Below are positions 1 through 64,000 of a stretch of DNA of 64,000 bases, piece by piece. The notes below the pieces were generated by a model. The model ran no database searches, was not told the DNA's origin, and saw nothing but the letters and a program-made list of their open reading frames with translations. Position numbers and translations under genes: made by a program. Position 1 is the first letter of the stretch; every line of letters starts with the position of its first letter. The DNA comes from Cellvibrio zantedeschiae (GTDB taxonomy: Bacteria > Pseudomonadota > Gammaproteobacteria > Pseudomonadales > Cellvibrionaceae): NCBI RefSeq assembly GCF_014652535.1, contig NZ_BMYZ01000001.1:682001-746000 (forward strand), written 5' to 3'.

Positions 1-2
1 AA

Positions 3-1268
3 ATCGAAAAAATCTGGCAACAAATGGATCTCGCTTACGAGCGCGGTGCGCGCAATCTCTGGATCGTTAACGTCGGTGATATTAAACCCCTGGAGTTCCC
101 GATTAGTTTCTTTATGAAGCAAGCATGGAATCCAAATGCTATGACCTTGAATGCGTTAAAGCAATATCCAAATGATTGGGCGCGCGCTACTTTTGGTGCG
201 AAAAACGCCGCTGAAATTGCGAACTTAATGAATCGTTATAGCCAATATGCTGCGCGTAAAAAACCTGAGCTAATTGATGCAACAAGTTTCCGTTTGGGTG
301 AAGGTAATGGAAGTAAATTAGACGGTGGCGAGTTTGGCTTCCTGGTTGCGCAATGGGATGAGCTTGAAAAAGATATGCTGAAAATAAAAGCATCCTTGCC
401 CGCAAATCAGCAATCAGCTTATTTTCAGTTAGTTGAATATCCCATAGCGTCTTTTTCAAATCTTTATAAACTTTATTACGCAGTTGCCTGGAATCACCGC
501 TTGGCTACAGCAGAAGATGCGCGTGCAAATGTATTTGCCGATCAGGCCGAAGCTGCTTTTAGTCGCGATAAAACCTTAATGGATGCCTACCATCAACTTG
601 AGCGAGGTAAGTGGGACGGTATGATGTCGCAAACACATATTGGTTACACCAATTGGCAGCAACCAGAAGTACAGATCATGCCAACGATCAAACGTGTTCA
701 AGCTAAAGCTGCTGCAGCGCCAATCGTTTTTGCGGAGCCATCTAAAAAAGAAAATGGTTTGATAGTGATAGAAGCACCTAACTTCAGTCGCGCCGTTAAC
801 GGCTCAGGGCTTGCTTGGAAAGTAATACCAAATCTTGGCCGCACACTCGGCGCTGTCACTGCATTTCCGCAAGGACAAAAGCCGACAACTCAACAAGATG
901 CAGTACGCCTTGAATATGATATAGATATTAAAAAGGCGGGTGATTTAACGCTGCAAGTTTATTTGTCACCAACGCTGGATACAACAGGTAGGGGTTCATT
1001 ACGTGTGGGTGTTTCGATAGATGACGGTCCTATGCAAATTTTGGTTGATAAATTATTGCCCGCACCAAATGCAACGACTTTACAGGAGCAATTCAATTGG
1101 AATCGAGCTGTTGAAAACAACGCTCGCATGCTTGAAACATCATTTATTGATATCAATGCGGGCAAGCACACGGTTAAAGTGTGGCGTTTGGATGACAATG
1201 TGGTGCTACAAAAGCTGGTGGCAAGCACGCAAACTATTCCATTGAGTTTTCTAGGTCCATTGCCCTAA
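3..1268 (+). CDS. GH115 xylan alpha-1,2-glucuronidase, C-terminal part (5' truncated by window edge)
   Basis: The frame is open from the first bases, so the start lies upstream; about 421 residues are visible. GH115 enzymes remove (4-O-methyl)glucuronic acid side chains from xylan. The run GARNLWIVNVGDIKPLE near the left edge and the later QTHIGYTNWQQP are strongly characteristic of the GH115 catalytic region. The last 180 or so residues look like the beta-rich C-terminal domain of the family. The signal peptide and N-terminal domains are outside the window. A strong terminator follows directly, so this is the last gene of its transcript. It precedes a GH35 gene on the same strand, consistent with hemicellulose side-chain removal. 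Family assignment is firm; substrate is inferred from the family. Confidence 0.9.
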   Translation: MEKIWQQMDLAYERGARNLWIVNVGDIKPLEFPISFFMKQAWNPNAMTLNALKQYPNDWARATFGAKNAAEIANLMNRYSQYAARKKPELIDATSFRLGEGNGSKLDGGEFGFLVAQWDELEKDMLKIKASLPANQQSAYFQLVEYPIASFSNLYKLYYAVAWNHRLATAEDARANVFADQAEAAFSRDKTLMDAYHQLERGKWDGMMSQTHIGYTNWQQPEVQIMPTIKRVQAKAAAAPIVFAEPSKKENGLIVIEAPNFSRAVNGSGLAWKVIPNLGRTLGAVTAFPQGQKPTTQQDAVRLEYDIDIKKAGDLTLQVYLSPTLDTTGRGSLRVGVSIDDGPMQILVDKLLPAPNATTLQEQFNWNRAVENNARMLETSFIDINAGKHTVKVWRLDDNVVLQKLVASTQTIPLSFLGPLP

Positions 1269-1280
1269 AATTCCGAATTA

Positions 1281-1311
1281 AAAATCCCTCAACTAAAAAT
1301 TGGGGGATTTT
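1281..1311 (+). terminator. Rho-independent terminator after GH115 gene
   Basis: Arms 1281-1288 (AAAATCCC) and 1304-1311 (GGGATTTT) pair, and the stem extends inward by a GU and three more pairs to a loop at about 1293-1299. A T-rich tail TTTTATTTT follows. It lies 13 bases after the GH115 stop. A start for the next gene at 1300 would fall inside this hairpin, which supports the later start at 1381. Confidence 0.8.
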
Positions 1312-1380
1312 ATTTTCTCTGTAAAAATTTATACTATTAATGATATGAAAGATAATGAAATATTTATTGAGGGCTGTTTG

Positions 1381-3033
1381 ATGTTAATAAGCAAAATTCG
1401 TAGTGCAATTGCGGTGTTTGCCTGCATTTTTTTATCCGGGTTCGTATTGGCAGAGCAAATGCCTGTTGTCGATAAAACATCAAAACAATTGCTCATCAAC
1501 AACCAAGCCTACTTGATGCTTGGCGGGGAGCTGGCAAATTCCAGCGCTGCCAGTTCCGCTTATTTAAATCAGATTTGGCCAAAATTAACGGCTATGAACT
1601 TAAATACGGTGTTAGTGCCTATTTATTGGGAGCTAATGGAGCCAAAAGAGGGCGAATTTAATTTTGATTTGTTGGATACGGCTTTGAAAAACGCTCGTGC
1701 CAATCGCATGAAGTTAGTCTTGTTGTGGTTCGGCTCATGGAAAAATAGCATGTCCTGTTACACGCCTGCCTGGGTTAAAAACGATCCAGTACGTTTTCCG
1801 TTAGTGGAGAATCGCGATGGCAAAAAACAAGCTATTTTAAGTCCTTTCTCTCAGAATAATTTACAAGCTGATATTCGTGCGTATTCCGCGCTGCTTTCTT
1901 ATTTGAAAAAAGTGGATGCCGAAAAAACGGTTATCATGATCCAAGTAGAAAATGAAGTAGGTATGTTGCCTGATGCGCGCGATTTTAACGCGGCTGCAAA
2001 TTCTGCGTACGAAGATGCAGTACCTACTGCACTCATAAATTATTTGCAACAATCAAAAAATACCGACGCTGTTATAAGCGCGTGGCGTAAGCAAGGTAGT
2101 TTAACGAGTGGTCCGTGGAAGCAAGTATTTGGCGATTCAATTGCGACAGAAGAATTTTTTATCGCTTGGTATTTGGCGCGCTATACAGATGCGGTTGCCG
2201 CTGCCGGTAAAGCAATTTATCCCTTGCCGACTTTTGTAAATGCGGCTTTGAACAGGCCTAACGCCTTGCCTGGGCAGTATCCAAGCGGCGGACCTTTGCC
2301 TCACATCTTCTCTATTTGGAAATCGGCAACTTCAGCCATTGATGTGTTGTCTCCAGATTTTTACAACCCTAATTTCACCCAGTGGAACGATTTATATTTT
2401 AGTGAAGATAACCCACTCTTTGTTCCCGAAATTAAAATGGAAGACAGCAATGCAGCTAAAGCCTATTTCGCGATTGGTCATTATAAGGCTTTAGGTTTTT
2501 CGCCTTTTTCAATTGATTCTGCGCTTAAACCAGCAGAGGTTCCCCTAAGCAAAGCGTATAGCCATTTAGCAACTCTGGCTCCGTTAATCTCACAAGCTAA
2601 AGTGAACTCTGCCAAAACAAAAGCGAATTTTATTGATGGTATTTTGCTCGATAAAGAACGCTCATCTGCAAAAATAGTTTTTGGTGATATTGAAATTACA
2701 CTTAAACATGAATTCACACTCTCCTGGTCATCAGGTGCGAAACAAGAAGTGTGGCCAGAGGTTGGTGCGCTTATTATTCGCTTGAGTGAAAAAGAATTTT
2801 TGTTTGCAGGTTCAGGTGTGGTTGCAACTTTTAAAGATGCGACACAGAAAAACACTATTGGTATTGAATCTATTTGGGAAGGTGTTTATACGCCTGCAAA
2901 AGATTCCAAAAATACGATGCCGGTGTGGAAGCCTGGCCGTTTGCTAAATGGTGATGAGAGCCACCAGGGCCGCCATTTAAATTTAACCTACGGTGAGTTC
3001 CAAACACAGCGAATCGTCCTTTATAAATATTGA
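1381..3033 (+). CDS. GH35 beta-galactosidase (DUF5597-type, exported)
   Basis: 550 residues. The start at 1381 is preceded by a GAGGG ribosome site and opens a clear signal peptide (MLISKIRSAIAVFACIFLSG, cleavage probably after VLA). The TIM-barrel features fit GH35: WELMEPKEGEFNFD, then QVENEVG with the likely acid/base Glu at about residue 192, and FVPEIK with the likely nucleophile Glu at about 350. The C-terminal half resembles the beta-sandwich region (DUF5597) of Bgl35A-type enzymes, which remove galactose from xyloglucan side chains in Cellvibrio. The preceding GH115 gene suggests a hemicellulose locus, but a terminator separates the two. The substrate (xyloglucan or galactosylated xylan) is inferred. 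Confidence 0.85.
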   Translation: MLISKIRSAIAVFACIFLSGFVLAEQMPVVDKTSKQLLINNQAYLMLGGELANSSAASSAYLNQIWPKLTAMNLNTVLVPIYWELMEPKEGEFNFDLLDTALKNARANRMKLVLLWFGSWKNSMSCYTPAWVKNDPVRFPLVENRDGKKQAILSPFSQNNLQADIRAYSALLSYLKKVDAEKTVIMIQVENEVGMLPDARDFNAAANSAYEDAVPTALINYLQQSKNTDAVISAWRKQGSLTSGPWKQVFGDSIATEEFFIAWYLARYTDAVAAAGKAIYPLPTFVNAALNRPNALPGQYPSGGPLPHIFSIWKSATSAIDVLSPDFYNPNFTQWNDLYFSEDNPLFVPEIKMEDSNAAKAYFAIGHYKALGFSPFSIDSALKPAEVPLSKAYSHLATLAPLISQAKVNSAKTKANFIDGILLDKERSSAKIVFGDIEITLKHEFTLSWSSGAKQEVWPEVGALIIRLSEKEFLFAGSGVVATFKDATQKNTIGIESIWEGVYTPAKDSKNTMPVWKPGRLLNGDESHQGRHLNLTYGEFQTQRIVLYKY

Positions 3034-3048
3034 TTGTGTGCTGTAAAT

Positions 3049-3077
3049 AAAAATCCCCGCTTCAAGCGGGGATTTTT
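3049..3077. terminator. Bidirectional terminator between GH35 and the His-rich protein gene
   Basis: A perfect 12-bp stem (3049-3060 with 3066-3077, core ATCCCCGC/GCGGGGAT) encloses a 5-base loop. Flanking A and T tracts let it work for both converging genes. Confidence 0.85.
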
Positions 3078-3082
3078 TTATC

Positions 3083-3502
3083 TTAATGCTTATCTTTTCC
3101 GTGGCCTTTGCCATGTTTGTGTTCTTTGTGAGGGCGATCGTGGTCGTGATCATGTTCATGCTCACGTTGGTATTCGGGCTCATATTCCTGGCTGCGCACA
3201 AAATAAACACGGCGTTCACACGCATGGTATTCGTGGCAATGTTTGTCCCAATGTTTGGCGTGGCCTGGTGGAACGTGTAAATAAATAGGTGCGCGATCTA
3301 CGTAACGTTTATCCACCACTATAACGCGCGGTTGGTCGTAAACCACGACCGGGCGCGGAGCGTTGCCAATTTGCACTTCACCGTAGACTCCCGGTTTTAT
3401 TTCACCGGAGAGAATAACGTTAATGCCCAAATCTCCCGCAAAACTTTGGGGTGCGGCCTGCAGCATTAGGAGAGCTGAAAGAGAAAGAAAGTATTTGCGC
3501 AT
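3083..3502 (-). CDS. Exported His-rich protein, function unknown
   Basis: 139 residues from an ATG at 3502 preceded by GGAGA. The N-terminus MRKYFLSLSALLMLQAAPQSFA is a signal peptide, so the product is periplasmic or outer-membrane associated. The middle has a short beta-rich segment (PRPVVVYDQPRVIVVD) and a CHEYHACERRVYFV motif. The last 35 residues are an extreme His/Asp/Glu/Lys tail (EHEHDHDHDRPHKEHKHGKG...). Similar small proteins with a VPPGHAKHWDKHCHEY-like core occur in many proteobacteria without a known role. The tail could bind metal (Zn, Ni or Cu), which is inference only. An alternative upstream start at 3616 would place the signal peptide internally and is unlikely. Confidence 0.75.
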   Translation of the reverse strand: MRKYFLSLSALLMLQAAPQSFAGDLGINVILSGEIKPGVYGEVQIGNAPRPVVVYDQPRVIVVDKRYVDRAPIYLHVPPGHAKHWDKHCHEYHACERRVYFVRSQEYEPEYQREHEHDHDHDRPHKEHKHGKGHGKDKH

Positions 3503-3622
3503 ATTTATCTCCATTTGTTGTGGTTTGATTTGATTATGGTAAAAGCAGATGAATCCAAAATGAATGAAAAGAATTGGTGTGGCGATTTGCTCGCTAGTTC
3601 GCACAATCGCACGCATCGCTAA

Positions 3623-4033
3623 TTAAAGACGGTGACTGTAATCCCATACCAGTAGAGCCCAGATTAACAATATGCAGACATTGCCTGCCATAAATGCCTG
3701 CATACGGCGAATAACATTATTGTTGGTGATGTGTATCCATGAATGAAGAATACGCGTCGCTACGAAAAGCCAGCTCAGCAGGATAATTGCTGGAGACTCA
3801 AGGCTCAATGCAATATAAATCGTACCAGCTGCATAAAAAAACACCGGAATTTCAAATAGATTGCTGTAATTGCGCGCAGCTTGCAGCATTTTGGGCGGCA
3901 TATTTTCCCCGCTGTTCAGGCGAAAAGCGCTCAGCTTCACCTCGCCGGATCTAACTGCTGCAACCCTCAGTTTGAACATATAGCCTGCGACCCCGAAGGT
4001 GAGCAGAATCATGGCAAACATGGCGTAAATCAT
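3623..4033 (-). CDS. MAPEG family membrane protein
   Basis: 136 residues with four predicted membrane helices. The pattern (ENMPPKMLQAARNYSNLFEIPVFF, then ATRILHSWIHITNNNVIRR) matches the bacterial MAPEG family (membrane-associated proteins in eicosanoid and glutathione metabolism). The conserved NxxExP and Arg-His regions are present. In bacteria, members are mostly uncharacterised; some are glutathione-dependent. It lies upstream of the His-rich exported gene on the same strand with a long leader between, so an operon is possible but not shown. Confidence 0.8.
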   Translation of the reverse strand: MIYAMFAMILLTFGVAGYMFKLRVAAVRSGEVKLSAFRLNSGENMPPKMLQAARNYSNLFEIPVFFYAAGTIYIALSLESPAIILLSWLFVATRILHSWIHITNNNVIRRMQAFMAGNVCILLIWALLVWDYSHRL

Positions 4034-4093
4034 TAGTAGCCTCGTGTGTTCGTTATCATGAAGTGAATTTTACACAGACTGAGCCGTCCTCAT

Positions 4094-4170
4094 GTGAGAT
4101 TAGTCGTCTTTCTGTATAATGCCCCATTTTCGGTTTTCCAGTATTCAGCTTGGGCGCTATTCGCGCTCAA
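4094..4170 (+). promoter_or_regulatory. Probable fabV promoter and leader hairpin
   Basis: A perfect -10 hexamer TATAAT lies at 4115-4120. The best -35 candidate is GTGAGA at 4094-4099 with a short 15-base spacer, so the -35 is weak. Downstream, 4150-4157 (TTGGGCGC) pairs with 4163-4170 (GCGCTCAA) around a 5-base loop with one GU pair, giving a leader hairpin about 45 bases before the fabV start. A regulatory role for the hairpin is not shown. Confidence 0.5.
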
Positions 4171-4214
4171 ATGTGTTTAGCATCTCAAGGTTTTTTTGAC
4201 TAAAGGTTAACTCC

Positions 4215-5390
4215 ATGATTATCAAGCCAAAAGTTCGCGGTTTTATCTGTACTAATGCTCACCCTCAAGGCGCTGCAGCCAATGTGCAGGAACAAATTGC
4301 CTTTACCAAAGCCAAGGGTCCGGTTGTTGGCGCACCCAAAAAAGTATTGGTTCTGGGCTGTTCTACCGGTTTTGGTTTGGCTTCTCGCATCACGGCTGCG
4401 TTTGGTGGCGGTGCAGATACTTTAGGCGTTTGCTTTGAGAAAGAACCATCAGAGACAAAAACCGCAACCGCAGGTTATTACAACACCTCAGCCTTCCACG
4501 ATGCGGCCAAGGCTGAAGGCTTATACGCGCACACGATCAATGGCGATGCATTCTCTGATGAAATAAAAGCCAAAGTGATTGATGAATTAAAAAACAGCAT
4601 CGGCAAAGTTGACTTGGTGATTTACAGCTTGGCCTCGCCGCGCCGTACCGATCCTAAAACCGGTGAGGTTTATAACTCCGTACTTAAACCAATTGGTAAA
4701 TCTTACGTTTCTAAAAATTTGAATACCGATACTTTAAAAATTGGTGATGTAAGTATTGAACCAGCTTCTGATGAAGAAATTGCAAATACTGTAAAAGTGA
4801 TGGGTGGTGAAGACTGGGAAATGTGGATTGATGCACTTAAAGGTGCTGATCTGCTGGCGGACAATTTCCAAACTGTTGCATACACCTACCTTGGCGACAA
4901 ATTGACCTGGCCGATTTATGGCAAAGCAACTATCGGTAAAGCCAAAGAAGATTTGGATCGCGCTGCAAAAACACTCAGCGCTAAACATGGTGGTAAAGCT
5001 CGCGTTGCAGTATTGAAAGCAGTAGTTACCCAAGCGAGTTCTGCAATCCCCGTAATGCCGTTGTATTTGGCAATTCTGTTTAAAGTTATGAAAGAGCAAG
5101 GCACCCACGAAGGATGTATCGAGCAGATCCAACGTTTGTTCAAAGAGTGTCTTTATTCGGCCACGCCACGTTTGGATGATGCGGGTCGTTACCGTGTTGA
5201 CGAATTGGAATTAGATCCATCTGTGCAAACCAAAGTGGAAGCAATTTGGGATCAGGTAACCGAAGAAAATCTTTTTGAGTTAACAGATTTTGCTGGTTAT
5301 AAAGCCGAATTCTTGCGCTTGTTTGGTTTTGGAATTGACGGCGTGGATTATGATGCGGAAACCACACCGTTGGTGGAAACAAATTTTTAA
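4215..5390 (+). CDS. fabV: Enoyl-[acyl-carrier-protein] reductase FabV
   Basis: 391 residues, full length for FabV. It reduces trans-2-enoyl-ACP (or CoA) with NADH in the last step of each fatty-acid elongation cycle. The start [19 protein letters not shown] is diagnostic. The Rossmann segment [15 protein letters not shown] lies at about residues 45-58. The catalytic Tyr-X8-Lys pair of this family is Y235 and K244 ([10 protein letters not shown]). FabV proteins are typically much less triclosan-sensitive than FabI. The gene is monocistronic: its own promoter region lies upstream and a terminator lies 36 bases after the stop. Confidence 0.95.
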
Positions 5391-5425
5391 GGGGGCCGCC
5401 TAGGTCTTGAGTTTAATTTTGTTGA

Positions 5426-5451
5426 AGCCCCTCTCTAGGGGCTTTTTTTTT
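5426..5451 (+). terminator. fabV terminator
   Basis: Stem AGCCCC (5426-5431) with GGGGCT (5438-5443), a 6-base loop, then a run of nine T (5443-5451). Confidence 0.85.
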
Positions 5452-5480
5452 GTTAGTTTCTTTGATGACCGGAGAAAGAA

Positions 5481-6017
5481 ATGCGTAAGCGAATTGCGAT
5501 AGATATGGACGAAACCATTTGTGACACTATGGAGCGTCATTTGGATTGGTATAACCGGGAGTTTAACCAAGATCTCACCAAAGCTGATTTGATGGGAACC
5601 AAAATCTATCATCGCGTTCCCGCTGAACATGTAGCTCGTGTTCGTTCCTATCCGGACAATGCTGAATTTTTTATGGATTTAACGCCATTGCCCGATGCAA
5701 TTTGTGTTATCCATGATTTGAACCAGCGCTTTGATGTTTATATTGCGACTGCTGCTATGGAGCATCCCACATCTTTTGCTGCTAAATACGAATGGTTGGT
5801 AAAACATTTGCCGTTTTTGTCGCCGCTCAACTTTATTTTTTGCGGTAACAAAGGTGTAGTGAATGCTGATTATTTAATTGATGACAGCTCACGTCATTTT
5901 CAGTTTTTTTCGGGGCAGGGCGTGCTTATGACAGCTCCGCACAATATCAATGAATCAACTGAAGTGCGTGTTAATAACTGGCAGGAAATAAAAGCTTATT
6001 TTGCGGATAAAGCCTAG
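5481..6017 (+). CDS. 5'(3')-deoxyribonucleotidase-like HAD phosphatase (NT5C family)
   Basis: 178 residues. The HAD nucleophile motif DMDETICDT lies at residues 8-16, with the nucleophile and acid/base Asp pair. The second motif is in the VYIATAAMEHP region, and the third is DYLIDDSSRHF near residue 131. The layout matches the 5'-nucleotidase deoxy (pyrimidine) C family, which dephosphorylates dNMPs and other small phosphate esters. A GGAG ribosome site precedes the ATG. It stands alone between two terminators. The exact substrate cannot be read from the sequence. Confidence 0.8.
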   Translation: MRKRIAIDMDETICDTMERHLDWYNREFNQDLTKADLMGTKIYHRVPAEHVARVRSYPDNAEFFMDLTPLPDAICVIHDLNQRFDVYIATAAMEHPTSFAAKYEWLVKHLPFLSPLNFIFCGNKGVVNADYLIDDSSRHFQFFSGQGVLMTAPHNINESTEVRVNNWQEIKAYFADKA

Positions 6018-6023
6018 ACCACT

Positions 6024-6053
6024 CCCAACCTCCCTGTTTCAAGGGAGGTTGGG
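6024..6053. terminator. Palindromic hairpin or terminator between converging genes
   Basis: A perfect 12-bp stem (6024-6035 with 6042-6053) with loop GTTTCA. It lacks a T run on either side. It lies between convergent genes and shares the CCTCCC...GGGAGG core with the repeat at 26515-26535, so it may be a member of the same intergenic repeat family. Confidence 0.6.
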
Positions 6054-6059
6054 TTAGTG

Positions 6060-6704
6060 TTACAAGCTTTTAAAAAACCTGTCTAAGCGCGGTAAATAAA
6101 AATTATCGTAATTCAGCGACATAATCACTGAGCGCGATCTGCCTACAAATTCATCGCGTGGCACAAATCCTATAACGCGCGAGTCAGCGCTTAGATCGCG
6201 GTTATCACCCATCATTAAATAATGGCCTGCAGGAACAATTACCGTGGGAAAATTTGCAAAGGGATGATTTTCAGGATTGTTAATACGAACTATATGCGGT
6301 GTGTTGAACAAATGTTCAATCTGGTCTGTGTTGTTTGCCGTTTTTTCGTATTGAAGGGCGGTACCGTTAATCGTTAACTCATTATTGATCAGGGTAACTG
6401 TGTCACCCGGAACGCCAATAACACGTTTTACCAAGCGTTTATCAGAAACTTTGGAATCAAAAACTGCAATATCGCCACGCTGTGGATCTGCGAAGCGCAC
6501 CAATGAAATATGTGTAAAAGGAATGTGTAAATCGTAAGCCAGTTTATTTACTGCAATGCGATCGCCTTCCAAAATGGTAGGCTTCATTGACGCAGTGGGA
6601 ACTGTATTCCAGTCGGCGCAGGCGCTTCTAAACATAAACATAAGGCCCAGGAAAATCAGGAAATACTTATTTTCTCGCCAAAATTTTGCCCAAAATTGTT
6701 TCAT
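6060..6704 (-). CDS. Signal peptidase I, short paralogue (S26 family)
   Basis: 214 residues. One membrane anchor lies at about residues 14-30. The catalytic Ser is in PTASMKPT (about residue 39) and the Lys in LVKRVIGVPGD (about residue 94). Box E, GDNRDLSADSR, follows near residue 168. The enzyme cleaves signal peptides at the periplasmic face. It is shorter than the lepB copy at 10099-10974, which has an extra N-terminal helix and a larger insertion. The window therefore holds two S26 peptidases. The gene stands alone, so a specialised substrate set is possible but not evident. Confidence 0.9.
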   Translation of the reverse strand: MKQFWAKFWRENKYFLIFLGLMFMFRSACADWNTVPTASMKPTILEGDRIAVNKLAYDLHIPFTHISLVRFADPQRGDIAVFDSKVSDKRLVKRVIGVPGDTVTLINNELTINGTALQYEKTANNTDQIEHLFNTPHIVRINNPENHPFANFPTVIVPAGHYLMMGDNRDLSADSRVIGFVPRDEFVGRSRSVIMSLNYDNFYLPRLDRFFKSL

Positions 6705-6832
6705 TTTTATCTCCGTGAGCGTTTATTCAACAAGCTGATACAATAACTGTTGGTAAATTTGCATGCCTAATTGATGCTTGCTAAAGACTCAGGCTTAAAA
6801 ACAAAGTTCAGCTAATTCATCCAATAACCCTT

Positions 6833-7732
6833 ATGTCATTACTTTTATCACTTTTGCGACTCTTGTCCGGAGTCCTTACCACGGTGTTGTTCGTGGTCTT
6901 CACCTTAATTGTATTTATCCCTTTAATGCCGCTGGCGCTACTGAAGTGGTTGGTGCCCTTTACTGGCTGGCAGGCATTGTGCAATCGCTGGCTGGACTGG
7001 CTGGCAAGTCATTGGATGGACGCCAACGCGCGTCATCAGCAGATAATTTTGCCTACGCAGTTGGAAGTTGAGGGTATGAGCAACTTGAGTGTGGCGGAGT
7101 GGTACATGATGATTGCCAACCATCAATCCTGGGTGGATATTTTGGTGCTTTTGCGGTTTTTTAATCGCCGTATTCCCTATTTGAAATTCTTTTTAAAACA
7201 ATCCCTGATTTGGGTTCCGCTGCTTGGATTGGCCTGGTGGGCCTTGGAGTTCCCTTTTATGCGCCGCTACACCAAGGCAGAAATTGCCAGGAATCCTGAA
7301 CTGAAGGGCAAGGACATTGAAAAGACCCGGCAGGCGTGTGAGAAGTTTCGCCATAATCCGGTCACGATTATCAATTTTTTGGAGGGGACGCGATTTACCC
7401 CGGCCAAATATACCCAGCAAAAATCTATTTACCGCCATCTACTTATGCCCAAGGCCGGTGGATTGGCTTTTACCTTGGCAGCGATGAATGGCCAGTTACA
7501 CAGCTTGTTAGATGTGACTATCTATTACCCTGAAGGACGCCCGAGTTACTGGGATTATGCCTGTGGCAGGGTAAGGCGGATTTGTGTGGATGTGCGTGAA
7601 AGGCCCATCCCTGAAGATATGTTGGGTAACTATGGCGATGACAATGAATTTCGTGAGCGCTTTCAAGGCTGGGTCAACCAAATCTGGCAGGAAAAGGATG
7701 CTTTGCTGGATAAGATGAATTCCAGTCATTAA
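6833..7732 (+). CDS. PlsC-like 1-acyl-glycerol-phosphate acyltransferase family protein (YihG-like)
   Basis: 299 residues. An N-terminal hydrophobic helix pair spans about residues 5-43. The HX4D acyltransferase motif is NHQSWVD (H97, D102), and the EGTR block (NFLEGTRFTP) lies at residues 184-187. This order defines the glycerophospholipid acyltransferase superfamily. The long N-terminal membrane part and MRRYTKAE block resemble E. coli YihG and eukaryotic LCLAT rather than classical PlsC. Likely role: acyl transfer to lysophospholipids at the inner membrane. The ATG has only a weak ribosome site. Confidence 0.8.
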   Translation: MSLLLSLLRLLSGVLTTVLFVVFTLIVFIPLMPLALLKWLVPFTGWQALCNRWLDWLASHWMDANARHQQIILPTQLEVEGMSNLSVAEWYMMIANHQSWVDILVLLRFFNRRIPYLKFFLKQSLIWVPLLGLAWWALEFPFMRRYTKAEIARNPELKGKDIEKTRQACEKFRHNPVTIINFLEGTRFTPAKYTQQKSIYRHLLMPKAGGLAFTLAAMNGQLHSLLDVTIYYPEGRPSYWDYACGRVRRICVDVRERPIPEDMLGNYGDDNEFRERFQGWVNQIWQEKDALLDKMNSSH

Positions 7733-7812
7733 AAAGCGCAGAAAACTTTGGCAGTTCAAGGTATGCTAAAGGCATATCTTATTGATAGTGCGATTGTTTT
7801 AAGGAGGCTGCC

Positions 7813-8037
7813 ATGCTGTATTCGCTCAAAGATTTGTTCGCCAAGTTAGGTTTGCCCAATTCCGACAGTGATATTGAGGCATTTATTGAGCGCTATCGTC
7901 CCCTGCCACAAGCTGAGCCCTTGGCCAGTGCAAGTTTCTGGACCGCCGAGCAAGCTGCTTTTTTGCGAGAAGCCCGCCAACCTTACTCAGATTGGGAAGA
8001 AGTGGTCGATGAGCTGAACTGCCTGTTACGCGATTAA
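7813..8037 (+). CDS. DUF2789 family protein
   Basis: 74 residues, the normal size for DUF2789. The pattern LKDLFAKLGLPNSD, FIERYRPLP and FWTAEQAAFLREA, ending DWEEVVDELNCLLR, matches the family. It is common in gammaproteobacteria and its function is unknown. A strong AAGGAGG site lies seven bases before the ATG. Confidence 0.8.
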   Translation: MLYSLKDLFAKLGLPNSDSDIEAFIERYRPLPQAEPLASASFWTAEQAAFLREARQPYSDWEEVVDELNCLLRD

Positions 8038-8056
8038 TTCTGGTTTTTGCTTCACA

Positions 8057-8084
8057 TAACGCGCCTAAAGGGCGCGTTATTTTT
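8057..8084 (+). terminator. Terminator after DUF2789 gene
   Basis: Stem TAACGCGCC (8057-8065) with GGCGCGTTA (8071-8079), 5-base loop, followed by TTTTTT. Confidence 0.8.
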
Positions 8085-8214
8085 TGGTGCCGCGCCCGCG
8101 GCTGTACGCATAGACCTGCAAATACGCTAGAATGCCGACCAATCGCGGCAGCCACCTTTTGATTGACCCAAAAGCGCTCGCCCTCCTCAAACCTCCATAA
8201 AGTATTTATAGCCT

Positions 8215-10014
8215 GTGACTGACTTAAGCCATATCCGTAATTTCTCCATTATCGCCCACATTGACCACGGTAAATCCACCATCGCTGACCGCTTTATCCA
8301 AATGTGCGGTGGCTTGAGTGACCGTGAAATGGAGGCGCAAGTCCTTGATTCTATGGATCTTGAGCGTGAGCGTGGTATTACTATCAAAGCCCATAGCGTG
8401 ACCTTGCATTACAAGGCGCGCGATGGCAAAACCTACCAGCTTAATTTTATTGATACCCCCGGCCACGTGGACTTTACCTATGAGGTATCTCGCTCCCTTG
8501 CCGCTTGCGAAGGTGCGTTGCTTGTAGTGGACGCAGGCCAAGGTGTGGAAGCCCAATCCGTAGCTAACTGCTACACCGCTATTGAACAAGGTCTGGAAGT
8601 TATCCCTGTTCTAAACAAGATGGATCTGCCGCAAGCCGAGCCAGACCGTGTTGCGCAGGAAATCGAAGATATTATTGGTATCGATGCTACCGAAGCTGTG
8701 CGTTGCTCGGCCAAATCCGGTATGGGTATGGAAGATGTGTTGGAAGAACTGGTTCGTCTGGTTCCGCCGCCGGAAGGCGATGTTGATGCGCCGCTACAAG
8801 CACTGATTATTGATTCCTGGTTCGATAACTACCTCGGCGTGGTGTCCTTGGTTCGCGTAAAACAAGGCACGCTGAAGCTCAAAGACAAAATCATCGCCAA
8901 GACTATTGGCAAGCCCCAAATTGTTGATGGTGTAGGTGTATTCAGCCCCAAGCTGACCCAATTAAAAGAACTCAAAGCTGGCGAAGTGGGCTTTGTAGTT
9001 GCCGGCATTAAAGACATTCAAGGCGCGCCCGTGGGCGATACCATTACCCATGCGCAGACGCCAGAAGTGGAGTCACTTGCTGGTTTCCAGAAGATCAAAC
9101 CGCAGGTCTATGCGGGAATGTTCCCCATTAGCTCGGACGACTTCGAAGACTTCCGCGATGCTTTGGCAAAGTTGACCTTGAACGATGCCTCCCTGTTTTA
9201 TGAGCCCGAAAGCTCAGATGCCTTGGGTTTCGGCTTCCGTGTTGGCTTCCTTGGCATGCTTCACATGGAAATCATCCAGGAACGTCTTGAGCGTGAATAC
9301 GATCTGGATTTGATTACCACTGCGCCCACGGTAGTTTACGAAATTGAAAAGCGCGGCGGTGAGGTTATCTATGTTGATAACCCGTCCAAACTGCCTGACC
9401 CGGGTTCCATTCAAGAAATGCGCGAGCCTATAGTGGAAGCCAATATTTTGGTGCCACAGGAGCATTTAGGTAATGTCATTACTTTGTGTATCGATAAGCG
9501 CGGTGTACAAAAAGATTTACAGTTCACCGGCTCGCAAGTGCGTGTGCGTTATGAAATGCCGATGAACGAAGTAGTGACGGATTTCTTTGACCGATTGAAA
9601 TCGGTGAGCCGCGGTTATGCTTCATTGGACTACAGTTTTGTCCGCTTTGACGCGGCCAATCTGGTGCGTTTGGATGTACTGATCAATGGCGAAAAAGTCG
9701 ATGCGCTGGCAATTATTGTGCATCGCGACAAAGCGCAAAGAATGGGGCATTCATTGACGGAAAAAATGAAAGAATTAATTCCTCGCCAAATGTATGACGT
9801 TGCCATTCAAGCCGCTATTGGTGGGCAGATTTGCGCGCGCTCAACCGTAAAAGCCCTTCGCAAAGACGTAACCGCGAAGTGTTATGGTGGCGATGCTTCA
9901 CGTAAAAAGAAATTGCTGGAAAAACAAAAAGCCGGTAAGAAGCGTATGAAGCAGGTAGGCAGTGTAGAGATTCCACAAGCCGCATTCTTTGCTGTGTTAA
10001 AGATCGATTCTTAG
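8215..10014 (+). CDS. lepA: Elongation factor 4 (LepA), back-translocating GTPase
   Basis: 599 residues, full length, from a GTG start. The Walker-type G1 HIDHGKST lies at residues 16-23, followed by G2 RERGITIK, G3 DTPGHVDF and G4 NKMD. The EF4-specific C-terminal domain ends [20 protein letters not shown]4 binds ribosomes and affects translation under stress and initiation. It heads the lepA-lepB-DUF4845-rnc-era-recO cluster. A TAGAAT -10-like hexamer at 8128-8133 is a weak promoter candidate. Confidence 0.97.
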
Positions 10015-10098
10015 TGAGAAAAACTCTGAGTGCAGAGTTTGTCGTAGCCGTAGATTATCGCAAGGCAGAAATAGCAACTATAAAGGTTTCCAAAATTC

Positions 10099-10974
10099 AT
10101 GAGCAGTTTAAATCTTCCGTTAATTCTTTCGCTTGCGGTACTCATTACTGGCCTTATTTGGCTTATTGATATTTTGTTTTTAGCGAAACCTCGCAAGGCG
10201 CGAGTGGCTGCTGTCGCACAACAATTTTCTGCACTTGAATCTGCCGACGAACATAGAAAAGCAGCCTATGAAACCGCAGTGGAATCAGCGGGTAAAGAAC
10301 CCCTTGCGGTTGAATATGCCAAATCATTTTTCCCAGTGCTGTTTATCGTATTTTTCTTGCGCTCATTTTTGGTCGAGCCCTTTCAAATTCCTTCAGGTTC
10401 TATGATTCCTACCTTGCAGGTGGGTGATTTTATTTTAGTAAACAAGTTTGCTTATGGTGTGCGCGTCCCGGTGTTAAATAAAACCTTTATCCCGGTGGGC
10501 ACACCAAAACGTGGCGATGTTATGGTGTTCTTCCCTCCGCACCAGCCTAAAACCTATTTCATTAAGCGTGTGATAGGCGTGCCAGGGGATAAAGTTCGCT
10601 ACGCCAATAATGTGCTTTACTTAAATGGCGTGGAAGTAAAGCAAGATTATGTGCAAAAAGCTTCTCCTGAGCTGGGCTCATTTTGCATGAACCACAGACA
10701 GCAACTTACTGTAGTCAATGAAATATTGGATGGTGTTCCCCATAAAATGCAGAAGTGCGATGAACCCAGCGCTTTGAGCGCCGATGATAGAACCTGGGTT
10801 GTGGAAGAAGGCCATTATTTCATGATGGGCGACAATCGCGATAATAGCGGCGACAGCCGTGTTTGGGGAACTGTTTCTGACGATGCGATTGTAGGTAAAG
10901 CGTTTGCGGTTTGGATGCATTGGGAAGAGCTTTTAAGCATTCCCAGTTTTGATACTGTAGGTGTTGTTAAATAA
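10099..10974 (+). CDS. lepB: Signal peptidase I
   Basis: 291 residues. Two N-terminal membrane helices lie at about residues 5-26 and 75-93. The catalytic Ser is in PSGSMIPTL (about residue 99) and the Lys in FIKRVIGVPGD (about residue 155). GDNRDNSGDSR is the final conserved box. It removes signal peptides from Sec and Tat substrates. Its position directly after lepA is the classical arrangement and marks it as the housekeeping enzyme, unlike the shorter copy at 6060-6704. Confidence 0.96.
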   Translation: MSSLNLPLILSLAVLITGLIWLIDILFLAKPRKARVAAVAQQFSALESADEHRKAAYETAVESAGKEPLAVEYAKSFFPVLFIVFFLRSFLVEPFQIPSGSMIPTLQVGDFILVNKFAYGVRVPVLNKTFIPVGTPKRGDVMVFFPPHQPKTYFIKRVIGVPGDKVRYANNVLYLNGVEVKQDYVQKASPELGSFCMNHRQQLTVVNEILDGVPHKMQKCDEPSALSADDRTWVVEEGHYFMMGDNRDNSGDSRVWGTVSDDAIVGKAFAVWMHWEELLSIPSFDTVGVVK

Positions 10975-11000
10975 TCATTTATAAATTAACAGGTGCCACT

Positions 11001-11456
11001 ATGAAATCTTTGCCGAAGCATAAAAATTTTCCTAAAAGAAGTTTGCAAAAGCAGCGTGGGCTCACATTAATCAGTTGGATATTTGTGATTGCCATTCTCG
11101 CATTCTGCGGTATGTTTGCTTTTAGTGTGGTGCCTATGTATGCCGAGAATATGTATGTAGTGAAGGCGCTTAAATCTTTAGCGGACCCTGGTGAACGTGT
11201 CTTAGAGATGAGCGATTCGGAAATTAGAAAAAAAATCCAAAATTTTTATTTGATTAACAACGTGCGTAGTGAAGGCCCACAAAATATTGTTATCGACCGT
11301 AAATCGAGAAATTTGTTAATTACGATTGATTATGAAAATCGCACCAATCTTTTTTACAATATTGACATCGTAACCGTGTTCAAAAATCATTTGGATGGTG
11401 AGCATCCTGATTTGTGTTGTAGACCTACGGGCGACAAACGTGAAGTTAAGTATTAA
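11001..11456 (+). CDS. DUF4845 family membrane protein
   Basis: 151 residues. A basic N-terminus is followed by QRGLTLISW and one membrane helix (about residues 27-49), resembling a pilin-like N-terminus. Then comes a small soluble domain. The family regularly sits between lepB and rnc in gammaproteobacteria; its function is unknown. The last 17 bases overlap the rnc reading frame, suggesting translational coupling. Confidence 0.85.
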   Translation: MKSLPKHKNFPKRSLQKQRGLTLISWIFVIAILAFCGMFAFSVVPMYAENMYVVKALKSLADPGERVLEMSDSEIRKKIQNFYLINNVRSEGPQNIVIDRKSRNLLITIDYENRTNLFYNIDIVTVFKNHLDGEHPDLCCRPTGDKREVKY

Positions 11457-12123
11457 ATATCAGCGGTTACAAGATCGCCTCGGTTATGAATTCAAAACGC
11501 CAGCTTTGTTGCAGCTGGCGCTTACCCATCGCAGTCATGGTGCTCACAACAACGAGCGCCTTGAGTTTTTAGGCGATTCAATTTTAAATTTGGTCATAGG
11601 CGAAGCTTTATTTAAACGCTTCGTTGATGTGCGCGAGGGTCAATTAAGTCGGTTGCGTTCGCAATTGGTTAAAGGCGAAACCCTGGCGGAAATCGCGCGC
11701 GAATTTGAATTGGGCGAATGCTTAATTCTCGGTGAAGGCGAAATGAAATCTGGCGGTCACAGGCGCGATTCCATCTTGGCTGATTCGGTAGAGGCACTCA
11801 TAGGTGCAATCTATACCGAAACTGATTTCGATACTTGTCGCACCCATGTGTTGTCCTGGTATGCCGCACGATTGTCATCGCTCACGGTAGATACCACTGC
11901 TAAAGATCCCAAATCGCGTTTGCAGGAACATTTGCAGGGCTTACGTAAACCTCTTCCAGAATACGAGGTTGTGGAAGCCGCCGGTGAGTCTCACGCGCAA
12001 ATCTTTACTATTGAATGTCGCGTTGTGCTGCTGAAACAGCCTGTGCGTGCGCAGGCGAGTAATCGCCGTGAAGCAGAAAAAATCGCGGCAACAGAAATTC
12101 TACGTTTGCTTGATATCCAGTAG
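11440..12123 (+). CDS. rnc: Ribonuclease III
   Basis: 227 residues from a GTG at 11440, close to the 226 of E. coli RNase III. A longer frame from 11395 would add 15 residues that do not fit the family. The catalytic signature NERLEFLGDSIL lies near residue 39, with the second acidic site DSVEALIGAIY near residue 117. The dsRNA-binding domain occupies about residues 155-225. It cleaves double-stranded RNA, including the rRNA precursor. The start lies inside the end of the DUF4845 gene. Confidence 0.95.
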   Translation: MKLSIKYQRLQDRLGYEFKTPALLQLALTHRSHGAHNNERLEFLGDSILNLVIGEALFKRFVDVREGQLSRLRSQLVKGETLAEIAREFELGECLILGEGEMKSGGHRRDSILADSVEALIGAIYTETDFDTCRTHVLSWYAARLSSLTVDTTAKDPKSRLQEHLQGLRKPLPEYEVVEAAGESHAQIFTIECRVVLLKQPVRAQASNRREAEKIAATEILRLLDIQ

Positions 12124-12171
12124 TTTCTTTTTTAAATCAATTCTTTTCCGTTTCTTGTTTCAGGTTTATTT

Positions 12172-13083
12172 ATGTCAGACCATTCTGGTTCACCAACAAC
12201 TCGTTGTGGTTATGTTGCTATTGTGGGGCGCCCCAATGTGGGTAAATCTACTTTGCTCAATCATATTCTTGGGCAAAAAATTAGTATTACATCACGCAAG
12301 CCACAAACTACACGTAACAATGTTGTGGGAATCAAAACCGAGGGTGATATCCAAATCATGTTCGTGGATACTCCTGGAATGCACTTGGGGCAGCAAAAAG
12401 CGATTAACCGCTATATGAATCGCGCTGCCAACACGGCGATGAAAGATGTAGATGTGGTTGTATTTGTAGTAGATCGTTTTATTTGGACGGAAGAAGACGA
12501 AGCCGTTGCTGAAAAATTACAATATGCCTCATGCCCTATTATTCTGGCGGTCAATAAAGTTGACCAGGTGGAAGATAAAGAATCGTTGTTACCACATCTC
12601 GAAGTCTTATCAAAAAAATTAAACGTGGCGGAAATTATTCCTCTATCAGCCTTACGCAATGTCAATCTAGATCGTCTCGAACAATTAATTATTGATCGCA
12701 TGCCGGAAGGTATGCATATGTATCCGGAGGACCAAATTACGGATCGCAGTTCGCGTTTTATGGCGGCGGAAATTGTGCGTGAAAAAATCACTCGTCAATT
12801 GGGTGATGAGTTGCCTTATGAGATGGCGGTAGAAATTGAAGAATTTAAGCAAGAAGGAAACTTGCTGAACATAGGCGCATTGATTTTAGTTGAGCGGGAA
12901 GGTCAAAAACGTATTTTGATTGGCGATAAAGGCGAACGCATTAAGCTGATTGGTATTGATGCTCGCAAAGACATGGAAAAATTGTTTGACATGAAAATTA
13001 TGTTAAAGCTCTGGGTAAAAGTGAAATCTGGTTGGTCTGACGACGAGCGCGCACTGCGCAGTTTAGGTTACAACGATTTGTAA
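12172..13083 (+). CDS. era: GTPase Era
   Basis: 303 residues. GTP-binding motifs: [10 protein letters not shown] (G1), TTRNN in the switch region, DTPGMH (G3), NKVD (G4) and SAL (G5). A C-terminal KH domain from about residue 205 includes [11 protein letters not shown], the RNA-binding loop. Era acts in 30S ribosome maturation at the 3' end of 16S rRNA. It sits between rnc and recO as usual. Confidence 0.97.
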
Positions 13084-13085
13084 TC

Positions 13086-13784
13086 ATGAGTGTAGAACTC
13101 CAGCCGGCATACATACTCCATACGCGCCCCTATCGCGACACCAGTATGTTGGTCGATTTTTTTACTCCAGCCTATGGACGCATTACCGCGGTCGCACGCG
13201 GAGTGCGTTCACGTAAAGCACCCAAGCGCAATTTGTTAAATCCCTTCACGCGTTTATTAATTTCATTTCAAGGCAAAACCGACCTCAAATTGCTGACTCA
13301 TTTTGAGGCCGAGGGCGCACATTTTGCGCTGACGGCGAAACATCTTTTCAGTGGTTTTTATTTAAATGAGTTGCTAGTGCGGCTGTTGCCCGAGTTGGAT
13401 GCGCACCCGGAAATTTATAGTTTGTATGAACAAAGTTTGCAGGCCCTGAATGCGCAGCAGGAGTTGGAGCCCATTTTGCGTTATTTTGAGTTTCAATTGT
13501 TAAATGAGTTGGGTTACGGAATTCATTTTGACGCTGATGCAAAAACGGGCGAAACAATTTCTGAGTCTTGTCATTATTATCTTGATACCACTTTAGGATT
13601 TTATGTGGCAGAAGTTGATGAGGCTACTAAGCCGCATTCATTTTCCGGAGAGCATTTGCTGGCTATAGCAGCGCAAGATTTTTCGCGCACAGATGTTAGG
13701 CATACTGCAAAACGTATCTCGCGGATGCTGTTAAAACCTTTATTGGGTACCAAACCTTTGATGAGCCGCGAATTGTTTAATTAA
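13086..13784 (+). CDS. recO: DNA repair protein RecO
   Basis: 232 residues, normal length. An N-terminal OB fold (PAYILHTRPYRDTSMLVDFFT, then GRITAVARGVR) is followed by the helical domain. It loads RecA with RecR in the RecFOR pathway. The start is two bases after the era stop. Its last four bases overlap the end of the converging sensor kinase gene, leaving no room for a terminator between them. Confidence 0.93.
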   Translation: MSVELQPAYILHTRPYRDTSMLVDFFTPAYGRITAVARGVRSRKAPKRNLLNPFTRLLISFQGKTDLKLLTHFEAEGAHFALTAKHLFSGFYLNELLVRLLPELDAHPEIYSLYEQSLQALNAQQELEPILRYFEFQLLNELGYGIHFDADAKTGETISESCHYYLDTTLGFYVAEVDEATKPHSFSGEHLLAIAAQDFSRTDVRHTAKRISRMLLKPLLGTKPLMSRELFN

Positions 13785-16594
13785 TTTACGGCTACTGCTT
13801 TAACACCAAAAACGTCGTTCAAATCGCGATTTTCACCCCAAGCCAAAACATCATCGATTGCACTGTTAAGTGATTGGATTGCTTCCTTTGCGCTATTTGC
13901 CTCCTTAGCTTGCAATAGCTTATCGAGGAAGCCGCTAATATTTTTTAATCGCGGCACTCCGCAATAACAACTACTGCCGTACAACCGGTGTACTAGTTCG
14001 CTAAATAGTGAATCATCGCCATCAATAATTGCCTGGTTGATTTGTAATTTTTCCTGAGGCAAACCATCTAACATCATTTTTAACATGTCGCGTGCCAGCA
14101 GGGGTTTGTTGTTGGCTAGCTTCAAACACAAACCGACATCGACTGAAGTGTTTGCATCTGGATTGGGGTCTTTAAGCGGCAACTTTTCCTGTTCAGCAAC
14201 AGGTTCATGAGCGATCACAACTTCTTTTTTGCCACTGAGGGATGTCCAGCGATTAATAATATGTGCGAGCTGGCTTTCACTCACAGGTTTGCTAATGCAG
14301 TCATCCATGCCGGAAATTAAAAGCTCCGCTTTTTGTTCAGTAAGCGAGTGCGCAGTTAATGCAATAATAGGTGTGCGCTGAGTATCTTTTTCCAATTCGC
14401 GAATATGTCGGGTAGCTTGGAATCCATCCATTCCGGGCATTTGGATATCCATAAAAATCACATCAAATTTTTGTGTTTTACAGGCATCGATTGCTTGCAA
14501 GCCGTTACTTGCTTGTACCACTTGCGTATTGAGGCCGCGCAATAATTCTGAGGCTAATTGTAAATTGGCGGGGTTATCGTCGACTAGCAATACTGAGGTT
14601 GCTGGTAAATTGGCCGCCGGATTGCTTACTTGCTCGTGGCAGGCTTCGGACAAGCTGATATTGAGTTTGTCGCACAACAATTTAAGTAGAGCATCGTATG
14701 CTATAGGTTTATTGATAAATTGTGTGTTGAGATTCTGGCCGTTGCTGCGTAACAAACGTTGGTGAGCTGCCGTGCAGCAAGCGATCACTTTACAATTAAA
14801 TTCATCTGCCAATTGCTCGCTGATATTGTTCAGCAAGGATGGAGGTATTTTTCGTTCGTCTGCTGCTATGTCCAGCAATAAAATGTCGAAAGGATCGGTT
14901 TTATGTGCTTTGCGAATACTTGGGAAGATGTCGTGAATTTCGCTGATGACATCTTGTTTCATATGCCATTCGCTCAGCAGCGCCTGCAATTGTTCGCGAG
15001 ATGTTTCATTGCTGCTACAGATAAGCGCACGATGCTGCTCAAGATTAGGTAGCGCATATTGAATAAGTTGTTTTTTATCAATTCCCAAGCGAGCGGTAAA
15101 CCAAAAAGTTGAGCCCTCATCGAGTTTGCTTTCAACACCAATCTCCCCATTCATGCGCTCGACCAAGCCCTTACAAATGGCAAGCCCCAAACCTGTCCCT
15201 CCTTGTTCACGCGAGTTGGATGCATCCGTTTGTGAAAATGGTTTAAATAAATCCTTTTGCTGGGCTGTAGTTAAACCTATGCCTTGGTCGCTCACGCTAA
15301 TTTTAAGCATGAGATGCGTTTCTTGTTGGGCAATGGCTGCTACGCGCACCATGATGTTGCCGTGCTCACTAAATTTAATCGCGTTGCTAATTAAATTGGA
15401 TAGCACTTGCTTAAAGCGTAATGAGTCACCCAAGAGTTGTGCGGGAATTTCTGGATCAACCTGCGCTATAAGCTGCAGGTTTTTTTCGTGTGCATCGGGT
15501 GCCATTATGTGCAAGGTTTCGTCGATGGTCTGACGTAAAGGCAAAGGTGCGTATTCGAGTGTTAACTTACCTGCTTCGATTTTTGAGAAATCGAGAATGC
15601 CATTAATAACTGTGAGCAAACTTTGCGCTGAATCGCGAATAGTATTGAGATACTCCGCTTGTTGTTCATCAATATCGGTTTTTAGTGCAAGCCCAACAAA
15701 GCCCAAAATACCATTCAACGGTGTGCGAATTTCATGGCTGGTGTTAGCGAGGAATTCTGATTTTATCCGACTGGCTTCAATGGCCTCTTTGCGTGCAATA
15801 TCCAATTCAATATTTTTAATTTCAATGGTTTCTAAGGTTTCAATCAAATCTTGTGTGGATTGTTCAATATGGTTTTGCAAATCTTGCTGGGCGTTTTCTA
15901 AAGATTCCGCCATGGTGTTAGTGGCGTTAGCGAGGTACACAAACTCCCGGCTTTTTTGTGGGTTAACACGGGTTTGCAATTTTCCTTGCGCCAAATGATT
16001 GATAACGTCTTTAATATGGTTAAGCGGTTCGGTGATATTTTTAAATAAACGCGTTGCTAAAAAACCCGCCACAATCAAGCAAGCTAAGGTAATGGCGATG
16101 GTAATTAAAATGGTTTGGTAGTGAATCACCATATAGGGTGACGAGAGCATTTCTACTTCAACCCAACCTATAGGGTTCAAACCATTTTTATCAACAATGG
16201 GATGTGAAAATAAAATAGTCCGGCGTGTTTCGCGGCGCACGGGTTCCAAGCTGTTGGGTGAGAGGCCAATATCATTAGTGGGTAAAAATTCCGGGCCGCT
16301 GTGGAAAGATTCGTTAGTTTTTTCCAATCGCACATGCAAAGCCCGAATGTAAGGGTCTTCTAGCGAACCATCTAATATTTCCTGCAAAAGAGCTTTGTCA
16401 TTGCGAATAATAGGTGTGTAAATCAAATGTGCAGTTTTGCGAGTCATGGCGCTGCCGCGCATATCTACAAATTTGCTCAGCTCGTACAAGCAAAAAGAAA
16501 TCAGTGACACAGAGAGTATTAAAACAATCGCAATTGCAGGGGTGAAGATCAATTGCCATACGTTGTGTTTGAAGCTTTTAGATGCGCTGGGCAT
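13781..16594 (-). CDS. Hybrid sensor histidine kinase, BarA/GacS type
   Basis: 937 residues. Membrane helices lie at about 15-37 and 160-180, with a sensor domain between them. HAMP and coiled coil cover about 181-275. HisKA has the phosphorylated His at 287 (ANTSHEIRTPLNG). HATPase_c follows (NLISNAIKF, DQGIG, GGTGLGLAIC). A degenerate receiver at about 520-640 has no clean acidic pocket. The true receiver has its phospho-acceptor Asp at 716 (FMDIQMPGMDG). The C-terminal Hpt domain has His at 869 in HRLYGSSCYCGVPRL, the variant typical of GacS/BarA. The likely partner is a GacA/UvrY regulator outside the window, acting through small RNAs on CsrA. An AAGGAT site precedes the ATG. Adjacency to cysM, rlmD and relA matches the gacS neighbourhood of Pseudomonas. 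Confidence 0.9.
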   Translation of the reverse strand: MPSASKSFKHNVWQLIFTPAIAIVLILSVSLISFCLYELSKFVDMRGSAMTRKTAHLIYTPIIRNDKALLQEILDGSLEDPYIRALHVRLEKTNESFHSGPEFLPTNDIGLSPNSLEPVRRETRRTILFSHPIVDKNGLNPIGWVEVEMLSSPYMVIHYQTILITIAITLACLIVAGFLATRLFKNITEPLNHIKDVINHLAQGKLQTRVNPQKSREFVYLANATNTMAESLENAQQDLQNHIEQSTQDLIETLETIEIKNIELDIARKEAIEASRIKSEFLANTSHEIRTPLNGILGFVGLALKTDIDEQQAEYLNTIRDSAQSLLTVINGILDFSKIEAGKLTLEYAPLPLRQTIDETLHIMAPDAHEKNLQLIAQVDPEIPAQLLGDSLRFKQVLSNLISNAIKFSEHGNIMVRVAAIAQQETHLMLKISVSDQGIGLTTAQQKDLFKPFSQTDASNSREQGGTGLGLAICKGLVERMNGEIGVESKLDEGSTFWFTARLGIDKKQLIQYALPNLEQHRALICSSNETSREQLQALLSEWHMKQDVISEIHDIFPSIRKAHKTDPFDILLLDIAADERKIPPSLLNNISEQLADEFNCKVIACCTAAHQRLLRSNGQNLNTQFINKPIAYDALLKLLCDKLNISLSEACHEQVSNPAANLPATSVLLVDDNPANLQLASELLRGLNTQVVQASNGLQAIDACKTQKFDVIFMDIQMPGMDGFQATRHIRELEKDTQRTPIIALTAHSLTEQKAELLISGMDDCISKPVSESQLAHIINRWTSLSGKKEVVIAHEPVAEQEKLPLKDPNPDANTSVDVGLCLKLANNKPLLARDMLKMMLDGLPQEKLQINQAIIDGDDSLFSELVHRLYGSSCYCGVPRLKNISGFLDKLLQAKEANSAKEAIQSLNSAIDDVLAWGENRDLNDVFGVKAVAVN

Positions 16595-16768
16595 GGAGAT
16601 AATCCTTGACGATATTCGAACGGAGCAAAGCGGGCTGTAATCTTATAGGCTTAATCGAAGCCGCTTGTACGCTAACCTGTAACAATCAGTAGTGCTGTCA
16701 GGTCATTGAGCGTTAGAATAGCCGCCCTTTGTCATGCTGTACATTCGAGTTTTTGGTTAGAGGCCCAT

Positions 16769-17659
16769 ATGCATTTCCCCACGATTGAAGCTTTTGTTGG
16801 CAATACGCCGCTCGTGCGCTTGCAGCGTTTACCCGGCGAGACCAGCAATACTATTCTGGTGAAATTGGAAGGCAATAATCCGGCAGGCTCGGTTAAGGAT
16901 CGCCCGGCTATGTCCATGATCCAGCAGGCTGAAAACCGTGGTGATATTAAGCCCGGCGAGACTCTGATTGAAGCTACCAGCGGCAATACTGGCATAGCAT
17001 TGGCGATGGCGGCGGCAATCAAGGGTTACAGGATGATCCTGATCATGCCAGACAACAGCACCGCTGAGCGCAAAGCGGCGATGACGGCCTATGGTGCAGA
17101 ACTGATTTTGGTTACGAAAGAGCAGGGCATGGAAGGTGCTCGCGATTTAGCGTTGGCTATGCAAGCTGAAGGTAAGGGCAAGGTGCTCGATCAATTTGGC
17201 AATGGCGATAACCCCTTAGCGCATTACAAAACCACCGGGCCAGAAATTTGGCAACAAACTGGCGGACTGATCACTCATTTTGTAAGTTCCATGGGTACCA
17301 CCGGTACTATCATGGGTACTTCACGTTATTTAAAAGAACAAAATCCTGACATAAAAATAATAGGTTTGCAGCCAGACGAGGGCGCCAGTATTCCCGGTAT
17401 TCGTCGCTGGCCGGAGGCCTATTTGCCCAAGATATACGACAAAAGTCGCGTAGACGATATTGTCGGAATGTCGCAACAAGAAGCTGAACACACCATGCGT
17501 GAACTCGCTCGTAAAGAGGGAATTTTCTGCGGCGTGTCGTCTGGCGGTGCGGTTGCGGCGGCATTGCGTTTGAGCCAGCAGGTAGAGAATGCAGTGATAG
17601 TGGCCATTATTTGCGATCGCGGCGATAGATATTTATCGTCGGGCTTATTCAATGAGTAA
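16769..17659 (+). CDS. cysM: Cysteine synthase B (O-acetylserine sulfhydrylase)
   Basis: 296 residues from the ATG at 16769, which follows a GAGG site. The longer frame from 16706 adds residues absent from the family. The PLP lysine is in GSVKDRPAMSM (about residue 43). The phosphate-binding loop and TSGNTGIALA are present, and the C-terminus has SSGGAVAAAL. It makes L-cysteine from O-acetylserine and sulfide or thiosulfate. It is divergent from the kinase gene. TAGAAT at 16714-16719 is a possible -10. Confidence 0.93.
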   Translation: MHFPTIEAFVGNTPLVRLQRLPGETSNTILVKLEGNNPAGSVKDRPAMSMIQQAENRGDIKPGETLIEATSGNTGIALAMAAAIKGYRMILIMPDNSTAERKAAMTAYGAELILVTKEQGMEGARDLALAMQAEGKGKVLDQFGNGDNPLAHYKTTGPEIWQQTGGLITHFVSSMGTTGTIMGTSRYLKEQNPDIKIIGLQPDEGASIPGIRRWPEAYLPKIYDKSRVDDIVGMSQQEAEHTMRELARKEGIFCGVSSGGAVAAALRLSQQVENAVIVAIICDRGDRYLSSGLFNE

Positions 17660-17713
17660 GTTTTGATCGCCAATTGACGTTAGTTGGATGTTAAAAATAA
17701 TTAGGAGTGTTAT

Positions 17714-19153
17714 ATGTCGGTCAAAAGTTTTTTGTTGGTTTTTACGCTTGTATTGCTTCAAGCTTGCGGTGGCGGAGGGGGCGGCTCCAAAGAGCCTGTT
17801 GCTTCATCCTCTGCGCCAGCGGTTTCATCAAGTTCATCCAGTTCGCTCGCGAGTTCCAGCTCGTCCAGTAAAAGTTCAAGCAGCATGCCTGCGGATTATC
17901 CGGTGGGCACAGCAGACGCTCTTCCCGTTTTAAATCTTAAAACTGACAACGCAGCCCCGATAGTCTCTAAAGAAACCTATGTAAAAGGCAGCTTTTCCCT
18001 GGCGGATGTTGGCGGTGCCAGCGTTGACGGCACTTTGGAAGTACGTGGGCGCGGCAACTCGACCTGGGGCTGGGTGAAAAAACCATACCGTTTGAAGTTG
18101 ACCAACTCAACCTCCTTGCTCGGCATGCCTAAAGGAAAAAACTGGGTATTGCTGGCTAACTACGCCGATAAAACGCTGTTGCGCAACGATGTAGTCTTTA
18201 TGTTTGGTCGTGCCTTGGGCATGGAATATACGCCCAGGGCGCAATATGTTGAATTGAATTTAAACGGCGCTTATCAAGGTGTCTATCAATTGACCGAACA
18301 TATCCGCGTGGATAAAGACCGCGTGAATATTGATGAAATGAAAGTTACCGATACAGATGCGGAGAAGATCACCGGTGGTTATTTGATGGAGGTGGATTTC
18401 CGCCACGCTAAAAACTATTGCATAGGCGTCACCTGGGAAACATTTTGTGTCAACAATGTTAATACCTCGCGCGATGTTGATTATTGCATCGATTCAAAAC
18501 ACGGCATGCAGCCTGCGTGTTTGGCAAGCCCGGAAACCTTGCACGACCCAGCTTGGGCTGCTCAGCGCCAGTATATTGATAAATATTATGCCGATATGGA
18601 AGCAGCCCTTTTTAGCGATAACTTTACTGATCCAACGACAGGTTATGCTGCCTATTTGGATGTAGATTCGGTTATCAGCTATTACATTGCGAACGAGCTG
18701 TTCAAAAATGTGGATGGTGCTGAATCGAGTTTTTATATCTACAAAAAACGTGGTGGCAAATTCTTTTTTGGTCCCCTGTGGGATTTTGACTTAGCCTCTG
18801 GCAACGCGGGTTATAATGATGCCGACAAATCTTACGGTTGGTACATCCGTGCTTATCCCTGGTTCGCTCAATTGTTCAAAGATCCCGCTTTCCAGGCCAA
18901 AGTAAAAACGCGCTGGAATACCCTTAAAGCAGAAGGCAAGCTGGAATACATTTCCCAGTACGCTGAGGCGCGCGCTATCTGGTTGGATAAGCAACAGAAA
19001 AAGAACTACCAGTTGTGGTCTATCACCGATTTTGCGCCCTGGATTTTGCATGGCGGCCACGGTGGAACGGGTAGCTACGAAGCGGAAGTGAAAGAAATGG
19101 TTCGCTGGCAGAAAGAGCGTATCGATTGGTTGGATAAGGAAATCAATAAATAA
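17714..19153 (+). CDS. CotH kinase-like lipoprotein with poly-serine linker
   Basis: 479 residues. The lipoprotein signal ends LLQAC, with lipidated Cys at residue 18 followed by a poly-Gly stretch. Residues 30-58 are almost all Ser, a flexible linker frequent in Cellvibrio secreted enzymes. The globular part carries CotH-family features: RGRGNSTW, KKPYRLKL, then LLANYADKTLLRNDVVF, YQLTEHIRV and GPLWDFDLASGNAG (the metal-binding DFD segment). CotH proteins are atypical protein kinases that phosphorylate spore-coat proteins in Bacillus; in Gram-negatives the substrates are unknown. It is probably displayed on the outer membrane. It interrupts the usual cysM-rlmD adjacency. Kinase activity is inference. 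Confidence 0.8.
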   Translation: MSVKSFLLVFTLVLLQACGGGGGGSKEPVASSSAPAVSSSSSSSLASSSSSSKSSSSMPADYPVGTADALPVLNLKTDNAAPIVSKETYVKGSFSLADVGGASVDGTLEVRGRGNSTWGWVKKPYRLKLTNSTSLLGMPKGKNWVLLANYADKTLLRNDVVFMFGRALGMEYTPRAQYVELNLNGAYQGVYQLTEHIRVDKDRVNIDEMKVTDTDAEKITGGYLMEVDFRHAKNYCIGVTWETFCVNNVNTSRDVDYCIDSKHGMQPACLASPETLHDPAWAAQRQYIDKYYADMEAALFSDNFTDPTTGYAAYLDVDSVISYYIANELFKNVDGAESSFYIYKKRGGKFFFGPLWDFDLASGNAGYNDADKSYGWYIRAYPWFAQLFKDPAFQAKVKTRWNTLKAEGKLEYISQYAEARAIWLDKQQKKNYQLWSITDFAPWILHGGHGGTGSYEAEVKEMVRWQKERIDWLDKEINK

Positions 19154-19175
19154 GCCGCGCTAGCAAGCAATAAAT

Positions 19176-19215
19176 ACCCCTCGTCAGCACGACACAAATC
19201 GTATGGACGAGGGGT
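19176..19215 (+). terminator. Hairpin terminator after the CotH-like gene
   Basis: ACCCCTCGTC (19176-19185) pairs perfectly with GACGAGGGGT (19206-19215) across a 20-base loop; TTCGTTTTC follows. It lies just before the rlmD start and disfavours a start at 19203. Confidence 0.6.
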
Positions 19216-19238
19216 TCGTTTTCTCAAAGAGTTATTAC

Positions 19239-20711
19239 ATGTCCAATCCCAAAGGCCCTAAAAAGCCGCCATCTAACAAACTGGGGCAAAAGCCTCGCTC
19301 GGCAAAAACGACTGACAAAAAGGCGGCCGAGAAAACTTTCGCGTTTGAATTGGAAAACAGCCCGCGCCTGAATAAACCGCGCGTGGAGAAAAAAGCCCAG
19401 CCCATGGACGACATGCGTTTGGGTGAGTTTGTGATTGACCGTATGAGTCACGATGGTCGCGGCATTACGCAATGGAATGGCAAAACCCTGTTTGTAGATG
19501 GCGCTTTGACTGGCGAGCGTATCAGTGCGCGTTTGGTGCGCGACCACGCCCGCTATGCAGAAGCACGCCTGGACAAATTACTGGACGCAGCACCAGAACG
19601 TGTTGAGGCTGTTTGCGCACACTACGCCGAGTGCGGTGGTTGCCAACTCCAGCATTTCCATATCGAACATCAGGTTAGTTTCAAACAGGCTGCTGTGTTG
19701 CAGCAACTGGAGCTGTGGGGCGGTGTTAAACCCAAGCAACTATTGCCAACAATCCGCTCAGAGACTAGTGGCTATCGTCGTTGCGCGCGCTTGGGAATTG
19801 ATTACACCCAGGGTGAAGTCACGCTCGGCTTTCGTAAACGCAATAGCAAACAGCTCGTGCAGGTGGATTTATGTGGTGTGTTGGCCCCCGAGTTAAATCG
19901 CCTCTTGGCACCGCTCAAAATCTGGCTTACCGAGCTGCGAGCTGCGGAGGCAGTAACCCATCTTGAGTTGATTCAAGCCGAGCAAAAAACTGCAGTGGTT
20001 TTGCGTCACGTTCAGCCTTTGCATGAGGTGGATCTCCAACATTTAACCACGCTATCAAACCAGCTGAATTTCAGCGCATGGTTGCAAGGTGGCGAAGCGC
20101 ACCAGCTGCAAGATGTAAATGGGCAAGATGTTGATCCACGCTTGACCTACTCATTGGCAAATTACGCTCTCGAACTGGATTTTCACCCGCAAGATTTCAT
20201 TCAGGTAAACCCTGATGTGAACGCCCAAATGGTGGCGCAAGCTTTGCAGTTACTCGCATTAAAAGGCGACGAGCGAGTGCTGGATTTGTTCTGCGGTATA
20301 GGAAACTTCACTTTGCCTTTGGCGCGTAAGTGCGCAGAAGTAATCGGCATTGAAGCAGTGGATTCCATGGTGCAGCGCGGACGCGAGAATGCATCCAAAA
20401 TGGGCATTACCAACGTCCAATTTATGGCTGCGAACCTCTTGACCATGACGGAGCATCGCCTTAACCAAACCTGTGGAAAAATCGATGCAGTATTACTTGA
20501 TCCACCGCGCGATGGCGCCAAAGAAATCATCGACAAACTACCGCAACTTTCGCCCAAGCGGATTGTCTACGTGAGTTGCAATCCGGCAACCCTCGCGCGT
20601 GATGCAAAAGTGCTTGTCGCCGCTGGTTATCAACTAGACTCGGTGGGGGTGCTGGACATGTTCCCGCACACTGCCCATGTTGAATCTATGGCGTTGTTTG
20701 TTAAGCGCTAA
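19239..20711 (+). CDS. rlmD: 23S rRNA (uracil-1939-C5)-methyltransferase RlmD
   Basis: 490 residues. The start at 19239 is chosen because the earlier ATG at 19203 lies inside a terminator hairpin. A basic N-terminal extension of about 60 residues precedes a TRAM domain (RLGEFVIDRMSHDGRGITQWNG). The [4Fe-4S] cysteines lie in CAHYAECGGCQLQH with a fourth at DLCG. The SAM motif is VLDLFCGIGNFTLPLA, and the catalytic Cys is in YVSCNPATLARD. It methylates U1939 of 23S rRNA. It directly precedes relA, as in Pseudomonas. Confidence 0.94.
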   Translation: MSNPKGPKKPPSNKLGQKPRSAKTTDKKAAEKTFAFELENSPRLNKPRVEKKAQPMDDMRLGEFVIDRMSHDGRGITQWNGKTLFVDGALTGERISARLVRDHARYAEARLDKLLDAAPERVEAVCAHYAECGGCQLQHFHIEHQVSFKQAAVLQQLELWGGVKPKQLLPTIRSETSGYRRCARLGIDYTQGEVTLGFRKRNSKQLVQVDLCGVLAPELNRLLAPLKIWLTELRAAEAVTHLELIQAEQKTAVVLRHVQPLHEVDLQHLTTLSNQLNFSAWLQGGEAHQLQDVNGQDVDPRLTYSLANYALELDFHPQDFIQVNPDVNAQMVAQALQLLALKGDERVLDLFCGIGNFTLPLARKCAEVIGIEAVDSMVQRGRENASKMGITNVQFMAANLLTMTEHRLNQTCGKIDAVLLDPPRDGAKEIIDKLPQLSPKRIVYVSCNPATLARDAKVLVAAGYQLDSVGVLDMFPHTAHVESMALFVKR

Positions 20712-20792
20712 TTGAAGGTGTTATGGATTTCCGGATTAGTGTTTGTCGCCATCCTGTGCAGGCCGCTAACAATAAGAATGTGGAGCGTGTAA

Positions 20793-23036
20793 ATGGTTAA
20801 AGTTCGTCAGGATCACCCAATGGCGGCTGATGGTCAGGTGGATATCCAGGCGTGGATTGACCGCCTCAATAGCCATCATGCCCAGTCGGAAACCACACGT
20901 GCCGAGTTAGTCCGCGCTGCGCAGGTGAGCCTGTCTGTAGTCAACATCCACACCGAAGACGACCACAACTGGGGTGAAGACTTTAGCTGCTTCCGCATTG
21001 GTCTGGAAATGGCCGAAATTCTGGCAGACTTGCAACTCGACCAGGACGCTTTGGTCGCTGCCATTCTCTATCGCGCTGTGCGCGAAAACAAAATTACCCT
21101 TAGCGAAATTCAAACCGGTTTTGGCGATACAGTTTCCAAACTGGTAAAAGGTGTGCTGCGCATGGCGGCCATCAGTTATCAGCGCAATGAAAACGAAGAT
21201 CGCGTGCTCGGCAACCAGGCTGAAGTTCAAGCTGAAAAAATCCGCAAAATGCTCGTCGCCATGGTGGACGACGTGCGTGTTGCTCTCATCAAACTCGCTG
21301 AGCGTACTTGCGCAATCCGTGCGGTAAAAAGTGCGAGTGCCCAGCGTCGTCGCCAAGTTGCGCGCGAAGTTTCTGATATCTATGCACCGCTCGCACATCG
21401 CCTCGGCATTGGCCATATCAAGTGGGAATTGGAAGATCTTTCCTTCCGTTATTTAGAGCCGGACGAATACAAACAAATCGCCAAATTGCTGGATGAGCGC
21501 CGCTTAGCTCGTCAAGAATATATCGACAATATGCTCGCGCTTTTGCGTGGTGAATTGCAGGGCGCAAAAATTGATGGCGAAGTTTCTGGCCGCGCCAAAC
21601 ATATTTACAGTATCTGGCGCAAAATGAAGCGCAAAGATATTCCGTTCTCGCAGGTGTACGACATTCGCGCTGTGCGCATTCTGGTTCCATCAATACGTGA
21701 TTGTTATGCAGTACTCGGAATCGTACACAGCTTGTGGCGAAATATTCCGCACGAGTTTGATGATTACATCGCTTCACCCAAAGAAAATGGTTATCGCTCA
21801 CTCCACACTGCCGTGTGGGGGCCTGATAACAAAGTTTTGGAAGTACAAATTCGTACTTACGAAATGCACGAAGAATCTGAACTCGGCGTATGCGCGCACT
21901 GGCGCTACAAAGGTACAGATACCAACGAGGCACAAGACAGTTACGAGCAAAAAATTGCTTGGCTGCGTCAGGTTTTGGAGTGGCATGAAGAGTTGGGTGG
22001 CGACAGCGCGCAACTGCAAGATGACTTGCGCGCAGTAGATCAAGATCGTTTATATGTATTTACACCTGACGGGCACGTAGTGGATTTGCCGCGCACGGCA
22101 ACGCCGCTGGATTTTGCCTATCGCATTCACACTGATGTCGGTCACCACTGCCGTGGTGCAAAAGTTAACAACCGAATTGTGCCGCTCAACTATCAATTAA
22201 ATAATGCGGATCAAGTTGAAATCCTCACCGGCAAACGCGAAGCACCGAGCCGTGATTGGTTGAATCCCGCGTTAGGTTATGTGAACACTGCGCGTGCGCG
22301 TGCAAAAATTCAGCACTGGTTTAAACAGCAAGCGCGCGACCAAAATATTGCGGAAGGTCAAGCGCTGCTTGATCGCGAATTTAAACGCTTGGCGCTTTTG
22401 GATCTGGATTTTGAAAGCCTTGCGAAAAAATTAAAATTCAATTCGCTGGATGATTTGTATTGTGCAGTTGGCGCAAGTGATATCGGCGTTGGCCAGGTAT
22501 TAAACGCTGCGCAAAAACAATTGGACGAAGCTGATCCGCAACAGCCATTAATTCCTTTTAAAGCTAAATCGCCCAGCAAGAAAAAAGATTCAGATTTTTA
22601 TATTGAAGGTGTGGGTAATTTATTGACGCAAATCGCCAACTGCTGCAACCCGGTTCCGGGCGATGCAATCACTGGCTACATTACTTTAGGTAAAGGCGTT
22701 TCAATTCATCGTCAGGATTGTACAAATATTTTGCAGTTACAAACTGACGAGCCACAGCGCATTATTAAAGTGGAGTGGGGCAACACGCCGCAAAGTGCCT
22801 ATTCAGTAGATATTATTATTGAAGCTTATGACCGCTACGGTTTGCTGCGTGATATTACAACGCTGCTGGATAACGAGCGCATTAATATCAGCGCTTTGCA
22901 AACCCTGTCAGATAAACGTAAAAATACGGTAGACATGCAAGTGACTGCAGAAATTCGCAGCTTTGACGAGCTGAGTAAGATTCTGACCAAATTGAATCAG
23001 CTGCCAAACATCGCGTCAGCGCGCCGTAAACATTAA
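20793..23036 (+). CDS. relA: GTP pyrophosphokinase RelA (ppGpp synthetase I)
   Basis: 747 residues, the usual RelA length. The N-terminal HD region is degenerate (AAILYRAVRENK in place of the HD hydrolase motif). The synthetase domain carries HEFDDYIASPKENGYRSLHT; the acidic EFDD motif marks monofunctional RelA rather than bifunctional SpoT/Rel. TGS (DRLYVFTPDGHVVDLP), the zinc-finger region with CCNPVPGD, and an ACT domain follow. It makes (p)ppGpp when uncharged tRNA enters the ribosome. No mazG follows, unlike Pseudomonas. Confidence 0.96.
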   Translation: MVKVRQDHPMAADGQVDIQAWIDRLNSHHAQSETTRAELVRAAQVSLSVVNIHTEDDHNWGEDFSCFRIGLEMAEILADLQLDQDALVAAILYRAVRENKITLSEIQTGFGDTVSKLVKGVLRMAAISYQRNENEDRVLGNQAEVQAEKIRKMLVAMVDDVRVALIKLAERTCAIRAVKSASAQRRRQVAREVSDIYAPLAHRLGIGHIKWELEDLSFRYLEPDEYKQIAKLLDERRLARQEYIDNMLALLRGELQGAKIDGEVSGRAKHIYSIWRKMKRKDIPFSQVYDIRAVRILVPSIRDCYAVLGIVHSLWRNIPHEFDDYIASPKENGYRSLHTAVWGPDNKVLEVQIRTYEMHEESELGVCAHWRYKGTDTNEAQDSYEQKIAWLRQVLEWHEELGGDSAQLQDDLRAVDQDRLYVFTPDGHVVDLPRTATPLDFAYRIHTDVGHHCRGAKVNNRIVPLNYQLNNADQVEILTGKREAPSRDWLNPALGYVNTARARAKIQHWFKQQARDQNIAEGQALLDREFKRLALLDLDFESLAKKLKFNSLDDLYCAVGASDIGVGQVLNAAQKQLDEADPQQPLIPFKAKSPSKKKDSDFYIEGVGNLLTQIANCCNPVPGDAITGYITLGKGVSIHRQDCTNILQLQTDEPQRIIKVEWGNTPQSAYSVDIIIEAYDRYGLLRDITTLLDNERINISALQTLSDKRKNTVDMQVTAEIRSFDELSKILTKLNQLPNIASARRKH

Positions 23037-23054
23037 TTGTATTAAATAGGGAGT

Positions 23055-23129
23055 CGTCATCCTCGCGCAGCGGGGATCCAGCTGTTGTCTTTAGTTTTAA
23101 AGCTGGACCCCCGCTGCGCGAGCATGACG
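23055..23129. repeat. Dispersed palindromic repeat, copy A (complete)
   Basis: Left arm 23055-23083 and right arm 23101-23129 are 29 bases each and complementary except for two positions. The loop is 17 bases. The arm begins CGTCATCCTCGCGCAGC and ends GGATCCAGCT. Two more copies lie at 34015 and 34517. The arm resembles the CGTCATTCCCGCG...GGGAATCCAG type of intergenic palindrome widespread in proteobacteria. It may also end relA transcription. Confidence 0.85.
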
Positions 23130-23192
23130 GCTCTCTGCTAAAAATCTGATATTTACTAATTCGTATATTTTTATTCTTAGAGATTTATTTGC

Positions 23193-23795
23193 ATGTCATC
23201 TTTCCGCGTTATCGATAAAAAAACTCGCCTTAAGTTGGGCATTGTTGTTGTCATTATTATTCACATAGGAATGTTTTATGGTTTCTGGCGAGTACATGCC
23301 AAGCAAATTGGGAATAAAGTCTATGAAATGGATATCTATGCCGCAAAAGCAGCAGAAGGTTTGGCTTTTTATGAAGCTACAGCATCAGAAGAATGCGTGA
23401 AAGTTCTAAACGAACAAGCGCCAAAACCGGGAATGCCCGTATATGTTGAACCGCTTGCAGGTGCTAAAAAAGTTGAAGCCAACAAAGCGAAACCTAAAGA
23501 GGTCAAACTGGATCCATCTTTGTTTTATGCATCATCCCCACGCTGTACTGCCAGTATTGCTATACCTGCGGGCGCAGAGAGGTTGGGTGCAGAAGGTTTT
23601 GTCGGGTTGGAATTAAATATTGATAAGGCTGGTTTGGTTAAATACGGTGAAATCAGTCGCTCAAGTGGTTTTGCAGACCTGGATGAGGCAGCACTCAAAC
23701 AAGTGAAAGAAAATTTAACCTTCAAGCCCTGTCAAAAAGGTGATGCGATTGTTGGTTGCAAGCAAATTATAAAATACAGATGGAAGACGCTGTAA
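23193..23795 (+). CDS. TonB-like energy transducer protein (C-terminal TonB domain)
   Basis: 200 residues. A short cytoplasmic N-terminus is followed by one membrane helix (about residues 17-33) with a His within it (IIIHIGMFY), as in TonB. A linker rich in Lys, Ala and Pro leads to a C-terminal domain at about residues 112-198. That domain carries the TonB pattern GFVGLELNIDKAGLVKYGEISRSSGF followed by LDEAALKQVKENLTFKPC. There is no adjacent ExbB/ExbD or receptor gene. Several extra Cys residues (about 68, 117, 183 and 190) could form disulfides. It may energise a receptor encoded elsewhere or act as a structural TonB-family protein. Confidence 0.75.
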   Translation: MSSFRVIDKKTRLKLGIVVVIIIHIGMFYGFWRVHAKQIGNKVYEMDIYAAKAAEGLAFYEATASEECVKVLNEQAPKPGMPVYVEPLAGAKKVEANKAKPKEVKLDPSLFYASSPRCTASIAIPAGAERLGAEGFVGLELNIDKAGLVKYGEISRSSGFADLDEAALKQVKENLTFKPCQKGDAIVGCKQIIKYRWKTL

Positions 23796-23815
23796 GAAAA
23801 TATTCTGCATAAATA

Positions 23816-23840
23816 AAAGGGCGACTCAATGTCGCCCTTT
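23816..23840. terminator. Bidirectional terminator between TonB-like gene and argS
   Basis: AAAGGGCGAC (23816-23825) pairs perfectly with GTCGCCCTTT (23831-23840); the T run continues to 23843. The genes on both sides converge on it. Confidence 0.85.
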
Positions 23841-23861
23841 TTTCTTTTCAGTAATTCTACA

Positions 23862-25607
23862 TTACATGCGTTCCATTACTTCAATGCCCAACAAATCCAA
23901 ACCTTGCTCAATAGTGCGTGCAACCAAGTGACACAAACGCAAACGGCTATCGCGTACGTCTGGTTCAATACCTTCCTTCAATATTGGGCAGGCTTCGTAG
24001 AAGGTCATATACAGGCTAGCAATTTCGTAAAGGTAAGTACACAGCAAATGTGGTAAAGCTTCGCGTGAGACTTGATCAAGTACTTCGCTAAATTGCAGCA
24101 GCTTGATCGCTAAAGTTTTTTCTTGCTCGGTGCCAATCACAATTTTATTTTGCAATGATTCTGGTTGTACACCGGCTTTGCGGAAAATACTCTGCACACG
24201 AGTAAAGGCATATTGCATATAAGGCGCAGTGTTGCCTTCAAAGCTCAGCATGCTGTCCCAGCTAAAAATATAATCGTTAGTGCGGGTTTTGCTAAGGTCA
24301 GAATATTTCACTGAGCCGATACCCACTTTGCGCGCAATTTCTGTAATTTCACTTTCGCTTAAATCGGTGCTGCGTTCGCGCACCAAATTTCCGGCACGCT
24401 CTACAGCTTCGGTTAAAAGTTCCGCGAGTTTTACCGTGCCGCCCGTGCGCGTTTTAAAAGGTTTTCCGTCGTTGCCCATCATGGTGCCAAAAGCTAAATG
24501 CTCAAGGCTTACGCTGTCATCTGCAAATTTTGCTTTGCGTGCAATAGTGAAAACTTGTTGCATGTGCAGCGATTGACGCGCATCGATAAAATACATAATG
24601 CGATTGGCGTGCAAGGTTTTTACGCGATAACGTAAAGCTGCAATGTCAGAGGTGGCATACAGAAAACCGCCGCCTTGTTTTTGAATAATTACGGGCGATG
24701 GGTTGCCATCTTTATCGGCCAGCTCTTGCAAGAACACAACTTGCGCACCTTCACTTTCGCTTGCTAAACCTTGATCTTGTAATTCTTTTACAACGGGCGC
24801 GAGATCGTTGTTGTAAAAGCTTTCGCCACGTACATGCTCATCGTTGAGCGTTACATTGAGCTGCTGATAAATTTCGGTGCTATGGTGCAATGAAATATCT
24901 TTGAATTGCTGCCACAACTTTAGCATGTTTGCATCACCCGATTGCAAACGTACTACATAGTCACGTGCTTTATTGGCAAAGTTTTCATCGTCATCAAAAT
25001 GTTTTTTAGCTTGTTGATAAAACACTTCCAAATCTTTGAGTGCCATTTCGCCATCTTGGTTTGCACCTAGTTGCTCCTCAAGTTCAGCAATCAGCATCCC
25101 AAACTGTGTCCCCCAATCGCCCACATGGTTTTGGCGAATAACTTTATGCCCCTGGAATTCCAATAAGCGTGCAAGCGCATCGCCAATAATGGTGGAACGC
25201 AAATGACCTACGTGCATTTCTTTAGCGAGGTTAGGGCCGGAATAATCAATTACTACAGTTTGCGGGTTGCTGACGTTGGCGATATTTAAACGGGCGTCTG
25301 TTTGTGCGCTGGCAATTTGTTGGCCGAGCCATGTTGGGTTTAAATCAATATTGATAAAACCGGGGCCCGCGATTTCGAGTTTATCTGCAATACCTTCAAG
25401 TTCAGGTTGTAATGCTGCGACAATCCTGCCGGCCAGTTCGCGTGGATTGGTACCCATCACCTTGGCTGCGCCCATTGCGCAGTTGGCTTGGTAATCGCCA
25501 AAACCGGCTTTTTTACCGGGAGCAATCAGGGCCGGAAGGTCAGCCGGAATGCCGCAGGCGGCCATGGCAGAGAGGACTTTGTCGTTAAGCAGTTCGCGAA
25601 TATTCAT
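23862..25607 (-). CDS. argS: Arginyl-tRNA synthetase
   Basis: 581 residues, class I synthetase. The N-terminal Add1 domain (residues 1-90) recognises the tRNA D-loop. The HIGH motif is HVGHLRS near residue 134, after SGPNLAKEM. The KMSK-like loop is degenerate (FKTRTGGT), as is common in ArgRS. The C-terminal DALR anticodon domain ends VMERM. It charges tRNA-Arg. It diverges from the crotonase gene. Confidence 0.95.
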
Positions 25608-25650
25608 GGTGATAATCTAAGGTTCTAGCTAATAAGTGAGGGTGCGAATT

Positions 25651-25667
25651 GTACCCTATACTGGTAC
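25651..25667. promoter_or_regulatory. Short inverted repeat overlapping a -10-like hexamer between argS and crotonase gene
   Basis: GTACC at 25651-25655 and GGTAC at 25663-25667 flank CTATACT. TATACT (25657-25662) is a good -10 for the plus-strand gene. No convincing -35 is seen. The repeat could be an operator; this is tentative. Confidence 0.35.
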
Positions 25668-25695
25668 TTAGCCATAACTACCAAAGGATGTTGTC

Positions 25696-26484
25696 ATGAG
25701 TACGATTACCAGTGCTAACCCCCAGATTCTGGTTACGCAAGATGAACGGATTCTGCGTATTCAGCTAAATCGCCCCGAGCGCAAGAACGCGCTATCGCTC
25801 GCCATGTACGCGACTCTCGCGGATATCATTCACGCAGCCAATAACGACCGCAGCGTACGGGTTGTGGTCTTAAGTGGCGTTAACGAATGTTTTACCAGTG
25901 GCAACGATTTGCTGGATTTTATGAATGAGCCGGAAATTCACGATAGCCATCCGGTCGTGCGTTTTATGGTTGCGTTGCAAAACTGCCTTAAGCCGGTAGT
26001 TGCGGTGGTGCAAGGGCATGCGGTAGGAATTGGCACGACTTTGCTGTTGCATTGCGATTTGGTTTACGCCGCGCAAGATGCCCGTTTGCAACTTCCATTC
26101 GTCAATTTAGGTCTGTGCCCTGAGTACGCCAGTAGCTATTTAGTTCCGCGTTTGGTTGGGCAACAAAAAGCGGCGGAATTATTGCTTTTAGGTGAATCTT
26201 TTACCGGTAGTGATGCGGAAAAAATGGGTTTTGTAAACGCAGCGGTTCCAGCAAATGAATTAATTGCATTTGCAGAATCCAAAATTCAGCGCTTAGCCAA
26301 CCAACCTCCTGCCGCTGTGCGCCGCGCAAAATCTTTGTTAAAGAAAACCCAACATCAAGGTGTAGAAACTGCATTGGCAGCAGAGTTTATTGGTTTTGCT
26401 GAAGGTTTAAATTCGGATGAATGCAAAGAATCAGTAACGGCATTTTTTGAAAAACGTGCGCCGGACTTTTCTAGATTTGAATAG
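25696..26484 (+). CDS. Enoyl-CoA hydratase/isomerase family protein
   Basis: 262 residues, crotonase fold. The substrate-binding start is RIQLNRPERKNALSLAMY. The first oxyanion-hole segment is CFTSGNDLLDF, and the second VQGHAVGIGTTLLLHCDLVYA. NLGLCPEYASSYLVPRLVG supplies a Glu at one of the usual catalytic positions. A hydratase or isomerase acting on enoyl-CoA in fatty-acid breakdown is likely. The next gene on the same strand is a dienoyl-CoA-reductase-like SDR, which fits unsaturated fatty-acid oxidation. Confidence 0.85.
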   Translation: MSTITSANPQILVTQDERILRIQLNRPERKNALSLAMYATLADIIHAANNDRSVRVVVLSGVNECFTSGNDLLDFMNEPEIHDSHPVVRFMVALQNCLKPVVAVVQGHAVGIGTTLLLHCDLVYAAQDARLQLPFVNLGLCPEYASSYLVPRLVGQQKAAELLLLGESFTGSDAEKMGFVNAAVPANELIAFAESKIQRLANQPPAAVRRAKSLLKKTQHQGVETALAAEFIGFAEGLNSDECKESVTAFFEKRAPDFSRFE

Positions 26485-26502
26485 TCAACTGAGATTTGAA
26501 TA

Positions 26503-26577
26503 AATCCCTCCCAGCCTCCCTTTGCTAAAGGGAGGGGATTAGTTCCCCTCTTTGAAAAAGAGGGGTTAGGGGAGATT
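26503..26577. repeat. Three-helix intergenic repeat
   Basis: Two perfect inner hairpins are present: 26515-26523 with 26527-26535 (CCTCCCTTT/AAAGGGAGG) and 26545-26553 with 26557-26565 (CCCCTCTTT/AAAGAGGGG), each with a 3-base loop. The outer ends, AAATCCCTCCC at 26502 and GGGGAGATTT ending at 26577, are imperfectly complementary. The whole could fold as a three-way junction. The core resembles the 6024-6053 hairpin. Confidence 0.7.
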
Positions 26578-26610
26578 TAAGCTCTCACAAATATTATCAA
26601 GGTAATCATT

Positions 26611-27423
26611 ATGAATTCTCCCTTTAACTTCCAAAACAAAAACGTTCTAGTTGTCGGTGGCACTAGCGGAATTAATCGCGGCATTGCAGAAAATTTTGCA
26701 AAAGCCGGTGCGCGTGTTGCGGTAGTAAGTCGTTCACAAGATAAAGTGGACGACACAATTGCATCGCTTAAACAACATGGTGCAGCAGATGCAAAAGGTT
26801 TTGCTGCTGACGTGCGTGAAGCCGAAGCAATCAAAAACGGTGTTAAAGAATTACACGCAACTTGGGGGAATTTTGATGTAGTCGTCTCTGGAGCTGCAGG
26901 TAATTTCCCCGCGCTGGCGACTGGAATGTCTGCAAATGGATTTAAATCGGTGGTGGAAATTGATTTGCTTGGAACCTTTCATGTGATGCAAGCGGTTTAT
27001 CCATTTCTCACCAAGCCGGGTGCATCCATTATTAATATTTCCGCTCCGCAGGCTTTTGTTCCTATGGTGGGTCAATCACATGTCTGTGCCGCAAAAGCTG
27101 GTGTGGATATGATTACGAAAAGTTTGTGTTTGGAGTGGGGCGGCGAGGGTGTGCGAATTAATTCCATTATTCCTGGCCCGATTGATAATACCGAAGGGAT
27201 GAAGCGCTTGGCTCCTACCGAAGGAATTCGTAAAGCGGTAATAAAATCCGTCCCTCTTCAACGCATGGGTTCAACAGACGATATCGCCAATGCCTGTTTA
27301 TTTTTAGCATCTGATTATGCGGCTTATATTAGCGGTGCAATTATCCCTGTCGATGGCGGTTGGGCACAGGGTGGAGCTGCATTGGTGGGGGCAAGTTTGG
27401 CGGAGATGTTAAAGGGGAGGTAA
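26611..27423 (+). CDS. SDR oxidoreductase, 2,4-dienoyl-CoA reductase-like
   Basis: 270 residues. The Rossmann glycine motif is VVGGTSGINRGIA (residues 15-27). NADPH preference is suggested by VVSRSQDK after the second strand. NNAG is replaced by SGAAGNFP, typical of dienoyl-CoA reductases (trans-2-enoyl-forming). The classical YxxxK is HVCAAK, so the catalytic Tyr is absent, also a hallmark of that subfamily. The C-terminus has PVDGGWAQGG. It likely reduces 2,4-dienoyl-CoA during oxidation of polyunsaturated fatty acids. The repeat at 26503-26577 separates it from the crotonase gene. Confidence 0.82.
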   Translation: MNSPFNFQNKNVLVVGGTSGINRGIAENFAKAGARVAVVSRSQDKVDDTIASLKQHGAADAKGFAADVREAEAIKNGVKELHATWGNFDVVVSGAAGNFPALATGMSANGFKSVVEIDLLGTFHVMQAVYPFLTKPGASIINISAPQAFVPMVGQSHVCAAKAGVDMITKSLCLEWGGEGVRINSIIPGPIDNTEGMKRLAPTEGIRKAVIKSVPLQRMGSTDDIANACLFLASDYAAYISGAIIPVDGGWAQGGAALVGASLAEMLKGR

Positions 27424-27789
27424 AAATAGGCGAAGGTTCCTTGTGTGTTGGGCGACCAGATCTATGTCTACCCAACCCACGTGTAAACCAAATCAGCTTC
27501 ATCATCTACGACGAGCTGGCGCTCTCTCCTTGAGCTACCACATCATCCTTAACGCAGCTGTCTGGCGATCCATGCAGAAATCAAAACGTTGATTGCGCTT
27601 TCATTAGAGCAATATGCAAGCCAATAAAAATTATCCCAATAAAATCAAAAGACTTGATACATATTGTTAGATTAAGGCAATCCCTGCTGTTAAGGATCCC
27701 GACATTCTTGGCTCCGAAAATAAACCCTGAGTGTTGCTGACTAGAAACATGTCATTTGTCACAAGCTGGCAAAAAGCCTTTGCACCGCA
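27424..27789. other. Non-coding stretch of about 365 bases upstream of the RND operon promoter
   Basis: No gene is convincing here. GTTGGG (27447-27452) and CCCAAC (27471-27476) form a weak hairpin of a kind seen in other intergenic repeats. On the minus strand, 27581-27751 is open for 56 codons without an ATG near its beginning, and its end is hydrophobic (FDFIGIIFIGLHIALM). It may be a relic of a membrane protein gene or chance. Confidence 0.4.
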
Positions 27790-27842
27790 TTGACAGACTA
27801 TCTGGTCGGTTGTTATCTTCCTTGCCGACCAACTAGTCGGTT
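27790..27842 (+). promoter_or_regulatory. RND operon promoter with two operator-like direct repeats
   Basis: The -35 TTGACA (27790-27795) is perfect. With an 18-base spacer the -10 is TATCTT (27814-27819). Two copies of GACYAWCTRGTCGGTT lie at 27796-27811 (in the spacer) and 27827-27842 (just after the -10), 31 bases apart. The second contains a CCGAC...GTCGG inverted repeat (27825-27840). The arrangement is that of a repressed promoter. The likely repressor is the TetR protein encoded at 32265. Confidence 0.65.
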
Positions 27843-27933
27843 TGTCGTCTATCTCTGCATTTCGCTAACGCTTATCTGCGCAGGGAATTAATTTGCCGCT
27901 CATTGCGGCTGCTTTTCAGGAGTAAGGAATCAC

Positions 27934-29124
27934 ATGCGTACTATCGCCTCTATTTTTATTGGCCTTTTGGTTGTCAGTACATTCAGCAGTTGCAGTAAGC
28001 CAGCGGAAAAATCAGAAGATATTCGTCCCGTACGGGCAATTCAGCTTGAAGCCGCGCAGCAACAAGTAAAGTCTGAATATTCCGGCAATGTGCAAGCCAG
28101 GGTTGAATCCAATTTAAGTTTTCGTGTTAGCGGAAAAATCCAAAAGCGTAAGGTGGATGTGGGAACTCTAGTTAAGCCGGGCCAGGTTTTGATGCAACTG
28201 GATCCCCAGGATCTACGCTTGGTGCAGGCTCAGGCCGAGGCAAACTTTAAAGCGGCAAAAAGCAATTTCGAGTTGGCGGAGTTTGAAGTAAAGCGTTATC
28301 AGGAGTTGCGCAAGACTAATGCGATAAGCCAGAGCGCAATGGACGCTAAAAACACCGCATTCGAATCTGCGAAGGCAAATTTTGAGCAAGCGCAAGCCGC
28401 TTACAAAACCCAATCTAACCAGGCAGCTTACGCATCTTTAACCTCGGATGTTGAAGGCGTTGTCACCGCAATTAATGCTGAAGTTGGCCAGGTTGTCGCG
28501 GCTGGTTCACCAGTAGTACAAGTTGCAAAAGCAGGAGAGTTGGAAGTTGTTGTAGGCGTGCCAGAAAACAACGTGGAGGTTATTAAGCGCGCAAATCAAA
28601 TTGAAATCCGTTTGTGGGCAAATCCAAAAGAAATTATTAACGGAAAAATTCGTGAACTCTCACCCGTGGCTGATGCAGCAACACGCACATTCATCGCAAA
28701 GGTTTCAATTCTAAATCCCACTCCCAAGCAAGCCGCCCTGGTCAAATTAGGTATGACTGCTGCTGTGCAATTTGTAGTGAATACCCCGGGTGCATTTGTG
28801 AAAGTGCCGCTCACTGCGCTCTATCAAGAGAGGGGCACGACTTCTGTCTGGATTGTCGAGAAAAATATTGTGAAGTTGGTTCCAGTGCAAGTTGGCGGTG
28901 TAAGTGGCAATGATGTGCTCTTAACGGGTGGTGTTGTTTCTGGACAAACCGTAGTAACTGCGGGCGTACACGTATTAAATCCCGGTCAACGTGTTTCGAT
29001 TCTGCCCCAAGAAACAAAACCGATTGCAGCCGAACCCTATTTAACAGCACAAACATTATTAAACTCCCAAGCAAGTGCAGCAACACCTACAAAAAAATCT
29101 AGCGAGCAAGGAGCTGCTAAATGA
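27934..29124 (+). CDS. RND efflux periplasmic adaptor (membrane fusion protein), lipoprotein
   Basis: 396 residues. The lipoprotein signal ends FSSC, with lipidated Cys near residue 20. A barrel-sandwich/lipoyl half (VRAIQLEAAQQQVKSEYSG) is followed by a coiled-coil hairpin at about residues 90-165. The second lipoyl half (GVVTAINAEVGQVVAAGSPV) and beta-barrel domains follow. It links an inner-membrane RND pump to an outer-membrane channel. It overlaps the pump gene by four bases (ATGA). No outer-membrane factor gene is present, so a shared TolC-type channel is likely. Confidence 0.93.
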   Translation: MRTIASIFIGLLVVSTFSSCSKPAEKSEDIRPVRAIQLEAAQQQVKSEYSGNVQARVESNLSFRVSGKIQKRKVDVGTLVKPGQVLMQLDPQDLRLVQAQAEANFKAAKSNFELAEFEVKRYQELRKTNAISQSAMDAKNTAFESAKANFEQAQAAYKTQSNQAAYASLTSDVEGVVTAINAEVGQVVAAGSPVVQVAKAGELEVVVGVPENNVEVIKRANQIEIRLWANPKEIINGKIRELSPVADAATRTFIAKVSILNPTPKQAALVKLGMTAAVQFVVNTPGAFVKVPLTALYQERGTTSVWIVEKNIVKLVPVQVGGVSGNDVLLTGGVVSGQTVVTAGVHVLNPGQRVSILPQETKPIAAEPYLTAQTLLNSQASAATPTKKSSEQGAAK

Positions 29125-32100
29125 AAGGCTCGCACATTAATTTATCTCGCTGGGCGCTCGAACACATTCCATTAATTCGTTATTTAATTGCCGCTTTGCT
29201 CATAGGCGGCATTATGAGTTTTAAAAATTTGGGGCAGGATGAAGACCCGCCTTTTACCTTTCGTGCCATGGTTGTAACGGCAAAATGGCCGGGCGCAAGC
29301 TCATTGCAAATGGCTGATCAAGTTACCGATAAGCTTGAAAAAACTCTGCAAGAAACTCCTTACATAGATGTGATTCGCAGCTTCTCCAAGCCGGGCGAAA
29401 CAACCATTATTCTGCAATTGGCTGAATCAACTCCACCAAAAGAAACGAGCGCGTCCTGGTATCAGGTGCGCAAAAAAATTGGCGATATGAAATACAGTTT
29501 GCCACAAGGCGTGCTGGGCCCATTTTTTAACGACGAGTTTGGTGATACCTACGGTTCTATATTTTCGCTCTCCGGCGATGGTTTTACCTACGCGGAATTA
29601 AAAGATTATGCCGATCTGGTTCGCCAGCAAATGCTGCGCGTGCCCTTGGTTGCAAAAGTAGAATTGCTTGGCGTTCAGGATGAAAAAATCAATATAGTTT
29701 TCTCTCACAAAAAGTTTGCGCAGCTTGGAATATCGCTTGAAGAAATAATTAATCAAATCAACACCCAAAATGTTGTTGAGTCCACAGGAGTGTTAACGAC
29801 TGATACTGATAACGTACAGGTAAGGGTAACTGGCGCGTTTAGATCACCCAAAGATTTGGAAAATTTAACCTTACGCGCGCAAAACACCAATTTTCGTTTA
29901 GGTGATTTTGCGGAAATAAAACGTGAATATACAGATCCACCAAACAGCAAAATGCGTTTCAATGGTAAAGAAGTTATTGGTTTAGCAATTTCCATGCAGA
30001 AGGGCGGCAACATTATTGATCTCGGTAAAAATCTGGAGATCACTGCGGCAGACATTAAACGCAAATTACCTGTTGGCGTTGAGCTGGATCGGGTTACCAA
30101 TCAACCGAAAGCAGTTTCAACATCGGTAAATGAATTCTTAAAAACCTTGGCAGAAGCGCTGATTATTGTACTTGGCGTAAGCTTTGTTGCTTTAGGTTTT
30201 CATAAAGACGAAAAAGGGATGCGTATAGATTTTCACCCGGGTTTAGTGGTGGGTTTAACTATTCCTTTGGTGTTGGCTATTACCTTTTTGTTTATGCGAG
30301 TATTTAGTATTGACCTGCACAAAATTTCGCTTGGCGCTTTGATTATTGCCTTGGGGCTTTTGGTGGATGACGCAATCATCGCCGTTGAAATGATGGTGCG
30401 TAAAATGGAAGAAGGCTATTCGCGTTTTGATGCAGCTACGTTTGCTTATTCATCCACCGCTATGCCCATGTTGACGGGAACTTTAATTACTGCGGCAGGT
30501 TTCCTGCCAATAGGTTTAGCAAAATCGGCAGCAGGCGAATATACATTTTCAATGTTTTCGGTTAATTGCCTGGCATTATTAATTTCGTGGTTTGTAGCAG
30601 TTTTATTTACACCTTACATAGGCTATTTGCTGTTGAAGGTTAAACCTCATGAAGCGAACGAAGCTCCCCATGAATTATTTGATTCGCCTTTCTACACAAA
30701 ATTTCGCTCCTTAGTGAATTGGTGTGTGGAGTTCCGTAAAACTACTATTGCCATTACGCTCGGCATTTTTATGTTGGGAATATTTGGCTTTAAGTTTATT
30801 GAGCAACAATTTTTCCCTGATTCAATTCGCCCGGAATTGATGGTGGAGATGTGGTTGCCGGAAGGCTCATCTTATGCCGCAACCGAAGCTCAAGTTAAAA
30901 AGTTCGAAACATTTATAAATGCGCAACAAGGTGTTGAAAGCGTAACCAGTTACGTAGGTACAGGTAGCCCTCGCTTTTATTTGCCGCTTGATCAAATTTT
31001 TCCGCAGTCAAACGTTGCGCAAGTTGTGGTTTTACCTAAAGACCTTGAGGCGCGGACTGAGTTACGTGAAAAGATTATTCACGAATTTAAAGTGAATTTT
31101 CCGGAAGTGCGCGGCCGGGTAAAATTTTTGCCAACAGGCCCGCCGGTTCCTTACCCGGTGCAATTTCGTGTTAGCGGAACAGATGTGGGCAAGGTGCGTG
31201 AAATTGCCGATCAAGTAAAAGATATTATGCGCGCTAATCCTAACGCCTTGGGCGTAAACGATAACTGGAATGAATCAGTTAAGGTTCTGCGTTTGGATTT
31301 GGATCAGGATAAATTGCGCTCGCTCGGTATGACATCAGAAACTGTCATGCGCGCTGCCAATACTATTTTAAGCGGTACGACGGTTGGCCAGTACCGCGAA
31401 AAAAATCGTTTGGTGGATATTGTTGTACGCCAGCCTTTGGATGAGCGTTCAACCATTGAAAAACTAAACGATACATATTTGCCAACGGGTAGTGGCAAGT
31501 CCATTCCTTTATCGCAAATAGCGCGTGCTCAATTTGTGTGGGAGCCGGGAATTATCTGGCGTGAAAACCGCGAGTGGGCGATTACGGTTCAGTGTGATGT
31601 TGTGGATGGTATTCAAGGCCCAACAGTGTCGAGCCAAATAGAACCGAAACTTGCTGAATTAAAAGCTTCACTGCCAATTGGCTACGCCATTCGTTTAGCA
31701 GGCGCTGCGGAGGATAGTAGTAAGGCGCAAGATTCTATTGCAGCCAATGTGCCGCTGGTAATTTTTATTATTTTTACGTTGCTTATGTTGCAACTGCAAA
31801 GTTTCTCGCGCTCGCTGCTGGTGTTTTTAACAGGGCCATTAGGTGTTGCGGGTGTTGCTATGGCGTTGTTAATTTTGCATCGCCCTATGGGGTTTGTGGC
31901 ACAGCTAGGTGTAATTGCATTGTTCGGTATGATCATCCGCAACTCGGTTATTTTGATTGATCAAATTGAAACCGATATTGCGAGTGGCACAGCACCTTGG
32001 GATGCAATTGTTGAAGCGGCTGTGCGTCGTTTTCGCCCCATTATTTTAACGGCTGCTGCCGCGGTGCTTGCCATGATTCCACTGTCTGGTTCCGTTTTCT

Positions 32101-32207
32101 GGGGGCCAATGGCGGTAGCGATTATGGGTGGTTTAATTGTGGCTACAGGTTTAACGCTATTATTTTTACCCGCGCTTTATGCTTTGTGGTTTAAAATAGC
32201 ACGTTAA
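29121..32207 (+). CDS. RND efflux pump permease (AcrB/HAE family)
   Basis: 1028 residues with twelve predicted membrane helices in two repeats. The family start is INLSRWALEHIPLIRYLIA. The proton-relay helix has the Asp pair in LGLLVDDAIIAVEMM (about residues 410-424). The second-half marker FGMIIRNSVILIDQIE is present. It belongs to the divergent HAE-RND branch with a two-gene arrangement. It exports hydrophobic or amphiphilic compounds using the proton gradient; the substrate is not evident. Confidence 0.93.
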   Translation: MKGSHINLSRWALEHIPLIRYLIAALLIGGIMSFKNLGQDEDPPFTFRAMVVTAKWPGASSLQMADQVTDKLEKTLQETPYIDVIRSFSKPGETTIILQLAESTPPKETSASWYQVRKKIGDMKYSLPQGVLGPFFNDEFGDTYGSIFSLSGDGFTYAELKDYADLVRQQMLRVPLVAKVELLGVQDEKINIVFSHKKFAQLGISLEEIINQINTQNVVESTGVLTTDTDNVQVRVTGAFRSPKDLENLTLRAQNTNFRLGDFAEIKREYTDPPNSKMRFNGKEVIGLAISMQKGGNIIDLGKNLEITAADIKRKLPVGVELDRVTNQPKAVSTSVNEFLKTLAEALIIVLGVSFVALGFHKDEKGMRIDFHPGLVVGLTIPLVLAITFLFMRVFSIDLHKISLGALIIALGLLVDDAIIAVEMMVRKMEEGYSRFDAATFAYSSTAMPMLTGTLITAAGFLPIGLAKSAAGEYTFSMFSVNCLALLISWFVAVLFTPYIGYLLLKVKPHEANEAPHELFDSPFYTKFRSLVNWCVEFRKTTIAITLGIFMLGIFGFKFIEQQFFPDSIRPELMVEMWLPEGSSYAATEAQVKKFETFINAQQGVESVTSYVGTGSPRFYLPLDQIFPQSNVAQVVVLPKDLEARTELREKIIHEFKVNFPEVRGRVKFLPTGPPVPYPVQFRVSGTDVGKVREIADQVKDIMRANPNALGVNDNWNESVKVLRLDLDQDKLRSLGMTSETVMRAANTILSGTTVGQYREKNRLVDIVVRQPLDERSTIEKLNDTYLPTGSGKSIPLSQIARAQFVWEPGIIWRENREWAITVQCDVVDGIQGPTVSSQIEPKLAELKASLPIGYAIRLAGAAEDSSKAQDSIAANVPLVIFIIFTLLMLQLQSFSRSLLVFLTGPLGVAGVAMALLILHRPMGFVAQLGVIALFGMIIRNSVILIDQIETDIASGTAPWDAIVEAAVRRFRPIILTAAAAVLAMIPLSGSVFWGPMAVAIMGGLIVATGLTLLFLPALYALWFKIAR

Positions 32208-32218
32208 TTTTTTGAATT

Positions 32219-32249
32219 ACTTGTCAGCTGTGTTGTGCAGCTGGCAAGT
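32219..32249 (+). other. Hairpin between pump gene and tetR
   Basis: ACTTGTCAGCTG (32219-32230) pairs with CAGCTGGCAAGT (32238-32249) with one GU, loop TGTTGTG. There is no T tract, so it may reduce read-through or protect the upstream mRNA rather than terminate. Confidence 0.5.
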
Positions 32250-32264
32250 CAGCAAGAGTATTTT

Positions 32265-32882
32265 ATGCATCCAGACCATTATCAATTTATGGGGCCAGAA
32301 ACAACCCGCTCACGTATTTTGCAAGCAGCTCATGAAGAAATCTATGAGCACGGTTTTCAGGGGTTACGCATTGATGCAGTGTTAAAGCGCACCGGTTTGG
32401 CCAAGGGCGCGCTCTATCATTATTTCCCCACTAAATTTGCGTTGGGCTATGCAGTAGTCGATGAGGTCATCCTCGGGTATTTCCATTTTAATTGGGGAAC
32501 CTTGCTTGATTCGTCTCATGACCCATTGCTGGCGATGAAAGGTTTTTTCAAGCGGAAGTGTGATGACATTGAATCTGGCGAATGCCCTAATGGATGTCCG
32601 CTTACCAATTTGGTGCAAGAAATGTCGGTGATTGATGAAGGATTTCATCAGCGCTTAAAAGCCGTCATGATGAATATTGTGGGTGTGGTATCCCTCGCGT
32701 TACAGCAAGGGCAAGCGGATGGCATTGTGCGTAAAGATATAGATCCGCAACGTATTTCTGCATTTTTATTAAGTAGCTACCAAGGTATAATGGGCACCGC
32801 AAAATGCATGCAGTCTATGGATTTGGCAAAGGATTTGTTTGGTTCTTTGTGCGATTATGTAGATACTTTGCGATGCAAATAA
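32265..32882 (+). CDS. TetR/AcrR family transcriptional regulator
   Basis: 205 residues from the ATG at 32265; a GTG at 32235 would lie in the hairpin loop. The N-terminal HTH is RSRILQAAHEEIYEHGFQGLRIDAVLKRTGLAKGALYHYF, the standard TetR layout. The C-terminal ligand domain contains Cys residues in GECPNGCPLTNLVQEM, typical of a branch of the family. It lies 57 bases after the pump gene on the same strand and probably represses the operon through the direct repeats near 27800, so it would be autoregulated. Confidence 0.88.
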   Translation: MHPDHYQFMGPETTRSRILQAAHEEIYEHGFQGLRIDAVLKRTGLAKGALYHYFPTKFALGYAVVDEVILGYFHFNWGTLLDSSHDPLLAMKGFFKRKCDDIESGECPNGCPLTNLVQEMSVIDEGFHQRLKAVMMNIVGVVSLALQQGQADGIVRKDIDPQRISAFLLSSYQGIMGTAKCMQSMDLAKDLFGSLCDYVDTLRCK

Positions 32883-32988
32883 AAAAACGAGCGATAAAAA
32901 AGCTGGCGATGTAAATAAAAAACTGCGCGAGCTAAATATAAAATAAATACGATGCAAATCAGAATGGACGGATTAAGGAGGCTGCATT

Positions 32989-33528
32989 GTGGCGAAAATA
33001 AAAGCTGGCGACTTTATTGTTAAGCATAGGCTGGAAACGATTAGTGACTCCCATGTAGATGTTCCTGCAGCGCAACAAGTTACCCATATTCAATTCAGGC
33101 GCTTCTCCTCGTGCCCCATTTGCAACTTGCATATTGATACCTTTATAGAGCGCCACCTGGAATTAGTTGCAACCGGCATTCAGGAAGTTGTGGTTTTTCA
33201 TTCCACACAAGAGGAAATGTTAAAGTACGGCAACGATGTTCCTTTTGCCATGATTGCAGACCCTGAAAAAAATTTATACAAATCCTTCGGTATCGAGTCT
33301 TCTATTTTTTCTGTCATTAATCCGGTAGTGTGGGCACCTGCCGTTACCGGCTTATTAAAGTTCAAGCAATTACCTTACGAAAAAGGCCAAAGCTTTTTTG
33401 GCCTGCCTGCGGATTTTCTAATCGCTAAAACCGGCGAAGTGGTTGCGGTTAAATATGGCAACCACGCCGATGACCATTGGGAGGTAGATGAAGTTATTCA
33501 ACACGCCAGGCAACTAGCTATTGTGTAA
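32989..33528 (+). CDS. Peroxiredoxin-like (AhpC/TSA family) protein
   Basis: 179 residues from a GTG preceded by AAGGAGG. A thioredoxin-like fold is indicated, with SSCPICNLHIDTF; the two Cys (about residues 42 and 45) form a CxxC pair. A C-terminal GLPADFLIAKTGEVVAVKYG strand pair fits the AhpC/TSA DUF899-like or peroxiredoxin-like group. It probably reduces peroxides or disulfides. It converges with and overlaps the OsmC gene by 15 bases, both being redox-defence proteins. Confidence 0.75.
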   Translation: MAKIKAGDFIVKHRLETISDSHVDVPAAQQVTHIQFRRFSSCPICNLHIDTFIERHLELVATGIQEVVVFHSTQEEMLKYGNDVPFAMIADPEKNLYKSFGIESSIFSVINPVVWAPAVTGLLKFKQLPYEKGQSFFGLPADFLIAKTGEVVAVKYGNHADDHWEVDEVIQHARQLAIV

Positions 33529-33987
33529 TACCGGTTTGCAAATAATTTCCGTTAAAACAGAATTCGCAATAAAACATTCTTCATGAGCTTTATGGTGCAA
33601 CTGTTCCAGTTCTTCTTGTGTGGGAATCTTCTCACCTGAGAATGCTGTTACAGGGTTGAGTGTAACTTGCGCCAGGAACAATTTCCCATGTTCGTTTTTC
33701 GCCATGTGTCCTTTTGCATCGTCTTCGTAGGAATCCACACGAAAGCCGCGTTTGGCCGCAATGGCTAAAAACCATAACATATGGCAGTTGGATAAAGCCG
33801 CTATTAATAACTCCTCAGGATCTGCAGCACTTTCATCGGAGAGCGGTACAGGCACATTGCTTGGTGCAGACGACGCCGGTATTTCCAAACCACCATCAAA
33901 CTGAATTTTGTGTTTACGACTGTAGCGGTTATCCAAAAAGTTTTGGTCGCCGCGTTCCCAAATGATTTTTGCAGTATGTTCGGTCAT
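33514..33987 (-). CDS. OsmC family peroxide-resistance protein
   Basis: 157 residues, OsmC/Ohr fold. The first conserved Cys is in LIAALSNCHMLWFL (about residue 68) and the second in HKAHEECFIANSV (about residue 136). Opening segments resemble the YciJ/OsmC group (WERGDQNFLDNRYSRKHKI). These proteins reduce organic hydroperoxides with a thiol pair. An ATG with weak ribosome site starts the gene. Confidence 0.85.
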   Translation of the reverse strand: MTEHTAKIIWERGDQNFLDNRYSRKHKIQFDGGLEIPASSAPSNVPVPLSDESAADPEELLIAALSNCHMLWFLAIAAKRGFRVDSYEDDAKGHMAKNEHGKLFLAQVTLNPVTAFSGEKIPTQEELEQLHHKAHEECFIANSVLTEIICKPVLHNS

Positions 33988-34014
33988 TGGTTGATCCTAT
34001 ATTAAGTAGGGAGT

Positions 34015-34043
34015 CGTCATCCTCGCGTAGCGGGGATCCAGCT
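34015..34043. repeat. Dispersed palindromic repeat, copy B (left arm only)
   Basis: It matches the left arm of copy A at 28 of 29 positions. The preceding flank ATTAARTAGGGAGT is also shared with copy A. The right arm is missing; after GCTTTTTT the sequence is unrelated. Confidence 0.8.
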
Positions 34044-34073
34044 TTTTTCTTGCTCTTTAATTCACGAAATATA

Positions 34074-34448
34074 TTAAAGCGATTCGTTAACAAAGTTAAT
34101 TTCAATTCCTGTCCCCACAGGGTCTTTAAAGAATATTTGAGTCATATTGATTTCGGGAAAGTAATCGTGCGAGAAAGGAATTTCGTGTTTGTTTAGTTTA
34201 TCGACTACTTGTTTCAATCCTGTTGTTTGAAACGCAATATGGTCCAAGTGACCTTGTCGTTCATTTGCAAAATGTTCATTACTTTCTGCTAAATGTATAA
34301 GTGCGCGCTCGCCAGAATATAACCAGAAGCCGCGAATAGTGGATTCGGGTCGAAAGCCTTCGGTTAAACCCAGTATCTCAATATAGAAATCCCGAACTTG
34401 CGTTAACAGGCTCATGGGAGCGCTGATGTTGATGTGTTCTATGTGCAT
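34074..34448 (-). CDS. VOC family protein (glyoxalase/bleomycin-resistance fold)
   Basis: 124 residues. It starts MHIEHINISAPMSLLTQVRDFY with the usual beta-alpha-beta module. The second module begins LDHIAFQTTGL and ends FFKDPVGTGIEINF. Candidate metal ligands are His5, His near residue 69 and Glu near residue 117. The substrate is unknown. The gene is bracketed by repeat copies B and C in the same orientation. Confidence 0.8.
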   Translation of the reverse strand: MHIEHINISAPMSLLTQVRDFYIEILGLTEGFRPESTIRGFWLYSGERALIHLAESNEHFANERQGHLDHIAFQTTGLKQVVDKLNKHEIPFSHDYFPEINMTQIFFKDPVGTGIEINFVNESL

Positions 34449-34516
34449 TTGAATAAAGCCTAGTTACCTAAAAAATTCGTTGTCGCGTAGCGGGAAAGCT
34501 AATTTTTGTAGGGAGT

Positions 34517-34593
34517 CGTCATTCTCGCATAGCGGAAATCCAGCTTTGAAAATTTACAATCAAGAGCTGGATCCCCGCTGCGCGAGGATGACG
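34517..34593. repeat. Dispersed palindromic repeat, copy C (complete)
   Basis: Left arm 34517-34545 is diverged (TCATTCTCGCATAGCGGAAA). Right arm 34565-34593 is an exact complement of copy A's left arm. Loop 19 bases. The TAGGGAGT flank is shared with copies A and B. Confidence 0.85.
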
Positions 34594-34606
34594 ACGGAGT
34601 ATTATT

Positions 34607-34636
34607 CGTAGGTTGGGCATTGCTGTCCAAACTACG
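34607..34636. repeat. Imperfect hairpin of GTAGGTTGGG type
   Basis: CGTAG (34607-34611) pairs with CTACG (34632-34636). Inside, GTTGGGCA pairs imperfectly with TGTCCAAA. This form of intergenic hairpin is common in gammaproteobacteria. Confidence 0.45.
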
Positions 34637-34639
34637 AGC

Positions 34640-35260
34640 TTACTTATTAAGTTTATATGGGCCGCTTAGGAATGGACTACAATTTTCAATCGCTTGTTTT
34701 AGTTCTATTATGGCTTCAAGTTTTTCTAGATGCATTCCATAGGTGGTGATTTCGTGCATGTGCAATAAGTTTCTGGTCTTATTAAAAAAGCCTAGATTTT
34801 TAATGCAACTATCTGAAAGATTATATTTGACAGTATATTTTGGGCTTAGCAATACGCTTGTAGAAAGAGTAGTTTCTTTTATGGTGTAATTTTTTGCAAG
34901 GCACGACTTGATATGAATAGGCTGCTTTTTTTGGACATTTCTTATTTTATGTTGATCTTTTGCTGATTCTAAGTCATGAATAATATATTGTTTTCGTAAT
35001 AACTTACTTTTTGCAAAAAGCTCAAAGGCACTCATTATCGCAACATCATCTATTATGTGTTCGTAATAGTCTAATAATACACAGAATAATTCACTGCGTG
35101 TTTTGGCATCCTTCTCCATTGCCTTAGCTATCCTCAAAGCGCTTTCAATGTTCGTTGCAATTTTTGCTTTGTGCAGCATTTTTCTTGCATTTATCATAAG
35201 TGATTCGTAGGTGAATTTTATATCTTTAGAGTTGTTATAAAAGTCGTTGACTAAAGGCAT
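34640..35260 (-). CDS. Hypothetical protein, AT-rich orphan
   Basis: 206 residues; I do not recognise it. It is mostly helical by composition, rich in Lys, Asn and Ile, with no signal peptide and no membrane segment. Six Cys are spread along it (for example SCLAKNY and DSCIKNL). Codon use and base composition are clearly more AT-rich than argF next door. It lies downstream of argF on the same strand, past a hairpin, and beside several palindromic repeats. These signs suggest recent acquisition. Confidence 0.6.
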   Translation of the reverse strand: MPLVNDFYNNSKDIKFTYESLMINARKMLHKAKIATNIESALRIAKAMEKDAKTRSELFCVLLDYYEHIIDDVAIMSAFELFAKSKLLRKQYIIHDLESAKDQHKIRNVQKKQPIHIKSCLAKNYTIKETTLSTSVLLSPKYTVKYNLSDSCIKNLGFFNKTRNLLHMHEITTYGMHLEKLEAIIELKQAIENCSPFLSGPYKLNK

Positions 35261-35277
35261 CGTAGAGTTCCATTAAG

Positions 35278-35304
35278 AATAAACCCGCACTAGGCGGGTT
35301 TATT
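35278..35304. terminator. Hairpin after argF
   Basis: A perfect 11-bp stem AATAAACCCGC (35278-35288) with GCGGGTTTATT (35294-35304), loop ACTAG. The tail is T-rich on both strands but interrupted. It separates argF from the orphan gene. Confidence 0.75.
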
Positions 35305-35317
35305 TTCATCTCATCCA

Positions 35318-36235
35318 TCACTGATTAAACAAAAACTCCATCAGTGCTTTTTGGGCGTGTAAGCGGTTTTCTGCTTCTTCCCAGACTATCGCATTTGGAT
35401 GGTCCATTATCTCTGCGCTGACTTCTTTGCCTCTGTAGGCTGGCAAACAGTGCATGAAGAGCACATCTGAATTGGCGTGACTTAACAGTTCGCGGTTTAC
35501 TTGGTAGCCGGCGAAAATTTTCTCGCGTTGTTTTTTCTCGTCTTCCTGACCCATGGATGCCCAGGTGTCAGTCACAACCAAATCAGCATTTTTAACCGCA
35601 GCAACAGGATCTTGGCTGAGCGACACGCGGTCTTTGTGTTTTTCAATCATGTGGTCCCAAGGTTCAAAACCTTTGGGTGTCGCAATACGCAATTCAAAAT
35701 CGCACAATTCGGCAGCTTGCATGTAGCTTTGGCACATGTTGTTGCCGTCGCCAACCCAGGCTACGGTTTTGCCAGCGAGTGAGCCGCGTTGTTCAACAAA
35801 GGTTTGAATATCGGCCAGCAATTGGCAAGGGTGATGATCATCGGTGAGGCCATTGATCACAGGTACGCGTGAGTATTCGGCAAAACGCTCTACGGTTGCA
35901 TGAGCAAAGGTGCGGATCATTACCATATCAACCATGCTGGCGATGCAGCGGGCAGAATCTTCAATAGGTTCGCCGCGGCCTAATTGTGAATCTTTGGTGG
36001 ATAAGAAAATTGCATGGCCACCGGCTTGCGCCATGGCAGATTCGAAAGAGACGCGAGTGCGGGTGGATGATTTTTCAAAAATCATCGCCAGCACTTTGTC
36101 TTTGAAAATTTCTGTGGCTATGCCTTGGCGCTGCAAAGCTTTTAGCTCTATAGCGCGTTTGATGATGTGGTTTAGCTCGTCGCGGTTAACGTCTTCGAGG
36201 GTTAAAAAATGTCTCGGTGCCTTTGGGGGAACCAT
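35318..36235 (-). CDS. argF: Ornithine carbamoyltransferase
   Basis: 305 residues. The carbamoyl-phosphate site is [10 protein letters not shown] (about residues 55-64). HPCQ lies in [11 protein letters not shown] near residue 138. The ornithine loop [10 protein letters not shown] and the catalytic [11 protein letters not shown] near residue 262 follow. It makes citrulline in arginine biosynthesis. argD lies immediately upstream on the same strand with a 92-base gap, so they probably form an arginine operon. Confidence 0.95.
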
Positions 36236-36327
36236 AATGCTCTTCTCTTTTTAGCGCCGCTGGAAAAGTGTGAAAGCGGCGCTTATTTGTTGCGGGTTCT
36301 TGCTCTGAGAGCCGCCACCCGCGTTTG

Positions 36328-37491
36328 TTAAAACTCAGTTACTAATTCGACCACTTTGGTAACCAGTTCGTTGGCTTCTGCATCCGTGAGGATAAAAGTT
36401 GGCAGCAAACGAATGGTGTTAACTGAGGTTACGTTAATCAAAATACCTTTGGCGCGGGCTTTGTCCATCAGCTCGGCGGCAGGCGCGTTAAGTTCAATAC
36501 CAATCATTAAACCCTTGCCACGGATATCAACCACTTTTGGGTTGCCCGCGAGCCTGGTTTTAAAGTCGGCCAATAATTTATCGCCCAGCACTTTGGCTTG
36601 TTCAATTAAGCCTTCGGCTAGAAGCGTTTCAATAACTGCAACGCCCGCTCTGGTGGCTAAAGGATTACCGCCAAAAGTAGTGCCGTGATTGCCCGGTTGC
36701 AGAACATCGGCCGCTTTACCGCGAGCGAGGCAAGCTCCGATGGGTACGCCATTGCCCAAGCCTTTAGCGGTAGTGACCACGTCCGGCAAAATGCCGTTGT
36801 GTTGGTAAGCGAAGAACGTACCGGTACGGCCGTTGCCGGTTTGAATTTCATCCAGCATCAGCAGCCAGCCATTTGCATCGGCAATTGCACGCAATTCGTT
36901 GAGGTAGTTGGCGGCAGGAACACGCACGCCGCCTTCGCCTTGTACCGGCTCAACCAGAATCGCCACAATGTTGCTGTGCTCGGCAGCGGCCGCTTTTATG
37001 GCGGCAACATCGTTAAAGGGAACACGGATAAAACCTTCCACCAGTGGTTCAAAACCAATCTGTACTTTGGTGTTACCCGTTGCGCTCAAGGTGGCGAGTG
37101 TCCTGCCGTGGAAGCTGTTGCTGGTAACGATGATGGCAGGGTTCTTCAAGCCTTTATCGTTAGCGTATTTACGTGCGATTTTGATCGCCGCTTCGTTGGC
37201 TTCTGCACCTGAGTTGGAGAAGAAAACCTTATCCATACCCGATTGTTCAATCAGCAAATCTGCCAATTTTTGTTGGGTAGGAATGTTGTAGTAGTTAGAG
37301 CAATGGATCAGGGTACCGACTTGCTCAGTCAGTGCTTTGGTGAGCGCGGGATGAGAGTAGCCCAAGCCGCATACAGCGATACCGCTGATAGCGTCCAGAT
37401 ATGAGTTGCCCTTGTCATCCCACACTCGGCTGCCTTCGCCCTTGGTCAGGGTGAGGGTTCTTGCGCCGTAGGTGTTCATCAAGGTAGTCAT
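36328..37491 (-). CDS. argD: Acetylornithine aminotransferase
   Basis: 387 residues from the ATG at 37491 with GGAGAG five bases before it. Class III PLP aminotransferase: NSGAEANEAAIKIAR, FHGRTLATLSATG, DEIQTGNGRTG, then the PLP Lys in TTAKGLGNG (about residue 249), and HGTTFGGNPLA. It converts N-acetylglutamate semialdehyde to acetylornithine and may also act in lysine synthesis. The upstream gap 37504-37777 must hold its promoter; I see no convincing ArgR box there. Confidence 0.93.
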   Translation of the reverse strand: MTTLMNTYGARTLTLTKGEGSRVWDDKGNSYLDAISGIAVCGLGYSHPALTKALTEQVGTLIHCSNYYNIPTQQKLADLLIEQSGMDKVFFSNSGAEANEAAIKIARKYANDKGLKNPAIIVTSNSFHGRTLATLSATGNTKVQIGFEPLVEGFIRVPFNDVAAIKAAAAEHSNIVAILVEPVQGEGGVRVPAANYLNELRAIADANGWLLMLDEIQTGNGRTGTFFAYQHNGILPDVVTTAKGLGNGVPIGACLARGKAADVLQPGNHGTTFGGNPLATRAGVAVIETLLAEGLIEQAKVLGDKLLADFKTRLAGNPKVVDIRGKGLMIGIELNAPAAELMDKARAKGILINVTSVNTIRLLPTFILTDAEANELVTKVVELVTEF

Positions 37492-37777
37492 GGTGCTCTC
37501 CAAAAAAGCCTGGCGTTAACGCCGGGTAGATTTACAACTAAAAAATCAATAAAAAATACAACACCAAAGCCAGAATTAAATGACTTGGTGATGAAAATGC
37601 AGGGAATTAACCACAGCGCCCAATTGGGTAGCGCTTAACAAGAATAAAATTGCGTTGCCTGCGAGACTTGCGAATTTTGCGCTTCTTGCTTCATCTATAA
37701 GCAAAAAACACAAAATGAGCCGCAATAGTATAAGCAAACGGCCATATTGGCAAATTTAGGCCGTGTAAAAAGCCGGT

Positions 37778-38695
37778 TTATGTGAGTTTTGGCTTGAGTG
37801 ATTCCATTAAAAAATCCACGAAGGCGATGGTCTTTGCAGGCAAATAATCCCGCGCAGGGTAAACCACGTAAACCGGGAAGCCGGGGGCGGGGGGATAGCT
37901 GTTCAGCAGCGGTACCAACTGACCTTTCTGGATAGGATCGGCCACCAAAGCCTTATCAATCAAGAGCACGCCCAAGCCGCTGATCGCCGCGTCCACCAGC
38001 GCACAGGCATCGTTAATCGCCAGCGGGCCTTTGACGTGCACGCTTTCTGTGGTGCCATCCTGCTTGTTGATGAATTGCCAGTTGTTCATGGCGCGGCTGC
38101 TGTTGCGGTAGTAAAGACACCCATGTTTGGCTAGATCGGCGGGAACTTGGGGTTCACCACGGCGAGCGATATAAGCCGGGCTAGCGGAAACTTGCCAGCT
38201 TAACTCGCCCAGGCGACGCGCGATTAGCGACGAATCGGGTAAGTGTCCAATGCGAATGGCGGCATCTACCTGTTCGGCCACCAAATCCACGAAACGATCT
38301 TCCAGCCCCAGCTCCAATTCCACCTCGGGATAGCGCGCCGAAAATTCAGTGAGCAAGGGTAGCAGTAAGACTCTTCCCATGGATGTAGAGCAGGAAATAC
38401 GCAACTTGCCGCGCACCTGCTGGCGAAAATCATCAGTGATACTTTCTACCGCATTCAACGCTGTTTCAACGCGTTGCGCCTCGCGCAGGATTTGCTCGCC
38501 CAATTCCGTGAGCGCCAATTTACGGGTGGTGCGCTGAATTAAGCGCGCGCCCATTTGCGCCTCAAAGCTGGTTAGTTGCTTGCTCACAGCAGACCGGCTC
38601 AGCCCCAAACTTTTGGCCGCGCCCGACAAACTGCCGTACTGGGCAACGCGGGCAAACAGAATTAGACCGGGTAAACGTTCCAGAGGAATGGACAT
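37778..38695 (-). CDS. LysR family transcriptional regulator
   Basis: 305 residues. The N-terminal winged HTH reads LFARVAQYGSLSGAAKSLGLSRSAVSKQLTSFE, followed by the LTTR linker helix and a periplasmic-binding-like effector domain (LRISCSTSMGRVLLLPLL). It is divergent from a quinone-oxidoreductase-like gene, with a perfect palindrome in the gap. That is the standard layout for an LTTR and its target. Confidence 0.92.
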   Translation of the reverse strand: MSIPLERLPGLILFARVAQYGSLSGAAKSLGLSRSAVSKQLTSFEAQMGARLIQRTTRKLALTELGEQILREAQRVETALNAVESITDDFRQQVRGKLRISCSTSMGRVLLLPLLTEFSARYPEVELELGLEDRFVDLVAEQVDAAIRIGHLPDSSLIARRLGELSWQVSASPAYIARRGEPQVPADLAKHGCLYYRNSSRAMNNWQFINKQDGTTESVHVKGPLAINDACALVDAAISGLGVLLIDKALVADPIQKGQLVPLLNSYPPAPGFPVYVVYPARDYLPAKTIAFVDFLMESLKPKLT

Positions 38696-38705
38696 ACACG
38701 CACCT

Positions 38706-38728
38706 ATTGTTTCCTTAATGGAAACAAT
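38706..38728. promoter_or_regulatory. Perfect palindrome, probable LysR operator
   Basis: ATTGTTTCC (38706-38714) and GGAAACAAT (38720-38728) around TTAAT. It contains a T-N11-A LTTR box and lies 10 bases from the regulator start and 90 bases before the oxidoreductase start. Confidence 0.7.
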
Positions 38729-38817
38729 CTAGTTCGAATTGCCTGGCTAATCAAGCAGAAGTCGCTCCCATAAACTGGCTCCGTTAATTAATGATCCATC
38801 ACTTAAGGAGTTCAATT

Positions 38818-39753
38818 ATGAGTACCCAAAAAGTTGTTCGTATCCATGCCTACGGTAACCGCGATGTTTTAGCTTGCGAAAATGCACCTATTCCTGCGGT
38901 TGGCGCAGATGAGGTTTTGGTAAAAATCCACGCTACCAGTATTAACCCGGTGGATTGGAAAGTGCGTGAAGGTTACCTGCAAGGCTTTTTAGCGCACAAG
39001 TTGCCGCTGGTGTTGGGCTGGGATTTCGCGGGCGAAGTTGCCGCACTTGGCACCAATGTGAGCGAGTGGAAGCTGGGCGACGCGGTTTACAGCCGCCCCG
39101 ATATCAGCCGCGATGGTGCTTATGCAGAATACATTGCGGTGAAGGCCAGTGAGCTCGCGCGCAAACCTGAGACAGTGAACTGGCAGCAAGCCGCCGCCGT
39201 ACCTCTAACAGCTTTGACAGCATGGCAAGCGCTTTATGACATGGTAAATGTACAGGCGGGTGAGCGTGTACTGATTCACGCAGGCGCCGGTGGTGTGGGT
39301 AGCTTTGCTATTCAATTGGCTAAGTTGCGCGGTGCGTATGTGTACACCACTGCTTCTACCCGCAATGTGGATTTGGTAAAAAGTTTGGGCGCGGATGAGG
39401 TCATCGATTACACCAAAAATGATTTTTCTCAGTTGCGTGACCTGGACGTAGTATTCGATACATTAGGTGGTGATGCGCTAGCTAAATCCTGGCAAACCTT
39501 AAAGCAAGGTGGTCGCTTGGTGTCGATTATTTCTGCGCCTGATGCAGCGACAGCTGAACAACACCAGGTAACACCTTTCTTTTGTTTCGTTCAGCCAAGT
39601 GCAGCGCAATTGACGGAGCTTGCACGTTTAATTGATGCAGGAAAAATCCAAATTATTATCGACAGTGTGTTTGCCTTGAAAGATATTGCCCAAGCCCACG
39701 AAAAAAGCGAAAGTGGCCGTGCGCGTGGAAAAATTGTGGTGCAAGTTAGCTAA
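38818..39753 (+). CDS. NADP-dependent MDR-type oxidoreductase (quinone oxidoreductase-like)
   Basis: 311 residues from an ATG with AAGGAG seven bases before it. GroES-like N-terminus (NPVDWKVREGYLQ; LGWDFAGEV) lacks the zinc cysteines. The NAD(P) motif is HAGAGGVGSFAIQLAKLRGA near residue 150. The C-terminus DIAQAHEKSESGRARGKIV is typical. Likely reduction of quinones, enones or aldehydes; substrate unknown. Control by the divergent LysR gene is likely. Confidence 0.87.
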   Translation: MSTQKVVRIHAYGNRDVLACENAPIPAVGADEVLVKIHATSINPVDWKVREGYLQGFLAHKLPLVLGWDFAGEVAALGTNVSEWKLGDAVYSRPDISRDGAYAEYIAVKASELARKPETVNWQQAAAVPLTALTAWQALYDMVNVQAGERVLIHAGAGGVGSFAIQLAKLRGAYVYTTASTRNVDLVKSLGADEVIDYTKNDFSQLRDLDVVFDTLGGDALAKSWQTLKQGGRLVSIISAPDAATAEQHQVTPFFCFVQPSAAQLTELARLIDAGKIQIIIDSVFALKDIAQAHEKSESGRARGKIVVQVS

Positions 39754-39773
39754 TCCATTAAAAATTTCACCCA

Positions 39774-39806
39774 ATAAAAAAGGCGCGATTACAGCGCCTT
39801 TTTTAT
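39774..39806. terminator. Bidirectional terminator
   Basis: A 13-bp stem (39774-39786 with 39794-39806; ATAAAAAAGGCGC and its complement) with a 7-base loop. The A and T tracts serve both converging genes. Confidence 0.88.
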
Positions 39807-39823
39807 GGCAACGCTTTTTTGAA

Positions 39824-42280
39824 TTAGGGCGTTGGTGTAAAAAACTGTTTAAGCGCATCAATATCTTTATGTGGATGAATGGATTGATCTGGCGATTGCA
39901 ATAAAAATCCCTGGAACAACCGAACGCCATTGACCCACAAGGTTGACAGGTTTTTGGAATCTTCAACTTGAGTGGCAATAATTTCCGCCCCTGAATTTTT
40001 TGCAGCACCTACCAGTTTGGCAAGTTGTCGTTCTTGATCGCTATCATTCGTCAAATTTGACGTGAGTGAAGGCGCAAGGCGAACGTAATTAAAGTTAAAT
40101 GTGTTAATTATTTCCAAACTCTCGGGAGTCGATCCCGAATGTGACAGGCAAGATCCGCATTCAATATTATTAAGCGCGTTGATTACCGCGCGGGCATCCG
40201 CCGGGTGTTGCACAATCCACGATTCCTCAAAGATAAATATAAGCCGCCGCTGTCCGCGCAAACGTGAGCTGCGCAATACATTGGCTGCAAAGGAGAAGAA
40301 GGATTTTTGCGCAAGCGTTTCGTCAGAAAGATGGATAAATAAACTGGCATTTTCCCGCGCGTAGCTGTCCACCGTAATTGCGCTAATAGCGGATTGCAGC
40401 ACCCAGCGATCCAGGTCTACTCGCATGCTTGAGTTTTCAAGATAATGCAAAAATTTAGCAGCCGGAATTAATTCGTCATCATCCATTCGCCAGCGAACCA
40501 GGGCTTCGTAATGTTCAATTTGTGATTTTTCCAGGCTAATCATCGGCTGATAACAAATGCGTAGATTTTCCTCAGGGAGCCGCTCGTTAATTGAAATGGA
40601 TGCGGCAGAAGCCGCAATTTTTGCGTCGCTAGTTTCATGCTTATCAACCGGCGGTGCGGGCGGAGACACGGCTTTTTTAGCGCGCTCGTAAGCTTGCTCT
40701 GCATGAGCCAGTGCAGTATTTGCGGTGCCCATTTCAGTGTCTAGAAAATGAACGCCAATGTGGGTATTGATTACAAACGTTTCACCATCAATATCATAGG
40801 TTGATTCAGACATGTATTCCGCAATTTGGGCAACGCGCTGTTGGTGTTGCGACCGGCTGCGTTTGCCAACCAATACACAAGCAACAAAATTAGATACATC
40901 GGACCACTGCTCTTCACTACCAATAACCTGCGCTAAACGCTGACAAAATAATTCGTGTAATTTTGCGCTTCCAGAAGGTCCAAACTCTTGATAGAAACTT
41001 TCTTCAATATCCAATGCAATGTAATAGAGCGCGGTTGGCGATTGGTGGGAATGTTCTGCCTGTAGTTCATTATCGATGGCAGCGTAAAAATAGCTGCGCG
41101 TAATTTGGTTGGTGTGATGGCCGCGCTGGGTAATGCTTTCTATGCGATGTTTTAAGGCAAAGGTATCGCGTATCGCGCGCTCACAAGAAATGACCAATGC
41201 GTCCATATCAACTGGTTTGGTCAGAATCGCATTGACGCCAAGTGACTCAATAGATTGACGCAACTTGGGTGAGGTATCTGCAGTGACAAATACAATAGGC
41301 AATAATAAAAATTGCTCGTTCTGCCGTAACAAAGTTGCTAATTCAATTCCGTTGATTTCCGGCATATGCATATCAAGCACAACCAGATCTGGCTTGAATT
41401 CTGCGGCCCGCTGCAAGGTTTGCATAGGTTTTGACACAGAAATTACATCCATACCCGCATTGCGTAAAATTTCTGCGTGATAGCTCGCCACTAGTTCTTC
41501 ATCGTCCACAATCATAACTTTGTAGGTTATTTCACTGGCTTTTATGGTGTGAACCAAGGTTCGTACGAGGGACGAAAATTCAATAGGTTTGGTTATGTAA
41601 GTTGCGCAACCTGCACGCAACGCGCGTAACCGGGTGTGCATATCGCTACGGGCGGAGAGAAATATAATCGGTACGTTTTGTTCAATTCGATTTTTAATTT
41701 GGTGAATAGCATCAAAACCAAAATTAATTTCGTTTGCAGTGTTGGGGTCGATTAAAATGGCGTGCGGTGTTTGTAAACTAAGATGCTGGATGCACGCACC
41801 TGCAGAATTAAAATGATGGACGCTAAAACCTGCTTGACGTAAATAAACAGTCATTAATGCAGCGAGCGCGTGATCGGATTCCACAATAAAAATATGTTTA
41901 CCTGCTCCGGTATTTTCCGGAACGGTAATTTCTTTCAAGGAAGTAGATGTTTTGGCGTTGGCAAGTGTGCGACCTAGCGCGCTCACCATTTGATCGATCA
42001 TTTCAAACTCTATTCCGCCCATGGGCTGGCCGAGTTCCTGATAATCCTGCAGATATTGATCAAGCAATTGCGCAGTTTGGCTGATTTCCGGAATGCCAAA
42101 GGTCGCTCCCGAACCTACCAGCCGATGAGCCAGTTGTTGAAAGGTTTTAAAGCCTTGCTCGCTCCAGCGCAAATAACGTAAATGGCGCCACAAATCTTCC
42201 AGTTGATGAGCTTTTTGGGGCAAGCTCTCCAGGAATTGGCGCTGTAAGTGCTGAACATTGTTTCCAAATGTTTGAGGCAT
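39824..42280 (-). CDS. Multi-domain Hpt-REC-REC protein with degenerate GGDEF and EAL domains
   Basis: 818 residues. An Hpt domain spans about 10-110 with candidate phospho-His 52 (AHRLVGSGATFG). Receiver 1 covers about 128-245 with Asp178 (AILIDPN), but its acidic pocket is imperfect (VESD). Receiver 2 covers about 254-370 with VDDEE, Asp303 (VLDMHMPE), VTAD and KP, all intact. A GGDEF-fold segment (about 395-540) has SDVSNF where GGDEF is expected. An EAL domain (about 565-815) keeps EALVRW at 592-596 and QGFLLQSP. It has lost the DDFGTG loop (IECGSCLS) and the KxD site (YVRLA). Cyclase activity is very unlikely and phosphodiesterase activity doubtful. A phospho-controlled c-di-GMP or protein-binding role is inferred. 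No kinase gene is adjacent. Confidence 0.82.
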   Translation of the reverse strand: MPQTFGNNVQHLQRQFLESLPQKAHQLEDLWRHLRYLRWSEQGFKTFQQLAHRLVGSGATFGIPEISQTAQLLDQYLQDYQELGQPMGGIEFEMIDQMVSALGRTLANAKTSTSLKEITVPENTGAGKHIFIVESDHALAALMTVYLRQAGFSVHHFNSAGACIQHLSLQTPHAILIDPNTANEINFGFDAIHQIKNRIEQNVPIIFLSARSDMHTRLRALRAGCATYITKPIEFSSLVRTLVHTIKASEITYKVMIVDDEELVASYHAEILRNAGMDVISVSKPMQTLQRAAEFKPDLVVLDMHMPEINGIELATLLRQNEQFLLLPIVFVTADTSPKLRQSIESLGVNAILTKPVDMDALVISCERAIRDTFALKHRIESITQRGHHTNQITRSYFYAAIDNELQAEHSHQSPTALYYIALDIEESFYQEFGPSGSAKLHELFCQRLAQVIGSEEQWSDVSNFVACVLVGKRSRSQHQQRVAQIAEYMSESTYDIDGETFVINTHIGVHFLDTEMGTANTALAHAEQAYERAKKAVSPPAPPVDKHETSDAKIAASAASISINERLPEENLRICYQPMISLEKSQIEHYEALVRWRMDDDELIPAAKFLHYLENSSMRVDLDRWVLQSAISAITVDSYARENASLFIHLSDETLAQKSFFSFAANVLRSSRLRGQRRLIFIFEESWIVQHPADARAVINALNNIECGSCLSHSGSTPESLEIINTFNFNYVRLAPSLTSNLTNDSDQERQLAKLVGAAKNSGAEIIATQVEDSKNLSTLWVNGVRLFQGFLLQSPDQSIHPHKDIDALKQFFTPTP

Positions 42281-42456
42281 TATTAACTTCCCTCACTACC
42301 GTTACGTTGATCTCCTATGACTCAGTATAGAAGGCAAATGTTCACTTCCCTATAAAATTTAGCTTTCCTAATAATTCTATGTTTTTGTTAAGGATTCTGC
42401 GCATGGACTAGTGATTCTGATAGCATCGCCGGCATTATTTAAAGGTGGTTCTAGTA

Positions 42457-44481
42457 ATGCTGAATGTAAATAAACTTATTTGGTGTGGCTGTTTTTCCAT
42501 AGCTTCAGCACAAGCTATGGCTCAAAGTGGCATTGAAACATTGGTCATAACGGGTGAGCGTTCTGGCGCTTCAATCAGTGGTGCGCGACTAGTTGATGCA
42601 GATGAATTTCAGCCGGGCAGCCGAGCCGATGCAGCAGAACTTTTGCAAGGTGTAAATGGTGTGCAAGCTGATAGCCGCTCGAACTACGCACAAGATACAC
42701 GTATCACCTTACGCGGATTCGGGGCGCGTGCGGCCTTTGGTGTGCGCGGATTAAAGCTGCAAATCGATGGTATTCCACTGAGCATGCCGGATGGCCAGGG
42801 TCAGTTCTCAGGCGCAGTCCTGGATGGGGTTGAGCAAGTCAGTGTAGTCACCGGGCCCTCGGCGACACTTTATGGTAATGGGGCGGGTGGGGTAATAAAT
42901 CTTAAAACCGCCATTCCTCAAGCCAATTACATTTCTATAGACACAGCTGCCGACGAAGATGGTTTGGCTCGCCACCATATCCTGGGTGAGTTTCACGATG
43001 GCGCAATGAGTGCTCGCATTCAGGCCAGCAAGTTAAATGCAGAAGGAAATCGGCCCCATGCAAGTGCTGAGCGTGAGCAATTGGGGGCGCAGGTCTATTA
43101 CCAATTTGATAATGGTATTGAAGCCCAATGGCGATTCGATAAAGAGCGTGCACCATTGCTGCAAGATCCGCTCGGCCTTACCCAAACCCAGTGGCAAGAA
43201 GATCCCTATCAATTAAATTCAGGCGCGGAATTTTTTAACACTCGTAAAAGTATTGAGCATTTGCAAAATGCTTTTAGCCTGAGGCAAGAGCGCGGTGACC
43301 AGCGTTGGCAAATTGCGCTTTGGCGCGGTGATCGCCACATCCAGCAATATCTTGCACTGCGTGGCGATGCACTTTCTAACTCCGGCGGTGTAGTGGATTT
43401 ACACCGCAGCTTTAGCGGCGGTAATGGCAATTACACCTGGGATTTTGAGCTGGCGAATTCTCCAGCCAGTTTCACCTTGGGTGGCGAGTGGTCATCCATG
43501 AACGATGCGCGCAAGGGCTACGTGAATAACGCCGGCGTTGCTGGAGATTTGCGCCGCGATGAATTTAATGAAGCGGACAATCATGATGCCTACGCACTTT
43601 TGCAATGGCAGGTGACGGACAAATGGCAATGGTTGCTCGGTGCGCGCCAGTCTCACGTAGAATTGTCAGTAGCAGATTATTTTATTATCCCTGGCAAAAA
43701 TGCGGATGACAGCGGCGATAAAAAATTTTCGCGCTCGTCTGAAACGCTTGCCACTCGTTATCAAATTAATGAACAGATTTCGGTTCGCGCAGCCTTGGGT
43801 AGCGGGTTTGAAACTCCCACGCTAACGGAGATGGCATATACCAACGGCGATAAAGGTTTTAACAATACACTGGATGCAGCTACAAATCGCCAACAAGAAA
43901 TAAGTGTGGATTATCAGGGCAAAAAACTTACCTTGGGTGTAACCGCATTTGCAGTCAAAACGCAGGATGAATTAGTGGTAGACCAATCCAACAATGGTCG
44001 AACCACTTATATCAACGCAACGGCAACCGAGCGTAAAGGTGTAGAATTCAACTCGCGCTACGCATTTAATTCACATGTAGATTTACGCTTGGCCTTGAAT
44101 TATTTGGATGCTCTGTATACGGAAGGACAATTTGATAATTTGCAGTTACCGGGTGTTGCTAAACAAAATCATTATGTACAAATTAATTGGTCACCACTGG
44201 GTAATGAATTGCTTAGGTTGGGTTTAAACGGGGTTCATCGTGGTCAGGTTGCAACTAATGATAATAATCAGGTAAAAGCCCCGTCTTACACTACAGTTGA
44301 TCTTTCGGTGTCTGGTAAATTTAAATTCTATGTGCAGACTGATTGGTGGATAAAGCTTGCAAATATTGGCGACGAAAATTATGTAGGTTCGATTATCGTG
44401 AATCAAACCAATGGCCGCGCATTTGAACCGGCGAGCGGAAGGAATTTAGCCGCGGGTGTTAAATTTGGGTATGAGTTTTAA
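42457..44481 (+). CDS. TonB-dependent outer-membrane receptor, PqqU/YncD-like
   Basis: 674 residues from the ATG at 42457 after AAAGGTGG. A signal peptide ends near AMAQ. The plug domain begins GIETLVITGERSGAS. The block NYAQDTRITLRGFGARAAFGVRG followed by QIDGIPLSMPDGQGQ closely matches E. coli YncD (PqqU), the pyrroloquinoline quinone receptor. The barrel ends YEF with a terminal Phe. Uptake of PQQ or a similar small ligand is inferred from that match. No Fur box was found upstream. Confidence 0.82.
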   Translation: MLNVNKLIWCGCFSIASAQAMAQSGIETLVITGERSGASISGARLVDADEFQPGSRADAAELLQGVNGVQADSRSNYAQDTRITLRGFGARAAFGVRGLKLQIDGIPLSMPDGQGQFSGAVLDGVEQVSVVTGPSATLYGNGAGGVINLKTAIPQANYISIDTAADEDGLARHHILGEFHDGAMSARIQASKLNAEGNRPHASAEREQLGAQVYYQFDNGIEAQWRFDKERAPLLQDPLGLTQTQWQEDPYQLNSGAEFFNTRKSIEHLQNAFSLRQERGDQRWQIALWRGDRHIQQYLALRGDALSNSGGVVDLHRSFSGGNGNYTWDFELANSPASFTLGGEWSSMNDARKGYVNNAGVAGDLRRDEFNEADNHDAYALLQWQVTDKWQWLLGARQSHVELSVADYFIIPGKNADDSGDKKFSRSSETLATRYQINEQISVRAALGSGFETPTLTEMAYTNGDKGFNNTLDAATNRQQEISVDYQGKKLTLGVTAFAVKTQDELVVDQSNNGRTTYINATATERKGVEFNSRYAFNSHVDLRLALNYLDALYTEGQFDNLQLPGVAKQNHYVQINWSPLGNELLRLGLNGVHRGQVATNDNNQVKAPSYTTVDLSVSGKFKFYVQTDWWIKLANIGDENYVGSIIVNQTNGRAFEPASGRNLAAGVKFGYEF

Positions 44482-44565
44482 GTTCGGTGTGCTTGATGCT
44501 CTCGGTAATAGAAATCAACTTCGAGTACGGATATAAAAGCTACCTGTTAATTATTGAGAGATTTA

Positions 44566-47001
44566 GTGAGCCAGGACTTTACATCTAAAAATTTTCTAAA
44601 CAACTTGCCGCAATATCCGTTAACTGAATTGCGCAATGACTTTTTTCGCGCGCTTCACAAAGGAACCTTGTTATTGGAGGCCGAGCCGGGTGCGGGAAAA
44701 TCAACCCTTGCACCACTGTGGATGTTGCATCAGCTGGCCGCTAAACAAAAAATTATATTAGTACAACCTCGTGTACTGGCGGTCCAATCGCTTGCGCAGC
44801 GCTTGGCAGAGTTAGTTGGCGATGAAGTAGGGCAAACAGTAGCTTATCAAGTGCCCTACGATAATTGTGTTGGGGATAGCTCACGGCTAATAGTAATGAC
44901 ACCGGGAATTTTGCTGCAGCATTTGTTGCAAGATCCTACGCTGGAAAATATTGCCTGCGTAATGCTCGACGAAATTCACGAGCGTTCGGTCAACCAGGAT
45001 ACTGCCTGGGCGTGGCTACAAGAAGTACAAATTCTACGTGAAGACTTGCGCATTATTTTAATGAGCGCCACGCCCGATCCACAATTGCAGCAACAAATGC
45101 CGCAACGGTTATTTGCACCGGGGCGTTGCTTTCCCGTTTCAACCCAATATTTGCCTGCAAAAAATAACACACCTTATCCTGAGCGGGTTGAGGATCATGT
45201 TTTACGTGCACTGGTTTCTCATCCAGAATGGCAAGCTGCCACTACGCTGGTTTTTCTTGCGGGCTGGAGTGAGATTGAAAAGTGCACTCAGGCTATTCAA
45301 GCACGTTATCCGAACCAGGCTATTTTTCGATTGCACAGCCGTGTGCCCAATGTTGAGCAGAAACGCGCATTAAATCCTGCGTCGGGTCCGCGCATTATAT
45401 TGGCGACTAATATCGCAGAAACGTCCTTAACAATTGCTGATGTGACCTTAGTGATAGATTCGGGACAAGTGCGCCGCCCCGATTATGAACAGCGTACGGG
45501 CTTAACGCGTTTACGATTATCGCGCATTAGTCAGGCGAGTGCTGATCAGCGTCGTGGCCGTGCCGGGCGTGTACAGCAGGGGCACTGTATTCGCTTATGG
45601 TCACAAGACCAGCCTTTGGCCGCAGCCGATTTGCCAGAAATTCGCGCAACAGATTATTTGCCGCTTGCACTGCGTCTTGCGCACTGGGGAAGCCCTGCCT
45701 TGTCCTTGCCGTGGCTGGAATCCCCCAATAAATTAGCGCTGGATTTTGCGCAACAGCAGTTGCGGCAAATGAAACTGCTAGACGCTGACAATAAAATTAC
45801 TCCAGCGGGGGAGCAGGTGAGCGCATTGGGCACTCATCCGCGCATAGCTGCTTTTTTATTAGCGCAGGAAAAATCTATTGCTGAAGCTGAGATGCTCCTG
45901 GCCTTGGCTTTGCATTTTGATTTGTCGTGCGAAACTGATATAGATGATTTACTGCAACTTGCAGCGCAGGAATTGCAGCGCAATCGCCAGTGGCAACATC
46001 AGCAAAAACGTTGGCTACAAAAATTACAATTAACAATAGTGTCGGCTGATAAGCTTCAAGTAAATAATTTGGCGCGCGCCTTCAGTGATCGCATTGGTTA
46101 CCAACAGGATTCAGGCCGGTTTAGGTTGAATTCTGGCATCAGTGTGGAACCCCAAGCCAAACTTGATTCGCAGTGGGCGGTGTTTCCCATTATTAATTCA
46201 AAGCCTAAAGGTCATAGCGGTATTGGAATAGCTTTGCAATTATCTGCCGATGAGCAACGTAGCCTTAGCCAACAGCAAAGCCGATTGATTCACAAGGGTA
46301 GCATGTGGCAGCTCCACAACGAATGGCGAATGGGCGGGGTCGTTATTGGCGAAGAATTTGTTGCGCTTGCTGCGGAACAAATTCCTAAGCTACTGTTAAA
46401 TTTAATTCAGGAAAAAATTGCTGAAAAAGGTTTAATGCAGCTCAGCTGGAGCGCCAATGCCGAGCGACTTTTACAGCGAGCGCGCTTTGTGCAATCCCAG
46501 TCGCTGCTGGATTTGCCCAATTTGAATGATGAAGCTTTAACCGCAACTTTAGATATTTGGCTTTTGCCTTTTTTAACCGCCCAAACAACGCTGGACCAAT
46601 TGCCTTGGTTGAATGCGTTGGAGTTTTATTTAGGATATGAAAACTGCCAGGCTATAGCGCAAGCCTTGCCAGAAAAAATTGAGTTACCGAGTGGGCGCCA
46701 TGTTGTTGTAGAATTTTCGGCTGAGGGCGTACCGCAGGTGTCGGCAAAGCTGCAAGAATTTTTTGGTTGTGAGCAATTGCAACTGGCGGGTGGCAAGTTA
46801 CCTTTAAAAATTCATTTGCTTTCGCCTAATGGCAGCCCGCTGGCGATTACTATGAATTTACAAACTTTTTGGCGGCAAGCCTATCCGGAAGTTCGCAAAG
46901 AGATGCGCGGTAAATATCCACGGCATCCCTGGCCAGAAAATCCGCTTGAGCATGAAGCTACAGCCTTAACAAAACGAAAGTTGGCATTACAACAAAAATA
47001 A
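44566..47001 (+). CDS. hrpB: ATP-dependent helicase HrpB (DEAH-box)
   Basis: About 811 residues from a GTG at 44566 with GAGAG five bases before it; TTG at 44554 is an alternative. Walker A is EAEPGAGKST, the DEAH box reads DEIHERS, and motif III MSATPD. Motif VI QRRGRAGRVQQG is followed by an HA2 domain and the HrpB C-terminal domain (MRGKYPRHPWPENP). HrpB is a DExH RNA helicase-like protein of unclear role. A gap of 16 bases separates it from the DUF4260 gene. Confidence 0.93.
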   Translation: MSQDFTSKNFLNNLPQYPLTELRNDFFRALHKGTLLLEAEPGAGKSTLAPLWMLHQLAAKQKIILVQPRVLAVQSLAQRLAELVGDEVGQTVAYQVPYDNCVGDSSRLIVMTPGILLQHLLQDPTLENIACVMLDEIHERSVNQDTAWAWLQEVQILREDLRIILMSATPDPQLQQQMPQRLFAPGRCFPVSTQYLPAKNNTPYPERVEDHVLRALVSHPEWQAATTLVFLAGWSEIEKCTQAIQARYPNQAIFRLHSRVPNVEQKRALNPASGPRIILATNIAETSLTIADVTLVIDSGQVRRPDYEQRTGLTRLRLSRISQASADQRRGRAGRVQQGHCIRLWSQDQPLAAADLPEIRATDYLPLALRLAHWGSPALSLPWLESPNKLALDFAQQQLRQMKLLDADNKITPAGEQVSALGTHPRIAAFLLAQEKSIAEAEMLLALALHFDLSCETDIDDLLQLAAQELQRNRQWQHQQKRWLQKLQLTIVSADKLQVNNLARAFSDRIGYQQDSGRFRLNSGISVEPQAKLDSQWAVFPIINSKPKGHSGIGIALQLSADEQRSLSQQQSRLIHKGSMWQLHNEWRMGGVVIGEEFVALAAEQIPKLLLNLIQEKIAEKGLMQLSWSANAERLLQRARFVQSQSLLDLPNLNDEALTATLDIWLLPFLTAQTTLDQLPWLNALEFYLGYENCQAIAQALPEKIELPSGRHVVVEFSAEGVPQVSAKLQEFFGCEQLQLAGGKLPLKIHLLSPNGSPLAITMNLQTFWRQAYPEVRKEMRGKYPRHPWPENPLEHEATALTKRKLALQQK

Positions 47002-47017
47002 CAGACAGGAAATACTT

Positions 47018-47416
47018 ATGAGTAAACTTGAGCAGGGTTATGTTACAGGGCATGTGCGTTGGTTATTGCGCCTGGAAGGCCTTGCCATTTTTCTATTTGC
47101 ATTGATGGCCTATGAATTTATGGGCTTCCAGTGGGGATTTTTTATTTTAGTCTTCCTCGCGCCCGATTTATCTTTCTTCGCCTATTTCCACAGCTCGCGT
47201 GTTGGGGCTATTGCTTATAACACCATGCACTCCTATATTTTACCGCTCATGCTGTTTGCCTACGGCTTTTTTGTGTCTTCATCTAATGCTAATCAATTGG
47301 CGATTATTTGGATTGCGCACATAGGTTTTGACCGTGCATTAGGTTTTGGCGTGAAGTATTCCAAAGGTTTTCGTTACACCCATTTTGGCAAGTTAGGGCA
47401 TAGCAAAGAAAATTAA
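47018..47416 (+). CDS. DUF4260 family membrane protein
   Basis: 132 residues with four membrane helices. FFILVFLAPDLSFFAYF and the C-terminal HIGFDRALGFGVKYSKGFRYTHFGKLG are hallmarks of DUF4260. Function unknown. It follows hrpB closely and starts the run of small plus-strand genes. Confidence 0.8.
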   Translation: MSKLEQGYVTGHVRWLLRLEGLAIFLFALMAYEFMGFQWGFFILVFLAPDLSFFAYFHSSRVGAIAYNTMHSYILPLMLFAYGFFVSSSNANQLAIIWIAHIGFDRALGFGVKYSKGFRYTHFGKLGHSKEN

Positions 47417-47446
47417 TTGTGCCGTGCCAGAAGCGCGGGAGGCCTT

Positions 47447-47737
47447 ATGAATCCGAACAAAGTAGATCGTAACAAGCTTGGCAAGCTGACAGATTTACCA
47501 AATATCGGTAAAGCCATGGCTGCAGATTTGCAATTGCTAGGCATAAACGTTCCCGCTGATTTAATTGCCTGTGATGCCTTTCAACTCTATGACGATTTAT
47601 GTCATTTAACGAACGTTAAGCACGATCCCTGCGTGATAGACGTTTTTATGTCGGTGGTTAGTTTTATGCAAGGCGAACCAGCGCGCCCCTGGTGGGAATA
47701 CACTTCCGCACGGAAAGAAATCTTACGTCAACAATAA
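47447..47737 (+). CDS. Cdd1-family helix-hairpin-helix protein
   Basis: 96 residues from the ATG at 47447 after GCGGGAGG. LGKLTDLPNIGKAMAADLQLLGI is a helix-hairpin-helix module, and KHDPCVIDVFMSVVSFM with PWWEYTSARK is typical of the Cdd1 (pathogenicity locus or mitomycin-resistance-like) family. It possibly binds DNA. Real function unknown. Confidence 0.8.
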   Translation: MNPNKVDRNKLGKLTDLPNIGKAMAADLQLLGINVPADLIACDAFQLYDDLCHLTNVKHDPCVIDVFMSVVSFMQGEPARPWWEYTSARKEILRQQ

Positions 47738-47750
47738 TAAGGTGGTAGCT

Positions 47751-48035
47751 ATGAGCATTACACGTATAAATCATTTTGAAGCCAAAGCTGGCAGCGAAGC
47801 AGATTTACTGGCTTTTATGCAAGACGTAGTTAACGAAGTTAGCAAAGCAGATGGCTGTATCAAATGCCATTTATTAAAAGGTGCAGAAAATAGCGCACAG
47901 CTCGCAGTAATAGAAGAATTGATATCAATCGCACATCACCAAGCCGCGGCCAGTATTATTCCTAAAGAAAGAATCCAGCAAGCAACGGTATTTTTCGCTA
48001 AGCCTCCTTTCGGTATTTACTACACAAACGAATAA
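47751..48035 (+). CDS. ABM-fold monooxygenase-like protein
   Basis: 94 residues from the ATG at 47751 after AAGGTGG. ITRINHFEAKAGSEADLLAFM, then GCIKCHLLKGAENSAQLAVIEE, fits the antibiotic-biosynthesis-monooxygenase dimeric alpha-beta barrel. Members bind small aromatic or haem-like ligands or act as oxygenases. It is 13 bases after the Cdd1 gene, probably one operon. Confidence 0.75.
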   Translation: MSITRINHFEAKAGSEADLLAFMQDVVNEVSKADGCIKCHLLKGAENSAQLAVIEELISIAHHQAAASIIPKERIQQATVFFAKPPFGIYYTNE

Positions 48036-48057
48036 TTAGAAATGGGTAATTCACCTT

Positions 48058-48486
48058 ATGAAAATCACAAATTGGTATTCGAATTTTGCGAAACAAATAT
48101 CGCGCTTTTGTGGTCGCCCTATAGTATTTGTATTTGCCATGGCAACGATATTGGTATGGATTATTAGCGGCCCGCTATTTGATTTCAGCGATACATGGCA
48201 GCTTGTGATTAATACCGCCACTACGATTATTACTTTTCTAATGGTGTTTTTAATTCAGAGCACACAAAATCGTGATACTGAAGCCATTCAAATAAAACTT
48301 GATGAACTTATTCGCGTTACCCAGGGCGCGCACAACAAATTGTTGGATTTAGAGGAGCTTGATGAAGCGCAATTGGATGAGTTTCGTCGTCGCTATGAAA
48401 TACTTGCCAGTCTTGCTCGTGCACGCATTGAAAAAGGTGAGGCCGATACAGACACACCTGAGATCAATGACAAAAGAGCTGAATAA
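48058..48486 (+). CDS. Low-affinity iron permease family protein
   Basis: 142 residues. Two membrane helices at about 22-40 and 48-66 flank the conserved SGPLFDFSDTWQLVINTATTIITF. FLIQSTQNRDTEAIQIKLDELIR follows, diagnostic for this family. A helical cytosolic tail follows. Transport of iron is only inferred from the fungal namesake. The stop lies 26 bases before the sigma gene start. Confidence 0.85.
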   Translation: MKITNWYSNFAKQISRFCGRPIVFVFAMATILVWIISGPLFDFSDTWQLVINTATTIITFLMVFLIQSTQNRDTEAIQIKLDELIRVTQGAHNKLLDLEELDEAQLDEFRRRYEILASLARARIEKGEADTDTPEINDKRAE

Positions 48487-48512
48487 AGCCAACTAAATAA
48501 ACAGGAATCAGA

Positions 48513-49760
48513 TTGGATAACCGCCAGCATATAGTTGCGAATATAAACGAAATCTATCGCCGCGAATCGCGCCGCGTTCTGGCCACGCTTATTCGTTTGT
48601 TACGCGATTTTGATTTGGCTGAGGAAGCATTGCACGATGCCTTTATTGCCGCCCTTGCGAAATGGCCGCTTGAAGGTGTGCCACAAAACCCGCGCGCGTG
48701 GTTAGTATCTACAGGGCGTTTTAAAGCGATTGACCACTTGCGTAGGCGAGCCTTATTTAATAAATCCCTTGCCGGTATTGCGGAGGAACTTGAATCCGCC
48801 GTGAGTGATAGCGAGGAGTGGTTTAACGATTCTATTGAAGATGACCAGTTAAAATTAATTTTTACCTGTTGCCACCCGAGCTTGTCTATTGAGGCCCAGC
48901 TTGCCTTGACCTTGCGTGAAGTGTGCGGGTTAACCACCGAGGAAATAGCGCGCGCTTTTTTAGCGACGCCACCGACAATTGCACAGCGAATTGTGCGCGC
49001 AAAAAATAAAATTCGCGACGCTGCTATTCCCTATGAAATCCCAGCGCAACATGAATTGCCAGCGCGTTTGAATGCGGTTTTGCACACTATTTATTTATTG
49101 TTTAACGAAGGCTATTCCGCGTCATCGGGGGATTTACTTACGCGCCAGCACCTCACACAGGAGGCCATTCGTTTAGGGCGTTTGCTGATAGAGCTTATCC
49201 CGCAATCGGAAGTGTTGGGGTTGTTAGGTTTGATGCTAGTGCAAGATTCGCGCACCACTGCACGTATGGATTCTGAGGGTAATTTGTTAACTCTGGAGCA
49301 GCAGAATCGCTCGTTATGGAATCGTCTACAAATTGCCGAGGCTTCTCAATTTATCCAGCGCGCATTAACTATGGGTGGCTTTGGCGTTTATTCTGTTCAA
49401 GCGGCCATAGCTGCCGTACATGCAGAAGCTACCAATTATGCAGATACCGATTGGCCGGAAATTATTGGGCTCTACGATCTCTTGTTGCGCATGAGTCCAT
49501 CGCCTGTCATCGAACTAAACCGCGCTGTGGCGCTCGCAATGCGCGATGGTGCAGAAGCAGGGTTGCAAGTAATTGACGCTATTAGTGCAAGAGGCGAATT
49601 ACAGGATTACTATCTGTTACATGCTGCACGCGCGGATTTTTACCGCCAGCTCGGCCAGCTAGACGCCGCTCGATCCTCCTACCAGCAGGCGTTAGCATTG
49701 ACTCAACAGGAGCCAGAGCGTCGTTTTTTGCGTGAAAAAATTGCCCGGTTGAGCGCCTAA
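48513..49760 (+). CDS. ECF RNA polymerase sigma factor, ECF42-type with C-terminal extension
   Basis: 415 residues from a TTG with AGGA six bases before it. Sigma region 2 covers about residues 15-85 (RDFDLAEEALHDAFIAALAKWP; FKAIDHLRRRA). Region 4 covers about 120-175 (TLREVCGLTTEEIARAFLATPPTIAQRIVRAKNKIR). A roughly 230-residue C-terminal domain begins IYLLFNEGYSASSG, the signature of the DUF6596/TPR-like extension of group ECF42. That group is known to lack a classical anti-sigma factor and to sit with DGPF/YCII genes, one of which lies at 52483. A matching promoter lies directly downstream. It likely directs transcription of the eight following genes. Confidence 0.88.
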   Translation: MDNRQHIVANINEIYRRESRRVLATLIRLLRDFDLAEEALHDAFIAALAKWPLEGVPQNPRAWLVSTGRFKAIDHLRRRALFNKSLAGIAEELESAVSDSEEWFNDSIEDDQLKLIFTCCHPSLSIEAQLALTLREVCGLTTEEIARAFLATPPTIAQRIVRAKNKIRDAAIPYEIPAQHELPARLNAVLHTIYLLFNEGYSASSGDLLTRQHLTQEAIRLGRLLIELIPQSEVLGLLGLMLVQDSRTTARMDSEGNLLTLEQQNRSLWNRLQIAEASQFIQRALTMGGFGVYSVQAAIAAVHAEATNYADTDWPEIIGLYDLLLRMSPSPVIELNRAVALAMRDGAEAGLQVIDAISARGELQDYYLLHAARADFYRQLGQLDAARSSYQQALALTQQEPERRFLREKIARLSA

Positions 49761-49811
49761 ATTGCCATTTAAAGGGTAATTTTAAAAAAATAAAAATATT
49801 TTTGGTTTGTG

Positions 49812-49838
49812 TGTCGATTTGCAGGATTAGCGAACGAC
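49812..49838 (+). promoter_or_regulatory. Putative ECF42-dependent promoter
   Basis: TGTCGA (49812-49817), a 17-base spacer, then CGAC (49835-49838; CGAAC also at 49831). It lies between the sigma gene stop and the first target gene, 34 bases before its ATG. The elements match the -35 TGTCGA and CGA-type -10 reported for ECF42 as I remember it. Confidence 0.65.
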
Positions 49839-49871
49839 TATTAAGTATCAATCACCCAAAGGAGTTGTGAA

Positions 49872-50330
49872 ATGCAAAAGATCACGCCGTTTTTATGGTT
49901 TAACGACAATGCGCTTGAAGCCGCTGAGTTTTACGCCTCCATTTTCAAGAATTCGGCCATCACTAATGTCACCCATGTGGGCCAAACAGATCGGGTTATG
50001 TCTGTCAGTTTTGAGCTGGAAGGGCAAGCCTTTCATGCGCTTAACGGTGGCCCTCATTTTACCTTTACGCCTGCAATTTCTTTATTTGTTGATTGCAAAG
50101 ACCAGGCAGAAGTCGACGATTTATGGGAACGTTTATCGGCGGACGGTGAAAAGTCCCGCTGTGGATGGCTAAAAGATAAATTTGGATTGTCCTGGCAAAT
50201 TATTCCCACACAAATGAGTCAGCTCTTGCGCGACTCTGATCCTGCAAAAGCTCAAGCGGTCATGAATGCCATGATGCAAATGAGCAAAATTGATATTGCT
50301 GTGTTACAGCAAGCCTACAACAAAATTTAA
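49872..50330 (+). CDS. PhnB-like VOC family protein
   Basis: 152 residues. KITPFLWFNDNALEAAEFYASIFKNS and the closing DKFGLSWQIIPTQMSQLL are typical of the PhnB/3-demethylubiquinone-methyltransferase-like VOC family (Pfam PF06983). Members are mostly uncharacterised; the name methyltransferase is historical. AAGGAG precedes the ATG. It is the first gene behind the putative ECF42 promoter. Confidence 0.88.
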   Translation: MQKITPFLWFNDNALEAAEFYASIFKNSAITNVTHVGQTDRVMSVSFELEGQAFHALNGGPHFTFTPAISLFVDCKDQAEVDDLWERLSADGEKSRCGWLKDKFGLSWQIIPTQMSQLLRDSDPAKAQAVMNAMMQMSKIDIAVLQQAYNKI

Positions 50331-50343
50331 TGAGGAGTTAATG

Positions 50344-50691
50344 ATGAAATATCAAGGTAGCTGCCACTGCGGAAAAATTGCGTTTGAAGCCGAAGGTGAA
50401 ATTGAAGGCGCATTGGCCTGTAATTGTTCTATTTGCCAACGTAAAGGCACGCTTTTATGGTTTGTGCCTGCGGATAAGGTGAACTTGTTAACACCGCGTG
50501 AAAACATCACAACTTACACCTTTAATAAACACATTATTAAGCATCAATTCTGTGGCGTGTGTGGCGTACAACCTTTTGGTGAAGCAATAGATCCAAAAGG
50601 GAATCCAACCTTTGCAATTAATATTCGCTGCATTGAGGGTATAGATCCCTTAGCTGTTCCTGTACACCATTACGACGGCAAATCCCTTTAA
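50344..50691 (+). CDS. GFA-domain protein (glutathione-dependent formaldehyde-activating enzyme-like)
   Basis: 115 residues; GGAG lies six bases before the ATG at 50344 (50341 is an alternative). Zinc ligands lie in GSCHCGKIAF, CNCSICQRKG and FCGVCGVQPF. The domain resembles Gfa/CENP-V proteins, which bind zinc and may scavenge thiol-aldehyde adducts. The role here is inferred as part of the sigma-linked cluster. Confidence 0.87.
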   Translation: MKYQGSCHCGKIAFEAEGEIEGALACNCSICQRKGTLLWFVPADKVNLLTPRENITTYTFNKHIIKHQFCGVCGVQPFGEAIDPKGNPTFAINIRCIEGIDPLAVPVHHYDGKSL

Positions 50692-50708
50692 TTTGTGAAT
50701 AGGAGTGT

Positions 50709-51077
50709 ATGAAAATGACCCAATATGTAGATGGTTTTTTATTGCCGCTGCCGGCAGATAAACTCGATGCTTATAAAGCAATGGCAAACAAAGCCGGTGA
50801 GGTTTGGATGGAGCACGGCGCTTTGGCCTACTGGGAAACCATTGGTGATGACATGAAGTCCGGCGGGAAAATGACATTTGAACAAGCCGCAGGCACTAAA
50901 GAAAATGAGTTGGTAGTATTTGCCTGGGTGGTATATCCCTCGCGTGAAGAGCGCGATGTGATAATGGCAAAAGTGTTTGCTGATCCTCGATTACAAGAAA
51001 ATTCTGAAATGCCATTTGATATGGATCGTATGGCCTATGCCGGTTTTAAACCCCTTGTTGTATTTAACAAAAACTAA
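50709..51077 (+). CDS. DUF1428 family protein
   Basis: 122 residues. QYVDGFLLPLPADKLDAYKAMA and the ending PFDMDRMAYAGFKPLV match DUF1428, a ferredoxin-like dimeric alpha-beta-barrel family. VFAWVVYPSREERD is also conserved. An AGGAG site serves the ATG at 50709 or 50715. Family function unknown; it recurs with YCII and VOC genes. Confidence 0.87.
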   Translation: MKMTQYVDGFLLPLPADKLDAYKAMANKAGEVWMEHGALAYWETIGDDMKSGGKMTFEQAAGTKENELVVFAWVVYPSREERDVIMAKVFADPRLQENSEMPFDMDRMAYAGFKPLVVFNKN

Positions 51078-51094
51078 TGAGTAAGGAGAAAAAA

Positions 51095-51496
51095 ATGGCC
51101 AAGCAAATATTTGTGAATTTAGCGGTTAAGGATTTACCAAAATCCAAAACATTTTTTGGAAGCCTGGGTTATAGCTTTAATCCGCAATTTACCAACGATG
51201 ACGCTGCCTGCATGGTGATTAGCGACACTATCTATGTCATGTTGTTAACTGAACCTTTCTTTAAAGGCTTTACAAGTAAAGAGTTAGTTGATGCAAAAAA
51301 ATCTACAGAAGTGTTGGTGTGTTTGTCCTCTGAAAGTCGCGCAGATGTTGAAGAGACTGTACGAAAAGCTGTAGCTGCCGGTGGAAGAATTTATAACGAG
51401 CCGCAAGATCACGGCTTTATGTACTGCCACGGTTTTGAGGATTTGGATGGTCATCAATGGGAATTTGCGTTTATGGAACCGAGCCATATTCAATAA
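51095..51496 (+). CDS. VOC family protein (lactoylglutathione-lyase-like)
   Basis: 133 residues from the ATG at 51095 with AAGGAG six bases before; an ATG at 51077 overlaps the previous stop but has no ribosome site. IFVNLAVKDLPKSKTFFGSLG begins the first module, and GFMYCHGFEDLDGHQWEFAFM ends the second. It is paralogous to the next gene. Confidence 0.85.
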   Translation: MAKQIFVNLAVKDLPKSKTFFGSLGYSFNPQFTNDDAACMVISDTIYVMLLTEPFFKGFTSKELVDAKKSTEVLVCLSSESRADVEETVRKAVAAGGRIYNEPQDHGFMYCHGFEDLDGHQWEFAFMEPSHIQ

Positions 51497-51516
51497 TCGG
51501 AATTACGGAGTCAGCC

Positions 51517-51915
51517 ATGAGTTTGGATACCATTTTTGTCAACATTCCCGTAAATGACCTCGACAGGTCTATCACTTTTTATTCGGCAATGGGTTTTACA
51601 CCGCACCCGGTATTTCGTGGTGAAGGTGCTTCCTGCATGTGTATCAGCGAATACATTAATGTTGTTTTGCAGAGCCACGAACACTTCAAGCAATTCACGG
51701 ATAAACCGATTGTTAACCCTGCACAAAGCACGGGTGTGTTGTTGTGTTTGCATTGCGATAGCCCTGCGCATGTTGATGACTTAGTGAAAACGGCGGTGAA
51801 AGCGGGCGGCACAAGTCCAACTGAGGCGAAAGATTATGGATTTTTATATAGCCATGGTTTTACAGACCCAGATGGATATATATGGATTTTGAATCATATA
51901 TATCCCACGACTTAA
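51517..51915 (+). CDS. VOC family protein, tandem paralogue
   Basis: 132 residues from the ATG at 51517 after ACGGAG. IFVNIPVNDLDRSITFYSAMG and YGFLYSHGFTDPDGYIWIL align throughout with the upstream copy; both share SCMCIS/ACMVIS and the spacing of the second half. Likely an old tandem duplication with diverged ligand pockets. Confidence 0.85.
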   Translation: MSLDTIFVNIPVNDLDRSITFYSAMGFTPHPVFRGEGASCMCISEYINVVLQSHEHFKQFTDKPIVNPAQSTGVLLCLHCDSPAHVDDLVKTAVKAGGTSPTEAKDYGFLYSHGFTDPDGYIWILNHIYPTT

Positions 51916-51937
51916 TTCCGTTTGAAAAGGTGAAACA

Positions 51938-52471
51938 ATGTTTAGATTAATTTTAATAATTGTGGTTTGTTTTGTGGCGGGAATACTGATTTATGCCGCA
52001 ACAAAACCGAACCGCTTCAGTATTGTGCGCAAGTTAAAAATTAATGCTGATCCCGAAAAAGTGTTTGCAGAAATCAATGATTTCACACGCTGGAAATTAT
52101 GGTCGCCATGGGAAACGAAAGATCCCGCTATGCAACGAACCTATTCCGGCTCGGCAGCTGGTATAGGTGCAATATATGAATGGAATGGCGATAAAAATTT
52201 AGGGACGGGGAAAATGGAAATTACTGACTCTGTTGCCGGGCAGAATATTATCATCAAATTGGATTTCTATAAGCCCTTCGAAGCACACAATGTTGCTGAA
52301 TTTACCTTCACCCCAGAAGGCGATGGAACTCTGGTTACCTGGGAGATGCGTGGCCCACAAGTTTTTATGGGTAAGCTTATGTGTGTATTTATGGATATGG
52401 ACAAAATGGTTGGGAAAGACTTTGAAGCCGGTTTGTCCAAATTAAAAACATTAACTGAAAATCCTGATTAA
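51938..52471 (+). CDS. SRPBCC (START-like) family protein with N-terminal membrane anchor
   Basis: 177 residues. A membrane helix at about 3-22 is followed by SIVRKLKINADPEKVFAEINDFTRWKLWSPWE, the start of a polyketide-cyclase/AHSA1-like helix-grip fold. TLVTWEMRGPQVFMGKL and a long C-terminal helix complete it. It binds hydrophobic ligands in related proteins. Confidence 0.85.
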   Translation: MFRLILIIVVCFVAGILIYAATKPNRFSIVRKLKINADPEKVFAEINDFTRWKLWSPWETKDPAMQRTYSGSAAGIGAIYEWNGDKNLGTGKMEITDSVAGQNIIIKLDFYKPFEAHNVAEFTFTPEGDGTLVTWEMRGPQVFMGKLMCVFMDMDKMVGKDFEAGLSKLKTLTENPD

Positions 52472-52482
52472 GAGTAAACCTT

Positions 52483-52869
52483 ATGAAATACCTCGCCCTT
52501 ATTTACTACGAAGAAAAAACGATTAACGCTATGACTCAATCGGAATGGCAATCACTCAACGAAGAGTGCGTTGCCTGTGGCGAAGATTTGCGTAGTGGCG
52601 GTTACATGCTGGGTGGCAATGCATTGCATCCGGTCACCACTGCCACCAGCGTGCGCGTGCGCGATGGAAAACAATTGGTGACCGATGGCCCCTTTGCTGA
52701 AACTAAAGAGCAGCTTGCCGGTTTTTATTTACTGGAAGCGCGCGATTTAAATGAAGCAATTCAAATTGCCAGCAAGATTCCGCCTGCGCGTTTGGGGTGC
52801 GTTGAAATACGTCCTATACGGGAATTGAATCCCGAAAAAGATGAACGTTTACAGCCGCAGTTTTCTTAA
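52483..52869 (+). CDS. YCII-related DGPF family protein
   Basis: 128 residues. MKYLALIYYEE opens the dimeric alpha-beta barrel, VTDGPFAETKEQLAGFYLLEA holds the DGPF motif, and IPPARLGCVEIRPI closes it. DGPF proteins are the partners most often found with ECF42 sigma factors. It is probably a transcriptional target of the sigma factor at 48513. Confidence 0.92.
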   Translation: MKYLALIYYEEKTINAMTQSEWQSLNEECVACGEDLRSGGYMLGGNALHPVTTATSVRVRDGKQLVTDGPFAETKEQLAGFYLLEARDLNEAIQIASKIPPARLGCVEIRPIRELNPEKDERLQPQFS

Positions 52870-52893
52870 ATCTCTTGTGAAGGATTTATAATT

Positions 52894-53367
52894 ATGAGCC
52901 CACGTTTTATAGAACAGCCTCCATTACTAATAGCGGGCATGCGCGAACCGCTTGATGAACAGAGCGCGGAAAAAATTCCACTCTTGTGGCAAAAATTTGG
53001 TCCCTACATTAATCACATTCCTTTCCAAAAAAATGCCGTTGCTTACGGTTTATGTGTGCGCAGCAGTGAAAGTAGTAACGGACATTATTACTACATGGCC
53101 GGATGTGAAGTCAGTGAGTTTGGGAATTTGCCTCCGGATTTAAGTCCACTCATAGTGCCTGCGCATAAATACGCAGTCTTCACGCATGAAGGACATGTGT
53201 CGTCTATTAGAAGCACCATCGATTATATTTTTGATCAATGGTTGCCCAAGTCCAGCTATAAACATAATTCACAATCGATTCATTTTTTTGAGCGCTACGC
53301 TGAAGATTTTGATCCGGTTAAGGGTGTAGGCGGTATAGAAATATGGCTGCCATTAGAACTCTCTTAA
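52894..53367 (+). CDS. GyrI-like small-molecule-binding domain protein
   Basis: 157 residues. It begins PRFIEQPPLLIAGMREPLDEQSAEKIPLLWQKFGPYINHIP and includes VPAHKYAVFTHEGHVSSIRSTIDYIFDQWLPKS, typical of the GyrI/Rob C-terminal effector-binding domain without a DNA-binding part. Such proteins bind or hydrolyse drug-like compounds. It is the last gene of the putative ECF42 regulon. Confidence 0.87.
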   Translation: MSPRFIEQPPLLIAGMREPLDEQSAEKIPLLWQKFGPYINHIPFQKNAVAYGLCVRSSESSNGHYYYMAGCEVSEFGNLPPDLSPLIVPAHKYAVFTHEGHVSSIRSTIDYIFDQWLPKSSYKHNSQSIHFFERYAEDFDPVKGVGGIEIWLPLELS

Positions 53368-53541
53368 TTAATGCTGAACGCGTGGAATTTTTGCTGTATT
53401 TTTTTCTTGCACAAAGCTTCCATATTCTTTGCATGCTTGCTTACTGTTATTTACAGGGATAAGTGCATAATTAACTCATCTGCAATAAATTTTTTGCAGC
53501 CTGTTTGAGTCATTATTCACTTCCTTCTGCGGAGAGCAATT

Positions 53542-54099
53542 ATGCAAAAATTAATTATGCAAAAGTCAGTTATGAAGCATTTAAATATGAAGAAGCTAAG
53601 TATGCTGATGGCCGCAATCGTGGCCACCAGTATTTTTAGTTTTCCAGCTGTTGCGCAAACCGATGTAGTAAAGAAATGCGAGCCAAGCGAACATCATGAG
53701 CGTTTTGCCGATGAAAAGGGTGATGCTGAGCCTTGGGTATCCAGGCATAAATTCAAACACCATTTTCCTGCGGCTAAGTTAGATTTAACCGATGAACAGA
53801 AAAAAGTTCTTGAGGATGCCCGCAATGCCCAGGAGCCCGCGCAACGAGAATTGCATGACAAATTGCGAACCGCACATGAAGCACTGATTAAAGCTGGCGA
53901 AACTAATGCCGATGATGTGACGCTTGCGCGATTGGCAAAGGACTTTTCGGAGCTTCTTGCTCAACAGGAATTGGCGCGTATCAACATGCATAAGCAATTC
54001 GTCAGTGTGTTAACGCCTGAGCAAAAACAAAAGCTGGATTCATTTAAAGCTGAACGAAAAAATTCGCCACACAAGCGAGAGTTTAGAAAGCAAGAATAG
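53542..54099 (+). CDS. Spy/CpxP-like periplasmic protein (LTXXQ motifs)
   Basis: 185 residues; GGAGAG lies five bases before the ATG at 53542, although the signal peptide core begins at Met16 (MKKLSMLMAAIVATSIFSFPAVAQ). Two LTXXQ motifs occur: LTDEQKKVL near residue 79 and LTPEQKQKL near residue 155. The mature protein is helical. Spy and CpxP are periplasmic chaperones or stress sensors. A BaeSR-like pair at 57211-59372 could be its regulator, since Spy is a Bae/Cpx target in E. coli. Confidence 0.82.
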   Translation: MQKLIMQKSVMKHLNMKKLSMLMAAIVATSIFSFPAVAQTDVVKKCEPSEHHERFADEKGDAEPWVSRHKFKHHFPAAKLDLTDEQKKVLEDARNAQEPAQRELHDKLRTAHEALIKAGETNADDVTLARLAKDFSELLAQQELARINMHKQFVSVLTPEQKQKLDSFKAERKNSPHKREFRKQE

Positions 54100-54143
54100 T
54101 GGCAACCGACACAACTTTTTTCCAGCCATAGTATTTCCATTGA

Positions 54144-54181
54144 GCCGGGCATTTACTTAATTTCAAAAGTGAATGCTCGGC
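54144..54181. terminator. Hairpin after the Spy-like gene
   Basis: GCCGGGCATTTACT (54144-54157) pairs with AGTGAATGCTCGGC (54168-54181) with two GU pairs; loop of 10 bases. There is no strong T run, so termination is probable but not certain. Confidence 0.5.
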
Positions 54182-54277
54182 GCATTGTTTATTCGAATTA
54201 TTCCTTCTGCTTTTCCGCTGCGAATTTTTTAATCCTGCCTATACTTTCAGAATATTCCGGCACATGGATTTCATCTT

Positions 54278-55384
54278 ATGGTGAAGAAAGTTCTGGCTAT
54301 TTCCTTATTGTGTACAGCTTCCCCTAATATTTTTGCGGAAGAGGCCCAAGCATATACGTGGGCTCATGCCTTAACACTGGAATCAATCACCAACCTTCAT
54401 GGTGGGGTTGAAACAGGCACACGCAATCTCGCTAATTTGGATTTAACGCTGAGCGTGGATACGCAAGCCGCAGGTTGGTGGAGTAGCGGCACGCTCTTTA
54501 TTTATGTTTTGGGAAACTATGGTAAGCCGCCTTCTGCACTTACTGGCGAATTGCAAACCCTATCCAATATTGAAGCTGAAAATAATTTAACGCTTTATGA
54601 ATTTTGGTATGAGCATAGCTTTGCCGAAGGTAATGTTAAGTTATTGGTGGGATTGCATGATTACAATTCCACATTTTATTCGCTCGAGTCTGCCAGTCTA
54701 TTCAATTTGTCTTCAATGGGAATTGGTCCCGAAATCGCACAAGTTACGCCCTCAATTTTTCCAGTAACCGCAGCTACTGTTCATTTAACGCTGAGTCATG
54801 AGGACCAATATTTTTTATTGGCTGTGTACGATGGCGTGCCCGGCGATCCTTCGCATCCTCATGGCACGCACGTAAAATTTGGCGATGATGATGGTTTGTT
54901 AATGGCGACCGAGTGGGGCTTCGCGCAGGAACACGATTATAAAATTGCTTTAGGTGCCTGGCGCCATACAGCAGCTATTGAAAATCCTGTTGATGGAAGC
55001 CTTATCGACTCTAACAACGGTTTTTACCTGCTTGGTGAAAAATATTTTTCCGAAAATTTTTCCGCATTTTTTCAGTATGGTCGTGCTAACGAAAATAAAA
55101 ACCAATTGGAAAGTTATTTGGGGTTAGGAGTCAGTTACAAAAATCCGTGGATAGATGGCGATGTTATAGGCTTGGCCTATGCAAAAGCTAAAAATAGCGC
55201 CGATTATTTAAAAGTGAATCCTGATGTGTTGTCTGCTGAAACTGTTGTGGAGTTATCTTACTTTCGACCATTAATGGAAAAGGTAAGTATCCAATCGAGT
55301 TTGTATTCAGTGATGAATCCTGGCATGGCACCGGACCTTGATAATAGTTTGGCCGTGGGTTTGCGGCTCTACGTTGAATTTTAA
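54278..55384 (+). CDS. OprB-family carbohydrate-selective porin
   Basis: 368 residues with a signal peptide ending near IFA. The sequence is dominated by alternating beta strands. NLANLDLTLSVDT, LYEFWYEHSF, LLVGLHDYNSTFY and AVYDGVPGDPSHPHGTHVKF match OprB porins, which pass sugars across the outer membrane. The C-terminus LRLYVEF ends in Phe, as outer-membrane barrels do. Slightly shorter than the usual 400-450 residues. Confidence 0.85.
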   Translation: MVKKVLAISLLCTASPNIFAEEAQAYTWAHALTLESITNLHGGVETGTRNLANLDLTLSVDTQAAGWWSSGTLFIYVLGNYGKPPSALTGELQTLSNIEAENNLTLYEFWYEHSFAEGNVKLLVGLHDYNSTFYSLESASLFNLSSMGIGPEIAQVTPSIFPVTAATVHLTLSHEDQYFLLAVYDGVPGDPSHPHGTHVKFGDDDGLLMATEWGFAQEHDYKIALGAWRHTAAIENPVDGSLIDSNNGFYLLGEKYFSENFSAFFQYGRANENKNQLESYLGLGVSYKNPWIDGDVIGLAYAKAKNSADYLKVNPDVLSAETVVELSYFRPLMEKVSIQSSLYSVMNPGMAPDLDNSLAVGLRLYVEF

Positions 55385-55435
55385 TTGCCTGATTGATTGT
55401 AGTGTCAGGATGAAACCATTAGGTGGGAGTGCTTC

Positions 55436-57037
55436 ATGAATATCAAAAAGGCAATAATTATTGGGCTGCTAGCGTTTGTATCGGTGATGGGTGTGAGCAC
55501 CTACATAGGCCATAGCGCTACCGGGGAAATGTCGCGCATGCTTGATTATATTACCGGGCCGGCCTGGAATACCGCTGACGGCGCCATGGAAGGACAGATC
55601 GAGCTTGAAAATCAAATTATTACGTTGCAGCGCTTATACAGCAAAAAAATTGACCAGAGTAGCGCACGAGCACAATTGACTAACGCGATGGAACGCGAAA
55701 CTGATGCTCTTGATCGCATGAAAGCACAGGGTTTGATGGATGCCGCACAGGTATCCGAATTAAACACCAAGCTTGATGCCTATCATAAAATGCGTGATCA
55801 ATTGTTCAACCAACTTGCAAATAATTCGGAAAGTGCTGAAGCCACTTTTAAATTATTCGATGATCAGGTTGAAAGCTTACTTAATTTTATTTCGCAAATG
55901 GAAGAAGTAGCAGATGGCAAAGTAGAGGGACAAACAAAAAGTATTGCAGGTGTAGTTTCGGGGGCAAATTTCAAACTGATTTTCGGTTTGTTGTTCTCAT
56001 TGGCGATGGCAGGCTTGGTATTTTATTTTGCGATAAAAATTATTTTAAATCCTATTGAAACTGTGACGACGCAATTATCTTTGTTAAGTGCAGGGTCTGG
56101 TGATTTAACAGTGCGCTTGCCCGACGCCAACAGAGACGCTGAAGTCGGGCGCTTAGCCTATGCGTTCAATACCTTTGTGCAAAAACTTCAAGCCTTGATT
56201 AGCCAGGTGCAACACAGCAATCATTCTTTAATGGCGGCGAGTTCGCAAATTACCCAGAGCATTGGAACTACAGCTGCGGTGGCTAGTGCCCAGGTGACGG
56301 AAATTTCCCTGGTGGCAGAAGCTGTTCAAAAAATTTCTGATTCGTTATTTAAAGTGGGTGATGCTGCCGAGCGGGCTAATCAGGCTTCTGAGCAAGCTGT
56401 ACTGAGCACTCATTCCGGCAACCACATTGTTGTACTTGCTCAGCAGGGCGTAGATCAGGTTGCAAACGAAGTAGATAAAGCCTCGCAAGTCATTTCAAAT
56501 TTGGTGACCGACAGCCAAAACATCAGCGCCATGTTGGAAGTGATCCGCAGTATCGCCGAGCAAACCAATTTGCTCGCGTTAAATGCTGCAATTGAAGCAG
56601 CGCGCGCTGGCGAAACCGGACGAGGATTCGCGGTAGTTGCTGACGAGGTTAGAAGTTTGGCTTCCCGCACACAGGAATCAACCAAATCAATTGAAACTAT
56701 TATTACCAACTTATCCTCTGGCTCTGCAAAAGCGGTTGAGGTCATGAACAGTGCGCAGAAACAAGCACTAATGATTAAAGAGCGTATAGGAAAAACGTCT
56801 GGCGCTTTTGCGGATATTGTGGGCGTTGTGGAGCAAATAAAATCGATGAACGCCCATATTGCCCATGCATCTGAAGATGAAAAGCAAGAAATGGCGCAGA
56901 TTAATGGCAGCATTAATAAAATTTTAAAACAAGCTCGCGACAACCAGGATGCCGGAGAGCTGGCGCAAGTCTCTCGCCAGCATTTGGAAACCCAGGTTCT
57001 AAAAGTTGAAGAGCTACTTAAACAGTTTAGAACCTGA
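55436..57037 (+). CDS. Methyl-accepting chemotaxis protein
   Basis: 533 residues. Membrane helices at about 5-24 and 180-202 flank a helical periplasmic sensor domain. HAMP spans about 203-257. The signalling tip is [19 protein letters not shown] near residue 375. No CheR-binding pentapeptide is at the C-terminus. GGTGGGAG precedes the ATG. The ligand is unknown. The gene follows the sugar porin by 51 bases, so sugar sensing is possible. Confidence 0.92.
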
Positions 57038-57169
57038 CAATCAGTAAGGTGTTCGTTCGGGTAAAGGAGTTTTTGGCTCACATTCTTTCAGGCGAAGCGT
57101 GATTGAAAAACAAGTCCTGCACAAATGTGCAAAGACTATGGAACTTGAAAATAATGGACGTTTTTGTAG

Positions 57170-57195
57170 AAAAAAGGCCAACGGAGGCCATTTTT
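57170..57195 (-). terminator. Terminator after response regulator gene
   Basis: Read on the minus strand, AAAAATGGCC pairs with GGCCTTTTTT around TCCGTT, with one bulged T, and a T run follows. It may also serve the converging chemoreceptor gene. Confidence 0.65.
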
Positions 57196-57210
57196 GGGAG
57201 GAATTCCAGC

Positions 57211-57885
57211 CTACTTATCGCTTATTTGAAACTTATAACCGGCGCCATAAACAGAGTGGATAATTTCTTTATCAGTTAAAGGAAGCAATTTTTTGCGTAA
57301 CTTGGTGATGTGCGAATCCATGGTTCTATCGCTTACAATCCGGTGATCACTGTAAGCATTTCGCATTAAATCATCGCGCGAAATAATAGTGTTGGGGCGC
57401 GCAGACAAGGTTTTTAAAATTCGATACTCAATCAGTGTTAATTCAACTTTATTTGCGCCATACATAGCGGTGAGTGATTCTTTAATGAGTTGGAAATCCT
57501 GGGTTGGTAACTCTGGATTCACGCGCTTCAAAATTGCTTTTACGCGCGCCACTAATTCACGCGGGCTAAAGGGTTTGCATATGTAATCATCTGCACCTAA
57601 TTCAAATCCCAGTAAACGATCAGTTTCCTCAATTCGAGCAGACATTATGATGACGGGAGTGTTGGTGTTGTTACGCACTTCCTGGCACAAGCGCAAGCCG
57701 TTGATGCTTCCAGTTTTGCTTGGCAGCATTACATCCAACACAATCAAGTCCCAGGATTCTTGTTGTATTTTTTCGAGCCCGCTATCAGCGTCGTGCACCA
57801 GGGTACAATTAAATCCGTTACTGTTTAGGTAATCGCGAACTATGCTGCCTAAATCAATTTCGTCTTCAACAATTAATATGTTCAT
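57211..57885 (-). CDS. OmpR-family response regulator (BaeR-like)
   Basis: 224 residues. The receiver has phospho-acceptor Asp51 (LIVLDVMLPSK) with the acidic pair at the N-terminus (VEDE) and Lys in CKPFSPREL. A winged-helix DNA-binding domain covers about 130-222 (LTLIEYRILKTL; DRTMDSHITKLRKKL; YGAGYKF). It overlaps the kinase gene stop, so the two are translationally coupled. Confidence 0.92.
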   Translation of the reverse strand: MNILIVEDEIDLGSIVRDYLNSNGFNCTLVHDADSGLEKIQQESWDLIVLDVMLPSKTGSINGLRLCQEVRNNTNTPVIIMSARIEETDRLLGFELGADDYICKPFSPRELVARVKAILKRVNPELPTQDFQLIKESLTAMYGANKVELTLIEYRILKTLSARPNTIISRDDLMRNAYSDHRIVSDRTMDSHITKLRKKLLPLTDKEIIHSVYGAGYKFQISDK

Positions 57886-59372
57886 AGGTGATCCTTTGCG
57901 CAGGGAAGGTTAATGGTAATTTTTAATCCACCCAGTTCACTGTTGCCGGTGGTAATTTTACCTTCATGAGCCGTAACAATATTTTTACAAATTGATAAAC
58001 CTAAACCAGCTCCTCCGGTTGTTCTATGGCGCGATGAATCTGCGCGATATAAACGTTCAAACAGTTTTTCATGATGTTCTTCAGCAACACCGGGAGCGGT
58101 ATCCTCAACGCTAATTATTGCTTGCTGTTGTTCAACTTTCAAAGACACCAGAGTTATTCCTGGTGCATTGGTATATTGCAGGCTATTTTTCAATAAATTA
58201 ACAAATAATTGTTGAAGACGATTGTGGTCACCAAAAATCATTACGGGAGAATTCGGCAAAGAAAGCTTGAGTTCAATATCCTGCAGTGAAAACTGTGGTT
58301 GCATGTTGTTAACAGATTCTTGCAGTAAAGAGGCTAAATCCATAGTGTTTTTGCGATAAGTCATACCGCCAAGATCGGTAAGCGAAAGCTCATACAAATC
58401 GTTTACCAAATGTTTAAGCCGTTGGCTGTGCGATATCAAGCGCGTTACTGTATCGCTATCCATTGGCCGCACACCATCTTCTACCGCTTCCAATTCTGCC
58501 TGCAAGACGGCGATGGGAGTACGTAATTCGTGCGATATATCTGCCACCCATTGGCGACGGGTATTTTCACTGCGTTCCAGCGTTTCACCCAAATTGTTTA
58601 GGTGTTGGGCTAATTCGGTGAGTTCATCGTGACCTTTCAACGAAACTTTTTCCCGGTAATTACCCGCGCTAAATAAATTTACCTGGCGAACTAAATAATT
58701 GATTCGTTTGGTGAGTAAATGTGCGAGGGGAAAAGATGCAAGGCCAGCAATCACCAGGGCGATTAAAATGATTAACGATAATTTATGTTCTTGTCCTTGC
58801 GCAAAATCTGCGTCTTGCAAATCGCGCACAGCGGGGTTATATGGAATGCCGAGATAGCCAACGACTCTGTTTTCATCCATTAATGGGATTAGAAAAGCTT
58901 CATTAAGATCTTGTTTTTTTCCTGCGATAAGTTCGCGGTCAGCATCCAGCAAAAAAATAAAACGCAACGCAAACATGGGGGGCATGCGTCGCCATTCGCG
59001 AAACATACGCTGCGTTTGTTCGTTAATAATAATTTCTTGATGGATTAGGGTTCCATCTGGTGCCAGGGAGGGTGGTTCGGGAATAGGATCACCAAATTGT
59101 TTTGGGTTTGCTTTTCGGTATTCCCGTGTTCCAGATTCAAGCTTGGCGACCACGTAACTTTCCCAGTCGCTTATCCACTCCCAACTTTTTTGTTCGTGAA
59201 AATTTTTTGTCAGGTCTACTATCAGTGGTTGAGCAAAACGAGTTTCTTTTTGCTCAATATATTTCCAAAAGTCTTGTTTAAAACTCAGTTTTATAAACAC
59301 ATATAAGCCTGTGGTGAGCAGACTAAAAATCACTAACATCACAATAAAAAATTGCAGCCTTAACTTCAGCAT
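57882..59372 (-). CDS. Sensor histidine kinase (BaeS-like)
   Basis: 496 residues from an ATG at 59372 preceded by AAGG; a longer frame to 59468 adds a basic stretch with no ribosome site. TM1 covers about 6-28 and TM2 about 198-222. The sensor domain holds a repeated Met/Pro/Arg region (REWRRMPPMFALRF). HAMP follows. HisKA has His281 (VADISHELRTPIAV), then N box NLLKNSLQYT and G boxes GAGLGLSI. The overall layout resembles E. coli BaeS. BaeSR responds to envelope stress and efflux substrates; here the signal is inferred. Confidence 0.9.
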   Translation of the reverse strand: MLKLRLQFFIVMLVIFSLLTTGLYVFIKLSFKQDFWKYIEQKETRFAQPLIVDLTKNFHEQKSWEWISDWESYVVAKLESGTREYRKANPKQFGDPIPEPPSLAPDGTLIHQEIIINEQTQRMFREWRRMPPMFALRFIFLLDADRELIAGKKQDLNEAFLIPLMDENRVVGYLGIPYNPAVRDLQDADFAQGQEHKLSLIILIALVIAGLASFPLAHLLTKRINYLVRQVNLFSAGNYREKVSLKGHDELTELAQHLNNLGETLERSENTRRQWVADISHELRTPIAVLQAELEAVEDGVRPMDSDTVTRLISHSQRLKHLVNDLYELSLTDLGGMTYRKNTMDLASLLQESVNNMQPQFSLQDIELKLSLPNSPVMIFGDHNRLQQLFVNLLKNSLQYTNAPGITLVSLKVEQQQAIISVEDTAPGVAEEHHEKLFERLYRADSSRHRTTGGAGLGLSICKNIVTAHEGKITTGNSELGGLKITINLPCAKDHL

Positions 59373-59698
59373 GTGCGCCTTAACCTTTACATCGTTTGGT
59401 TTGAAATGAATAAACAGGACTAACGGTTTTAATTTATAAACCCGCCTTTTGGCTAATCTTGCACGCAACAGTTCCGCTAATCCAGTGGGGTAGACCGGCG
59501 GCGGTGCGCCAAACCAAGGTTTTGGCTTCCCAAAGGGGGATATTTTTAAGTGTTCTATTTTGCGTGGTTCTGTGGGTGAGTTTGGATTTCAACTGGGGTA
59601 GAATGGGAATACTTGAGTGCTTTACTAGGTTTTTAAGCTCGCTGCCTTGTTTCTGGCGCGCGTAATTTTAGTCATTAACTGTTTTAGAGGTACCCTTT

Positions 59699-60016
59699 AT
59701 GGATGTTTTAGACACTATCAAGCAACAAATCGCCGAGAACCCCGTTATTCTGTTCATGAAAGGCTCGCCCAATGCGCCCCAATGCGGTTTCTCTATGCGT
59801 GCATCCCAGGCGGTTATGGCGTGCGGCCAGCGTTTCGCTTATGTTGATATTTTGAGCAATCCAGAGATTCGCGCTGAATTGCCAAAATACGCCAACTGGC
59901 CAACCTTCCCGCAATTGTGGGTAAAAGGCGAGTTAATTGGCGGTTGCGATATTGTGACCGAGATGCATGAAAAGGGTGAGTTAAAGCCCTTGATTGATGC
60001 GGCTGTTGCCGCCTAA
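59699..60016 (+). CDS. grxD: Monothiol glutaredoxin Grx4
   Basis: 105 residues. The active site is CGFS (APQCGFSMRA), the single-Cys type that binds a [2Fe-2S] cluster with glutathione. TFPQLWVKGELIGGCDIVTEM binds GSH. It carries and inserts iron-sulfur clusters. TAGAAT at 59599-59604 is a possible -10; no clear -35 was found. The 59469-59698 gap otherwise shows nothing. Confidence 0.95.
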   Translation: MDVLDTIKQQIAENPVILFMKGSPNAPQCGFSMRASQAVMACGQRFAYVDILSNPEIRAELPKYANWPTFPQLWVKGELIGGCDIVTEMHEKGELKPLIDAAVAA

Positions 60017-60036
60017 GCGCGTGATACCCTAGTACC

Positions 60037-60064
60037 AAAAAAGCCAGTTTCGACTGGCTTTTTT
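60037..60064. terminator. Bidirectional terminator with UUCG loop
   Basis: AAAAAAGCCAGT (60037-60048) pairs perfectly with ACTGGCTTTTTT (60053-60064), loop TTCG. It serves grxD and the converging small gene. Confidence 0.92.
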
Positions 60065-60075
60065 ATTTTCGGGGT

Positions 60076-60384
60076 TCAGCGGCTAAGAACCAGGAAGATC
60101 AGCATCAGCAGCCCGATTGCGCTCACAACACACAAGCCGATGCCCAGCCAGCGTTTTTGCTGCCAGCGTTTTAGGTCGCCATTGCTCTGTAGCTCGTGTG
60201 CTTGCCACATAATGCTACGGGACTTCTGGAGCTTGGTTTTAATTTGCTCCAATGCCGCCATATCATTTAAGAGTTGTTCGCGGTTGTCGCCAGCGCCGGG
60301 AAGCTGAGCGTGTAGCTGGCCCAGTTGTTGATCCAGCTGGTTTAGCTTCTGGTCAATATTGTTGGATATTTGCTGGATATTCAT
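60076..60384 (-). CDS. Small coiled-coil protein with C-terminal membrane anchor
   Basis: 102 residues, unrecognised. Residues 1-56 are heptad-like (IQQISNNIDQKLNQLDQQLGQL; LLNDMAALEQIKTKLQK), and a single helix at about 80-99 (IGLCVVSAIGLLMLIFLVL) anchors it with three or fewer residues outside. It is preceded by an ATG without strong ribosome site. Probably a tail-anchored inner-membrane protein. No close functional family is apparent. Confidence 0.6.
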   Translation of the reverse strand: MNIQQISNNIDQKLNQLDQQLGQLHAQLPGAGDNREQLLNDMAALEQIKTKLQKSRSIMWQAHELQSNGDLKRWQQKRWLGIGLCVVSAIGLLMLIFLVLSR

Positions 60385-60578
60385 AGTCTTGACTCAAGGC
60401 AGCTACAGCCAAAGTAGCCCGGGTTCGCAAAGCCAACAGAGTAGCAGATGAGGCTCGCTTTTTCTTTCCATGCGCCTCAACAAAGCTGGATTTAATCCGT
60501 GCAGCAGGCTGATATAATTCGCCCAAATTAAATTTTGGCCGTCATTTCCGGTTCCCCATTCGAGTTAAAGGATCCTTA

Positions 60579-61514
60579 GTGGATAAACGCAGCCCACCTG
60601 AATTTCGCACATCATTCTACGGCCCACGTTATTGGCCCACTTGGCTGGGGCTTGGGTTTTTCCATATCTTGGGCGCCTTGCCCATGTCCATTAGTTTGGC
60701 ATTTGGACGCTTACTCGGTGATGTGTTCTTTTATGTGGCGGGTTCGCGTAAGCATATCGCCAAGGTCAATATCGCCCAGTGTTTTCCGCAGTTGTCGGCA
60801 GAAGAACAGCACACCCTGTTGCGCAAGGTTATGCATTCCACCGGAAAGAGCGTGGTTGAAACATCTGTAGCTCTCTGGGGGCCCGAGCGTCAATTAAAGC
60901 AGCGGTACACCATACGCGGTTTGGAGCATATAGAGGCGGCGCAGGCCAGAGGGCAGGGAGTCTTGCTGGTGGGTTGCCATTTCACCACCTTGGATGCAGC
61001 GGCTCGTATTTTGGCATTCCACATCAAATACGACATGCTCTATCGCAAAGATCCCAATCCACTGCTGGCTTACAAGCTTATTAGTGCCCGCGAGCGTTTT
61101 GCCGGCAATGCCATAGTGCGCAACGACACCCGTCAATTGATCAAAAATCTGCGTCAGGGAAATGTTGTTTGGTATGCGCCGGATCAGGACTTCGGGGCTA
61201 AATACAGTGTCTTCGCCCCGTTTTTTGGGGTGCAAGCAGCCACGGTTGTGGGCACTGCACGTATTGCGGAGCTCGGTAAGGCGGCCGTGATTCCTTTCGC
61301 TCATTATCGCGACGAAAACAACCATTACCATTTGGTCATAGAGCCGCCTTTGGAGGGTTATCCAAGTGGTGACGATGTCGCTGATGCGACTCGCATTAAC
61401 CATTGTATAGAAACGGCAATTGCCAAGCAGCCGGATCAATATCTGTGGGTGCATCGCCGCTTTAAAACCCGTCCGGTGGGTGAGGCGAGTTTGTACGCGA
61501 AACCCAAATCCTGA
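60579..61514 (+). CDS. Lipid A biosynthesis acyltransferase (LpxL/HtrB type)
   Basis: 311 residues from a GTG after AAAGGATCC. One membrane helix lies near residues 23-41. The HX4D motif is GCHFTTLDAAARIL (about residue 132). RNDTRQLIKNLRQGNVVWYAPDQDFG and FFGVQAATV are family blocks. It adds a secondary acyl chain to Kdo2-lipid IVA at the inner membrane. LpxL versus LpxM or LpxP cannot be separated by eye; LpxL is most likely. Confidence 0.87.
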   Translation: MDKRSPPEFRTSFYGPRYWPTWLGLGFFHILGALPMSISLAFGRLLGDVFFYVAGSRKHIAKVNIAQCFPQLSAEEQHTLLRKVMHSTGKSVVETSVALWGPERQLKQRYTIRGLEHIEAAQARGQGVLLVGCHFTTLDAAARILAFHIKYDMLYRKDPNPLLAYKLISARERFAGNAIVRNDTRQLIKNLRQGNVVWYAPDQDFGAKYSVFAPFFGVQAATVVGTARIAELGKAAVIPFAHYRDENNHYHLVIEPPLEGYPSGDDVADATRINHCIETAIAKQPDQYLWVHRRFKTRPVGEASLYAKPKS

Positions 61515-61606
61515 GCTAGAGTGTAGGCAGGGCTTGTGATCTGGTAAAAAAAGCCGGAACCTCTGACCAGAATGTGGTATAAGGCGCGCCTTAAACCTTG
61601 GCGCAA

Positions 61607-61657
61607 CCTTGATTTGCCTTGATAGAACCTTGACTTGATAGAACTGGCCTTGATAGG
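61607..61657. repeat. Short degenerate tandem repeats before corA
   Basis: CCTTGATAGAA at 61617-61627, CTTGATAGAA at 61634-61643 and CCTTGATAGG at 61648-61657, with partial units at 61607 and 61628. They fill most of the corA leader. Confidence 0.6.
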
Positions 61658-61674
61658 GCTGTAGAGGAACACTG

Positions 61675-62631
61675 ATGTTAAGAATGTTTAAAATTCAAGG
61701 CCAATTGCTGCGCGAAGAGGCGGTTAATGCCGATGAGCTCAAGGTCACCATGGCAAATGCCGTCTGGATTGACGCCCATGAGCCCAGTGACGAGGAGCGT
61801 GACGAGCTCAATACCTTTCTGCGTGCCGAACTGCCCGAATCAGACGACGTCGATGAGATCGAATTCTCCGCGCGTTATTTCCAGGATAATGAAGGTGTTC
61901 ACGTTCACTCCCTGTTTCTGTCTCCCGGTGAAAACGGCCGTCATAACACCGTAACCGTAGCATTCCTCCTGCAAGACAAGCGTTTGATTACTGTTCGCGA
62001 AGGCGACCTGGCAGACTTCCGTCTTCTGCGTATGCGCGCTCGTCGTGGGCAGGTGCATATTATTTCGCCGCAAGATTTGCTCATCACCATGTTCGAGCAA
62101 AAGGTTGAGAACCTCGCGGACGCCTTGGAAGATATTCATCGCAAGCTCGAAGAAGTTAGTCACATGGTGCTGGAAGATGAGGATTCAGAGCTGGAAGAGG
62201 CGATTGATAAGCTTGCCAAGTTGGAAGATAGCAATGGAAAAATCCGCCTGTGTTTGATGGATACCCAGCGCTCAATCTCCTTTTTGCAGCGCTACATTCG
62301 CGACAACAATGAACTCAACGAAACAGCGCGTGAGATCAAGCGTGACGTGGATACGCTGATGGCGCATACCGCGTTCTTGTTCGATAAAATCAACTTCTTG
62401 ATGGACTCAACGCAAGGCTTCATCAACATTGAACAGAACCAGATTATTAAAACCTTCTCGGTAGCGGCCGTGATTTTCCTGCCGCCCACTGTGGTTGCGA
62501 GCTTTTACGGCATGAACTTTAAAATTATGCCTAACGTGGAGTGGGCGCACGGCTGGGTATTTGCACTCTTGATCATGCTGCTCTCGGGCTTGCTGCCTTA
62601 CTGGTACTTTAAAAGCAAAGATTTGCTGTAA
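61675..62631 (+). CDS. corA: CorA family magnesium/divalent-cation transporter
   Basis: 318 residues. A large acidic cytoplasmic domain covers about 1-250. Two C-terminal membrane helices at about 257-277 and 290-310 flank the selectivity motif YGMNF (GMN). The last residues are YFKSKDLL. It imports Mg2+ (also Co2+ or Ni2+) as a pentamer. A GTAGAGG site precedes the ATG. Confidence 0.93.
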   Translation: MLRMFKIQGQLLREEAVNADELKVTMANAVWIDAHEPSDEERDELNTFLRAELPESDDVDEIEFSARYFQDNEGVHVHSLFLSPGENGRHNTVTVAFLLQDKRLITVREGDLADFRLLRMRARRGQVHIISPQDLLITMFEQKVENLADALEDIHRKLEEVSHMVLEDEDSELEEAIDKLAKLEDSNGKIRLCLMDTQRSISFLQRYIRDNNELNETAREIKRDVDTLMAHTAFLFDKINFLMDSTQGFINIEQNQIIKTFSVAAVIFLPPTVVASFYGMNFKIMPNVEWAHGWVFALLIMLLSGLLPYWYFKSKDLL

Positions 62632-62651
62632 TTTCTGGTTCATCAGACACA

Positions 62652-62679
62652 AAAAAGCCCGATTTATATCGGGCTTTTT
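62652..62679. terminator. Bidirectional terminator after corA
   Basis: AAAAAGCCCGAT (62652-62663) pairs with ATCGGGCTTTTT (62668-62679), loop TTAT. Confidence 0.88.
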
Positions 62680-62691
62680 ACTATTGGGGCT

Positions 62692-63006
62692 TTATTCTTC
62701 TACCCATTCCCAACGCAGTGGCTGGCCAAAATCGTCCAAAATGACTTTCTTTTTAGGGCGAGGTTTAAAGTGCTTTAAAGACGCTTGGGGTTTGCGACGC
62801 GCTTCAATAGCGGCAACAACTTCTGGAATCGGGGTTCGATCTTCCTGGCTTTGGCCCTCGAAAATGCTCATTAGCGGCGCCTGCGCATAGGGGCGGCCGC
62901 TCAAACCGCGCGGAACTTCATTGACGCTACCGCCTTCTTGCAAAAAGGAATCGATTTGCGCCTGCAGCTCCGCATGCAATTCGCGTCTGGTTTTGGTGGG
63001 TTTCAT
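62692..63006 (-). CDS. Conserved hypothetical protein, 104 residues
   Basis: It has no signal peptide or membrane segment. It is basic and hydrophilic. LQAQIDSFLQEGGSVNEVPRGLSGR resembles an opening I have seen in small uncharacterised gammaproteobacterial proteins, and the C-terminus VILDDFGQPLRWEWVEE is also of that type. No function can be assigned. It converges with corA at the terminator. Confidence 0.65.
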   Translation of the reverse strand: MKPTKTRRELHAELQAQIDSFLQEGGSVNEVPRGLSGRPYAQAPLMSIFEGQSQEDRTPIPEVVAAIEARRKPQASLKHFKPRPKKKVILDDFGQPLRWEWVEE

Positions 63007-63371
63007 ACTGCTATTTGTCTGCTCGTAGATCTACAAATTCAAGGGCCATTTGCCAGCATAGCAGCCGCAAGACTGGCTCGGCAACGCTTAAGCTATAATT
63101 GCTGGCAGCGTTTTCATCGCTCGTCCTTGAGCTTTATCTCTTTTATTAAGGCTCTTTATTGTTTTCTATTGATAGGCTTTCTCGCTCTGTTTACTGCGCT
63201 TTCTCGCTTCTATTACTGCGCTTTCTCGCTTATGGGCCGCGCTTTGGGTAAACTGCCGCTCTTTTTTGCGGGTGGCTGAATTTCGCCCACGTTGGCTATA
63301 GTGTTGCCCCCTTTCCAAAGTTGTTCCGTTCTAACCAGGTTGTTCCATCTATTACGTAGTTTCAGGTTGCT
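63007..63371. other. 365-base intergenic region upstream of queE
   Basis: No gene is supported. The middle (63100-63240) is pyrimidine-rich on the plus strand and holds the 22-bp tandem repeat. A queE promoter is expected near 63300-63370 but no clear -35/-10 pair is seen. Confidence 0.5.
63176..63230. repeat. Tandem repeat with 22-bp period
   Basis: GCTTTCTCGCT occurs at 63176, 63198 and 63220, exactly 22 bases apart. The last two units share a 19-base identity (63191-63209 and 63213-63231, TTACTGCGCTTTCTCGCTT). Confidence 0.8.
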
Positions 63372-64000
63372 ATGACTCAAGCCAGTTTGAAAATCACCGA
63401 GATTTTTTACTCCTTGCAAGGTGAATCCACCACTGTAGGTTTACCGACAGTATTTGTGCGCCTGACTGGCTGCCCCCTGCGTTGCTGTTATTGTGATTCT
63501 GAATACGCATTTTATGGGGGTGAACGCCTATCGCTAAACGTCATTCTGGAAAAGGTTGCAAGCTACAATCCACGCTATATTTGCGTAACTGGTGGAGAGC
63601 CCTTGGCGCAACGCGAATGCCTGAAATTGCTAACATTATTGTGCGATGCGGGTTATCAGGTTTCGCTGGAAACCAGCGGTGCCTTGGCGGTAGATGCGGT
63701 TGATCCGCGCGTGATCAAAGTGATGGATTTAAAAACCCCCGGTTCCGGTGAAGTCGCGCGCAATCGCTGGGAAAATATTCCGGTACTTACACCGCAGGAC
63801 CAAATTAAATTTGTAATTTGCAGTCGTGAAGATTACGAGTGGGCGCGTTTCAAGCTAGATGAATTTGCGCTCGCCGAAAAAGTATCCGATGTACTTTTTT
63901 CCCCAAGTTTTGGCCAGATTCAGCCGCTCGAATTAGCGGAGTGGATTCTGGCAGACAATTTAAAAGTTCGCTTTCAACTACAACTGCATAAGCTCCTGTG
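63372..64000 (+). CDS. queE: 7-carboxy-7-deazaguanine synthase QueE (3' end cut by window edge)
   Basis: 209 complete codons are visible; only a few residues are missing, since the last visible QLHKLL is close to the usual end. Radical-SAM cysteines lie in GCPLRCCYCDS (CX3CX2C near residue 34). TGGEPL follows for SAM binding, and LETSG for substrate. QueE forms the deazapurine ring in queuosine biosynthesis. Start ATG at 63372, in a Gln-rich opening MTQASLKITEIFYSLQGE typical of the family. Confidence 0.93.
   Translation, partial: MTQASLKITEIFYSLQGESTTVGLPTVFVRLTGCPLRCCYCDSEYAFYGGERLSLNVILEKVASYNPRYICVTGGEPLAQRECLKLLTLLCDAGYQVSLETSGALAVDAVDPRVIKVMDLKTPGSGEVARNRWENIPVLTPQDQIKFVICSREDYEWARFKLDEFALAEKVSDVLFSPSFGQIQPLELAEWILADNLKVRFQLQLHKLL

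Follow-up and report, generated by a model that had tools for sequence, protein, structure and literature searches.

The window (the whole 64,000-nucleotide stretch of Cellvibrio zantedeschiae DNA analysed here) carries a gene for an ECF42-type sigma factor, followed on the same strand by a run of eight genes that is headed by a promoter-like element. This element is linked to the sigma factor across genomes. As read from the sequence, the locus probably represents an ECF42 regulon that is induced to protect the cell against xenobiotics or electrophiles, an interpretation that we favor with moderate confidence.

Table 1. Features of the sigma locus and its flanks, in window coordinates
Feature	Position	Strand	Basis and remarks
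DUF4260, Cdd1, ABM and iron-permease-like genes	47018..48486	+	Pfam, ORFs; directly upstream of sigma gene
ECF42-type sigma factor gene	48513..49760	+	415 aa, TTG start; Pfam, tree
Predicted ECF42 promoter TGTCGATTTGCAGGATTAGCGAACGACTA	49812..49840	+	Conserved element
PhnB-like VOC protein, first operon gene	49872..50330	+	PF06983, Pfam, 150.6 bits
GFA-family protein	50341..50691	+	Pfam; 3fac
DUF1428 protein	50709..51077	+	Pfam; kin of solved E. coli YbaA 2okq
VOC (glyoxalase-fold) protein	51077..51496	+	Pfam Glyoxalase; 4gym
Second VOC protein	51520..51915	+	Pfam Glyoxalase
SRPBCC protein (Polyketide_cyc2)	51938..52471	+	Pfam
YCII (DGPF) protein	52483..52869	+	Pfam; solved relative 1s7i, PA1349
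GyrI-like protein, eighth and last gene	52894..53367	+	Pfam
LTXXQ (Spy-like) gene	53542..54099	+	174 nt past operon end

The sigma factor and its C-terminal extension

The sigma part of the protein comprises only regions 2 and 4, both above the curated Pfam cut-off, and is joined to a C-terminal extension of about 200 residues. The extension has DUF6596/TPR character (DUF6596 at 112.9 bits against a cut-off of 27) and a TPR-like end, with the TPR models themselves scoring below their cut-offs. The YLLFNEGY motif of the original prediction occupies residues 194-201, and FNEGY is kept in relatives. Across relatives drawn from many phyla, conservation of the extension nearly equals that of the sigma domains, and polar or aromatic residues are invariant at Y194, E199, Y201, R247, R251, Q264, W269, H303, T312, W314 and N336; because these are the best 80 of at least 562 relatives, conservation among them is biased upwards. 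Such conservation would be consistent with an extension required for sigma activity.

DUF6596 appears to be a marker of the ECF42 group. Genes with this domain, nearly all within sigma factors, occur in 30% of 16,854 prokaryote genomes (PMC11119718). Membership of ECF42, as originally proposed, is supported by the DUF6596/TPR-like extension, the YCII neighbor and the promoter type. In a sigma tree the closest rows are same-genus ECF42 proteins, and the window protein falls in a five-member clade (support 100) within 16 same-genus sequences; outside this same-genus part the branches are long and unreliable. The NCBIfam sigma models all scored below cut-off among the matches listed (25 of 45). 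ECF41 factors (SigJ, SigI) likewise carry a C-terminal extension instead of an anti-sigma factor, but theirs is of the SnoaL type; Pfam gave no SnoaL hit in the window protein, and the SigJ model (24.4 bits, cut-off 271) and SigI model (28.4 bits, cut-off 317) scored far too low. As predicted, no anti-sigma family was detected by Pfam among the scanned neighbors of the sigma gene. The iron-permease-like membrane protein encoded upstream may regulate the sigma factor.

The operon and its promoter-like element

All nine ORFs of the original prediction were recovered at their positions, with the Pfam families as named (each match above the curated cut-off), including the DGPF gene expected near an ECF42 sigma gene. 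The first of the eight begins 111 nt after the sigma gene, and the gaps within the run are 10, 17, -1, 23, 22, 11 and 24 nt. The PhnB-like protein is kin of the solved 1u69 and PhnB 3oms, and the GyrI-like protein of drug-binding domains in solved regulators, including BrlR. Seven cysteines of the GFA protein (positions 8, 10, 27, 29, 32, 71 and 74) are of the zinc type and presumably bind zinc. The two adjacent VOC proteins are 44% identical (55 of 126 aligned residues); an alternative start at 51095 is possible for the first of them. For the SRPBCC protein, the sequence search yielded no relative with known structure.

The control element reads TGTCGATTT-N14-CGACTA and lies 31 nt upstream of the first operon ATG, where it is the sole zero-mismatch match within the window. 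It is a predicted promoter of the TGTCG-N17-CGTC type with CGAC replacing CGTC, and it resembles the mapped promoters of the S. meliloti ECF42 factor RpoE10, TGTCGG-N17-CGTC, from which it differs in its -10 element, CGACTA (PMC6180224). The original prediction made no mention of this element.

A search allowing up to three mismatches found no ECF42-type site before the sigma gene on its strand (44396-49811); as this search gave 29 hits where 29.0 were expected, weak matches are uninformative in both directions. Because no site was found there, the basal level of sigma factor is probably supplied by transcription of the upstream gene run, which, given gaps of 0-26 nt, is probably co-transcribed with the sigma gene. 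Gene order upstream is partly retained in genomes G025, G026, G027 and G029. At the other end, the LTXXQ gene, which adjoins the operon in G025, G026 and G029 too, is a possible read-through gene: no terminator-like site was found on the + strand from 53050 to 53608, and a strong one lies at 54144-54181.

Recurrence of the genes and of the element

Synteny in the family was compared over 88 loci with an intact sigma ORF, the window included. Several of the operon's families occur together after ECF42 genes in many family members, and also in other phyla. Genes close to the sigma gene include YCII at 78 of the 88 loci, VOC1-type genes at 26, VOC2-type at 22, GFA at 17, GyrI and DUF1428 at 15 each and SRPBCC at 4; in other phyla YCII lies near 75 of 80 ECF42 loci and GFA near one (the best 80 of at least 562 relatives). 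The original suggestion of an undescribed pathway beyond a sigma-DGPF pair is only weakly supported. The window run is the longest of the 88 (eight target-family genes, the next having six), but ECF42 operons often combine several of these families, so the operon is a large example of a familiar type and not an undescribed pathway.

At 41 of the 88 loci the element lies just after the sigma gene and not before it, at 13 before and not after, at one in both places and at 33 in neither; many of these 33 carry divergent sigma proteins. With a spacer of 17, ECF42 loci hold 79 sites in the orientation of the sigma gene and 16 in the opposite one, and other spacers give 2-16 and 2-15; for 81 of 102 sites, a gene from one of the operon's families starts less than 250 nt downstream. 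In other phyla, spacer 17 gives 78 versus 11 (best 80 of at least 562 relatives). Searched with an extended motif, 84 family genomes with the sigma factor gave 188 sites against 34 for a reversed control, and 60 without it gave 15 against 40. In a class-wide sample, enrichment of the strict motif was only slight (11 sites, control 7, over 22 other genomes that have the sigma factor). Motif and detected sigma track each other imperfectly: 11 sites occur in three genomes where no DUF6596 gene was detected, and 9 of these sites precede genes of the kinds seen elsewhere.

The original description of the unit as self-contained gives way to sites elsewhere in the same genome. There the short motif by itself shows no enrichment (8 sites versus 17 control), and the extended motif gives 4 versus 0. 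The element precedes YCII, DUF899 and Bcr/CflA-type efflux genes (the last at 240 bits, cut-off 200.9), and its CGTC form precedes a VOC gene; in relatives it also precedes YCII-VOC fusions, AHSA1 genes and DUF1428 genes. Of the extended-motif matches, 150 of 203 were listed (51 in previously covered loci or the window's own genome, 25 in first-match loci and 74 others), and 102 sites were classed (25, 74 and 3 own); of these, 95 come from genomes that have the sigma factor. Among these listed matches, 76 of 95 sites away from the sigma locus are placed as promoters and 17 fall inside long ORFs, the figures for 30 control sites being 2 and 27; 71 of the 95 precede recurring gene clusters, which include YCII/VOC, Bcr/CflA, AHSA1, VOC, DUF1428 and DUF899. 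Two of the 102 were left out of clusters for want of an ORF of at least 45 aa, one of them (G024) being the cut-off start of an MFS gene. Gene calls in the fetched genomes are our own ORF picks, so small genes may have been overlooked; families were assigned with profiles derived from the window's proteins and the in-trans clusters, with hydrolase, GNAT, SnoaL and one GST label assigned by eye.

The proposed regulon and its alternatives

A signal would be registered by the C-terminal extension, and the sigma factor would then bring RNA polymerase to promoters of the form TGTCGA-N17-CGACTA. The eight-gene operon would be driven from the site at 49812, and the YCII, DUF899, Bcr/CflA-type efflux and VOC genes from at least three or four others in the genome. 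The products would be small single-domain binders or enzymes together with a pump, and a detoxification role is suggested by their fold families, known in other settings for sequestering or modifying reactive or drug-like compounds. Because the same control signal marks other genes, including a likely multidrug pump, the set looks like one coordinated chemical-defense program. The small-molecule or detoxification theme of the original prediction is supported.

Targets with hydrophobic-ligand (SRPBCC-type) and glyoxalase-like domains are likewise found for S. meliloti RpoE10, which shares with the window the ECF42 sigma, N17-spaced promoters and a YCII neighbor (in S. meliloti the YCII gene precedes the sigma gene, whereas in the window it belongs to the operon that follows), and which has a second target operon on another replicon; six genes were raised in S. 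meliloti, compared in the window's genome with eight operon genes and, by prediction, pump, DUF899 and GyrI targets (PMC6180224). An essential TPR-type extension and a conserved YCII neighbor are reported for P. putida ECF-10 and S. venezuelae ECF42, with stress and antibiotic phenotypes for the former; an efflux gene under the sigma factor's own promoter type, as predicted here, is not stated for either in the available part of the review (PMC8999054). A literature search that had the main ECF42 papers outside its reach returned no ECF42 regulon that includes an efflux pump, DUF899 or DUF1428.

That the promoter match arose by chance ahead of an operon unrelated to the sigma gene is hardly credible: a looser pattern, TGTCGA-N16..18-CGWC, was matched once in 24 of 100 shuffles of the window alone, but the element's spacing, strand and position, along with its extended consensus, are seen again at family loci and in other phyla, and the idea was rejected as the sites follow the sigma factor across family genomes. 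Secondary-metabolite clusters contain SRPBCC, ABM and VOC folds, and the operon genes (polyketide-cyclase-like and VOC proteins) might tailor or resist a self-made metabolite; the scattering of the gene set over the genome in relatives makes this very improbable. A biosynthetic cluster was rejected, no core biosynthetic gene being present among the 17 proteins scanned (44554-57037).

A response to one carbonyl stress (formaldehyde, glyoxal or methylglyoxal), with GFA and VOC proteins as the enzymes, would fit the complete cysteine set of GFA and the recurrent VOC genes under the promoter. We regard it as unlikely, given that the near-constant neighbor is YCII rather than VOC or GFA, that GFA is so seldom near the sigma gene, and that the element is common to Bcr/CflA-type pump, AHSA1 and DUF899 genes. 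Somewhat less unlikely, though still doubtful, is that the small proteins, and YCII in particular, act chiefly as regulators that, when ligand-bound, switch the sigma factor through its TPR-like extension, detoxification being secondary. The constancy of YCII beside sigma genes and the TPR-like end of the extension agree with this, as does the review's proposal of YCII as ECF42 partner, with a YCII-sigma fusion noted (PMC8999054); effector-type genes including the pump, however, stand under the same element far from the sigma gene, where YCII itself also occurs, fused to VOC.

On the favored reading of an inducible protective regulon, a broader generalization may be offered, tentatively: ECF42 would be a widespread xenobiotic-response sigma factor whose inducer is bound directly by its own C-terminal extension, coupling a constant sensor to a variable defense, with output genes swapped from a fixed toolkit of YCII, VOC, AHSA1/SRPBCC, DUF1428, GFA, GyrI, DUF899 and a drug pump. 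The predicted regulon, with its drug-type pump, DUF899 protein and YCII-VOC fusions, offers concrete promoters, genes and stresses for testing, and provides a likely context for the functionally uncharacterized families DUF1428, DUF899, DUF4287 and YCII.

The sigma gene, the operon behind it and the predicted promoter element

The original prediction of an ECF sigma gene followed by eight small genes on the same strand is borne out, with open reading frames, Pfam families and gaps in agreement. In Pfam, the sigma protein comprises region 2, region 4 and the DUF6596 extension, and TPR models at its end score below cut-off. The operon products are a PhnB-like VOC protein, GFA, DUF1428, two VOC proteins, SRPBCC, YCII (DGPF) and a GyrI-like protein (Pfam); intergenic gaps are -1 to 24 nt, and 111 nt separate the sigma gene from the first operon gene. 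The adjoining VOC proteins share 44% identity and are perhaps a tandem copy. With eight target-family genes behind the sigma gene, the run is the longest of 88 loci (the next has six), and the unit is a large, well-marked ECF42 member.

Features of the ECF42 locus (window positions)
Feature	Position	Strand	Remark
DUF4260, Cdd1 (Pfam 'Pathogenicity locus'), ABM and iron-permease-like genes	47018-48486	+	
ECF sigma gene	48513-49760	+	ORF calls, Pfam
Predicted ECF42 promoter TGTCGATTTGCAGGATTAGCGAACGACTA	49812-49840	+	in the 111-nt gap, 31 nt 5' of ATG
Eight-gene operon	49872-53367	+	same strand as sigma gene; ORF calls
LTXXQ (Spy-like) gene	53542-54099	+	next after the operon in the window's clade
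Strong terminator-like hairpin	54144-54181	+	beyond the LTXXQ gene

Promoters of RpoE10, an ECF42 factor of S. meliloti, are given as TGTCGG-N17-CGTC (PMC6180224). When 89 Cellvibrionaceae loci (88 fetched plus the window) were scanned with TGTCGN-Nx-CGWC, x being 12 to 22, spacer 17 gave 79 sites on the sigma strand versus 16 on the opposite strand; the remaining ten spacers gave 2 to 16 and 2 to 15, respectively. Less than 250 nt 5' of a gene from the operon's families lie 81 of 102 spacer-17 sites, and these are also conserved where the pattern was free: the sixth base is A in 80/81, CGAC rather than CGTC occurs in 78/81, and the bases that follow are T (66/81) and then A (70/81). The site at 49812 matches this extended consensus, TGTCGA-N17-CGACTA, as the sole zero-mismatch match within the window. 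At four loci (L055, L056, L089, L092) the sequence of some sites is TGTCG-N18-CGACA; this almost perfect inverted repeat fits the promoter pattern twice, once on each strand, with a one-base offset.

No + strand terminator was seen in 53050-53608, a range that includes the whole gap between the operon and the LTXXQ gene, and operon transcription may continue into that gene.

The extended motif across genomes and its predicted distant targets

The extended motif was scanned in 144 family genomes with the reversed motif as control, and sigma presence was called with PF20239. The 84 sigma-positive genomes hold 188 motif sites versus 34 control sites, and the 60 genomes without the sigma 15 versus 40; the window's genus (21 genomes) has 78 versus 7. 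Among the matches listed, 102 sites distant from sigma loci were classed by placement. Of the 95 in sigma-positive genomes, 76 are placed as promoters (no long ORF over the site and an ORF start within 200 nt) and 17 fall within a long ORF. Five of the seven sites in genomes without the sigma lie within an ORF and one is promoter-placed, as against 27/30 and 2/30 for control sites.

Recurring gene clusters stand downstream of 71 of the 95 distant sites. The downstream genes, some labelled by eye, encode YCII or YCII-VOC fusions (23 sites, 19 genomes), Bcr/CflA-type MFS (11), AHSA1 (9), VOC (9), DUF1428 (7), DUF899 (4), DUF4287 (4), hydrolase-like (2) and RibD_C (2) proteins; among the genes met only once are GST-like, CMD/AhpD, GNAT-like, SnoaL-like and ABC ATPase genes. 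Three clustered cases ahead of a TonB-like gene, at a distance of 253 nt, are probably due to chance. In many same-genus genomes (G014:C3:208109 and relatives) YCII and a VOC1-type domain are fused under the promoter (~284 aa), which suggests that the two domains cooperate; at the counterpart in C. zantedeschiae YCII is unfused. Another genome of the genus, G022, has the most extended-motif sites of the family sample, ten, preceding hydrolase-like, GNAT-like, SnoaL-like, AHSA1, VOC and YCII genes.

The C. zantedeschiae genome itself has four extended-motif sites, one of them the site at 49812, and no control sites. Measured to the start codon of the chosen ORF, the other three lie 65 nt 5' of a 139-aa YCII gene, 18 nt 5' of a DUF899 gene and 102 nt 5' of a 406-aa MFS gene, whose product scores 240 bits (cut-off 200.9) as Bcr/CflA efflux family. 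A short-motif match with CGTCTA lies 51 nt 5' of a VOC gene; three further short-motif matches do not look promoter-like. The unit had been thought self-contained, which these sites contradict: the predicted regulon extends beyond the operon.

The window layout is kept, with losses, in G025, G026 and G029, and in G027 up to the contig end; the sigma proteins of these four and the window form one clade (support 100) beside 11 other same-genus proteins. Among sister genomes, G015, G020 and G028 carry the operon families near the sigma gene but separately, under their own sites, with GFA on the opposite strand and DUF1428-VOC-YCII-GyrI further downstream. The same genes with the same element in differing arrangements argue for a real regulon. 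Divergent DUF6596 sigmas on long branches (L122, L127, L123-L126) have no spacer-17 elements nearby and may recognise another promoter.

Relatives in other phyla and the sigma factor's possible input

The best 80 of at least 562 relatives of the sigma protein come from Pseudomonas and other proteobacteria, Pseudanabaena and other cyanobacteria, Planctomycetota, Nitrospira, Acidobacteria, Gemmatimonadetes, Chloroflexi, Bacteroidetes, Armatimonadetes and Fibrobacteria. At these loci spacer 17 again stands out with 78 sites on the sigma strand versus 11 opposite, the eight spacers 13-16 and 18-21 giving 6-28 on the sigma strand and 5-26 opposite; CGAC occurs in 69/72 sites near sigma genes, followed by TA in 50/72. 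Near the sigma gene stand YCII (75/80), VOC1-type (22/80), AHSA1 (22/80), GyrI (11/80), DUF1428 (9/80), VOC2-type (7/80), DUF899 (3/80), SRPBCC (3/80), GFA (1/80) and MFS (1/80). ECF42 operons combining two or more of these families are therefore common and not peculiar to the window. The original interpretation holds in part: the ECF42 assignment stands, and the family mix as a possible undescribed pathway finds little support.

In a class-wide sample of 274 genomes, with sites counted manually, the 22 sigma-positive genomes besides C. zantedeschiae have 11 sites versus 7 control, a less clear result than in the family. The 251 without the sigma have 32 sites in 24 genomes; 11 of these sites are in three genomes with no DUF6596 sigma detected (G171, G228, G352), where 9/11 precede YCII, DUF899, VOC1 or GST-like genes. 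Either the sigma was missed there (through assembly or the DUF6596 model) or another sigma uses the motif. Islands with several TGTCGA-N17-CGACTA sites occur in these genomes (L397 in G228, L398 in G352, L399 and L400 in G171), some operons also carrying DUF1428 or GFA genes.

Directly upstream of the sigma gene lies an HrpB-DUF4260-Cdd1-ABM-iron permease run, with 0-26 nt at each junction, from which the sigma would be expressed. The position of its DUF4260-to-permease genes is partly kept in four relatives. No ECF42-type site was found 5' of the sigma gene on its own strand (44396-49811, up to 3 mismatches), so the sigma would lack feedback on its own gene; in 13/88 family loci the only site lies 5' of the sigma gene and in most cases precedes a YCII gene. 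The input side may share the operon's small-ligand theme, ABM being a small ligand-type family.

Across phyla the extension comes close to the sigma domains in conservation (mean top-residue frequency 0.73-0.76 versus 0.78 and 0.83 in the best 80; 0.57-0.65 versus 0.67 and 0.72 within the family). Its comparison with known structures found no clear sequence relative. It could bind a protein partner, for which YCII has been proposed in a review (PMC8999054), or a ligand directly.

Function of the predicted regulon

Sequence comparison establishes the sigma type, a promoter-like element and the link between element and sigma across family genomes. No description of the predicted in-trans regulon was found in the literature searched, the main ECF42 papers lying outside its reach. 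The predicted targets have folds for binding or modifying small molecules. Drugs are bound by GyrI-like proteins, one subfamily of which hydrolyses DNA-alkylating cyclopropanoids (PMC5684135). A pure carbonyl-stress response would accord with GFA and VOC but is improbable, being at odds with both the Bcr/CflA-type pump and the dominance of YCII. With that pump in the same predicted regulon as these small-molecule folds, the simplest reading is that the regulon would serve a xenobiotic or electrophile response.
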